Source of the DNA: a virus
DNA length: 33,403 bases
Reading direction: 5' to 3' (one strand)
Virus record (IMG/VR): IMGVR_UViG_3300008267_000720
Coordinates: 1-33,403 of that record
Part shown: one piece after another, positions 1 through 33,403 of the stretch
Layout of the letters: the number at the start of each line of letters is the position of its first letter
How positions within the stretch are numbered: the stretch's first letter is position 1
The notes under the pieces: model-generated
Database searches by the model: none
Seen by the model: only the letters and a program-made list of their open reading frames with translations
Told to the model about the DNA's origin: nothing
Program-made: the position numbers and the translations under genes

Positions 1-42
1 CTGGCGTCCTACGAGCAGTTGCTCTGGGCTGGCGGCAACGGC
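1..42. repeat. Terminal direct repeat, copy 1 (contig closes into a circle)
   Basis: The first 42 bases are identical to bases 33362-33403. The reading frame of the SGNH hydrolase stays open across the join and then reaches a normal stop at 199-201. This is what a circular assembly, or a circularly permuted headful genome, looks like. The length is short for a biological terminal repeat, so an assembly k-mer overlap is the simplest reading. Confidence 0.9.
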
Positions 43-201
43 ACGACCTACTACCAGCGGTACAACAACATCCCCGCCGCAGGCGCGAATATCGTGGCGC
101 ACCTGTCCGGCGGCTACTACACCGGAACGACCTTCGGGCCGAGTGACGGCTACACGATGCTGTCGAACGCGATCCTCGGCGTGCTGCTCGCCTCGGCATG
201 A
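1..201 (+). CDS. SGNH/GDSL-type hydrolase, C-terminal part (continues from 32096 across the map ends)
   Basis: This is the last 67 codons of the gene that begins at 32096. Joined at the 42-bp overlap, the whole gene is 1467 nt and encodes 488 residues. The segment contains A-H-L-S-G-G near joined residue 456 and then S-D-G-Y-T-M-L-S-N-A-I, which looks like the end of an SGNH domain, where a catalytic His is followed by a G-Y-x-x-L-x-x-A-I helix. The canonical Asp three residues before the His is not obvious (the local sequence is N-I-V-A-H), so the triad may be a Ser-His dyad or use another Asp. The gene ends 37-60 nt before the protease-scaffold start, with a possible promoter in the gap. 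Confidence 0.75.
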   Translation: MASYEQLLWAGGNGTTYYQRYNNIPAAGANIVAHLSGGYYTGTTFGPSDGYTMLSNAILGVLLASA

Positions 202-205
202 TCTC

Positions 206-236
206 TTGACAAAGCAAGAGATTCCGACGCAAAAAT
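206..236 (+). promoter_or_regulatory. Possible sigma70-like promoter before the head-gene block
   Basis: A perfect TTGACA lies at 206-211, just after the hydrolase stop codon. An A-rich AAAAAT at 231-236 (4 of 6 matches to TATAAT) follows after a 19-bp spacer, which is longer than ideal. It sits just upstream of the protease-scaffold gene and would boost head-gene expression. The call rests mainly on the -35 hexamer and its position. Confidence 0.3.
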
Positions 237-261
237 CTTGAGAAACCGTAGAGTCCCTGTC

Positions 262-1515
262 GTGAACACTCCATCTCACCGCGTCTCGGATCTGGGCGAC
301 AAGGTCGTGATCCACGACCTTGAGGTGTTCTGCGCCTACGACCGGGAGATCGACGGAGATCACGACCCCGAACTCGCGAAGTTTGACAACGAGCGCGTCG
401 CGGACATCGTGGACAGCACGCAGCAGTACATGAACCGAGGCTCGTTTCCGCGGCTCGTCGTGATGCATGAGCGCGACGGCAAGGAACCGAAGTCGAGCGT
501 CGGGCGCTTCACCAAGATCCAGTATCAGGAGCGCGACGGCGTCGGATACATCGTCGGTGACTGCGAGGTCGAGCGCAGCGTGTTCGACAAGTTGCTTGCG
601 ACGAACGCGTTTCCGCGACGCAGCGCCGAGATCTGGCAGGAGCAGAACCATCTCTCCGAGGTCGCGCTGCTCGGTCGCGAGACCCCGAGGCGTCCGCTTC
701 CCGATACGCACTTCGGTCGTCGTGGACAGCGCGTTTGCTTCTCGCGTCCGCTGCGGCCCGTCGAGTTCGACATGGGAACTGTCGGCGGCGGAATGAGCAC
801 CTATGTTCCCGGCACGAAGGACATCAACATGAACGAAGACCTGCGCGAGGAAATCAACGCGCTGAAGGCCGCTATGGAGGAGATGAAGAACTCCTACAAG
901 AAGCGCTTCGGTGACGATGCGGACAAGGACGAGATGGCCGAGCCGGACGCGGACGAGATGTCCATGCGCGAGGGCGAGGCCGAGACGATGGAAGCCGACG
1001 ACATGCTCGTCCAGCAGTTCGCTGAGGAAGAGGGCGACGGCGACGGAATCCACATCGACATTGATTCGCACGGCGACGAGGATGAGGAGGAAGAGGACGA
1101 GGACGAGGCTGCGGCCTTCCCGGCGTCCCGTCGCTTCTCGTCGCGTCGCGACATGTTCGCGATGCGTCGCGAAAACAAGCGCATGGCGCGTGAACTTGCG
1201 ACCATGCGAGCGGAACTGCACGCCGAGAAGTTCGGTCGCGAGATCGACGCGATGGAGCAGGAGGGCTACCGCATCCCGGCGGAACGCCGTCCGCAACTCA
1301 TCGCGGAACTCATCGCCAGCCGCGACCCGGCGGAACTGCTCGACACTTGGCGCGACCTGTTCGCCCGAGACCCCATCGGCCAGCGCATCGACATGAGCCG
1401 TGCTTCGCTCCCCAAGGGCGACATCGACGCTCGTCAGATCTCCGAGATGGTCCGCGAGTACGCGGGTCGTCCGGCGGATTTCCAGAAGGCACTCAACAGC
1501 CGCATCAAGCGGTGA
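262..1515 (+). CDS. Mu gpI-like head maturation protease fused to scaffold
   Basis: The N-terminal ~165 residues match the Mu gpI family pattern: an early conserved strand, then G-R-F-T-K, then R-R-S-A-E-I, then L-S-E-V-A-L-L-G, followed by a proline-rich exit. Residues ~219-286 are almost entirely Asp/Glu. They are followed by a basic patch (S-R-R-F-S-S-R-R-D-M-F-A) and a coiled-coil-like helix ending in K-R, as expected of a scaffold. In this family the protease acts inside the prohead and the C-terminal half scaffolds capsid assembly. An internal ATG at 793 (residue 178) could give a scaffold-only isoform, as in Mu gpI/gpZ. The start is uncertain: GTG 262 is chosen because a GAG lies about 8 nt upstream; TTG 238 is in frame but has no ribosome site. 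Residues 174-187 share a motif with the capsid N-terminus. Confidence 0.78.
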   Translation: MNTPSHRVSDLGDKVVIHDLEVFCAYDREIDGDHDPELAKFDNERVADIVDSTQQYMNRGSFPRLVVMHERDGKEPKSSVGRFTKIQYQERDGVGYIVGDCEVERSVFDKLLATNAFPRRSAEIWQEQNHLSEVALLGRETPRRPLPDTHFGRRGQRVCFSRPLRPVEFDMGTVGGGMSTYVPGTKDINMNEDLREEINALKAAMEEMKNSYKKRFGDDADKDEMAEPDADEMSMREGEAETMEADDMLVQQFAEEEGDGDGIHIDIDSHGDEDEEEEDEDEAAAFPASRRFSSRRDMFAMRRENKRMARELATMRAELHAEKFGREIDAMEQEGYRIPAERRPQLIAELIASRDPAELLDTWRDLFARDPIGQRIDMSRASLPKGDIDARQISEMVREYAGRPADFQKALNSRIKR

Positions 1516-1533
1516 TTCAGGAAGGACCACGAC

Positions 1534-1935
1534 ATGTCTGACATGGGATTCACCCCAGAACTCATCGCAAGCGCAAGCATCAACCCGTACCGCTTCGTCA
1601 AGTTGTCCGGCGCGTTTCAGGGCGCAGCGGCGACGGCCATCACGGACCTCGTCCTCGGCGTGACCGATGGCTCGGTCTACCAGTTCGACAAGACCGAGCA
1701 CGCGATCAGCGGACGCGGCATCACGCTGCAGCCGACGAACACCGTGCAGGTCGAGGTCGGCACGGGCGGCGTCTCGGCTGGCGACTTCCTGATGCCGCAG
1801 TCGGCTGGTACTGGTCAGGCCGTCGTGGCCTCCGGTGCGACCGCTCGCTCCTCGTACATCGCCCTTGAGGCCGGATCCGCAGGCGAGATCATTCGCGCAT
1901 GGCGCTTCGGCTTCCGCGGCCCGGTGTTCACCTGA
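1534..1935 (+). CDS. Probable capsid decoration/stabilisation protein
   Basis: This 133-residue, beta-rich protein lies between the protease-scaffold and the major capsid gene, the standard place for a head decoration protein. Its pattern (an early F-V-K-L-S-G, a middle V-Q-V-E-V-G-T-G-G-V-S-A-G-D-F-L, then a late A-L-E-A-G-S-A-G-E) resembles DUF2190-type or gpD-like decoration proteins, in which a small beta-barrel binds the capsid surface. A good AGGAAGG site precedes the ATG. Function is inferred from position and pattern, not from a certain family hit. Confidence 0.55.
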   Translation: MSDMGFTPELIASASINPYRFVKLSGAFQGAAATAITDLVLGVTDGSVYQFDKTEHAISGRGITLQPTNTVQVEVGTGGVSAGDFLMPQSAGTGQAVVASGATARSSYIALEAGSAGEIIRAWRFGFRGPVFT

Positions 1936-1972
1936 TCCTCTGATCCCATCCTCCAACACAGGAGTCTGACAC

Positions 1973-3019
1973 ATGGCATACACAGCAGTTGGAGGCGGAC
2001 TTTCGACTTATGTCCCCTCCACCAACGACCTCGCTACTGGCGCTCTGCAGGTGGAGTTCACCCGCGCCCCGAACACATTCGCGCTGACTCGCTACGCGCA
2101 GTTGGTTCCCGTGACCAAGGCCACGGGCTACTACCTGCGGCAGGATGTGACGGACAATGTCCGCGTCACCGATGTCAACGAGTTCGCTTGGCCGCTCGGC
2201 AACGACAGGCCCACCGGAAAGCAGAACGCGTTTGAGTTCAAGCAGTACAGCGCGCTGCGCTACGCGTACCCGTTCTACATCCCGCAGGAGACCTCAGCGC
2301 AGGCCGCGTGGGATGTCGTCGCGCAGCACGCCCGTTCGAAGGCGCAGTTGGCGATGACCGCTCGCACGATGCGTGCGTCCACGGTCCTCTCGACTTCGGG
2401 CAACTGGGACGGCAACTACACCGCTGCGGCTGGCACGACCACGGGTGCGTACACCGCGACGGGTTCGTGGGTCGATTCCAGCAACGGCAACTACTACATC
2501 CAGAAGACCATCCAGCAGGTCATGCGAATCGTGTCGCAGACCTCCGGCGGCGCGGTGAACCCGACGCAGTTGATCATGGTCATCTCGCCCACGGTCGCGA
2601 ACATCATCTCGCAGGCTGAGGAAGTGAAGAGTTATGTGAAGAACATGCCGCTCGCGACCCAGTTCCTGCAGGGCAGCGAGACCTTCGCCAAGTGGGGCAT
2701 TCCGCCCACCCTGTTCGGACTCGGTGATGTTGTCGTTGACGACAGCGTCAAGGTCACCTCCAAGCGCGGCGCGGCTTCGACCACCTACTCGTATGTGCTC
2801 GGCAACGGCGCGTACTTCCTGAGCCGTCCGGGTGGTCTGGTGGGCGTCGAGGGCGCGAACTCGTTCAGCACCCTCCAGATCTTCGCCTACGAGGACATGA
2901 CGGTCGAGCAGTTCAACGACCCGCTCAACCGCCGCATCGAAGGCCGCGTGATCGACAACAGCGTGGCGGAACTCGCCGCTCCGGTGTCGGGCTACGGCAT
3001 CGGCAATGTGACCGCCTGA
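1973..3019 (+). CDS. Major capsid protein
   Basis: This 348-residue protein follows the decoration gene and precedes the connector genes. Its size, its position and a long N-terminal arm followed by E-F-A-W-P-L-G, then a region rich in aromatic residues and a mixed alpha/beta core, fit an HK97-fold capsid protein of the kind that accompanies Mu-like portals. It carries the motif V-G-G-G-L-S-T-Y-V-P-S-T-N-D at residues 6-19, nearly the same as residues 174-187 of the protease-scaffold. An AGGAG-type site (ACAGGAG) lies about 9 nt before the ATG. The gene is followed by a strong hairpin at 3042-3070. Confidence 0.8.
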   Translation: MAYTAVGGGLSTYVPSTNDLATGALQVEFTRAPNTFALTRYAQLVPVTKATGYYLRQDVTDNVRVTDVNEFAWPLGNDRPTGKQNAFEFKQYSALRYAYPFYIPQETSAQAAWDVVAQHARSKAQLAMTARTMRASTVLSTSGNWDGNYTAAAGTTTGAYTATGSWVDSSNGNYYIQKTIQQVMRIVSQTSGGAVNPTQLIMVISPTVANIISQAEEVKSYVKNMPLATQFLQGSETFAKWGIPPTLFGLGDVVVDDSVKVTSKRGAASTTYSYVLGNGAYFLSRPGGLVGVEGANSFSTLQIFAYEDMTVEQFNDPLNRRIEGRVIDNSVAELAAPVSGYGIGNVTA

Positions 3020-3041
3020 TCCAAACCCCTCTTCTCTACCG

Positions 3042-3070
3042 CAGGGGCGGGGCCGAGTGCTCCGCCCCTG
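3042..3070 (+). terminator. GC-rich hairpin directly after the capsid gene
   Basis: A 9-bp perfect arm CAGGGGCGG (3042-3050) pairs with CCGCCCCTG (3062-3070). One G-U pair and two more G-C pairs extend it to 12 bp around a 5-nt loop (CGAGT). There is no U-tract after it, and a Shine-Dalgarno (CTAGGAGG) follows closely. It is therefore better read as a partial terminator or 3'-end stabiliser that makes capsid mRNA more abundant than downstream mRNA. Confidence 0.6.
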
Positions 3071-3086
3071 TGTCTAGGAGGACAGC

Positions 3087-3575
3087 ATGACCGCCTACGC
3101 GACCTACACGGATCTGGAGCACGCGCTCGACACCACGATCCTCGCGCAACTGTGCGGGGACGGCGGTCAGTCGATGCCGGGGCCGAATCCGATGACCGAC
3201 GCCGCGCTGGAGTTCGCGACGGCTGCGGTGCGAGCGTACATCCGCGTTGGGGAGATCTACACCGAGGACGAGATCACGGCGCTGGACACGGCGCACGATC
3301 CGCTGCTGGTGCATCTCGTCGTGGACCTCGCGACCGAGTGGCTGTTCCAGAGGCGCGGCGCGAAGATGTCCCCCGCGATTGAGCAGCGCGTCAAGCAGTC
3401 GTACTCGTTTCTGGAGGGCCTGCGGGACGGCAAGATGCTGTTCGGCTCGGTCGCCAGCAACGCGGTCGCCGGGACGCCGCAGGTCGCTGCGGTCGGCCTG
3501 AGCAACCTCGCGTGGTACAACGGCGCGAGCAACAGCGCATTCTTCCCGCGTCGGCGGGGGACGACCTACCCGTGA
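3087..3575 (+). CDS. Mu gp36-like head-tail connector (DUF1320-type)
   Basis: This 162-residue protein starts at an ATG after a strong TAGGAGG. The pattern A-T-Y-T-D-L-E-x-A-L, followed by an alpha-helical section (A-L-E-F-A-T-A-A-V-R-A-Y-I-R-V-G), D-P-L-L-V-H-L-V-V-D-L-A-T-E-W-L-F-Q-R-R and a final L-R-D-G-K-M-L-F-G, matches the DUF1320/gp36 family that joins head and tail in Mu-like phages. The last ~40 residues are loose and Ser/Asn/Arg-rich. It ends in a GTGA overlap with the next gene, so the two are translationally coupled. Confidence 0.65.
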   Translation: MTAYATYTDLEHALDTTILAQLCGDGGQSMPGPNPMTDAALEFATAAVRAYIRVGEIYTEDEITALDTAHDPLLVHLVVDLATEWLFQRRGAKMSPAIEQRVKQSYSFLEGLRDGKMLFGSVASNAVAGTPQVAAVGLSNLAWYNGASNSAFFPRRRGTTYP

Positions 3576-4219
3576 ACTGGAACCGGATCGTCCGCAGGGC
3601 GCTGCAACGGCCCGAGGTGCTGCAGGGCATCGCGCAGGTCGCGGCCTCGTACCCCAAGGACCACATCCGCGAGAACATCGGGCGCTCCGCGTCGGGCGGC
3701 GTCGAGGCGCACAAGCCGCTCAAGAACATCTCTGGCGAATACTGGTCGCGCAGCCTCCCCAAGGGCGCAAAGGCGTCCGCAACGCGCACGGTTGCGGTGA
3801 CGAACGCCAAGGGCAAGACCCGGTTCGTGCGCGAGTGGCTGATCCGCGGAGAGTCGTACAGGAACGGCGGACAGCCGCTCCGCAACACAGGCAACATGCT
3901 CCGAGAGATGGGCGCGACCGCGACCTACCGGGGCGGCAAGATCCGCGTCAGGATGCTTGGCCCGAAGTACGCTCTGTTTCAGGACAAGGGGTTCACGACG
4001 CGAGGCCCGAACTACATCCCGCTGACCCGCAAGGGCGTCCGGGGTCACGGCACGGGACAGAACCCAGAGGCCGAGGGTCTGACGCGAGGCAAGGACTTCA
4101 AGATGGCGTGGAAGGGCGTGACTGTTCCCGCCAGACCGTTTATCCTCCCGACATCGGACGATGTCGTGGACATGGGCAAGAGCATCTTCCGCGCCTTACG
4201 GCGTCTTCTGACGAGGTAA
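3572..4219 (+). CDS. Mu gpG-like virion morphogenesis protein
   Basis: The start is taken as GTG 3572, whose last two bases begin the TGA of the preceding gene, with GGGGGA upstream. An ATG at 3512 is in frame but deep inside the neighbour. The product is 215 residues. The middle carries P-L-R-N-T-G-N-M-L-R-E-M and later P-K-Y-A-L-F-Q-D-K-G-F-T-T-R, and the C-terminus has V-P-A-R-P-F-I-L-P-T. This is the order of conserved blocks in the phage virion morphogenesis (gpG/Phage_tail_S) family, which completes the tail or head-tail junction. It sits between connector and tail genes, as expected. Confidence 0.7.
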   Translation: MNWNRIVRRALQRPEVLQGIAQVAASYPKDHIRENIGRSASGGVEAHKPLKNISGEYWSRSLPKGAKASATRTVAVTNAKGKTRFVREWLIRGESYRNGGQPLRNTGNMLREMGATATYRGGKIRVRMLGPKYALFQDKGFTTRGPNYIPLTRKGVRGHGTGQNPEAEGLTRGKDFKMAWKGVTVPARPFILPTSDDVVDMGKSIFRALRRLLTR

Positions 4220-4222
4220 CAC

Positions 4223-4714
4223 ATGGCTGCACTCATCTATGTCGCTGGTCCGACCAAGGTCGAAATCAACGACGGAACCGGGCTGGCGGTGCTCGGATAC
4301 TCCGACAACGACAATCTTCCCGCGATCCAGTTCACCGACCACCAGCATGAGGTCAAGACCGTCGTGTCCGGTGCGGCTCCCGAGGAGATCGTGCTGCAGG
4401 GACTGACGGCTCGCATCAGCGTCGCGCTGGTGAAGTGGGATCAGGATGTGCTGGATGACATGCTGGTCCGGCAGCGCGGCCTCGTCAACGAGGTCACGGT
4501 CGGTCGCCGCATCGTCGCAAACACCGGATACTTCGGCCTCAAGATCAGCAGCATCGCCAACGGCTCCGGCTACGAGTTCGCGTACGCGTTCCTGCAGCCG
4601 GACGGTCTCGGTGACTCGCAATGGGGCAACCGCGAGCGCGTGTTGACGCTCGCGTTCAACGCGATCCCCAATCCGACGACAGGGCAACTCTTCACGGAAA
4701 CGCTTCCCGCATGA
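4223..4714 (+). CDS. Probable major tail (tube) protein
   Basis: This 163-residue protein of mostly beta character lies directly before the frameshifted chaperone pair, which is where siphoviruses keep the major tail tube gene. Nothing in the sequence is a decisive tube signature. The assignment rests on gene order, size and the many short hydrophobic strands (for example I-S-V-A-L-V-K-W, G-L-K-I-S-S-I). It ends in an ATGA overlap with the chaperone gene. A second possibility is a small connector or completion protein. Confidence 0.5.
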   Translation: MAALIYVAGPTKVEINDGTGLAVLGYSDNDNLPAIQFTDHQHEVKTVVSGAAPEEIVLQGLTARISVALVKWDQDVLDDMLVRQRGLVNEVTVGRRIVANTGYFGLKISSIANGSGYEFAYAFLQPDGLGDSQWGNRERVLTLAFNAIPNPTTGQLFTETLPA

Positions 4715-4974
4715 TCGACCTGAACGACGACAACGACCCGATGCTGTTCCGAGCGACCTGCGCCGCAGGCGTGCTGGTGTTTCAGTACATGGAGGTCGTG
4801 TTCACGCTGCAGGGCGGCGGGAACATCGACGCGAATCCGGACTCGCAGAAGATCCTCGCCGCGATGCGTCAGGCTTCCCGAACGCCGGACATCGCAAGGC
4901 AGGCCGACGACGCGGTGCTGATGGCAATCTGGCATCGCATGAGCATCGCGGTCAACAACTCAAAAAACGACTGA
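4711..4974 (+). CDS. Tail assembly chaperone, short form (gpG-like, zero frame)
   Basis: This 87-residue product starts at ATG 4711, which overlaps the preceding stop. It is rich in short helices and ends V-N-N-S-K-N-D just after a slippery heptamer at 4962-4968. In siphoviruses the short chaperone G is made in zero frame, and a minority of ribosomes shift to make G-T, which loads the tape measure protein during tail assembly. The position between the tail-tube candidate and the tape measure agrees with this role. Confidence 0.75.
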   Translation: MIDLNDDNDPMLFRATCAAGVLVFQYMEVVFTLQGGGNIDANPDSQKILAAMRQASRTPDIARQADDAVLMAIWHRMSIAVNNSKND

Positions 4975-5228
4975 GGGCAACCGCCCGATTCCTCGCGACC
5001 TACGGGCGGTTGCCGACCGAGTTCGATCCTGAGACCGCGATGGGACTCGCAGCGAACATCCCCGCCATCGAAGCCGCCGAGGCGCTGACGCTCGCGCAAG
5101 GCATCCGTCTTGCGCTTGGCGAGGATCCGTCCGCGCACGCTCGCGCCGTGTTCGCGGCGACGGGCAGCGCCGCGCTCGCGCAGCGCATTGAAGTCCAAGG
5201 CAAGATGCGGAAGGCGATGAATGGCTAG
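4711..5228 (+). CDS. Tail assembly chaperone, -1 frameshift fusion (G-T form)
   Basis: A -1 slip on A-AAA-AAC at 4962-4968 joins the first 86 codons of the zero-frame gene to an open frame reading from 4968 to the stop at 5226-5228, giving a 172-residue fusion. The T part has 86 residues, begins R-L-R-A-T-A-R-F-L-A and is mostly helical. That frame has no convincing independent start (only TTG 5010 within a stem arm), which favours frameshifting. The T part overlaps the next ATG at 5221. Coordinates cover both frames; the true coding path is 4711-4968 joined to 4968-5228. Confidence 0.8.
4962..5014 (+). promoter_or_regulatory. -1 programmed ribosomal frameshift element
   Basis: The slippery heptamer AAAAAAC (4962-4968) is in register as tc-A-AAA-AAC. 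A 7-nt spacer (4969-4975) follows, then a perfect 12-bp stem: GGCAACCGCCCG (4976-4987) pairs with CGGGCGGTTGCC (5003-5014) around a 15-nt loop. The zero-frame stop TGA is at 4972-4974. Spacer length, stem strength and position between the chaperone frames are those of a classic stimulatory structure. A pseudoknot with downstream sequence is possible but was not tested. Confidence 0.88.
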
Positions 5229-5676
5229 TACGAGCGAAATCCTCTACGCGATGCGCGACGACCTTGCCGCATGGATGTCCCAGCGCGGCTACGGAGACGC
5301 CGTCTACATCGTGGAGACGCGCATTGACGAGGTCGTCGGAGCGCACGCCATCCAGATCATCCCCGGACAAGACACGGCGGTACATCCCAACTCGGGCGTC
5401 GGCTTGGTCCGCTCGCAGGTGGACATCGTCGTCTGGTGGAGGGGCTTCCTCGACCCGATGAGCCGAGGCACAGAGCGCATCGCAGGCAACGAGGGCGTGC
5501 AGTTGTTCGCGGATGCGCTGCGCGAGTACCTCGTCCAGCGGACCTACAACGGAATGCTGATCGCGCTGACCTTCCGGCAGGGCGGAACCGTCGAGCCTGT
5601 GCCGGAACTTGAGGGCTGGCTGACGCTGCGCGACACCTACGAATACGGGTACGAGATGTCGTGGGAGGTCAAATAA
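5221..5676 (+). CDS. Tail completion/terminator-like protein (tentative)
   Basis: This 151-residue protein starts at ATG 5221 inside the end of the chaperone T frame and ends at TAATG shared with the tape measure gene. It begins with a helix (E-I-L-Y-A-M-R-D-D-L-A-A-W-M) and then alternates strands with a long central helix (G-V-Q-L-F-A-D-A-L-R-E-Y-L). That layout is seen in tail terminator or minor tail completion proteins, but I recognise no family motif. Placing a tail terminator after the chaperones would be uncommon, so the role is open. Confidence 0.4.
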   Translation: MASTSEILYAMRDDLAAWMSQRGYGDAVYIVETRIDEVVGAHAIQIIPGQDTAVHPNSGVGLVRSQVDIVVWWRGFLDPMSRGTERIAGNEGVQLFADALREYLVQRTYNGMLIALTFRQGGTVEPVPELEGWLTLRDTYEYGYEMSWEVK

Positions 5677-6800
5677 TGGCGCAGGACCTAGGCAACATCA
5701 ACATCACGATCCGCGGCGGAACGGCTGGCGGAACGACGGGGTCAGGATCGCCGGGAGGCGGTCCCGCTCCCCTGCCGTCGAGCGCCGCAGGCGGGGCAAC
5801 GGGCGCTTCCACGGCGTCTGTGACGGTTCCGGCAACGCCGCCGCCCCCGACAGGCGGCTCCGCAAGCACGCAGGCAATCGCGCAGTCCGCTGCTCAGAAC
5901 ATGCCGAGCCTGTTTGAGCGCCTGCTGGGCCGTGCCGCGCAGAGCAGCGCGATCAAGGGCGAGGTCATGGGGTTCCTGCAGTCGCCGTCCCTTGGCGGTC
6001 TGGCGCAACTCGGGCAGGTGAGCAGCAGCACGGGCGCTGCGCTGGCACGGCTTGGGGCCGCTGCAGGGCCGATTGGCGTGGCCGCGCTCGCCACGGCGGG
6101 GGCGTTCATCCTGAGCCTAAAGATGATGTCAAGCGCCGCGCAGATGACCGCGCAGCGCATTCAGGAGACCATGCGGTTCTCTGGCGTCATGCAGTATCAG
6201 GCTGGCGTGGAGAAGTTCCGCGAGTTCGGGCGCACGATGGCGGACCTGAACCGCAACGGCGCGATGTACGCGCAGTCGCAGCGTCTGCAGACCATCGTCA
6301 ACGACAGGCAGGCCCGGGCAATGACCGAACTGAACGGCATCGTGGCCGAGGCTGGGCAGGTGTTCCAGAAACTGCAGATCGGGTTCTACGCCGCGATTGA
6401 GGGCATCGCCAAGGTCATCAACGGTGTAAAAAGCATCCTGAACTTCCTCGGCGTCGGCATGGAGGAGATGCTGTTATTTGCGGTAGCGCCCATCGCAGGA
6501 CCTGCGTTTGCTTGGCTCAAGGAGCCGATCATGCAGATCGTGTCGTACCTGTTTGGCATTGAGGCGAATACGAAGCCGCAGGTTGGCGCATCTGGCGTGA
6601 ACAACTGGTTCCTCGGAGACCTCGCGGCCATGACGCGAAACGCGAACGCCTACAGCGACAAGCCATCGGGCAAGTCCGCGGCTGTGTCGCCGCGCAGCGG
6701 ACGGCCCAACAAGCCTGCGGCGTCTGCGCCCCCGACGCGAGGTCTCGCAGCACCGCAATCGCCGCGTCCCCCGCGTGTCGGCCTAGCAGCACCGCAATGA
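5676..6800 (+). CDS. Short tape measure protein
   Basis: The start ATG 5676 overlaps the preceding TAA, with GGGAGG upstream; the product is 374 residues. The N-terminal ~70 residues are Gly/Pro/Ala/Ser-rich. A central helical part follows, with hydrophobic stretches (residues ~125-150, G-P-I-G-V-A-A-L-A-T-A-G-A-F-I-L, and ~255-275, M-L-L-F-A-V-A-P-I-A-G), and then a Pro/Ala-rich tail with G-L-A-A-P-Q repeated twice. Position right after the chaperones and membrane-like helices fit a tape measure, which sets tail length and helps DNA cross the membrane. At 374 residues the tail would be short, on the order of 50-60 nm by the usual 1.5 angstrom per residue rule. Confidence 0.65.
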   Translation: MAQDLGNINITIRGGTAGGTTGSGSPGGGPAPLPSSAAGGATGASTASVTVPATPPPPTGGSASTQAIAQSAAQNMPSLFERLLGRAAQSSAIKGEVMGFLQSPSLGGLAQLGQVSSSTGAALARLGAAAGPIGVAALATAGAFILSLKMMSSAAQMTAQRIQETMRFSGVMQYQAGVEKFREFGRTMADLNRNGAMYAQSQRLQTIVNDRQARAMTELNGIVAEAGQVFQKLQIGFYAAIEGIAKVINGVKSILNFLGVGMEEMLLFAVAPIAGPAFAWLKEPIMQIVSYLFGIEANTKPQVGASGVNNWFLGDLAAMTRNANAYSDKPSGKSAAVSPRSGRPNKPAASAPPTRGLAAPQSPRPPRVGLAAPQ

Positions 6801-6807
6801 GGCACAC

Positions 6808-8712
6808 ATGTCCACAGACATCGTCATCATCCCATACGACGCGAACCCGACGCTGACGCTGCTGAACTGCCAGATTGAGCAGTACAGCAACGAGCCTGTG
6901 TTCGCGCAGGACGGCATGACTGTCGAGAGCACCCGTTTGGCTATCTCGGGGACATGCATCATCGACAACACGGCGAGCATCAATGTCTCGCAAAATCTGG
7001 AACGGGCCTCGCAGCGGTGCTCGTCCATCGTGATGACCGTTGGCGGGTCATCGCTCATCAATCTGACCGCGGGTGAGAGCAACATCAAGGGGCCGTTCCT
7101 GAAGTTGAACGCGACGCAGGTTGTTGGAGCACAGGGTCTGTGTCTTGTTCGGTTTGAGATCAACGACACCTATCCGGTGTGCCGAACCTCGCCGCTGCTC
7201 TCGCACACTTGGACGCAGACCATGTCGCTCGACATGGCGGGTCATGCGACGCGCACGGTGAATGGCACGCTCCGCGCATGGATGAACAAGGACGGCGCAC
7301 AGACGCTGGTTCCACAAGACGCATCGGGGTGGATCAACCGTTCTGGGTACGCGGACCTGTTCCGAGATCCGATTTTGCCCGATGTGCCGGGGTACGGATG
7401 GCGTCGCGAGTCGCAGCAGTTCGCCTACGACGCGACCAGCACCGGGCTGGTGTATCAGTTCGTGGATCGTCAGTACGCATACGACCTGCCGGACGGGGTG
7501 CGTGTAGGCGACATGGAGTTCTCATACGAGCGGAACCTCGACAACCCGGGCGTCGCGAACATCTCGTTCTCGTGCGACCTTGAGGGCGACCTCTCGCTGA
7601 CTCTCATCAGCACCTATGCAGCCGGAGCGCAACCTACGACGGGCAACCGCTACCTGCTCGCGCAGGCAATCGCCCTGAGCAAGACGCGAATCAACGCCAA
7701 CTACGGCGGATGCCTCGTCACCCGTCTGCGTGTCACCGAGAGAGACATGCTGTCGGGGTTCAAGATCCGTCTTGAAATCGACGCGCAGATGTATCCGACC
7801 CTCAACAACGAGGTCACGACCGAAATCGCTCCGATTGCTTGGATGGTTGGACAGCGGTTTGAGGTCACGCGTTCGATCTCGCGCACGATGTCGCCCTACG
7901 GCCCGTATGCAGGCATCCCACATGAAGACGGTCCGGGAGAGGGCCAGCAGGGCAACAGGTACGCGATGGTTCCGCATTGGATCAGCAATGCGCTGCAGGA
8001 CATGGAGTGTCCCAACGGCGCATACCCGCTGCCAAAAAGCCTGCTGCTGATGTTTGAAGGCACGAACGACTACGGCAATGTGAATGTTGCCGTGGGTGTC
8101 GATCAGGCTGGCGTCACGGCGATCAACCAGCAGTTTGCAGGCAGGTACAAGGCCGACCAGAAGCAGGATGCCGACGAAGAATCCAGCGGAATCGACTACA
8201 CGCAGATCATCTCGCACAACCTCTCGCTGACCAATGCGAACTACGACACGGGCATGGTGCGCCTGTCCACGATGTATCTCGACAAGGCGGACATCGTGCT
8301 GCAGGTGGGCAAGCCCGTGGTGCGAGTCAAGGAACATCTGGAGGTCGCCAAGGCGAACACCGCTCCGACCAAGGTGTTCCGACCGCTTCCTGCTGGCGCT
8401 ATCCTCATATCAGAAAACTACGATGTCTCGTTCGGGAAGTTCGACACGCAGGGGCAACGCATGTTCGTCGGGTCGTTTGATCGCGAGTTCCAGATGTACG
8501 ATCCCGGCGGCGCGTCCGGCAACGGGTTCTCCACCCAGACCAGCGTCTCGGCGGGACAGGTCCGTGCGTGGGCCGCGCCGAACGGGAAACTCAATCCGAC
8601 TCTGGCGCAGATCGCGACGAACGCGTCGCAGGGTTCCACGGCAAGCGTGTTCGGCTCGCAGCCTGTTGCGGCGCTCTCATACCTGACGCCGGGGGAGACA
8701 TTCGTCACATGA
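6808..8712 (+). CDS. Large minor tail protein, unrecognised
   Basis: This 634-residue, strand-rich protein follows the tape measure, the usual place for distal tail or baseplate proteins. It has many aromatic-polar alternations and no signal peptide or membrane segment. I recognise no family. Its order (tape measure, this gene, then another large tail gene) suggests a distal tail or hub component. A weak AGGCAC lies before the ATG. It ends in an ATGA overlap with the next gene, so the two products are probably made in matched amounts. Confidence 0.55.
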   Translation: MSTDIVIIPYDANPTLTLLNCQIEQYSNEPVFAQDGMTVESTRLAISGTCIIDNTASINVSQNLERASQRCSSIVMTVGGSSLINLTAGESNIKGPFLKLNATQVVGAQGLCLVRFEINDTYPVCRTSPLLSHTWTQTMSLDMAGHATRTVNGTLRAWMNKDGAQTLVPQDASGWINRSGYADLFRDPILPDVPGYGWRRESQQFAYDATSTGLVYQFVDRQYAYDLPDGVRVGDMEFSYERNLDNPGVANISFSCDLEGDLSLTLISTYAAGAQPTTGNRYLLAQAIALSKTRINANYGGCLVTRLRVTERDMLSGFKIRLEIDAQMYPTLNNEVTTEIAPIAWMVGQRFEVTRSISRTMSPYGPYAGIPHEDGPGEGQQGNRYAMVPHWISNALQDMECPNGAYPLPKSLLLMFEGTNDYGNVNVAVGVDQAGVTAINQQFAGRYKADQKQDADEESSGIDYTQIISHNLSLTNANYDTGMVRLSTMYLDKADIVLQVGKPVVRVKEHLEVAKANTAPTKVFRPLPAGAILISENYDVSFGKFDTQGQRMFVGSFDREFQMYDPGGASGNGFSTQTSVSAGQVRAWAAPNGKLNPTLAQIATNASQGSTASVFGSQPVAALSYLTPGETFVT

Positions 8713-10694
8713 TCGAAGCATGGTTTGAGACCTTTCACGACCCAGCGAAGATCATTCCCGCGATCCTCCCGACCGAGGAGGTTGCGGACATCGCGCAGGC
8801 CGCGGGAATCGGCGCGGACGAACTGTTCAGCATTGAGATTCCCGGCGGCGCGTCCCGGCATTCGCGGGTTCGCGTGCTGGTGAATGTGGCGGATATCGCA
8901 GACCTCTACTCGTCGCAGGCGACAATTGACGGTGAGGTGTACAAGGCGACAGCAATGTTCCGCTGGCGCGAGTCGAGCATCGCGCAGGCCCCTGTACCGA
9001 AGATGCTGGTATGGCTGCGGCCCCCTCGGCCTGTCCTACTGCATCCGATGCTGGATGGAGTCCCCGCCGTGGCGACAAGTCGCGGCGTCATGGCCGTCGA
9101 GGCGGTCGATGCGCGATGGCTCTGGCAGCAGCGCAGAAACTTTGATGGCCCAGTTCCGACGCAGACGAGCCTAGATGAACGGTGGACCGTGACTGCGTCC
9201 ACGGAGTGGGTTGACATCATTGATGTCCTAAATTATTGCGTAGGTTCGTTGGACCCGAGTGATCTGGTAGACATCAGCGCGATTGTCGTTGGGTCAACGC
9301 TCGACCCATTGATCAACGGCGACAGGCTGACGAATCTGTCGTTTCAGCCGGATCACAGCATCGCGATGATCCTTGACATGGCCCTGAGCGCAGCGGGTTT
9401 CGTGCTGATATTTGATCCTGCGTTCGACGATGACTATCCCTTTGGTAAGTATGTTGCCGTCCAGATCAAGGATGAGCGCACGCTCCTCGGCAATTGGATG
9501 AACCAGACCTACGGCAAGCGAGCGCACGCGGGAGGACTTGAGCCTCCGAGCGGGACGACGAACGCCGTCGAGGAACTGATGAACCAATGGGTTCGCACGG
9601 CAGACACGCAGGTCAATCGACTTCCCGAGGAGGTCGCGGTTATGCATCGCAAGGGCTTTGTCGAGGCCCAGACCGACTACGCAAACCTCGGATCCGACCA
9701 CTTGCTTGACGAGAACGCATGGGAGGCGGCGGTCAACATGGGACCGCTATCAGTCGCCACGAACGACACCAGCACCCACGAAATGGAAACCATATTGACG
9801 GCACGCGTCCGCGCAGATTTCCCGTACGCGATGCCGGACGCCATGCTTGGGTACGAACCACGCGGCATCGCGGCTAAGGACAACGGAACTCTGGTGGATT
9901 CCGGAATTGCCCAGCCAGAGTGGTTCTACCTGCCCTACGACATTGCGGTCGCGGCGCTGCTCGCTCGTCGCACCGAGATGTGCTGGGGTCGCATTGGCTG
10001 GGCGGGTTGGCCGACCTCCATGCCTGCCGGAGCGTATCGCGGGACCATGTGGAGGTTCAGTCTGACGCTGCGCAACGGCGATGCCGTTCCGATGTGCATG
10101 ACGGAGGCCAGCGAAGAGGATTGGATCTTCGGCGCGAGCGTCAGCCCAGAGAGGGACATCCGCAACATCGTGTTCCCACGCGGAAACCTGCGGGTGAACA
10201 GGCTTTACAACGGCGCGCTGATGATGTCGGTCGCGCCGCCCAACTGCCGGGTGTTTCCGGCAAAGATCACGGCCTCGACGCGCTGTGGCGTCAGCGGCAA
10301 CGCCTACTGGTCGTGGACCTATGAGTTTGAGGAGGTCGAGCCAAACCCAATCTCCTGCAACCCGTTGGTGCGGACGATTAATGCGGCCACGATGTACTGC
10401 CAGCGCAGGCAGACCGACCGCGGGACCGCGACATTCCTCGCTCGCAACCTCGCGGAGGCTGGCAACATCTATGTCGCCGCGGCGAACTCGGGGAACCGCA
10501 TTGCGCCCGGGGTGCTGCAGAGCGCCTACGCCAGCGCGACCATTGAACCCCTGCCCATCAGCATCGGAACGGTGGTGATGATGTGCGAGCACTACCTGAC
10601 GATGTACATCAACGATAGCGCGCCCTTCCCGCCGTACAATCGTGAGTATTGGTTCGTGATGCCGAACGCCGTCAATGTGGTCTGCAACCCGTAG
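8709..10694 (+). CDS. Large tail hub/baseplate-type protein, unrecognised
   Basis: The product is 661 residues, starting at ATG 8709 (ATGA overlap with the preceding stop) and beginning M-I-E-A-W-F-E-T-F. An in-frame ATG at 8568 lies inside the previous gene and is not used here. The protein mixes beta-rich stretches with a central part ending Y-D-I-A-V-A-A-L-L-A-R-R, and has several Trp-rich motifs (W-G-R-I-G-W-A-G-W). By position it is the second large tail-tip protein and a candidate hub or adhesin carrier. I cannot assign a family. Confidence 0.55.
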   Translation: MIEAWFETFHDPAKIIPAILPTEEVADIAQAAGIGADELFSIEIPGGASRHSRVRVLVNVADIADLYSSQATIDGEVYKATAMFRWRESSIAQAPVPKMLVWLRPPRPVLLHPMLDGVPAVATSRGVMAVEAVDARWLWQQRRNFDGPVPTQTSLDERWTVTASTEWVDIIDVLNYCVGSLDPSDLVDISAIVVGSTLDPLINGDRLTNLSFQPDHSIAMILDMALSAAGFVLIFDPAFDDDYPFGKYVAVQIKDERTLLGNWMNQTYGKRAHAGGLEPPSGTTNAVEELMNQWVRTADTQVNRLPEEVAVMHRKGFVEAQTDYANLGSDHLLDENAWEAAVNMGPLSVATNDTSTHEMETILTARVRADFPYAMPDAMLGYEPRGIAAKDNGTLVDSGIAQPEWFYLPYDIAVAALLARRTEMCWGRIGWAGWPTSMPAGAYRGTMWRFSLTLRNGDAVPMCMTEASEEDWIFGASVSPERDIRNIVFPRGNLRVNRLYNGALMMSVAPPNCRVFPAKITASTRCGVSGNAYWSWTYEFEEVEPNPISCNPLVRTINAATMYCQRRQTDRGTATFLARNLAEAGNIYVAAANSGNRIAPGVLQSAYASATIEPLPISIGTVVMMCEHYLTMYINDSAPFPPYNREYWFVMPNAVNVVCNP

Positions 10695-10703
10695 GAGCCG
10701 AGC

Positions 10704-11045
10704 ATGGCAAGCGTGGACAAGTGGAACATCGTGTTTGCGCGGGGTGCGACCTACACGCAGACGATCACCGTGACGGGCGTGGCGAACATCGCGACGGCGA
10801 CCGAGTGGCGCATCCGCTGCGCCTTCCCCAACGAGCCGGAGTTCCTGCTCGCGACCACCAACAACGGCCTGATGATTGCTGGCGCGACGACCTCTCAGAA
10901 GGTCCTCGTCGTGCCTGCGGCGACGACCGCGCTGTTCGACCTAGGCAACGCTCGGTTTGACTTTGAGGTCGCGTTCCCGGACGGCTCGGTCAGCCGCTAC
11001 ATCAGCAACGGCCTGTGTCAGATCAACCCAGAGGTGGGCGCATGA
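10704..11045 (+). CDS. Small baseplate/fibre-attachment protein (BppU-like N-terminus)
   Basis: This 113-residue protein begins with W-N-I-V-F-A-R-G-A-T-Y-T-Q-T-I-T-V-T. This pattern recurs at the start of small phage tail proteins and of BppU-type upper baseplate proteins, where it forms a beta-sandwich that docks fibres to the tail tip. A GGAG site precedes the ATG. It overlaps the following fibre-like gene by ATGA, which supports a docking partner for that protein. Confidence 0.5.
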   Translation: MASVDKWNIVFARGATYTQTITVTGVANIATATEWRIRCAFPNEPEFLLATTNNGLMIAGATTSQKVLVVPAATTALFDLGNARFDFEVAFPDGSVSRYISNGLCQINPEVGA

Positions 11046-11590
11046 GCGTCGAAATAACGGTCACGGACAGCGGGGTGGTCATCGATGTCAGCCCGTCCGG
11101 CATCGGGGTGGTTGGGGTGGGCATTCCCACGGGCGGCACGACCGGGCAGGTGTTGACAAAGACCAGCGCAACGAACTACGCGGTTGCGTGGCAGACCCCG
11201 AGCGCAGGCGCTCTGGCGAACAACTGGACGACGCTGGGGGCCAACATCACCCTGAGCGCAGGAAACTGGGGAGATGCCCTATCGCTGACCCTGTCGGCGG
11301 GAACTTGGCTGGTGCTGGGGAATGCGACTGCGGCCCCCGGCACAAACCAGCAGGACATCTCGGTGCGCCTGTTCAATTCGACCGCCTCAACGACCCTCAG
11401 CAGCACCAGCATGCACGCGGAGCACAGCAACGAGCCGCACGCGCTCGCGGCGACGGCGATTGTGACGCTCTCCCTGTCCTCGGTTGTCAAGTTGCAACTG
11501 CGCTGCGAGTCATCCCCGGGGACGGTGTATGCGAACTCCGAGGGCCTAGGGAACACCAGCACGACGCTCGCAGCGGTGCAGATCGGCTGA
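11042..11590 (+). CDS. Tail fibre/receptor-binding protein with jelly-roll-like head
   Basis: The product is 182 residues from ATG 11042. Residues ~25-50 read G-I-P-T-G-G-T-T-G-Q-V-L-T-K-T followed by Y-A-V-A-W-Q-T-P, a very common connector in phage tail fibres. The last ~110 residues are Thr/Ser/Ala-rich strands ending in A-A-V-Q-I-G, like a trimeric C1q/jelly-roll receptor-binding head. It is the last gene before the lysis cluster and most likely contacts the host surface. Its small size suggests a short fibre. Confidence 0.6.
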   Translation: MSVEITVTDSGVVIDVSPSGIGVVGVGIPTGGTTGQVLTKTSATNYAVAWQTPSAGALANNWTTLGANITLSAGNWGDALSLTLSAGTWLVLGNATAAPGTNQQDISVRLFNSTASTTLSSTSMHAEHSNEPHALAATAIVTLSLSSVVKLQLRCESSPGTVYANSEGLGNTSTTLAAVQIG

Positions 11591-11596
11591 TACGAT
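11588..11596 (+). promoter_or_regulatory. Extended -10-like box TGATACGAT before the lysis cluster
   Basis: The stop codon TGA of the fibre gene is also the TG-n of an extended -10 box, followed by TACGAT. The same nonamer occurs before the polyprotein gene at 25997. Here the next ATG is 16 nt away and has its own AGGTGGAG, so this copy may drive either a short-leader mRNA or one starting at GTG 11601. No clear -35 is seen. Confidence 0.4.
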
Positions 11597-11612
11597 CTAG
11601 GTGGAGACCCCT

Positions 11613-11804
11613 ATGGACTTCGACCAGTTCGGCGGCATCATTGCACCCATCGCAACCATAATCGCGGCCAGCAGTTGGCTGCATAATTCGCTCAACAAGA
11701 TCGCGATCAAGGTCGAGGTCATGAACGCGAAATTGGATGACTACGGCCAGCGCATCAGCCGCATTGAGCAGGAACTCGACCAAATTCGGAGGAGGCAGCC
11801 ATGA
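11613..11804 (+). CDS. Small membrane-anchored coiled-coil protein (lysis-associated)
   Basis: The product is 63 residues from ATG 11613, with AGGTGGAG six nt upstream; GTG 11601 would add four residues. An N-terminal hydrophobic segment (G-G-I-I-A-P-I-A-T-I-I-A-A-S-S-W-L) is followed by a charged heptad-like helix (M-N-A-K-L-D-D-Y-G-Q-R-I-S-R-I-E-Q-E-L). Proteins of this shape sit next to holins and may regulate or anchor the lysis complex. It overlaps the holin candidate by ATGA. Confidence 0.55.
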   Translation: MDFDQFGGIIAPIATIIAASSWLHNSLNKIAIKVEVMNAKLDDYGQRISRIEQELDQIRRRQP

Positions 11805-11980
11805 AGGACCGCAACACGACCGTCGCAGGCATTGGAGCCATTCTCGTCGCCATCGGCGGCATCCTGACGACGATGTTCGACGGCGACGGCAGCACGGTCC
11901 CCGACTACGCATCGGCGGCTGCGGCTCTCATCGCGGGCATCGGTCTCATCTTCGCGAAGGACGCGAAGAAGGATGCTTGA
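11801..11980 (+). CDS. Putative holin, two transmembrane segments
   Basis: This 59-residue protein starts at ATG 11801, overlapping the preceding TGA, with GGAGGCAGCC upstream. Residues ~8-25 (V-A-G-I-G-A-I-L-V-A-I-G-G-I-L) and ~38-52 (A-S-A-A-A-A-L-I-A-G-I-G-L-I-F) are hydrophobic and separated by a short acidic loop (D-G-D-G). The C-terminus is basic (K-D-A-K-K-D-A). Two membrane helices, small size and a charged tail match class II holins, which pierce the inner membrane to start lysis. It is followed by a lipoprotein gene. Confidence 0.65.
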   Translation: MKDRNTTVAGIGAILVAIGGILTTMFDGDGSTVPDYASAAAALIAGIGLIFAKDAKKDA

Positions 11981-12149
11981 GAGGCTGCTCCTTGCCCTCG
12001 CGGTTGCCATCATCGGCTGGCTGGAGAAACGCGCAGAGCGTGGACCGACTGCGGTCGATGCGACTCGCGATGACGGTCGCCTTGCTCGCGCTGGCGAGCG
12101 GGTTCGTCGCTGGATGCGGAAGCCGAACGATTCTCGTCCCGGAGAGTAG
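11973..12149 (+). CDS. Short membrane-tethered basic protein overlapping the lipoprotein gene (possible i-spanin-like)
   Basis: This 58-residue frame starts at ATG 11973 inside the end of the holin gene. It begins M-L-E-R-L-L-L-A-L-A-V-A-I-I-G-W-L, a likely membrane anchor, and continues as a very basic helix. The lipoprotein gene starts inside it in another frame, the same nested arrangement as Rz/Rz1 inner- and outer-membrane spanins. It is much shorter than a normal i-spanin and cannot span the periplasm alone, so the role is doubtful, although the overlap is clear. Confidence 0.45.
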   Translation: MLERLLLALAVAIIGWLEKRAERGPTAVDATRDDGRLARAGERVRRWMRKPNDSRPGE

Positions 12150-12291
12150 TCCCGTCCGCGTCGGCCCGAGTCTGCGAGGCCGCGTGTACGCGCTGGTTGA
12201 CAACGAGTGGCGACTGTCGCCCAATGCTGTGGAGATCCCCGAGGGCTGGTATCTAGTACCGCCGTCGTTTGTCGAGGGTCCGCACGAATGA
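12058..12291 (+). CDS. Lipoprotein, o-spanin-like, nested in the preceding frame
   Basis: This 77-residue protein starts at ATG 12058. Residues 1-20 form a signal peptide (M-R-L-A-M-T-V-A-L-L-A-L-A-S-G-F-V-A-G-C) with lipobox F-V-A-G-C. The mature part reads G-S-R-T-I-L-V-P-E-S-S-P-V-R-V-G and ends P-E-G-W-Y-L-V-P-P, a pattern seen in small phage lipoproteins beside holins. In diderm hosts such proteins sit in the outer membrane and help disrupt it at lysis. The start is confident because the signal peptide begins there. It overlaps the next ATG by ATGA. Confidence 0.65.
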   Translation: MRLAMTVALLALASGFVAGCGSRTILVPESSPVRVGPSLRGRVYALVDNEWRLSPNAVEIPEGWYLVPPSFVEGPHE

Positions 12292-12485
12292 GGATCCTGC
12301 GCCCTCTTGAGATCGCACGCCGGATCGGCTGCACGCCGAAATATGTTGGCTACCTAATCGACAGCGGAAAACTCCGCGGATACAGGCTCCCGGGGTCGCT
12401 GCATCGGCGCGTCCGCGAGGATGTCCTAGATGCATTCATTCGCGAGCGAATAGAGCAGAAGGGAACGCGCAAACATGGGATCTGA
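12288..12485 (+). CDS. Excisionase/MerR-like helix-turn-helix protein
   Basis: The product is 65 residues from ATG 12288 (ATGA overlap). It reads L-R-P-L-E-I-A-R-R-I-G-C-T-P-K-Y-V-G-Y-L, then G-K-L-R-G-Y-R-L-P-G, then R-R-V-R-E-D-V-L-D-A-F-I. This is the typical layout of a HTH_17 domain: a helix-turn-helix, a short wing and a C-terminal helix. Such proteins bind DNA as excisionases or regulators. No integrase is present, so a late transcriptional regulator is more likely than a true excisionase. It lies inside the late operon and overlaps the cysteine-rich gene by 11 nt. Confidence 0.7.
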   Translation: MRILRPLEIARRIGCTPKYVGYLIDSGKLRGYRLPGSLHRRVREDVLDAFIRERIEQKGTRKHGI

Positions 12486-14433
12486 GGTTCTCTCAGCGTG
12501 CTGCTGCGGCCAGACCGGACAATGCACTCTGCGTCCAACCGTGTTCGGGGAAACCATTGACACCGGGTGCTGTCACCTAGAGGACTCGCTCATCCTGTTT
12601 TGCGAGCGGCCCGGGTACAGCAACGAGCAATGGACGACTTGCGGAACAGGCATCGACACCGAGATCCACTACAGGGTCACAGGCGCGTCATGCGACCCCA
12701 TCGTCGCGCTCTACAAGTTCTACGATTGCTGGTATCGCGTCGCGTACGCGTTCGGCGGCGGCGCGGAACTGCTGTGCAACCTGCCGCGGCAATGCTCATT
12801 CCCGGGTTGCAGCGGTCCGCCGCCGAGCGGCACGACCTTCTGCGAGCCGCTGAATCAGGATTGGAACGGCGTCAGCGATCCCTGCTGTCAGGTGGTTCTG
12901 CCGACCTGCCAATGCCAGACCATCTGGTATTCGCTGCGTCAGCAGGCGGTCATCCGCGATCAGGATCCGCGCTACCCGTCCCCTTGCCGTTGGCTTGACG
13001 AGGTAGTGTGTCACGCCGGAGGGAATCCGGTGTGCGGCGGTCTCAGCCTCTACAACCAGTTTCTCGGCGTGGTGTTTTTTGAACGCGTGTGGAAGGTTCC
13101 CGATGGTCAGTTCGGCGGCGACTACTGCGACCCCGGCGTGCGCGTGTACATCCCGCCTTGCGACAACTGCACGGACGACTACGCACCGAACCCGAGCACG
13201 ACCGTCCCGTACTACATCGCGTATGCAGGCGCCGGAGTCCCGGTGTTCCTGTGCGACCTTGACGACGCGCTGAAGCGAGGAATCATCACGACGCAGGAGC
13301 GAACGGACCTGCTCAACGACCTGCTGGCGCAGGTGCAGCCCGATCAGGCGATCCTCCGCAAGATGCAGGCGTACTGGACCCCGGGAGACTACCGCGACGA
13401 GCAGGTCGCGGCGTGGCAGGAACTCTGCACGCGGTTCCCCGGCAGCGGGTACTGCTCCTGCCCGACGACGGCCTGCACGATGCCGATGCTTGGGCCGTTC
13501 CGCAAGCGATGCGTGCCGGATGTCTGCACGACGGGCGCACAGTCCTGCATCCTGTACAGCGACATGACCGACAGCGCGAAGGCGCTCAACTCGTCGTGTC
13601 AGTACGCGTACCCGGGTTCGTGTGCGTCGCAGGCCGACTACGACTACTGGGCCGAACGCCAATGGACCTACTGGCGCGGAGTCCCGGGCGGGTGGGCGTG
13701 GGGCAACTGGAGCGTGACGCCGGACGAGTTCAAGAGTGGTCTGGGCCGCAACGGTCTGGAGTGCATGAACGGGCTGCGGAACATGGAGCGGTGCGACCCC
13801 ACCTGCACCAATCTGCCGTGCCGACCGAGCGCGACAACCTGCTGCGGATGCAATCCGACCGTGCCGCCAGCCTGCACGCAATGCTCGGTGCAGGGCTGCT
13901 CGGACACCGTGGACAACTACGCGTGCTTCAAGGTCCAGAACTTCACCTGCAGCGGCCTTGCGGCGCAGCCTGAGTGCTACGGCGTGCAGTTCATCGGCTG
14001 GCAGTATTACGCTGAGACGAACCTGCAGCGACCGCCGGGTCAGGAGACGATTTTGAAGTGCCTGTACAACGCTCGCTCCTTCCTCGTCGGGGCGCAGCGC
14101 AGCGTGCAATGGGACGGCGTCTGTCCGATGTCGTGCGTCGCGGCATCGCCGCCGCTGGGCGTGTTCAAGAACTGGCCTGCGTTCGTTCCGGGGGCGCTGG
14201 GCGAGGGCGTGATCTGCGGCGCGATCAGCAACGGCCTCCCCGGCTACAGTCTGAGCAACCTCTGCTGCGGTCACCATTGCCCGTCGTTCGACAATGACAA
14301 CTGCGGCTGGTGGGAGGAACTGGAGGGGACAACCTCCACAATCCGTCGCCCCTGTGCGGCTGTCACCGCTTGCCCGACGCTTACGCCGCAGCAGACGGCC
14401 TGCATCGGATTCACCCCGGACTGCACCCCATGA
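12475..14433 (+). CDS. Giant cysteine-rich late protein, function unknown
   Basis: This 652-residue protein contains about 59 cysteines by manual count (roughly 9%), spread along its length as C-C-C, C-C, C-x-C and C-x-x-C groups (for example near residues 9-11, 31-32, 457-460 and 601-602). I see no signal peptide, membrane segment or recognised enzyme motif. It lacks regular repeats but is rich in Trp, Tyr, Pro and Gly, like extracellular disulfide-stabilised proteins. It follows the HTH gene in the late operon with an 11-nt overlap. It could be a virion surface protein that gains disulfides after release, a metal-binding protein or a lysis factor. The frame is supported by codon pattern and by coupling at both ends. 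Confidence 0.8.
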   Translation: MGSEVLSACCCGQTGQCTLRPTVFGETIDTGCCHLEDSLILFCERPGYSNEQWTTCGTGIDTEIHYRVTGASCDPIVALYKFYDCWYRVAYAFGGGAELLCNLPRQCSFPGCSGPPPSGTTFCEPLNQDWNGVSDPCCQVVLPTCQCQTIWYSLRQQAVIRDQDPRYPSPCRWLDEVVCHAGGNPVCGGLSLYNQFLGVVFFERVWKVPDGQFGGDYCDPGVRVYIPPCDNCTDDYAPNPSTTVPYYIAYAGAGVPVFLCDLDDALKRGIITTQERTDLLNDLLAQVQPDQAILRKMQAYWTPGDYRDEQVAAWQELCTRFPGSGYCSCPTTACTMPMLGPFRKRCVPDVCTTGAQSCILYSDMTDSAKALNSSCQYAYPGSCASQADYDYWAERQWTYWRGVPGGWAWGNWSVTPDEFKSGLGRNGLECMNGLRNMERCDPTCTNLPCRPSATTCCGCNPTVPPACTQCSVQGCSDTVDNYACFKVQNFTCSGLAAQPECYGVQFIGWQYYAETNLQRPPGQETILKCLYNARSFLVGAQRSVQWDGVCPMSCVAASPPLGVFKNWPAFVPGALGEGVICGAISNGLPGYSLSNLCCGHHCPSFDNDNCGWWEELEGTTSTIRRPCAAVTACPTLTPQQTACIGFTPDCTP

Positions 14434-14738
14434 GCACTCGACTCGGCTACATCCCCGACAACGCTGCGACGCGCATCACCGCGCAGCCGCCCGTCTCCCC
14501 CACGGACACCCCCGCATCCGAGCCTGAGCCGACCCGGATGCGGGGGCTGGGGGACCTCGTCCACCGGGTGCTCGACGCTGTAGGCGTGGTGCGGTTCGTC
14601 AAGGCGCGGGAGCAGCAGACCGGGAAGGAATGCGGCTGCAAGCGCCGCCGCGAGGCCCTGAACCGCGCCGTGCCGTTTAGCGGCGCAGGAGCCGCGCCAG
14701 AGCCTTCCGCTTCACGGACCCACTCGGAGCAGCCCTAG
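14430..14738 (+). CDS. Small C-x-C protein at the end of the late operon
   Basis: The product is 102 residues from ATG 14430 (ATGA overlap with the cysteine-rich gene). The ends are disordered and Pro/Ser/Ala-rich. The middle contains a helix and the motif E-C-G-C-K-R-R-R-E-A-L-N, which recurs in small uncharacterised phage proteins. The role is unknown; the C-x-C could bind metal. It is the last gene of the rightward arm and is followed by three hairpins. Confidence 0.6.
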   Translation: MSTRLGYIPDNAATRITAQPPVSPTDTPASEPEPTRMRGLGDLVHRVLDAVGVVRFVKAREQQTGKECGCKRRREALNRAVPFSGAGAAPEPSASRTHSEQP

Positions 14739-14760
14739 GCCGCAGGGCGCTTCAGACGGG

Positions 14761-14790
14761 CGCGTGGAGGGCAGGGACGCCCTCCGCGTG
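14761..14790 (+). terminator. Hairpin 1 between converging arms
   Basis: GGAGGGC (14766-14772) pairs with GCCCTCC (14779-14785). Five outer pairs, two of them G-U, extend it to about 12 bp around a 6-nt loop. It lies 22 nt after the last rightward stop. There is no U-tract, so it may stop RNA polymerase only weakly or protect the mRNA 3' end. Confidence 0.5.
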
Positions 14791-14801
14791 CATGAACGAA
14801 A

Positions 14802-14838
14802 CGACGACCCCCGGAGGAGCAATCGCCGGGGGTCGTCG
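14802..14838. terminator. Perfect 13-bp hairpin between converging arms (bidirectional)
   Basis: CGACGACCCCCGG (14802-14814) pairs perfectly with CCGGGGGTCGTCG (14826-14838) around an 11-nt loop. On the minus strand the stem is followed by TTTCGTT, giving a weak intrinsic terminator for leftward RNA. On the plus strand it lies at the end of the late operon. Its place between convergent operons fits a two-way terminator. Confidence 0.7.
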
Positions 14839-14870
14839 CTAGGGAGAAGATGGACCGGGAGGATAGCAGA

Positions 14871-14899
14871 GGGAGAGCCGGAACCGTTCCGGCCCTCCC
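14871..14899 (-). terminator. Hairpin after the last leftward gene
   Basis: GCCGGAA (14877-14883) pairs with TTCCGGC (14887-14893) around a CCG loop. After one mismatch, GGGAG (14871-14875) pairs with CTCCC (14895-14899). It begins 13 nt beyond the stop of the leftward gene ending at 14913, so it is the natural terminator for that transcript. Confidence 0.6.
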
Positions 14900-14912
14900 C
14901 CGCATCCGGTGG

Positions 14913-15272
14913 TCAGCAGGAATGCGCGGCCTTGTGGCCAAACGCGGCCTCAATCTCGCGGTACAGGTCTTCCCTGATGGCCGACACGGCAAAGGCCGTG
15001 GCGAGCCGTTCGGACTTGTTGAAGTCGCCGCGCCTTCCCGACAGGATGCCGTAGAGGTCGCTGCCGTCCGCCGTATCCGCGATGACATCAATAGAGAGAC
15101 GCAGCAGCCCGTCAATCGTCAGGACGATCTGAATGCCGTACGCGTAGTGGTCCTCCGGGCCGTTCGTGGCGATGACCTGCATGTTGAGCGCGTCAAGGCG
15201 GTTGCGCCACTCGTCGGTGTTGAGGGCGATGCGGAGGTCCTGTGCGGCGCGGCGGACGGTTCGGATGTTCAT
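14913..15272 (-). CDS. Uncharacterised early protein A (119 aa)
   Basis: The start is the ATG whose complement is 15270-15272, placed by the AAGGAG (complement 15279-15284) of the shared leader. The frame stays open upstream, but that part is the conserved promoter and leader. The product begins M-N-I-R-T-V-R-R-A-A-Q-D and is mixed alpha/beta with a central hydrophobic strand (I-Q-I-V-L-T-I-D-G-L-L-R-L-S-I-D-V). No family is recognised. It has its own copy of the five-fold early promoter cassette and a terminator hairpin, so it is probably a monocistronic early gene. Confidence 0.65.
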   Translation of the reverse strand: MNIRTVRRAAQDLRIALNTDEWRNRLDALNMQVIATNGPEDHYAYGIQIVLTIDGLLRLSIDVIADTADGSDLYGILSGRRGDFNKSERLATAFAVSAIREDLYREIEAAFGHKAAHSC

Positions 15273-15346
15273 GGCTGACTCCTTCAGGGTTAGGCCGAGC
15301 GGCATGCTCGACGGGTTGACTATACCTACTTCGGCGCAGGGTGCAA
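15273..15346 (-). promoter_or_regulatory. Early promoter-leader cassette, copy A
   Basis: Read on the minus strand: -35 TTGCAC (complement 15341-15346), a 16-bp spacer CCTGCGCCGAAGTAGG and -10 TATAGT (complement 15319-15324). A leader hairpin follows, CGAGC-atgcc-GCTCG (15296-15310), then CTGAAGGAGTCA before the ATG. The spacer is almost identical in all five copies, which is unusual for a plain promoter and suggests a regulator binding there. Confidence 0.8.
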
Positions 15347-15380
15347 ACGGGCTGCAGCATTTCCTGCGATTTTTCACAAG

Positions 15381-15740
15381 TCACGCCGAGCGCACGATGC
15401 GCCCGGTGAACCGACGATCCTTGCGACGGCTGCGGAACACCGAGGTGCTGCTCCTGAGCGAACACCATTGGCGCTTGTCGAGCACAACGCGGTCGCCCTT
15501 GCGGAACGGTGGGATCGGCTTGCCGTCAAAATTGTGGAATTGTCCCCACACCGTCACCCCTGCCGTCGTTGCGATGCAGACTTCCATGTAGGTCATCGGA
15601 CGATGCGCCTGTCGGGTGCTTTGCCAACAGGCCACTACCACGCCCTCAAACTCGCAATTTGCGTATGGCCCTCCGATGTCGTGCTGAAGAGACGCTTCAA
15701 ACTTGGCCTTGGCTGCGGGGTCGATTGCGATGGGGTGCAT
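15381..15740 (-). CDS. Uncharacterised early protein B (119 aa), OB-like
   Basis: The start is the ATG complement 15738-15740, set by GAAGGAGTCA in the cassette B leader. The second half (V-T-V-W-G-Q-F-H-N-F, then F-R-K-G-D-R-V-V-L-D-K) resembles a small beta-barrel of OB type, and the C-terminus is strongly basic. This suggests a nucleic-acid-binding role, which is inference only. It lies between cassettes A and B as a single-gene unit. Confidence 0.6.
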   Translation of the reverse strand: MHPIAIDPAAKAKFEASLQHDIGGPYANCEFEGVVVACWQSTRQAHRPMTYMEVCIATTAGVTVWGQFHNFDGKPIPPFRKGDRVVLDKRQWCSLRSSTSVFRSRRKDRRFTGRIVRSA

Positions 15741-15813
15741 GGGTGACTCCTTCGGTGCGTGACGGGCGACATGCCCGATGCAAACACAGTACCTATGTCG
15801 GCGTAGGGGTCAA
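15741..15813 (-). promoter_or_regulatory. Early promoter-leader cassette, copy B
   Basis: Minus strand: -35 TTGACC (complement 15808-15813), 16-bp spacer CCTACGCCGACATAGG and -10 TACTGT (complement 15786-15791). The leader hairpin CGGGC-atgtc-GCCCG (15763-15777) has a G-C in place of the A-U pair of copy A, a compensatory change. GAAGGAGTCA precedes the start. The spacer here is a near-palindrome, CCTA...TAGG. Confidence 0.78.
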
Positions 15814-15832
15814 GGGGTTTGCAGAGAAAAAG

Positions 15833-15886
15833 GAAAAATCCCTCCCGGCGCTGTCGGACGCACCGAGAGGGACGGCAAGCGCCGGG
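15833..15886 (-). terminator. Intrinsic terminator after the Erf-Gp157 operon
   Basis: On the minus strand, CCCGGCGCT (complement 15878-15886) pairs perfectly with AGCGCCGGG (complement 15844-15852) around a 25-nt loop. AGGGA and then a five-U run (complement 15834-15838) follow, with a second U-run beyond. It begins about 22 nt after the Gp157 stop codon and separates that operon from cassette B. Confidence 0.7.
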
Positions 15887-15907
15887 TGTCGCGCTCGCCT
15901 GTAGAGA

Positions 15908-16417
15908 TCAGCGGATGGAGAGGCGGACGCCGCGTTCCGCGAGCCGAGCGCCGGGGACGGCCTCGCCGCGCTCCAGCGCCTCCCGGATCGCGTCGCGGTC
16001 GATGGTCTGCGTCACACGGGGGACCACGAACTGCTCCGGCAGGGCCGCGTCGTCGTCCACGACGAGCGGGGCCTTGCCGCCGTTGCGCTGGACCCCGAGC
16101 GCGAATCGGTCGGTGTGGACCTTTGTGCGACCCGTCGCCTGCATCGCCTGCAGCATGGTCTGCCGCAGGCGCTCCGCAAGCGCGGAGTCTGAGTCCGCCA
16201 GTTTCTGCATTCGCTTGGCCTCGTCGGCGCGAGCCTGCGCCCGGACCTCGCAGGTGCGGATGAGCGCCGCGTAGTCGTCGGCCTTCTGGTCGAACGCCTC
16301 GGCCAGCGCAGCCGCGTGCTCCGCGAGCGCCGCGTCCAGTTCCGCGCATTCTCCCCCGGTCGTGTCCGCGGCGGCGAGCACCGACTGCAGTTCCGCAGAG
16401 ATGTGGTAGAGGCTCAC
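15908..16417 (-). CDS. Siphovirus Gp157-family protein
   Basis: This 169-residue protein has the Gp157 family layout: a long N-terminal coiled coil (E-L-D-A-A-L-A-E-H ... K-A-D-D-Y-A-A-L-I-R-T), then L-R-Q-T-M-L-Q-A-M-Q-A-T-G-R-T-K-V, then a strand with V-V-D-D-D-A-A-L-P-E-Q-F, then I-R-E-A-L-E-R-G-E-A-V-P-G-A-R-L and a final V-R-L-S-I-R. The family lies beside single-strand annealing proteins in many siphoviruses; its biochemical role is not established. The start is GTG (complement 16415-16417), which overlaps the preceding TGA. Confidence 0.82.
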   Translation of the reverse strand: MSLYHISAELQSVLAAADTTGGECAELDAALAEHAAALAEAFDQKADDYAALIRTCEVRAQARADEAKRMQKLADSDSALAERLRQTMLQAMQATGRTKVHTDRFALGVQRNGGKAPLVVDDDAALPEQFVVPRVTQTIDRDAIREALERGEAVPGARLAERGVRLSIR

Positions 16418-16920
16418 GACGAACCCCCGGTCAGGTGGTCAATCTGGTCCTTCATCGTCGCGATGCGGTTCGCCATCTCCGCGATGCTCATCCCGAGCAT
16501 CTCGTTCTCCCGGGCAAGCCGTGCGACCTGTGCGCGGCTGCTGTCGCGGTCGCGGATCGCCTCGGTGCTGCGAAGGACCTCCTGCCTCCACAGCGCCTGT
16601 ATTTCCTCGCGTGCCTTGATCTCGTTCGCCTCGTTGAGCCGCGCCTCGGTGACGAGCGACAGTTCCTCGCGCTCGTCCAGCCAGCGTTTCCCGATCACAT
16701 CCTTCGCGTACTCCGCGCTGTACGGCTCGCAGTATTCCGCGTTGGCGATGTGCTGCAGGGCGACGAGGTAGACGCGCTGGTCGCGCTCCGCGGCCTCCAG
16801 AGCCGCGACGCCCTCGCGCCACACGGTCACGATCCGCTCCATGTAGCCGTGGCCGGGTTCGGCATTGACGCGCTCGCATCGCGCCAGTTCCGCTCGCATG
16901 TTGTCCAATGCCTTGCTCAT
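16414..16920 (-). CDS. Coiled-coil early protein, unknown
   Basis: The product is 168 residues, starting at ATG (complement 16918-16920) with AAGGAGG upstream. Almost the whole protein is charged helix with heptad-like spacing (A-E-L-A-R-C-E-R, E-I-Q-A-L-W-R-Q-E-V, A-R-L-A-R-E-N-E-M-L), a likely coiled coil. No family is recognised. It overlaps Gp157 by GTGA and the gene before it by ATGA, so it belongs to the Erf operon. Confidence 0.6.
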   Translation of the reverse strand: MSKALDNMRAELARCERVNAEPGHGYMERIVTVWREGVAALEAAERDQRVYLVALQHIANAEYCEPYSAEYAKDVIGKRWLDEREELSLVTEARLNEANEIKAREEIQALWRQEVLRSTEAIRDRDSSRAQVARLARENEMLGMSIAEMANRIATMKDQIDHLTGGSS

Positions 16921-17180
16921 TGCTTGGCCTCCTTGAAGCAGTCCCACCCCAGTTGCCTAGCCACGCCTCGGGGATCGTCATACGACTGAGCGCACACAAG
17001 ACGCCGCGCCTCGTCGCGCTCGGCGCGTAGGCGTTCGATCTCGTCGGCGGCTTCGCGCATGATTGCATGACAACCATCAAACAAGGCGGTTGCGGCACGG
17101 TCAGTTTCCATGTCGCCAAACTGATTCTTCCGAAGTATGGTTGGACGGAGCCGCAGCCGCGTCACGATGTCATCCTTCAT
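16917..17180 (-). CDS. Small early protein with C-terminal helix, unknown
   Basis: The product is 87 residues from ATG (complement 17178-17180), with GGAGGCGAA just upstream. It begins M-K-D-D-I-V-T-R-L-R-L-R-P and contains E-A-A-D-E-I-E-R-L-R-A-E-R-D-E-A, a helix seen in many short phage early proteins. A frame extension further upstream is ignored because the ribosome site fits this ATG. Function is unknown. Confidence 0.6.
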   Translation of the reverse strand: MKDDIVTRLRLRPTILRKNQFGDMETDRAATALFDGCHAIMREAADEIERLRAERDEARRLVCAQSYDDPRGVARQLGWDCFKEAKQ

Positions 17181-17325
17181 TTCGCCTCCGGTCGCTGCGA
17201 GCCGCCCTGAGTTCCGCTTCGATGCGCTCAAGGCATCTCGCGATGCGGTTGCACTTCCAATCGATCAGGATGAACCCGGCGAACGAGACGAGGAACCACG
17301 GGCCGACGATGCACGCGTCAAACAT
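17170..17325 (-). CDS. 51-aa single-pass membrane protein
   Basis: It starts at ATG (complement 17323-17325) after GGGGGA. Residues ~4-18 (A-C-I-V-G-P-W-F-L-V-S-F-A-G-F-I-L) form one membrane segment. A basic helix follows (C-N-R-I-A-R-C-L-E-R-I-E-A-E-L-R-A-A-R) that would face the cytoplasm. It overlaps the neighbours on both sides by a few bases. Function is unknown. Confidence 0.5.
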   Translation of the reverse strand: MFDACIVGPWFLVSFAGFILIDWKCNRIARCLERIEAELRAARSDRRRNEG

Positions 17326-17467
17326 TTGTCCCCCGGATCTCCGCGGCCTCGCTCCGCAGGTTGGTGTTGACTGTCGGCGGGAACTCCACGCCGCGCTGTT
17401 CGATCCATGCGCGGTCAAGGGCATCGGCCCCGCCGCTCCCGAGATGCTCCAGCATCATCTCGCGCAT
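17318..17467 (-). CDS. 49-aa early protein after Erf, unknown
   Basis: The start is ATG (complement 17465-17467) with TTGAGGAG five nt upstream, overlapping the Erf stop by 13 nt. The product begins M-R-E-M-M-L-E-H-L-G-S-G and is mildly helical. The reading frame is open upstream into the Erf gene, but no start there has a ribosome site. It is a small coupled gene without recognised family. Confidence 0.45.
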   Translation of the reverse strand: MREMMLEHLGSGGADALDRAWIEQRGVEFPPTVNTNLRSEAAEIRGTNV

Positions 17468-18261
17468 CTGCTCCTCAAGGCAGGTCGCAAGCGCAATCGT
17501 TCGGTTGTAGCGCGTCCCTTGTAGAACCCGGCGGGGTCCCACTTCCACGCGATCTCCGCGAGCCGACCGACCTCGACGCCGTCCATCTGCATGTACTCGC
17601 CGGGGAACGAAACCCACACGCTCCCGTGAACCGGGTGAGAGCAGAACACGGCAATCACGCCAGCGTCGCGCTCGACCGCCCGGATGAGCATGACCGAGTC
17701 CGAGCCTGCGTCAGGCCAGCGGCGCGTCGCATCGGGCTTCGCCGCAGGCGCGGCCTTGGGAGCCTCCGCGGCCTTTGCTGGCGCGGCGCGGCGCGTCGGC
17801 GTGGGGTCGAGCAGGTCGCGGGTAGACGGCGCAGGGGCAGGCGCGGGGCGCTGCGGCTGACGGGCCTCGCGGTCCTCGTCCGCGTCGGTGTCATCGTCGC
17901 CCGTCAGCATCAGGGCCGCGGCCATCGCGTAGCGGCGCAGGTAGGTCACGACAGCGCCAAGGTTCTGCGCGGTCGCCTTGTCCGGGAGCACCATGCCCAC
18001 GGTCGAGCGCATCCACTCTCCGCTGATGTGCGCGACCTGCGTGGAGACGCTGACCTCGTTGCCGTGGCTGTTGACGCCCTGCGTCAGGATCAGACCGTTC
18101 CGCGAGAGCGGCTCGCGAATCGCGTCGATGTGCGAACCGAGCGTCGCGTACCGGAAGCCCTTGAAGTGGGGGTGTGCCTTGTCAAGCGCGGGATTGCGAA
18201 TCTCGCCCTGCGCCTTCGCGAGTGCCGCGACCAGCGCGGCGATGCTTTCACTCTGCTGCAT
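17455..18261 (-). CDS. erf: Erf-type single-strand annealing protein
   Basis: This 268-residue protein has the Erf core in residues ~1-125: A-L-V-A-A-L-A-K-A-Q-G-E-I, then H-P-H-F-K-G-F-R-Y-A-T-L, then L-S-R-N-G-L-I-L-T-Q-G, then H-I-S-G-E-W, then G-A-V-V-T-Y-L-R-R-Y-A-M-A-A-A-L. These are the blocks of the ERF family, which anneals complementary single strands in phage recombination and genome circularisation. A Pro/Ala-rich linker (~residues 135-185) leads to a small C-terminal domain with a basic tail. It starts at ATG (complement 18259-18261) after GGAGTAGAGAAC and has its own strong promoter. Confidence 0.85.
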   Translation of the reverse strand: MQQSESIAALVAALAKAQGEIRNPALDKAHPHFKGFRYATLGSHIDAIREPLSRNGLILTQGVNSHGNEVSVSTQVAHISGEWMRSTVGMVLPDKATAQNLGAVVTYLRRYAMAAALMLTGDDDTDADEDREARQPQRPAPAPAPSTRDLLDPTPTRRAAPAKAAEAPKAAPAAKPDATRRWPDAGSDSVMLIRAVERDAGVIAVFCSHPVHGSVWVSFPGEYMQMDGVEVGRLAEIAWKWDPAGFYKGRATTERLRLRPALRSRCAR

Positions 18262-18315
18262 GTTCTCTACTCCATGCGGTGCGTGATGCGCGGCGACGGT
18301 CGCCGCGCCTGTGGC

Positions 18316-18344
18316 AATGTAGGGTATGTCAATCCGCGTGTCAA
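18316..18344 (-). promoter_or_regulatory. Consensus-like promoter for the Erf operon
   Basis: Minus strand: TTGACA (complement 18339-18344), a 17-bp spacer and TACATT (complement 18316-18321). The spacer contains a second TTGACA (complement 18327-18332), so two -35 hexamers lie 12 bp apart. The -35 overlaps the end of the rusA-like gene. The leader is about 48 nt and ends in the GGAG ribosome site. Confidence 0.6.
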
Positions 18345-18769
18345 GCGCGGCAGATGCGGATCATCGCGCCGGGGATCTCGCCGTCCTTGCACCAGACGCG
18401 CTCGACGCGCAGCGTGCAGACCTGTCGGTCGTTGCGATACGCGATCCCCGCCAGCGCGTCGAGCACGGCGCGTGCGATCTTGTCGCAGTCCCCGTAGCCC
18501 GGGCGCTCAGGCGCGCTCGGGCGCAGCGTGCCGCGCCGTCCGAAGTGCGACGCTGGTCGCGCATAGCGTGCGAGGATCTCGACGCACACGCCAGCGTCGA
18601 TGATGCGGACGCCAGCGTCGAGGGCGCAACCCGCGACGGTCGAGCGCCACGGGCGCAGGTTCTTGCTCGACTCCAGCATCAGCGGACGGCCCGAGCGCGA
18701 GCGGACAAGTCGCTTGCTGCCCTGCGTCACCGGGATCCCGGGTACGAGGAACTCACGCACGGGGCGCAT
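18341..18769 (-). CDS. RusA-type Holliday junction resolvase
   Basis: The product is 142 residues from ATG (complement 18767-18769). The N-terminus L-V-P-G-I-P-V-T-Q-G-S-K-R is the RusA family opening. G-Y-G-D-C-D-K-I-A-R-A-V-L-D-A-L-A-G and Y-R-N-D-R-Q-V supply the acidic residues D94, D96, D104 and D114 expected for metal-dependent cleavage of four-way junctions. The enzyme resolves recombination and replication intermediates before packaging. It overlaps the small HTH gene before it by 17 nt and lies just upstream of the Erf promoter. Confidence 0.85.
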   Translation of the reverse strand: MRPVREFLVPGIPVTQGSKRLVRSRSGRPLMLESSKNLRPWRSTVAGCALDAGVRIIDAGVCVEILARYARPASHFGRRGTLRPSAPERPGYGDCDKIARAVLDALAGIAYRNDRQVCTLRVERVWCKDGEIPGAMIRICRA

Positions 18770-18926
18770 GCCGCTTGTTGTTGACGACGAGCGAGACCGC
18801 CGCGGGGCTGATCCCGAACAGCAGCGCGATGTTCTTCTGCGGGAGTCCGCTGGCGGCGTGCGAGCGTATGGCGGCGACTTCGTGCGGCTGGAGTTTGCGA
18901 CGGCGTCGTTTGCGTGGGGTCTGCAT
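18753..18926 (-). CDS. 57-aa helix-turn-helix protein
   Basis: It starts at ATG (complement 18924-18926). A basic N-terminus (P-R-K-R-R-R-R-K-L) leads to E-V-A-A-I-R-S-H-A-A-S-G-L-P-Q-K, then N-I-A-L-L-F-G-I-S-P-A-A-V-S-L-V-V-N-N-K, a clear helix-turn-helix of the kind that ends V-S-x-I-x-N-x-K-R in phage HTH proteins. It probably binds DNA or guides replication or recombination. No Shine-Dalgarno is seen; a TACGAT box lies 8 nt before the ATG. Confidence 0.65.
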   Translation of the reverse strand: MQTPRKRRRRKLQPHEVAAIRSHAASGLPQKNIALLFGISPAAVSLVVNNKRHAPRA

Positions 18927-18934
18927 GGATCGGG

Positions 18935-18940
18935 ATCGTA
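18935..18940 (-). promoter_or_regulatory. TACGAT -10-like box before the small HTH gene
   Basis: Minus strand GCAGGGTACGAT, 8 nt before the ATG of the 57-aa HTH gene. The same 12 bases occur on the plus strand before the terS candidate (24081-24092). No Shine-Dalgarno intervenes, so transcription would give a leaderless or nearly leaderless mRNA. Confidence 0.4.
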
Positions 18941-18954
18941 CCCTGCGCGGACGG

Positions 18955-19257
18955 TCATGCGAGCCTCCAGACACGAATGATGCGCCCGTGCGTCGAGGGA
19001 CGGAGCGACTGCCGGACCTCGCCTGTCCACTCCATCCCGCGGAACACGCTCCCCGCGGCGTTCCCGAGCGCCTCCCACGACGAGCCGCGGAGGTGCATCT
19101 CCATCGCCACATCGTCGGCATGGACGCAGCCGTGGCGCTGCGCCAGTTCCTGCGCGATGCCCTGCGCGACGGCCAGCAGTTCGCGTCGGGCGCTCGCAGC
19201 CCGGGCCATGCCCTCCTCCTTGCGGCGCTCGGCCTCGGCAAGGTCAAACAGCGTCAT
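18955..19257 (-). CDS. Conserved-type small phage protein next to the resolvase
   Basis: The product is 100 residues: a charged N-terminal helix (L-F-D-L-A-E-A-E-R-R-K-E-E-G-M-A-R-A), a second helix (G-I-A-Q-E-L-A-Q-R-H-G-C-V-H-A-D-D-V), and a C-terminal part with G-N-A-A-G-S-V-F-R-G-M-E-W and a final G-R-I-I-R-V-W-R. This is the layout of small winged-helix-like proteins that accompany phage replication and recombination genes. The biochemical role is unknown. It overlaps the CsrA-like gene by 14 nt. Confidence 0.55.
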   Translation of the reverse strand: MTLFDLAEAERRKEEGMARAASARRELLAVAQGIAQELAQRHGCVHADDVAMEMHLRGSSWEALGNAAGSVFRGMEWTGEVRQSLRPSTHGRIIRVWRLA

Positions 19258-19444
19258 TCGGGACCTCCTGCGCGATGCGCTCGCGCTCGACTCGGACAGA
19301 CAGGGGCGCGTGGATCACGGCCTTGCAGCGGGTGGGCTTCTCGGGGGTGAGGTCCACGCGGATCTCGGTCCCGCCGATCAGGAACAGCAGACGCTCCCGG
19401 GTGCAGCGCACCGTGGTCACGACGCAGGCGACACGGTCACTCAT
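19244..19444 (-). CDS. Divergent CsrA-like protein (tentative)
   Basis: This 66-residue protein starts at ATG (complement 19442-19444). C-T-R-E-R-L-L-F-L-I-G-G at residues 14-25 can be laid on the CsrA opening L-T-R-x-x-G-E-x-I-x-I-G with one residue missing and without the G-E. I-R-V-D-L and C-K-A-V-I-H-A-P-L-S-V-R-V-E-R-E-R-I at residues 40-57 match the CsrA end x-V-x-I-x-I-x-A-P-x-x-V-x-V-x-R-E-E-I. CsrA binds GGA motifs in mRNA leaders, often the Shine-Dalgarno. The TR near the start and the late R-E, which contact RNA in CsrA, are kept. This is an eye alignment of a very short protein and could be coincidental. Confidence 0.4.
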   Translation of the reverse strand: MSDRVACVVTTVRCTRERLLFLIGGTEIRVDLTPEKPTRCKAVIHAPLSVRVERERIAQEVPNDAV

Positions 19445-19814
19445 CGTCGGCCTCCCCGGTGCGCTGGAGGTCGGACATCTCGGTGCGGACGATGTCCTCG
19501 ACGCATTGCGCGAACTGCGCGGCGAGGATCTCCGGGCTGTCCCCGGATCGGATGTCGCTCGTCGCCTCAATGAGCAGGAACCGCGGGTCCCCGCGTTCGC
19601 GGACGATCATCGTCCACACATCCCACCGCTCCTCGACGGTCCCCGCGTCCTCGTCCCGCAGGCGGTGCAGGTGCGGCGTCCCGTTCACAAACAGGAAACG
19701 GACGGCGTTGCTGCGGCATTCTGCCGGGAATGGCGGGATGCGCTCCAACACATCGGGCGGCACGGACGACTCCCGCACCATGCGGAACTGCATGTTGTCA
19801 AATCGGCCTTTCAT
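19437..19814 (-). CDS. Uncharacterised early protein (125 aa)
   Basis: It starts at ATG (complement 19812-19814), overlapping the preceding TGA, with GGAGGAG 8 nt upstream. The middle is strand-rich (A-V-R-F-L-F-V-N-G-T-P-H-L-H, W-D-V-W-T-M-I-V-R-E-R, P-R-F-L-L-I-E-A-T) and the end is an acidic helix (E-I-L-A-A-Q-F-A-Q-C-V-E-D-I). No family is recognised. It is translationally coupled to the 39-aa gene upstream and the CsrA-like gene downstream. Confidence 0.6.
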   Translation of the reverse strand: MKGRFDNMQFRMVRESSVPPDVLERIPPFPAECRSNAVRFLFVNGTPHLHRLRDEDAGTVEERWDVWTMIVRERGDPRFLLIEATSDIRSGDSPEILAAQFAQCVEDIVRTEMSDLQRTGEADDE

Positions 19815-19930
19815 CGGCGGCTCCTCCGTCCCTTGCGGACGCTGTTCAGGTTTGCGGCGAGGCTGCAGGCGGCGAGCACCGCCGCGACGGTCAGGAATAA
19901 CACGAAACCCGGCTCAAGTTCGGTCTGCAT
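19811..19930 (-). CDS. 39-aa single-pass membrane peptide
   Basis: It starts at ATG (complement 19928-19930) with GAGGAG 6 nt upstream and ends in ATGA with the next gene. After T-E-L-E-P-G, residues ~9-25 (F-V-L-F-L-T-V-A-A-V-L-A-A-C-S-L-A-A) are hydrophobic, and the C-terminus is very basic (R-K-G-R-R-S-R-R). Good signals at both ends support a real short gene. Function is unknown. Confidence 0.55.
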   Translation of the reverse strand: MQTELEPGFVLFLTVAAVLAACSLAANLNSVRKGRRSRR

Positions 19931-19940
19931 GGAAATCTCC

Positions 19941-20354
19941 TCAGCCGCAGAATGCGGCGTTCTTGGTGCGGCAGGCGTCGCAGCAGTAGATGCTGTGCTC
20001 GGAGTCCCCGAGCACGGTCAGGTTGTCGATGGGGTGGGTGGACTCGCACCACTCGCAGGTCGCGCAGTCGTGCTGCTCGCGCAGGTTCGACTCGGCAAGG
20101 TTGCACATCGTGCGAACGATGCGAGATGCATCGCGAAGGTTTGCCAGCGACTTCTGCGGGAACATGCGATGCCAACTCGACGCAATGGTGTCGCGGCACA
20201 GGTAGTTCTCAATGCCGTGGCGAGTGCGAGAAACCGCGCATTCAAGGGCGCTACGGGCAGAGTCGGTCAGAGTCGCGACGGCGGGGGACGCGAGAACTGC
20301 CTCCCCACGGGCAAGGGCGGCACGGGCGAGGACGATGGACTTCGGTTCACGCAT
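19941..20354 (-). CDS. Early protein with C-terminal zinc-binding motif (137 aa)
   Basis: It starts at ATG (complement 20352-20354), set by the AAGGAG of cassette C. The N-terminal ~85 residues are helical. The C-terminus has C-A-T-C-E-W-C-E-S-T-H and then Y-C-C-D-A-C, a treble-clef or zinc-ribbon-like arrangement. Such motifs bind zinc and often nucleic acid; the exact role is unknown. It is the first gene of the unit that runs through the CsrA-like and RusA-type genes. Confidence 0.65.
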   Translation of the reverse strand: MREPKSIVLARAALARGEAVLASPAVATLTDSARSALECAVSRTRHGIENYLCRDTIASSWHRMFPQKSLANLRDASRIVRTMCNLAESNLREQHDCATCEWCESTHPIDNLTVLGDSEHSIYCCDACRTKNAAFCG

Positions 20355-20428
20355 GGCTGACTCCTTCAGGTTGGGCGCGAGCGGCGTGCTCGGCGGGTTG
20401 ACTATACCTACTTCGGCGCAGGGCGCAA
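20355..20428 (-). promoter_or_regulatory. Early promoter-leader cassette, copy C
   Basis: Minus strand: -35 TTGCGC (complement 20423-20428), 16-bp spacer identical to copy A, and -10 TATAGT (complement 20401-20406). Leader hairpin CGAGC-acgcc-GCTCG (20378-20392), then CTGAAGGAGTCA and the ATG. It drives the longest leftward unit. Confidence 0.8.
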
Positions 20429-20455
20429 GGCCCTGCAGGGAATCTCGCGAGATTT

Positions 20456-20480
20456 CCGGGGGCGGTCGCATCGCCCCCGG
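20456..20480 (-). terminator. GC-rich hairpin after early gene D
   Basis: CCGGGGGCG (20456-20464) pairs perfectly with CGCCCCCGG (20472-20480) around a 7-nt loop, 7 nt past the stop of the gene ending at 20488. Only AAAT follows on the minus strand, so termination may be partial. A 14-bp palindrome AATCTCGCGAGATT (20441-20454) lies next to it. Confidence 0.6.
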
Positions 20481-20487
20481 CGCGAGG

Positions 20488-21030
20488 TCAGGCGGCGAAC
20501 ATCGCCTTGACCTCGGCCTCGGGCGTAAACTTGCCGTTGACATACAGACGGGCGGGGAACTGCGGGAACCAACCTGCGCGGCGGGTGTACTTCCACACGA
20601 TGCGCTGACGCAGGTCGAGCACCGCGTTGCCCTTCGTGACCTGCATGTCGATGTTCGCGCCGTTCTGCCAACACAGGGTGCAGGCATCGACCGTTCCGAA
20701 CTTCCCGAGCAACTTCTTGTGCCACGCGAGCAGGGCAGAGGTCGCGTCCTCGCGGGCGACGCGCTCGACCTTCGCGTCGTCAATCTGTGCGCTGTAGACG
20801 AGGCGTCCGCGCAGGTCGCCCGTCCCGTAGCGGTAGGAGGCGCTGAAGCGCATCGACCGCTCCGCGAGCGCGTTGTATCGCTTCTGCATGGTGAACCCCA
20901 TGCCGTCCTCCAGCGCGTACTCCGCGAGGTGACGGGCGAAGTCGGCGCGGATGCGCTCGGCAAACTGCGCGGCAAGCGCGTCGAGCGAGGAGAGGAGGGC
21001 GGTCGCGATTGGGTCGGTCGGCAGGTGCAT
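20488..21030 (-). CDS. Uncharacterised early protein D (180 aa)
   Basis: It starts at ATG (complement 21028-21030), set by AAGGAGTCAGAA of cassette D. The N-terminal half is helical (L-L-S-S-L-D-A-L-A-A-Q-F-A-E-R-I, K-R-Y-N-A-L-A-E-R-S-M-R-F). A strand-rich half follows (L-R-G-R-L-V-Y-S-A-Q-I, V-L-D-L-R-Q-R-I-V-W-K-Y). It has C-T-L-C but no further zinc ligands. No family is recognised. It is the first gene leftward of the control region, so probably the earliest expressed. Confidence 0.65.
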   Translation of the reverse strand: MHLPTDPIATALLSSLDALAAQFAERIRADFARHLAEYALEDGMGFTMQKRYNALAERSMRFSASYRYGTGDLRGRLVYSAQIDDAKVERVAREDATSALLAWHKKLLGKFGTVDACTLCWQNGANIDMQVTKGNAVLDLRQRIVWKYTRRAGWFPQFPARLYVNGKFTPEAEVKAMFAA

Positions 21031-21104
21031 TTCTGACTCCTTCAGGGTTAGGCCGAGCGGCGTGCTCGACACGGGTACAGTACCTTCGTCGGCGTAGGGG
21101 TCAA
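21031..21104 (-). promoter_or_regulatory. Early promoter-leader cassette, copy D
   Basis: Minus strand: -35 TTGACC (complement 21099-21104), spacer CCTACGCCGACGAAGG and -10 TACTGT (complement 21077-21082). Leader hairpin CGAGC-acgcc-GCTCG (21054-21068), then CTGAAGGAGTCA. The spacer again has a CCT...AGG dyad. Confidence 0.8.
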
Positions 21105-21135
21105 CCCCTCTGAAGCGAAATCTGGAAGTTTGTCG

Positions 21136-26011: not shown

Positions 26012-28909
26012 ATGTGCGGCAGCAACCATGCCCGATTCTCACAAGCCGAGACGAAGTATTTCGTCGGTGCGACCGAGATTCCGCGGAATCAGATTCGCGA
26101 GGAACACGGGCGCGACGGATCACGAAACACATTCGCGAAGAAGCAAACAAAGTTTTTCGCTGGAATGCGTGAGTACAGCGAGAAGCAGGTGACGCATCTG
26201 CCGTTGAATGAATTTGCGCTGAAGTTTCCGAATCGCAAATGGTTTCTCGTGCAGGGATTTGGAAACAAACGGTTCAGCGTCGATAATCCCGGCCCACACC
26301 GGGGTGCATTGGTGTCATGGGAAACCGATTGGCGACCCATCGACCGCGTGGTGAACTTCAGTAAAACCCCGCAACCAAGCGTTTGCGATGCGCGATGCCG
26401 CAACGCGACAGGAATGGATTGTGATTGCTCTTGTGGTGGATCACAACACGGTGTGAATGTCGCAATGTCCCGCGCCCGGTTCGCAGCCGAGGACCTCGAC
26501 CTGCGTCCGACCGCGGAGATGGCGGCGAACGCCGAGCGCGGACTCGCGCTCCGCGAGGAGCACGGCAAGGGCGGAACGGCTGTCGGGGTCGCTCGCGCTC
26601 GCGACATCAAGAACAGGGCGAACCTTTCGCCCGACACGGTCAAGCGCATGCACTCGTTCTTCAGCCGTCACGAAGGCAACCAGAAGGGCGGCGAGGACGA
26701 CGCCGGATACATCGCGTGGCTGCTGTGGGGAGGCGACGCTGGCAAGGCGTGGGCCGCTCGCAAGGCCGCGCAGATCAACAAGGACACCAACATGAAGAAC
26801 GCACGCAAGGCAGGGTTTGCGTTGGACGACATCGGTAGCCGCGAGCGACTCAAGGAGTCCATTCAGCGACACCAGTTCTACACCGACAGGATCCGGCGAG
26901 CGCAGGCCGAGTTCCGCGTAGCCTTCCGAGAGGACTTTGGGATAAACGCCGACCCAGAGGTGATCCGCGACCTGAACGCAGTCGTGGACCGGGCGATTGC
27001 AGATAGCCAGCGCAACCCTAAGAAGGCCGCTGCGGATCTCCGAGCGTGGGCGGACGGCATCACCAGCATGTGGATGCACCACGACCACGGAAAGCGCACC
27101 GCGCTGGCGGCGCGGCAGATCGCGATGCAGATGGCAAACCTCGCGTCGTCTGGGTTTGCACGCAAGGCCACACCAAACAAGGACCGATTCTCAATGGACA
27201 TGCAAAGCAAACTGATGGACCTGACGCGGCGGTTTGGCTTCAAGCCTTCGCGAGTCATCGTGCGTGGAACGCACGGCACGATCCTGTTTGAGGACCAGCC
27301 GGGAGAGGCCACGCGATACAAGCAGAAACTTGCGCCTGTGATGAAGGCAATGGGAATCCCCGACTCGGCAATCAAGGCGCGGGAGGTCTCGTACCCAGAG
27401 GAGGACGGCGAGCCAGCGACGCACACGGGCGTGGTGGAGATTGACTACGCCGTGCTGGCAAATGTCAAGGCTTCCCGCCCCGGCGCGAAGGCGGCGTTCA
27501 GCGTTGATTCTCGCATCGAAGTCCTGCGGCAGAAGGTGCAGACCTACATCGCCAAGGGCGGATCGTGGCAGGGACTCGACAAGCCCGAGGGTCTTGCGAA
27601 ACTCGTTGGCGACATCATCAACGGGTCATTCCGTCCAACCGACACGGGCATGGACAATGTCGAATCGCGGCTTCGCAAGTACCACGGCATGAACTTCTCC
27701 CGCACGGGCGCGAAGTCGGCGTTCGCCGTCAAGAAGTCGGTAGGTGGTCAGTTGGTGACGCTGGTCAAGGACGCAAAGGGCGCAGATTGGGTGTCCTACT
27801 GGGCGGATTGGAGCAGCCCGACAGATGTACGCGTCAAGCGGCACGGCAAGTTGGTCGAATACACCGATGGCCGCGTCGTCCTGCGCGATACTGCAGGGAA
27901 CATCGTGAGCGAGGGACGCGCAGGCTACGGCAGCATGTCGCCTATCCGCGCAAGTCGCACGGGCGCGAAGTCGGCGTTCGCCGCCAACAATGTTGACCTC
28001 TGGAACTACTTTGCTCGGAGTGACTTCATCATGGTCAAGCAGAATCCGACCGAACTTGCCAACTACGAGCGGTTTGCCAAGAAGGCGTTGAGCATGGCCG
28101 ATTTCACGCCTCCGGCGCGGCAGGGTGATGGCCCGAGCCTGCATCAGATGGCGAAGGAGGCGCTGGCGGACATCGCGAAGTACAAGGAAACCGTCTACCG
28201 CCACAAGAACCGCGCCCCGTGGGACACCTACGCTCGCCCCGGCGCGAAGGCGGCGTTCGCGCACCCGTCGTGGCATGAGGGGATCCTCGGCAAGGACACC
28301 GCACCAGCGCTCGCGGCGTATTCGTGGATCGACCGCAGCAATGTCCCGGTGCAGGGCCGCACGCAGACCCTGCTCGCGGACCTCGCGGCAGGCGTCCATG
28401 CGACCAGCCCGAACCTGTCGATTGAGCAGGCCGTGCTCGCAGCCGCCAAGGACATGGTCCGCAAGGGCGTGGCGACAGGCGACCTGCGCGAGTGGGCCGC
28501 GAACGGCGGCAAGTTCTCGCGCCCCGGCGCGTCCGAGGCTTTCGCGCTTGGTCGCGTGTCAACCGCCGCCACGCCGCAGGCCGACGAGGCTCTGACCGCG
28601 CTCGCCGCGAAGGTGGGCCGCGAGCACACCGTGAGCCTGTTCAAGCGATGGGCCGAGGGCAAGGCCGCGATGTCGCGAGGCGACGGCAAGGCAAGTTTCA
28701 GCGGCGGCAACTACTACACCGTCGCCGCACACATCGCAAGCGACCCCGCAGGGGAGCGAAACTTTCAGGATCTTGCGGAGGCAAAGGCTTACGCAAAGGT
28801 CATGCTGGACGCGGCAAAGTCGCGGGCAAAGGGCAAGCCCGTGGTTGTCGATGTCTACCCCGTGGTGAACTATTCTCCGCAGGCTGCGGTTATGACCTTG
28901 AAGGCGTGA
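26012..28909 (+). CDS. Large multi-segment polyprotein with repeated SR-x-GAK-x-AF linkers
   Basis: This 965-residue protein lies between terL and the portal gene. Residues ~120-150 hold a cysteine cluster (C125, C129, C137, C139, C141, H146). Residues ~160-260 hold G-G-T-A-V-G-V-A-R-A-R-D-I, F-F-S-R-H-E and G-Y-I-A-W-L-L-W-G-G-D-A-G, a module known from other phage multidomain and head proteins. From residue 488 on, the linker SR(P/T)GAK(S/A)AF(A/S) recurs at 488, 563, 648 and 741, with SRPGASEAFA at 836 and a weaker copy at 888. It separates segments of 40-90 residues, each of different sequence. This resembles co-injected polyvalent proteins and could be cut into pieces. The first ~450 nt are visibly AT-richer than the rest. 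Confidence 0.75.
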   Translation: MCGSNHARFSQAETKYFVGATEIPRNQIREEHGRDGSRNTFAKKQTKFFAGMREYSEKQVTHLPLNEFALKFPNRKWFLVQGFGNKRFSVDNPGPHRGALVSWETDWRPIDRVVNFSKTPQPSVCDARCRNATGMDCDCSCGGSQHGVNVAMSRARFAAEDLDLRPTAEMAANAERGLALREEHGKGGTAVGVARARDIKNRANLSPDTVKRMHSFFSRHEGNQKGGEDDAGYIAWLLWGGDAGKAWAARKAAQINKDTNMKNARKAGFALDDIGSRERLKESIQRHQFYTDRIRRAQAEFRVAFREDFGINADPEVIRDLNAVVDRAIADSQRNPKKAAADLRAWADGITSMWMHHDHGKRTALAARQIAMQMANLASSGFARKATPNKDRFSMDMQSKLMDLTRRFGFKPSRVIVRGTHGTILFEDQPGEATRYKQKLAPVMKAMGIPDSAIKAREVSYPEEDGEPATHTGVVEIDYAVLANVKASRPGAKAAFSVDSRIEVLRQKVQTYIAKGGSWQGLDKPEGLAKLVGDIINGSFRPTDTGMDNVESRLRKYHGMNFSRTGAKSAFAVKKSVGGQLVTLVKDAKGADWVSYWADWSSPTDVRVKRHGKLVEYTDGRVVLRDTAGNIVSEGRAGYGSMSPIRASRTGAKSAFAANNVDLWNYFARSDFIMVKQNPTELANYERFAKKALSMADFTPPARQGDGPSLHQMAKEALADIAKYKETVYRHKNRAPWDTYARPGAKAAFAHPSWHEGILGKDTAPALAAYSWIDRSNVPVQGRTQTLLADLAAGVHATSPNLSIEQAVLAAAKDMVRKGVATGDLREWAANGGKFSRPGASEAFALGRVSTAATPQADEALTALAAKVGREHTVSLFKRWAEGKAAMSRGDGKASFSGGNYYTVAAHIASDPAGERNFQDLAEAKAYAKVMLDAAKSRAKGKPVVVDVYPVVNYSPQAAVMTLKA
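27473..28702 (+). repeat. Linker repeats SR(P/T)GAK(S/A)AF(A/S) within the polyprotein gene
   Basis: Copies: 27473-27502 (SRPGAKAAFS), 27698-27727 (SRTGAKSAFA), 27953-27982 (SRTGAKSAFA), 28232-28261 (ARPGAKAAFA), 28517-28546 (SRPGASEAFA) and the weaker 28673-28702 (SRGDGKASFS). Copies 2 and 3 share 28 identical bases. Start-to-start spacing is 75, 85, 93, 95 and 52 residues. Related strings are M-S-R-A-R-F-A-A at residue 152 and A-R-K-A-G-F-A-L at 264. Confidence 0.9.
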
Positions 28910-28920
28910 AATACGACATC

Positions 28921-28929
28921 TGCTACCGT
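28921..28929 (+). promoter_or_regulatory. Extended -10-like box TGCTACCGT before the portal gene
   Basis: TG-C-TACCGT, seven nt before ATG 28937, with no Shine-Dalgarno in between. It follows the same layout as the boxes at 25997 and 31529 and would give a leaderless portal mRNA. The gap between the polyprotein and portal genes (27 nt) holds nothing else. Confidence 0.35.
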
Positions 28930-28936
28930 GTAAACC

Positions 28937-30415
28937 ATGCCTGACACGCCGAACGACCCCAATCCGCTCGCGAACGGGCTGACTCCGGCGCAGCGTCCTC
29001 GCAAGCCGCTCAAGGCTCCGGTTGAGCGCGGCTTGACGCAGCCTCTCGCGACCGCTGTCGAGGTGCAGCGGTCGTTCTTCACCACCGCCGACAAACTGCT
29101 GCGGAACGCGAGCATCGCGTACCGACTCAATCCGCAGTACCAGCAGATGATGCGTGCGGACGCCGACATCGAAGGCGTCCTTCGCTCGCTTCAGGTCACG
29201 CTCGCGTCGCTGGAGTGGGCGATATCGTCCACCGACGACACGAACGAGAAGGCGGTCGAACTCGCGCAGCGCATCAGCGACATCTTTGAGGCGATGCCAA
29301 GGCGCTCGGACTTCGTGCGTGCGATGCATGAGGCCGTCTGGTACGGCAGCGCAGCGACCAACATCGTCTACCGACGAGACCCCCGCCTCGGCATCGCGAT
29401 CAAGGAGTGGTATCCGTTCCACGCCGACACGCTCGCGTTCGACCAGCGGGGCAACCTCGCGATGCGCGTCGGAGCCGAGTATTCGATGCACGGGCCGTCC
29501 GAGCAGAACATCGGGTTCGACAGCCGCGTCCACATCTTCACGGACGAGGAGCGCAAGGCAATCGTCCACCACCGAGTGTTCGTGAGTGCGCCTGACTTCA
29601 ACGACCCGAACGGCACGGAGTCGATCTACCGAGGCATCGGCGCTCGCGACATCTGCTGGTTCATGTGGTTGGCGAAGCAGGAGATCCTGCAGGACGCGAT
29701 CACCTACGCGGAGCGGTACGCGATGGGAATCCGCGTCGGCTACTACCCGCTCGGGCAGGACGCAGGCCGCTCCATGATGGAGACCGTGCTGGCAAACCTG
29801 ACGAACGACAACTCGGTGCTGCTCCCGCAGAGCGGCACGGAAAAGATCTACGACATCGACATCAAGGAGCCGAATGCGGGTCGCGCTCAGGTGTTCATGG
29901 AACTGGTCAACTGGTTCAGCGGCAAGATCAAGGAGGCCATCCTCGGTCAGTCGCTGAGTAGCGAAACCGGATCCACGGGCCTCGGCTCGGGCGTCGCGTC
30001 GCTTCACGCCGACACGCTCTCGCGCATCATCCGCTACCACGCGGACGCGCTCGCGGACTCGCTGACCTGCGACTTCGTTCGCGTCGTCGCACGGATGCTC
30101 GGCGCGTCGGAGGACGAAGCGTCCTGCCTGCGGTTTGAGTTCGCGCCCGAGCGCCCCGATCCCAAGGAAAGGTTGGAGGCCATCAAGACCTTCATCGAAC
30201 TTGGCGGTTCGGTGAGCGAGCGCGAGGTCCGCGACCTCCTCGGCCTCGCGCAGCCGTCGCAGGACGAACCCGTGCTCCGGGGTGCGAGCGCCACGCCCCC
30301 GGGATCCGGCGACGCGGTCGCCGCGCTGCTGTCGGGCGGCTCCGAACCCGCCGAGGGCGTTCCGCCGTCGCCCGACGCTCCGCGCCAGTTCTCGCGCCGC
30401 ACTTGGTGGGGCTGA
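28937..30415 (+). CDS. Portal protein, Mu gp29/DUF935-like
   Basis: The product is 492 residues. The signature of the family is near residue 335: I-L-G-Q-S-L-S-S-E-T-G-S-T-G, followed by a helix with H-A-D-T-L-S-R-I-I-R-Y-H-A-D-A-L-A. Later comes G-G-S-V-S-E-R-E-V-R-D-L-L-G-L-A, the usual end block, then a disordered Pro/Ser tail. The portal ring is the DNA gateway and docks terminase and connector. It is followed four nt later by the gpF-like gene, as in Mu-like phages. Confidence 0.88.
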   Translation: MPDTPNDPNPLANGLTPAQRPRKPLKAPVERGLTQPLATAVEVQRSFFTTADKLLRNASIAYRLNPQYQQMMRADADIEGVLRSLQVTLASLEWAISSTDDTNEKAVELAQRISDIFEAMPRRSDFVRAMHEAVWYGSAATNIVYRRDPRLGIAIKEWYPFHADTLAFDQRGNLAMRVGAEYSMHGPSEQNIGFDSRVHIFTDEERKAIVHHRVFVSAPDFNDPNGTESIYRGIGARDICWFMWLAKQEILQDAITYAERYAMGIRVGYYPLGQDAGRSMMETVLANLTNDNSVLLPQSGTEKIYDIDIKEPNAGRAQVFMELVNWFSGKIKEAILGQSLSSETGSTGLGSGVASLHADTLSRIIRYHADALADSLTCDFVRVVARMLGASEDEASCLRFEFAPERPDPKERLEAIKTFIELGGSVSEREVRDLLGLAQPSQDEPVLRGASATPPGSGDAVAALLSGGSEPAEGVPPSPDAPRQFSRRTWWG

Positions 30416-30418
30416 CTT

Positions 30419-31531
30419 ATGCAGCAGGACCCTTCGCTCGCCGCGCTCCTCAAGGACGCCGCGCAGGCGTACCGCGAGGCCATCGCCGCACAGGTCGAGG
30501 GCGTGGACCCGTCCGAGCATTGGGAGCGTTGGAAGGCCGACACGGCGGCTCTGCTGCTGGCGTCGTGGGCGGCTGGGGCGCTCACGACCGTCCGGCAGGC
30601 CGGAGTCAAGCCTGCGCTGGCATCCGCCGCGGCGCAGCCCACGGCGTTCGCCCGGGGCATCCCCGAGACCGTCTACAGGTTTGAATCCGGGCCAGCGGCT
30701 TCGGTCGTTTCCCGGTTCATCAACCTGCTCCCGATGACCCGCCAGCGATGGGAGGCCCTGATTGACTACGCGTACCAAGCGGCGGGGGAGATGCAGGGCG
30801 ACGAGGCCGCGAGCGCCCTTGCGAAGATCCTCGACCGTTCCCCGAGGCTCCGCGATCTCGTTCAGGGTGCTGCGGGTCGTCCGCCTATGCCGGGTGTCAA
30901 GACCCCCAAGCGAGCGCCCGAGGCCGTCAAACGCGCCCGGACGCCCGAGGTGCAGGCCGCTGTGCAGGGGTCGTTTTTCGCGACGGGCATGACGCGGGAG
31001 CAGGTCGAGCAGACCCAGCAACTCCTCGGCAAGGTCATTCGGCAGGAGGTCACGACCAGCGTCGCCGGGAAGAAACTCCTGACGCTCGGCCTCGGAGACT
31101 TCGTGGAGCAGGCGACGCTTGAGACGGGGACCGACCTGACCTCGGCGCGGCTGGAGACGATCTACCGCACGAACCTGAACCGGGCGCAGACGCAGGGGCA
31201 ACTCGACATCTGCCGGGATGAGACGGTCAAGGCGTTCGTCCCTCTCATGCGATTCAGCGCCACGAAGGACAAGCGCACCCGCGACACGCACAAGGCGATG
31301 GACGGGTACATCGCGACTGTCGATCAGATCGACGCGATGGGGATCCCGGCTCCGCTGGGGTTCAACTGCCGCTGCGCGTGGATCCCGATCAGCGTCAACA
31401 AGGCGGTCAACGAGGGCCTGTGCGACGAGGACGGCAATCCCGACTACGAGGAGATCAAGCGCCGCAACGGATCGCGCCAGCGCCTGATTGACACAGGGCA
31501 GATTCCAGATCCGGGTTTCATCAGCGGCTGA
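30419..31531 (+). CDS. Mu gpF-like minor head protein
   Basis: The product is 370 residues. The C-terminal third has the gpF/head-morphogenesis blocks: R-L-E-T-I-Y-R-T-N-L-N-R-A-Q-T-Q, then R-F-S-A-T-K-D-K-R-T-R-D-T-H-K-A-M-D-G, then P-L-G-F-N-C-R-C. The family sits inside the prohead next to the portal and is required for head assembly. The N-terminal 190 residues are helical and less conserved. The ATG lies 4 nt after the portal stop. Confidence 0.85.
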   Translation: MQQDPSLAALLKDAAQAYREAIAAQVEGVDPSEHWERWKADTAALLLASWAAGALTTVRQAGVKPALASAAAQPTAFARGIPETVYRFESGPAASVVSRFINLLPMTRQRWEALIDYAYQAAGEMQGDEAASALAKILDRSPRLRDLVQGAAGRPPMPGVKTPKRAPEAVKRARTPEVQAAVQGSFFATGMTREQVEQTQQLLGKVIRQEVTTSVAGKKLLTLGLGDFVEQATLETGTDLTSARLETIYRTNLNRAQTQGQLDICRDETVKAFVPLMRFSATKDKRTRDTHKAMDGYIATVDQIDAMGIPAPLGFNCRCAWIPISVNKAVNEGLCDEDGNPDYEEIKRRNGSRQRLIDTGQIPDPGFISG

Positions 31532-31537
31532 TAGGAT
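31529..31537 (+). promoter_or_regulatory. Extended -10 box TGATAGGAT before a virion gene
   Basis: TGA is the stop codon of the gpF-like gene, and TAGGAT follows at 31532-31537. Six nt (CAACGC) separate it from ATG 31544. The layout is the same as before the polyprotein, and there is no ribosome site. Confidence 0.45.
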
Positions 31538-31543
31538 CAACGC

Positions 31544-32086
31544 ATGGCCGACGCAACGATCACCACTCCGCAGCGCAACTACAGCCTGCTCGCATCCGCC
31601 AGCACGCCGACCTCGTTCGCGGCGCTGTCGATCACCTCGCGCCCGAGCACGGGCGTCGTGTGGGACTACCAGACCACGGGAGCGAACGCATCGCCGTCGC
31701 TCATCCGTCTCATGCCGTGGTGCGGAACCGCAGCGGCGGGCGCGAGCGGTTCGATGCGCGTCGTCGGCTGGTCGCGCATCTCCGCAAGCGAAGGCGACCG
31801 CTGGCTCCCGTCGATCCTCGGTGAGTTCACGCTCACCTTCAGCACGACGCTCGGGAACATCCCGTCGTGGACGCTCGACACGAACACCGTGCGGCCCTAC
31901 CAACTCGTCTCGCAGGCGGCGAATGCTCCTGCAGCGTACCTGTACAGCCCCGGCAGCACGAACACCGCTGCGTCCGAGCCGTGCGAGATTCTGCTCGACT
32001 GCAAGGGCGCACAGGTCGTGACCGTGCAGTTCGCGATCACCGCATCGCCGTCCGCGACGATGGGCGTCCTGTACACCACCCTCTGA
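31544..32086 (+). CDS. Beta-rich virion-type protein (180 aa), unknown
   Basis: Thr/Ser/Ala-rich alternating strands run along the whole length (S-F-A-A-L-S-I-T-S-R, F-T-L-T-F-S-T-T-L, Q-V-V-T-V-Q-F-A-I-T). It lies between the gpF-like gene and the SGNH hydrolase. It could be a small capsid-surface or fibre protein that carries or pairs with the hydrolase. No family is recognised. No Shine-Dalgarno is seen; it has the leaderless-type box. Confidence 0.55.
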   Translation: MADATITTPQRNYSLLASASTPTSFAALSITSRPSTGVVWDYQTTGANASPSLIRLMPWCGTAAAGASGSMRVVGWSRISASEGDRWLPSILGEFTLTFSTTLGNIPSWTLDTNTVRPYQLVSQAANAPAAYLYSPGSTNTAASEPCEILLDCKGAQVVTVQFAITASPSATMGVLYTTL

Positions 32087-32095
32087 GGCACACCG

Positions 32096-33403
32096 ATGCG
32101 AGCGATCCGCAGCCGACAGATGTTCAACGAGAGCGACACGCTGGTGCAGCCTGCCAGCATCGCGTTCGGCTCGCTGCGCCCGTCGCAGTTCATCTCGGAT
32201 CTTGCGGCTGGTCGCGACAGCCTCGACATCGTCGTTGTAGGTGACAGCAACACAGGCTCGGCGCTTGCAGACATGTGGGGGTATCACCACGGGCTGCAGC
32301 AGGCGCTGTTCAACCGCGGCTACACCTGCTACGCGACTCCCGTCTGTCCTGTCGTCACGGGATTCACGACGAACCCAGCGGTAGCATCACCGAACATCTG
32401 GCGCGGGGCCGTCAACATGGAGTCCGGCGGGAATGCCGGGAATGCTCCGTTGCTCGACGGAAACACAAGCGGAGGTTCCACGCCGTATGCGGTCTGGAAT
32501 CCCGGAACGACTTGGACGCGCTACGGCAGCAGCACATCGGTTCCGCCCTACATGGAGAGTTGGGCATACCTCGCGAACAGCACCCAATACTTTTCAACTA
32601 ACGGGGTTGGCCTCGACATCGGCCATCCGCTGAACACGAATGGAAATGTGCTGCGATATCGGGTGCGCTACGGGCGATTCGTCGGCTCAGGTGGATACAT
32701 CTGCCCAATCGTGCTGAATATCGTTTCACCTTCCCCCACAATTGCTACCTCTAAAGCCGCGTTTAGTGCGCTGAGTGTCTCTGGCGGGGTCGATCCCATC
32801 GCAGCGGAGGTTTCGTGGACCGCGAACGGCACGAACGCATACCGAGGCGGATGGGGGTACACCGGGCCTGATGGAAGTGGAATCGTCACCAAAGGCCCAG
32901 TTGCCGTCCACTCTCACAGCATGTACCGCGCCACAAAGGGCTGGGCGGTCACATCGCACGGCTATCAGGGCGGCGAAACCTCGACGCAGATCGCGACCAG
33001 ACTAGACACCGTCAAGGGCGCACCACTTCGGGAGCACCTCACGGAACTTCGCGCACGGCAGATCGCAGCCGGAGGCACAGGCCGCGTGCTCGTCATGGTG
33101 CAGAGCGGCACGAACGGAACGGATACCGCGGCGACATGGGTTGCCGCCCACAAGACAATCTGGGCGTCGTACCGGACGGCGTGGGCGACCCTAGGGTATC
33201 CGCCCAACGACCTCGCCATCGTTTCGTGGGTTTCTCATCCGCTTGACGCCAACGACAGCAGCAGCACGGGCGCATCTATCGGGAACCTGCAGGCATGCCG
33301 CGTCGCATCGCAGCAGATGGCGCTGGACAACCCGGACATGTGCGTCGTGAATGTCAAGGCGCTGGCGTCCTACGAGCAGTTGCTCTGGGCTGGCGGCAAC
33401 GGC
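32096..33403 (+). CDS. SGNH/GDSL-type hydrolase, N-terminal part (continues at 1-201)
   Basis: The frame starts at ATG 32096 and is open to the end of the window; it continues at position 43 and stops at 199-201 (488 residues in total). D-I-V-V-V-G-D-S-N at residues 45-53 is block I with the nucleophile Ser51. V-M-V-Q-S-G-T-N-G near residues 334-341 is block III with Asn340. A candidate catalytic His is at 456. SGNH enzymes are esterases or deacetylases, and phage versions on virions often remove acetyl groups from host surface sugars. About 200 residues lie between blocks I and III, including an AT-richer stretch (about 32580-32770), so an inserted domain is likely. GAGG lies 7 nt before the ATG. 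Confidence 0.75.
   Translation, partial: MRAIRSRQMFNESDTLVQPASIAFGSLRPSQFISDLAAGRDSLDIVVVGDSNTGSALADMWGYHHGLQQALFNRGYTCYATPVCPVVTGFTTNPAVASPNIWRGAVNMESGGNAGNAPLLDGNTSGGSTPYAVWNPGTTWTRYGSSTSVPPYMESWAYLANSTQYFSTNGVGLDIGHPLNTNGNVLRYRVRYGRFVGSGGYICPIVLNIVSPSPTIATSKAAFSALSVSGGVDPIAAEVSWTANGTNAYRGGWGYTGPDGSGIVTKGPVAVHSHSMYRATKGWAVTSHGYQGGETSTQIATRLDTVKGAPLREHLTELRARQIAAGGTGRVLVMVQSGTNGTDTAATWVAAHKTIWASYRTAWATLGYPPNDLAIVSWVSHPLDANDSSSTGASIGNLQACRVASQQMALDNPDMCVVNVKALASYEQLLWAGGNG
33362..33403. repeat. Terminal direct repeat, copy 2
   Basis: Identical to bases 1-42; it closes the map into a circle. See copy 1. Confidence 0.9.

Follow-up and report, generated by a model that had tools for sequence, protein, structure and literature searches.

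The locus raises the question of what a tailed phage does with a long late protein that is exceptionally rich in cysteine. Tailed phages are not generally known for disulfide-rich proteins, a scarcity ascribed to their assembly in the reducing cytoplasm. The gene lies in a stretch of 33,403 nucleotides (positions 1 to 33,403 of IMG/VR virus record IMGVR_UViG_3300008267_000720), which is referred to here as the window and whose relevant features are collected in the table together with those of related contigs. The open reading frame starts with ATG, and the GC contents of its three codon positions (0.57, 0.54 and 0.83) match those of the other late genes around it. Its product is 9.05% cysteine, contains 19 tryptophans and 30 tyrosines, and is acidic (61 acidic against 39 basic residues). 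A core with conserved Trp, Arg and Gly (residues ~165–430) lies between a Cys-rich N-terminus (CCC...C...CCH) and a Cys-rich C-terminus. Neither a signal peptide nor a transmembrane stretch is found in the protein; 19-residue Kyte-Doolittle means peak at 1.26 over the whole chain and at 0.64 at the N-terminus. A sequence-only reading of this DNA had described a 652-residue late protein with some 59 cysteines (~9%) and no signal peptide, and both descriptions are borne out. The antisense frame at 12796–14277 was rejected as an artefact, since two stops interrupt it in a 91%-identical relative and its substitution pattern is inverted ('dN/dS' 2.3). The sense frame is a real gene.

Features of the window and of related contigs (L numbers) at and around the cysteine-rich gene
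Feature	Position	Strand	Remarks
Tail-tip-like protein, 708 aa	8568..10694	+	start codon uncertain; C-terminal ~145 residues form a shared domain
LtfC-like beta-sandwich protein (fibre connector type)	10704..11045	+	E 5e-4, below Pfam cut-off; PHROG 1084
Fibre-like protein, 182 aa	11042..11590	+	weak match to a minor tail protein PHROG
Small protein, 58 aa	11973..12149	+	N-terminal hydrophobic stretch
Lipoprotein, 76 aa	12061..12291	+	lipobox ASGFVAGC; overlaps the 58-aa frame out of frame
HTH-like protein, 65 aa	12288..12485	+	HTH_17, just below its cut-off
Cysteine-rich protein	12475..14433	+	652 aa, 59 Cys
Partner gene, 102 aa	14430..14738	+	contains GKECGCKRRREALNRAVPF; occupies the site of the zinc-ribbon protein in relatives
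AKITGS-type C-terminal domain, in otherwise different virion-type proteins	L058:2692-4095; L060:5371-6804; L045:9072-9983; window 8568-10694		
Small protein with strongly acidic tail	L014:9722-9970		DDITPLYAAERAARLLIEEAGADAVVILWTTQ..FWRHQIGNAMLCNA..EEEEE; has homologues
Calcineurin-like phosphoesterase-type protein, 290 aa	L030:6862-7731		Pfam E 0.0014, below cut-off; homologues in L014, L016, L024, L050, L054
Cysteine-rich form, 3127 aa	L098:6260-15643		IMGVR 3300025168_000086; 4.6% Cys

Relatives of the protein were recovered from ~35 other viral contigs by scanning IMG/VR with the protein and then with successively broader alignments. Two further relatives, on contigs of metagenome-assembled genomes labelled pond and Loclat, turned up in a single scan covering 85,000 genomes of bacteria and archaea; these contigs may be mis-binned. 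Identity within the family ranges from 91% down to ~30% over the whole length, and the 20 representatives measured contain 6.4–9.4% Cys. Other ORFs of at least 400 aa on the same contigs average 1.4% Cys (s.d. 1.1, maximum 5.4), whereas family members, taken as stop-to-stop frames, contain 5.6–9.1% and head the Cys distribution of the 265 ORFs with 400 codons or more across the collected contigs. The cysteine content is therefore not a compositional bias of the phage; the neighbouring capsid and tail genes of the window contain 0–2%. Sense-frame dN/dS is 0.17 between the window and its closest relative, L006, and 0.10, 0.21, 0.07, 0.14 and 0.15 for other pairs of relatives; the distant pair of the window and L002 gives 0.37, with dS near saturation. 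By these ratios the family is under strong purifying selection. Cys is the best conserved residue type in divergent members, with 27 of 56 comparable positions keeping it in at least 90%, and 28 columns in an alignment of 29 sequences are at least 90% Cys. The remaining conservation concerns Trp, Arg, Gly, Pro and Tyr, mostly within the core, where many Trp, Arg and Gln residues are invariant. A remote member of 3127 aa (L098) shares the CCC N-terminus, carries repeats of GACC type and is weakly similar in the core.

No credible match to the cysteine-rich protein came from Pfam, from PHROGs, even with the E limit relaxed to 5, or from sequence profiles of the PDB. No oxidoreductase motif or family was matched, and Pfam and PHROGs gave no lytic domain; identity as a lytic enzyme or spanin was rejected on the lack of a Pfam or PHROG match and of any transmembrane or signal stretch. 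By tblastn, four family members matched nothing in 50,697 cultured-phage records, nor did a collagen-type neighbour (described below) or the N-terminal part of the 3127-aa form match cultured phages. Among the matches listed, the terminase of the window reaches at most ~26% identity to its best cultured phages, and nothing directly on the family was found in the literature. AlphaFold2 gave a pLDDT of 73 and a pTM of 0.76 for the full protein (25 sequences), and 84 and 0.77 for the core only (28 sequences). Foldseek found no match at E<0.1 for the full model against BFVD and PDB or for the core model against PDB, and structural alignment with VIA-align reached a Z of at most 3.6, which is not meaningful. 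The absence of a match to these predicted models does not prove a new fold. The sequence-only reading had likewise recognised no fold, and had proposed comparisons of the HHpred/AlphaFold type and a search of environmental phage proteins. The former matched no solved fold among those tested; the latter supplied the relatives described above but no structural or lytic family that would explain the cysteines. Dozens of tailed phages that have not been cultured carry this undescribed family.

In the window the gene follows a tail-tip-like gene, an LtfC-like adaptor, a fibre-like gene, a lysis-like cassette and the HTH-like gene, in that order. The putative cassette consists of four small genes, encoding a coiled-coil transmembrane protein, a protein with two transmembrane segments, and an overlapping pair of a transmembrane protein and a lipoprotein; no endolysin was identified in it. 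From its sequence, the overlapping pair looks like an Rz/Rz1-type spanin pair, and relatives of the lipoprotein (ending IPEGWY.VPP) recur in family contigs. The HTH-like gene, which overlaps the start of the cysteine-rich gene by 11 bases, was seen only in the window and L006. The earlier description of the gene as lying right after the lysis genes is therefore plausible as regards a preceding cassette, but the HTH-like gene intervenes and the cassette has no identified endolysin.

In siphophage-like contigs an LtfC/'DLTGY' adaptor and fibre-like genes precede the cysteine-rich gene, and in some of them the lysis cassette intervenes. The cassette directly precedes the gene in the clade of the window and in L017, L020, L022 and L026, and lies elsewhere in L014, L016, L030, L045 and L054. 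In siphophage-like contigs where the cassette lies elsewhere, fibre-like genes and a small acidic-tailed protein separate the two. Because the position of the cassette varies, the fibre region is a more constant neighbour than the lysis genes. Two further genes recur here. The small protein with the acidic tail is encoded directly upstream in many siphophage-like relatives, and the calcineurin-like phosphoesterase-type gene has a conserved position between the lysis cassette and the fibre genes.

Between the window and L006 the cysteine-rich protein is 91% identical, whereas the tail-tip genes are only 40–44% identical. This conservation indicates that the protein is probably not the specificity-determining receptor-binding protein. 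More generally, tail genes within 3512–10694 of the window (5661–6800, 31%; 6808–8712, 44%; 8568–10694, 40%) are far more diverged from L006 than the genes on either side, e.g. 10704–14738, a pattern that suggests a block of recombination or diversification.

A home-made HMM detected a C-terminal domain (AKITGS...WtYtFeEV...LPI.NGTVV...FF..PNA..V.C) at the end of the window tail-tip protein. The same domain ends proteins encoded directly or closely upstream of the cysteine-rich gene in several clades, including both T4-type contigs, L058 and L060. Among the proteins that carry it, that of L045 matched no Pfam family and that of L058 gives only a weak Pfam match to collagen repeats. The portal protein of L058 shares 52% identity with cyanophage gp20; the other T4 gene names in L058 and L060 were read from translations and from the gene order of the Synechococcus phage S-SSM4. 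Both contigs have the order tube, portal, short-collagen protein with the AKITGS-type domain, and cysteine-rich protein, and L058 continues with a gp67-like gene and the protease. No lysis-like gene flanks the cysteine-rich gene in either. In S-SSM4 the portal (also present in L060), a small gene and the protease are adjacent, in the same order and with the same flanks as in L058, but the collagen-type and cysteine-rich genes are lacking at the portal-protease site. They are thus extra genes inside the morphogenesis block, and this insertion is the strongest argument for assigning the cysteine-rich protein to the particle or to its assembly.

Of 28 contigs that could be assessed (3' end complete, with 330 bases or more after it), 27 have a small partner gene directly downstream of the cysteine-rich gene; in the window its start overlaps the stop of the cysteine-rich gene. 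Twenty of the 28 carry the zinc-ribbon pattern CxxC...CxxCGC...CP.GKW, six a shorter CGC..R..LN form as in the window, and L021 a variant of the short form; L058 has a small Cys-free protein instead. Every zinc-ribbon match in the loci scanned adjoins a cysteine-rich gene, and the same ribbon stands behind the 3127-aa protein. The full pattern is common to the partner and the zinc-ribbon-like proteins of DUF6171 and PHROG 13558. The partner matches PHROG 13558 at 9e-9 to 7e-5 but scores below the Pfam cut-off for DUF6171, and the window clade has only the shorter motif; the likeness is in any case that of the partner, not of the cysteine-rich protein. Among cultured phages the ribbon gave only weak matches, which came from one Variovorax phage and from Rhizobium phages of large size. 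The Rhizobium phage inspected has no Cys-rich neighbour to its ribbon, and a nearby 750-codon gene has 5 Cys. As read by eye, many partners begin with short motifs that contain Tyr and resemble each other (GYIP, SYIS, MYL, MYFS).

The partner may assist assembly, or it may be a subunit that stays bound. Its near-invariable coupling to the cysteine-rich gene, with fibre genes close by, could also mean that the two proteins together form a chaperone or maturation machinery for fibre or tail-tip proteins, for example by thiol holding or exchange, and remain outside the finished particle. A core that is conserved while the fibre-like neighbours vary by clade agrees with such a role. However, the cysteine-rich protein has no oxidoreductase motif or family, its 59 cysteines are far above the need of an exchange enzyme, and its size and its make-up rich in Gly, Pro, Cys and Trp are like those of structural extracellular proteins. 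This explanation is possible but unlikely.

The spacing of the cysteines bears on whether they bind metal or form disulfides. In 20 members, CxxC pairs occur at the level of chance (92 observed against 87.7 expected, z 0.5), CxC is depleted (z -2.4), vicinal CC is enriched (z 4.0), and His makes up 1.6% of residues. Such a pattern favours disulfides over metal sites; it argues against knuckles, ribbons, ferredoxins and metallothionein-like sites and fits a disulfide-rich protein. Correlated gain and loss of Cys pairs on the tree was not significant (15 against 11.3 expected, p 0.19). A metallothionein was rejected, as these are short and CxC-rich with few aromatic residues. The suggestion that the protein binds many metal ions is weakened by the same figures. 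The great abundance of Cys in a cytoplasmic protein with no export signal, next to a partner resembling a zinc ribbon (CxxC..CxxCGC..C), would suit a multi-metal (Zn or Fe-S) intracellular protein that, late in infection, either works on nucleic acids of the host or the phage or sequesters metal. Against this stand not only the spacing and the scarcity of His but also the acidic rather than basic composition and the location inside a T4-type morphogenesis block, so that such a protein is quite improbable here. An extracellular action at or after lysis (attack on the host envelope, as the sequence-only reading had considered, or protection of particles) in concert with the lysis cassette that adjoins the gene in some clades is very improbable, as that link gives way to fibre genes in other contigs and to the portal-protease block in the T4-type ones, and no lytic domain or family is matched.

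The reading that best accounts for these observations, to which we assign a probability of about 0.52, is that the cysteine-rich protein is a structural component of the virion, most likely of its surface or an appendage, that folds reduced and is locked by disulfides after lysis. The protein would be made and folded in the cytoplasm without disulfides and incorporated into the particle or an appendage with the aid of the downstream zinc-ribbon partner (the CGC-motif protein in the window), where it would work with the fibre and tail-tip proteins encoded nearby. Lysis of the cell would bring the particle into an oxidising environment, where the cysteines (28 near-invariant, up to 59) would be oxidised. 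The resulting intra-chain and possibly inter-chain disulfides could hold a loop-rich fold in place, hardening the particle or an adhesive device. The earlier proposal that disulfides form only after release is accordingly the one most compatible with the Cys pattern and the genomic context, from which we infer the disulfides themselves, as well as a place in the virion, the role of the partner and a stabilising or adhesive function. Several observations speak against this reading. In the window, putative lysis genes separate the cysteine-rich gene from the tail genes; the correlated gain and loss of Cys pairs that disulfides would lead one to expect is not significant; the other structural proteins of the phage are poor in Cys, unlike those of phage Milano (below); and the protein is conserved between the window and L006 where their tail-tip genes have diverged. 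A more far-reaching version, which is tentative, would make the protein a new class of virion component, namely a giant disulfide-rich adhesin or armour domain of new fold, used by unrelated tailed phages, with a dedicated zinc-ribbon assembly factor and with disulfides that do not form before release and could serve as a redox switch when the next host is met. The system would be categorically new if both fold and partner system prove unique.

The closest known parallel to a disulfide-locked virion protein is the Agrobacterium phage Milano, whose virion proteins contain 2.1–2.4% Cys and form an extensive disulfide network, and whose particle owes to disulfides a stability that is lost in DTT (PMC10491603, PMC10811340). 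The Milano proteins concerned (collar gp13, sheath, baseplate and capsid) are likewise made in the cytoplasm, their cysteines are conserved among relatives, they form their disulfides in the particle, and they offer a mechanism for oxidation after release. The cysteine-rich family resembles them in being encoded with virion or morphogenesis genes and in the conservation of its cysteines among relatives. No homology between the family and Milano was detected, in a tblastn collection of 50,697 records that may not include Milano. The distribution of the cysteines also differs, since Milano spreads its 2.1–2.4% over many structural proteins, while the phage of the window concentrates 9% in one protein and has Cys-poor capsid and tail proteins. 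With up to 59 cysteines or more in a chain, the family may yield a new fold and lends itself to tests of oxidation after release, of the hardening of particles or of a redox trigger. If the structural reading is true, it would extend the Milano case, by way of a widespread family absent from the cultured-phage records searched, to many environmental phages.

Follow-up and report, generated by a model that had tools for sequence, protein, structure and literature searches.

An in-frame cassette array in a phage head-gene cluster, with shared linker DNA as the probable site of module exchange

Between the terminase and portal genes of an IMG/VR virus record (33,403 bases, analysed in full and hereafter called the window) lies an ORF, P0001, in which near-copies of one short linker separate segments that are mutually unlike. 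What keeps the linkers alike when the segments between them are not? An initial annotation of this DNA read the linkers as head-protease sites or as packaging tags. Comparison of P0001 with its relatives leads us to a different answer: P0001 is very probably an in-frame cassette array, in which crossover in the shared linker DNA adds, removes and exchanges modules.

The array gene and its relatives

The placement of the gene in the terL/portal interval, as initially annotated, is borne out by library matches of both neighbours, and the count of five good linkers and a weak one also stands (Table 1). The reading frame is open over 965 codons. Clean linkers start at residues 487, 562, 647, 740 and 835, and the weak one at residue 887, a position at which the relative L003 has MSRGDAKAAFG, closer to a normal linker. 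The segments after successive linkers measure 64, 74, 82, 84, 41 and 68 residues. Modularity extends further than had been annotated: the first half of P0001 also consists of modules (residues 152-262, about 265-398 and 399-486) with degenerate junctions, and these modules recur in other arrays, where some are flanked by normal linkers. A degenerate linker DNA pattern matches the window four times against 0.22 expected, a number reached in none of 100 shuffles, and a linker scoring matrix, trained on the same ORFs, finds about 9 sites in every 1000 residues of the array ORFs, a figure that drops to 0.08 after shuffling.

Table 1 Array gene P0001, its parts and its neighbours in the window
Feature	Position	Strand	Basis or remark
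Putative head protease/scaffold	238..1515	+	Motif reading and position; without library match
Erf single-strand annealing recombinase	17455..18261	-	Pfam ERF 5.3e-19, PHROG 9.4e-35
Terminase large subunit (terL)	24488..25999	+	PHROG 38, 2e-61
P0001 array gene, 965 aa	26012..28909	+	Between terL and portal
Header module ('GYIAWLLWGG', residues 152-262)	26465..26797	+	All-helical; AF2 pLDDT 88.9; PHROG 2859
Module, residues 399-486, beta-alpha fold	27206..27469	+	Sits between linkers in other arrays
Linker 1 ASRPGAKAAFS	27470..27502	+	
Module VDSRIEV...	27503..27694	+	Present in L002, L003, L017 beside other neighbours
Linker 2 FSRTGAKSAFA	27695..27727	+	
Module VKKSVGG...	27728..27949	+	Homologues: L006, L014, L025
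Linker 3 ASRTGAKSAFA	27950..27982	+	
Module ANNVDLW...	27983..28228	+	Homologues: L002, L003, L008, L014, L025
Linker 4 YARPGAKAAFA	28229..28261	+	
Module HPSWHEG...	28262..28513	+	Homologue: L056
Linker 5 FSRPGASEAFA	28514..28546	+	
Module LGRVSTA...	28547..28669	+	Homologues: L002, L003, L008, L055
Weak linker 6 MSRGDGKASFS	28670..28702	+	
Last module GGNYYTV...	28703..28906	+	Homologues: L002, L014, L019, L048, L055
Mu gp29-type portal	28937..30415	+	Pfam 1.1e-46
Mu gpF-type minor head protein	30419..31531	+	Pfam 1e-15

Head genes occupy both ends of the record (1-3019 and 24488-32086), so that it is probably circularly permuted or circular. Elsewhere the window encodes a Siphovirus Gp157 gene (15908-16417, 6.6e-36), a GP88 family gene (23377-24102, 1.5e-34) and, at 12475-14433, an ORF of 652 residues that opens with a cysteine-rich stretch (MGSEVLSACCCGQTGQC...) and matches nothing in Pfam or PHROG.

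Searches of IMG/VR with back-translated linkers, third codon bases left free, returned 26, 24 and 87 stretches, from which 115 distinct array ORFs remained after removal of contained copies. Homologues of P0001 thus carry linkers too, the absence of which would have counted against the initial annotation, and the same linker stands between different segments in varied orders. The 115 arrays hold 359 internal modules with a median length of 70 residues. Stricter clustering gives 240 clusters; the internal families number 166, 92 of them singletons, and the family count does not saturate as arrays are added. The main header families occur only in first place and the main tail family only in last place, whereas internal families take many positions beside many different neighbours; for 23 of the 69 family pairs that co-occur in at least two arrays, both orders are seen. 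Many phages have two arrays, one in the terL-portal interval and one after gpF. The open-access literature yielded no description of such an arrangement. Of five contigs from prokaryote genomes that matched the linker pattern, one carries an array, namely L129, which is small, binned as Nitrospiraceae and also encodes the phage protease; the matches in Bosea were rejected as isolated, and those in Noviherbaspirillum and in a gammaproteobacterial genome for want of a matching ORF at the site.

The borders of shared DNA coincide with the linkers. In the close relatives L002 and L003, near-identical modules stand next to different ones and the changes run from linker to linker. Across the arrays, 72% of the ends of shared-DNA stretches lie no more than 15 nt from a linker, where chance would give 21%, and this rises to 81% for stretches more than 95% identical. 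Turnover is visible even between phages that are otherwise almost the same: for 34 array pairs with at least one flank at least 98% identical (in some pairs a single flank was compared), the Jaccard index of module families averages 0.30, with two pairs identical in modules and five having no module in common, and at 95-98% flank identity the mean index is 0.12. L098 and L081 are identical over 355/355 and 926/926 nt (1281 in all) around one exact 294-nt difference that runs linker to linker, and L058 and L071 differ by a single module of 192 nt that one of them has cleanly lost or acquired, again linker to linker. Metagenome assembly could in principle create chimeras at repeats; the occurrence of identical arrays under different metagenome accessions (L070/L074, L016/L023 and L011/L029) speaks against this.

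Linker DNA and the position of crossovers

Every junction carries the same DNA of about 28 bp, with the consensus TCCCGCCCCGGCGCGAAGGCGAAG followed by TTYGC or ATGGC, in constant direction and frame. The block is sharply bounded, at about bases 3 and 31, and is found at 539 sense and two antisense places in the arrays; its exact or near-exact matches outside them are arrays cut by contig ends. In linkers selected by their peptide, the codons TCC CGC CCC GGC GCG AAG dominate, each at 90-96%, and same-codon identity across arrays is 0.84 in linkers, whereas residues of the same types reach 0.33 at other places in these genes. The header block of the same arrays provides a control for common descent: while its codon identity at degenerate sites declines through 0.95, 0.47 and 0.30, the linkers remain at 0.91, 0.83 and 0.84. 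Deviations in the six core codons comprise 285 replacement and 135 silent changes, a ratio of 2.1 versus the 2.3 expected from uniform mutation free of protein selection. By these codon comparisons, the linker is conserved as DNA, not as peptide alone. The peptide may matter too, because the R codon (33 silent versus 13 replacing changes) and the K codon (10 versus 6) show some amino-acid constraint. RNA structure of the window linkers does not exceed that of shuffles (hairpin z from -1.3 to +1.6). It is worth noting that the linkers of a given phage tend to be mostly RTGAK or mostly RPGAK (L016, L022, L023 and L026 versus L014 and L105), and such a prevalence of one type suggests homogenisation inside a genome.

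Within the block, bases to the left of about position 12 track the left module and those to the right of about 23 track the right module, with mixed behaviour in between. Both parental linkers are visible in other arrays for 28 junctions, the partner arrays not necessarily being the true parents, and 25 of the 28 show a single clean left-to-right switch. The switch intervals vary (e.g. 2-9, 4-15, 25-27 and 27-32), and the best single position fits only 16 of the 25. Single switches at varying positions point to homologous crossover in a short repeat rather than to a recombinase with a fixed site.

Both protein-level roles of the initial annotation have to be weighed against these observations. 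Were the linkers cleavage sites of the head protease, small proteins would be freed within the head, and the location of the gene in the head cluster, its head-associated header, the putative head protease gene of the window and the fact that R and K are the most constrained linker residues would all be in keeping with this. We consider it unlikely, given that silent linker sites are conserved too and replacement changes are not short overall, that crossovers fall inside the linkers and that in some arrays the final linker precedes almost nothing. Moreover, no linker-like sequence was found in the proteases, and the motif VGGG.(N/S)T(F/Y)(V/I)P, common to the proteases and the N-termini of the major capsid proteins in the relatives where these were seen, is present in no array. 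This tells against cleavage of the linker by that protease; some other protease might conceivably cut it. The motif itself, read as VGGG(L/M)(N/S)T(F/Y)(V/I)P, is seen in the window (238-1515 and 1973-3019) and in L008, L010, L019, L032, L037, L065, L110 and L112. It lies between the protease and scaffold parts of the protease/scaffold protein and at the major capsid N-terminus, and is a candidate maturation cleavage or docking motif.

Alternatively, the linker peptide could bind scaffold or capsid and load each module into the head, as does the capsid targeting sequence of T-even phages, whose diverse internal proteins have only this sequence in common (PMC3012670). A conserved peptide ahead of diverse small proteins is what such a tag would look like. 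This role, too, appears improbable: the linker is conserved at the DNA level and crossovers fall within it, a single tag per protein would be enough, and the header already supplies a head-associated module.

A recombinase site, as in integron- or shufflon-like cassette systems, would account for one DNA sequence in direct repeats, for fixed ends and for unidirectional cassettes. It is nonetheless strongly disfavoured, and we regard it as very unlikely: the crossover position varies in the linker, there is no hairpin beyond chance, and a search for tyrosine and serine recombinases (PF00589 and PF00239), with positive controls, found none in 26 records, which may be incomplete. Least credible of all is separate translation of the modules from a ribosome-binding site (GAAGG) and ATG in the linker, for although codon 10 is ATG in 165 linkers, with GAAGG five bases ahead of it, this codon is TTY or CAY in most linkers, including all those of the window, and the ORF is maintained open through all modules.

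The preferred reading, exchange by homology, is consistent with the recombination genes of these phages. Of the 25 related records, 14 share Erf with the window and three others, which lack it, encode RecT; neither was found in the remaining 8 (all possibly incomplete), nor was Rad52 in the records lacking Erf. According to De Paepe et al. (PMC3945230), pairing requires a minimum of 23-27 bp with Redbeta and of 31-34 bp with RecA, and the Erf of phage D3 recombines efficiently even when the DNA has diverged. An exchange by annealase would leave the traces seen here, namely a junction homology (about 28 bp) no shorter than an annealase requires, crossovers distributed over the block and an annealase gene in the genome. 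Conservation at the DNA level, switches inside the linkers, an annealase gene and the absence of tyrosine and serine recombinases from the 26 records together indicate that the linkers serve as homology for module exchange, and Erf, or RecT in some relatives, is the likely agent.

We propose the following scheme. The gene is a single ORF in the head cluster with a fixed header and a varying series of mutually unrelated modules, each about 40-95 residues long, which in many arrays is closed by a fixed tail. During co-infection or replication, annealing by Erf or RecT at linkers whose length is about the minimum for pairing would swap modules, and the ORF stays open after any exchange because all linkers are in one frame.

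Header, modules and a possible role

The header module ('GYIAWLLWGGDAG') is widespread and predicted to be all-helical. Its structural relatives among viral proteins are portions of portal, prohead protease and XkdF proteins, to which it is thus fused in other phages; it occurs alone in S-CBS4 and begins a CRP-811 protein annotated as major capsid protein. These relatives and the position of the gene favour head association of the predicted product.

The modules themselves are functional protein, because the median dN/dS per family is 0.20, indicating purifying selection, and no family exceeds 1. Pfam, PHROGs and PADLOC searches with 145 module representatives gave few strong matches, none with a known function, and the weak PADLOC matches were judged to be due to chance. 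Sequence searches of the PDB with four arrays found no match, and fold searches with two modules no significant one. Where modules have relatives, they match entire small proteins (98/98 positions of phrog_9437, 3-63 of the 66 of phrog_7884 and 2-64 of the 72 of DUF7678). Phage isolates encode such relatives as genes of their own, with 68 residues in Rhodobacter phage RcPeripeteia and 100 residues in Rhizobium phage RHph_Y52; these genes lie outside the head cluster, next to other small genes.

The arrays share features with several systems known for module exchange. Integron cassette arrays have fixed ends, unidirectional cassettes, an open pool and common junction DNA, all of which recur here; in the phage arrays, however, no integrase and no hairpin site were found, the cassettes are in frame within one ORF and the crossover position varies. 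Borrelia vls likewise combines in-frame cassettes with short direct repeats, its cassettes all being versions of one domain, and MARTX toxins swap effector modules in one polypeptide but are not known to have a standard short DNA linker. Susskind and Botstein reportedly hypothesised that short conserved DNA at the borders of phage modules permits homologous exchange; the linkers described here differ in lying within one gene and in being repeated between many modules. If standard short linkers indeed drive module exchange in a single phage gene, this would be a long-proposed mechanism of mosaicism in a form seldom so clean. Smug et al. (2023, PMC10684548) describe fragments that unrelated phage proteins have in common and exchange, for the most part in proteins of tails and replication and in lysins. 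The arrays differ in being a dedicated gene with a standard DNA linker at each junction, and the word 'linker' is absent from the text of that study (PMC10684548).

With respect to function, the initial annotation had suggested a polyvalent-type protein. Polyvalent proteins, as described by Iyer et al. (2017, PMC5512222), are large, contain 2-15 domains including effector or DNA-processing ones, and are presumed to be packaged and then injected. P0001 resembles them in being multidomain and encoded with the portal-terminase head genes; its modules, in contrast, are of 40-95 residues and mostly without known family, and 'linker' does not occur in the text of PMC5512222. The suggestion holds in so far as the protein is multi-module, belongs to the head cluster, carries a head-associated header and has segments some of which recur as independent small proteins, whereas Pfam finds no domain of the published polyvalent repertoire, nor any effector or DNA-processing domain, in P0001 or ten other arrays. 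The header and the recurrence of some segments as small proteins make a polyvalent-like string of co-packaged effectors plausible. The internal proteins of T-even phages (IPI and relatives) form a hypervariable set of small head-packaged proteins, the mature form of IPI having 76 residues (PMC3012670). They, too, combine variable small proteins with a conserved sequence, but are encoded by separate genes each with a targeting peptide, as opposed to a single ORF with internal linkers conserved as DNA.

With less confidence than the exchange scheme, we suggest that the product could be a chain of small proteins associated with the head, which would be packaged and would enter the host by injection along with the phage DNA, and that an arms race with host defences may drive module turnover. 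Such a packaged, injected counter-defence string is plausible. The fuller version, in which a lineage of lytic phages keeps a packaged slot-array gene, with linkers at about the annealase minimum, to draw on an open pool of small anti-defence proteins injected as one string early in infection, is put forward tentatively and may well prove wrong. If injected, the modules would be good counter-defence candidates. The sequence between two linkers offers, in any case, a route to hundreds of uncharacterised small phage proteins, and the natural linker of about 28 bp suggests that unrelated domains can be swapped without loss of frame.

The downstream end of the arrays is often closed by the same element: a tail of 51 residues ending in EGKPQDQAVAIALDMKRRGEL (phrog_2423 like; e.g. 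L056:3602-3754(-)) terminates 52 of the 115 arrays.
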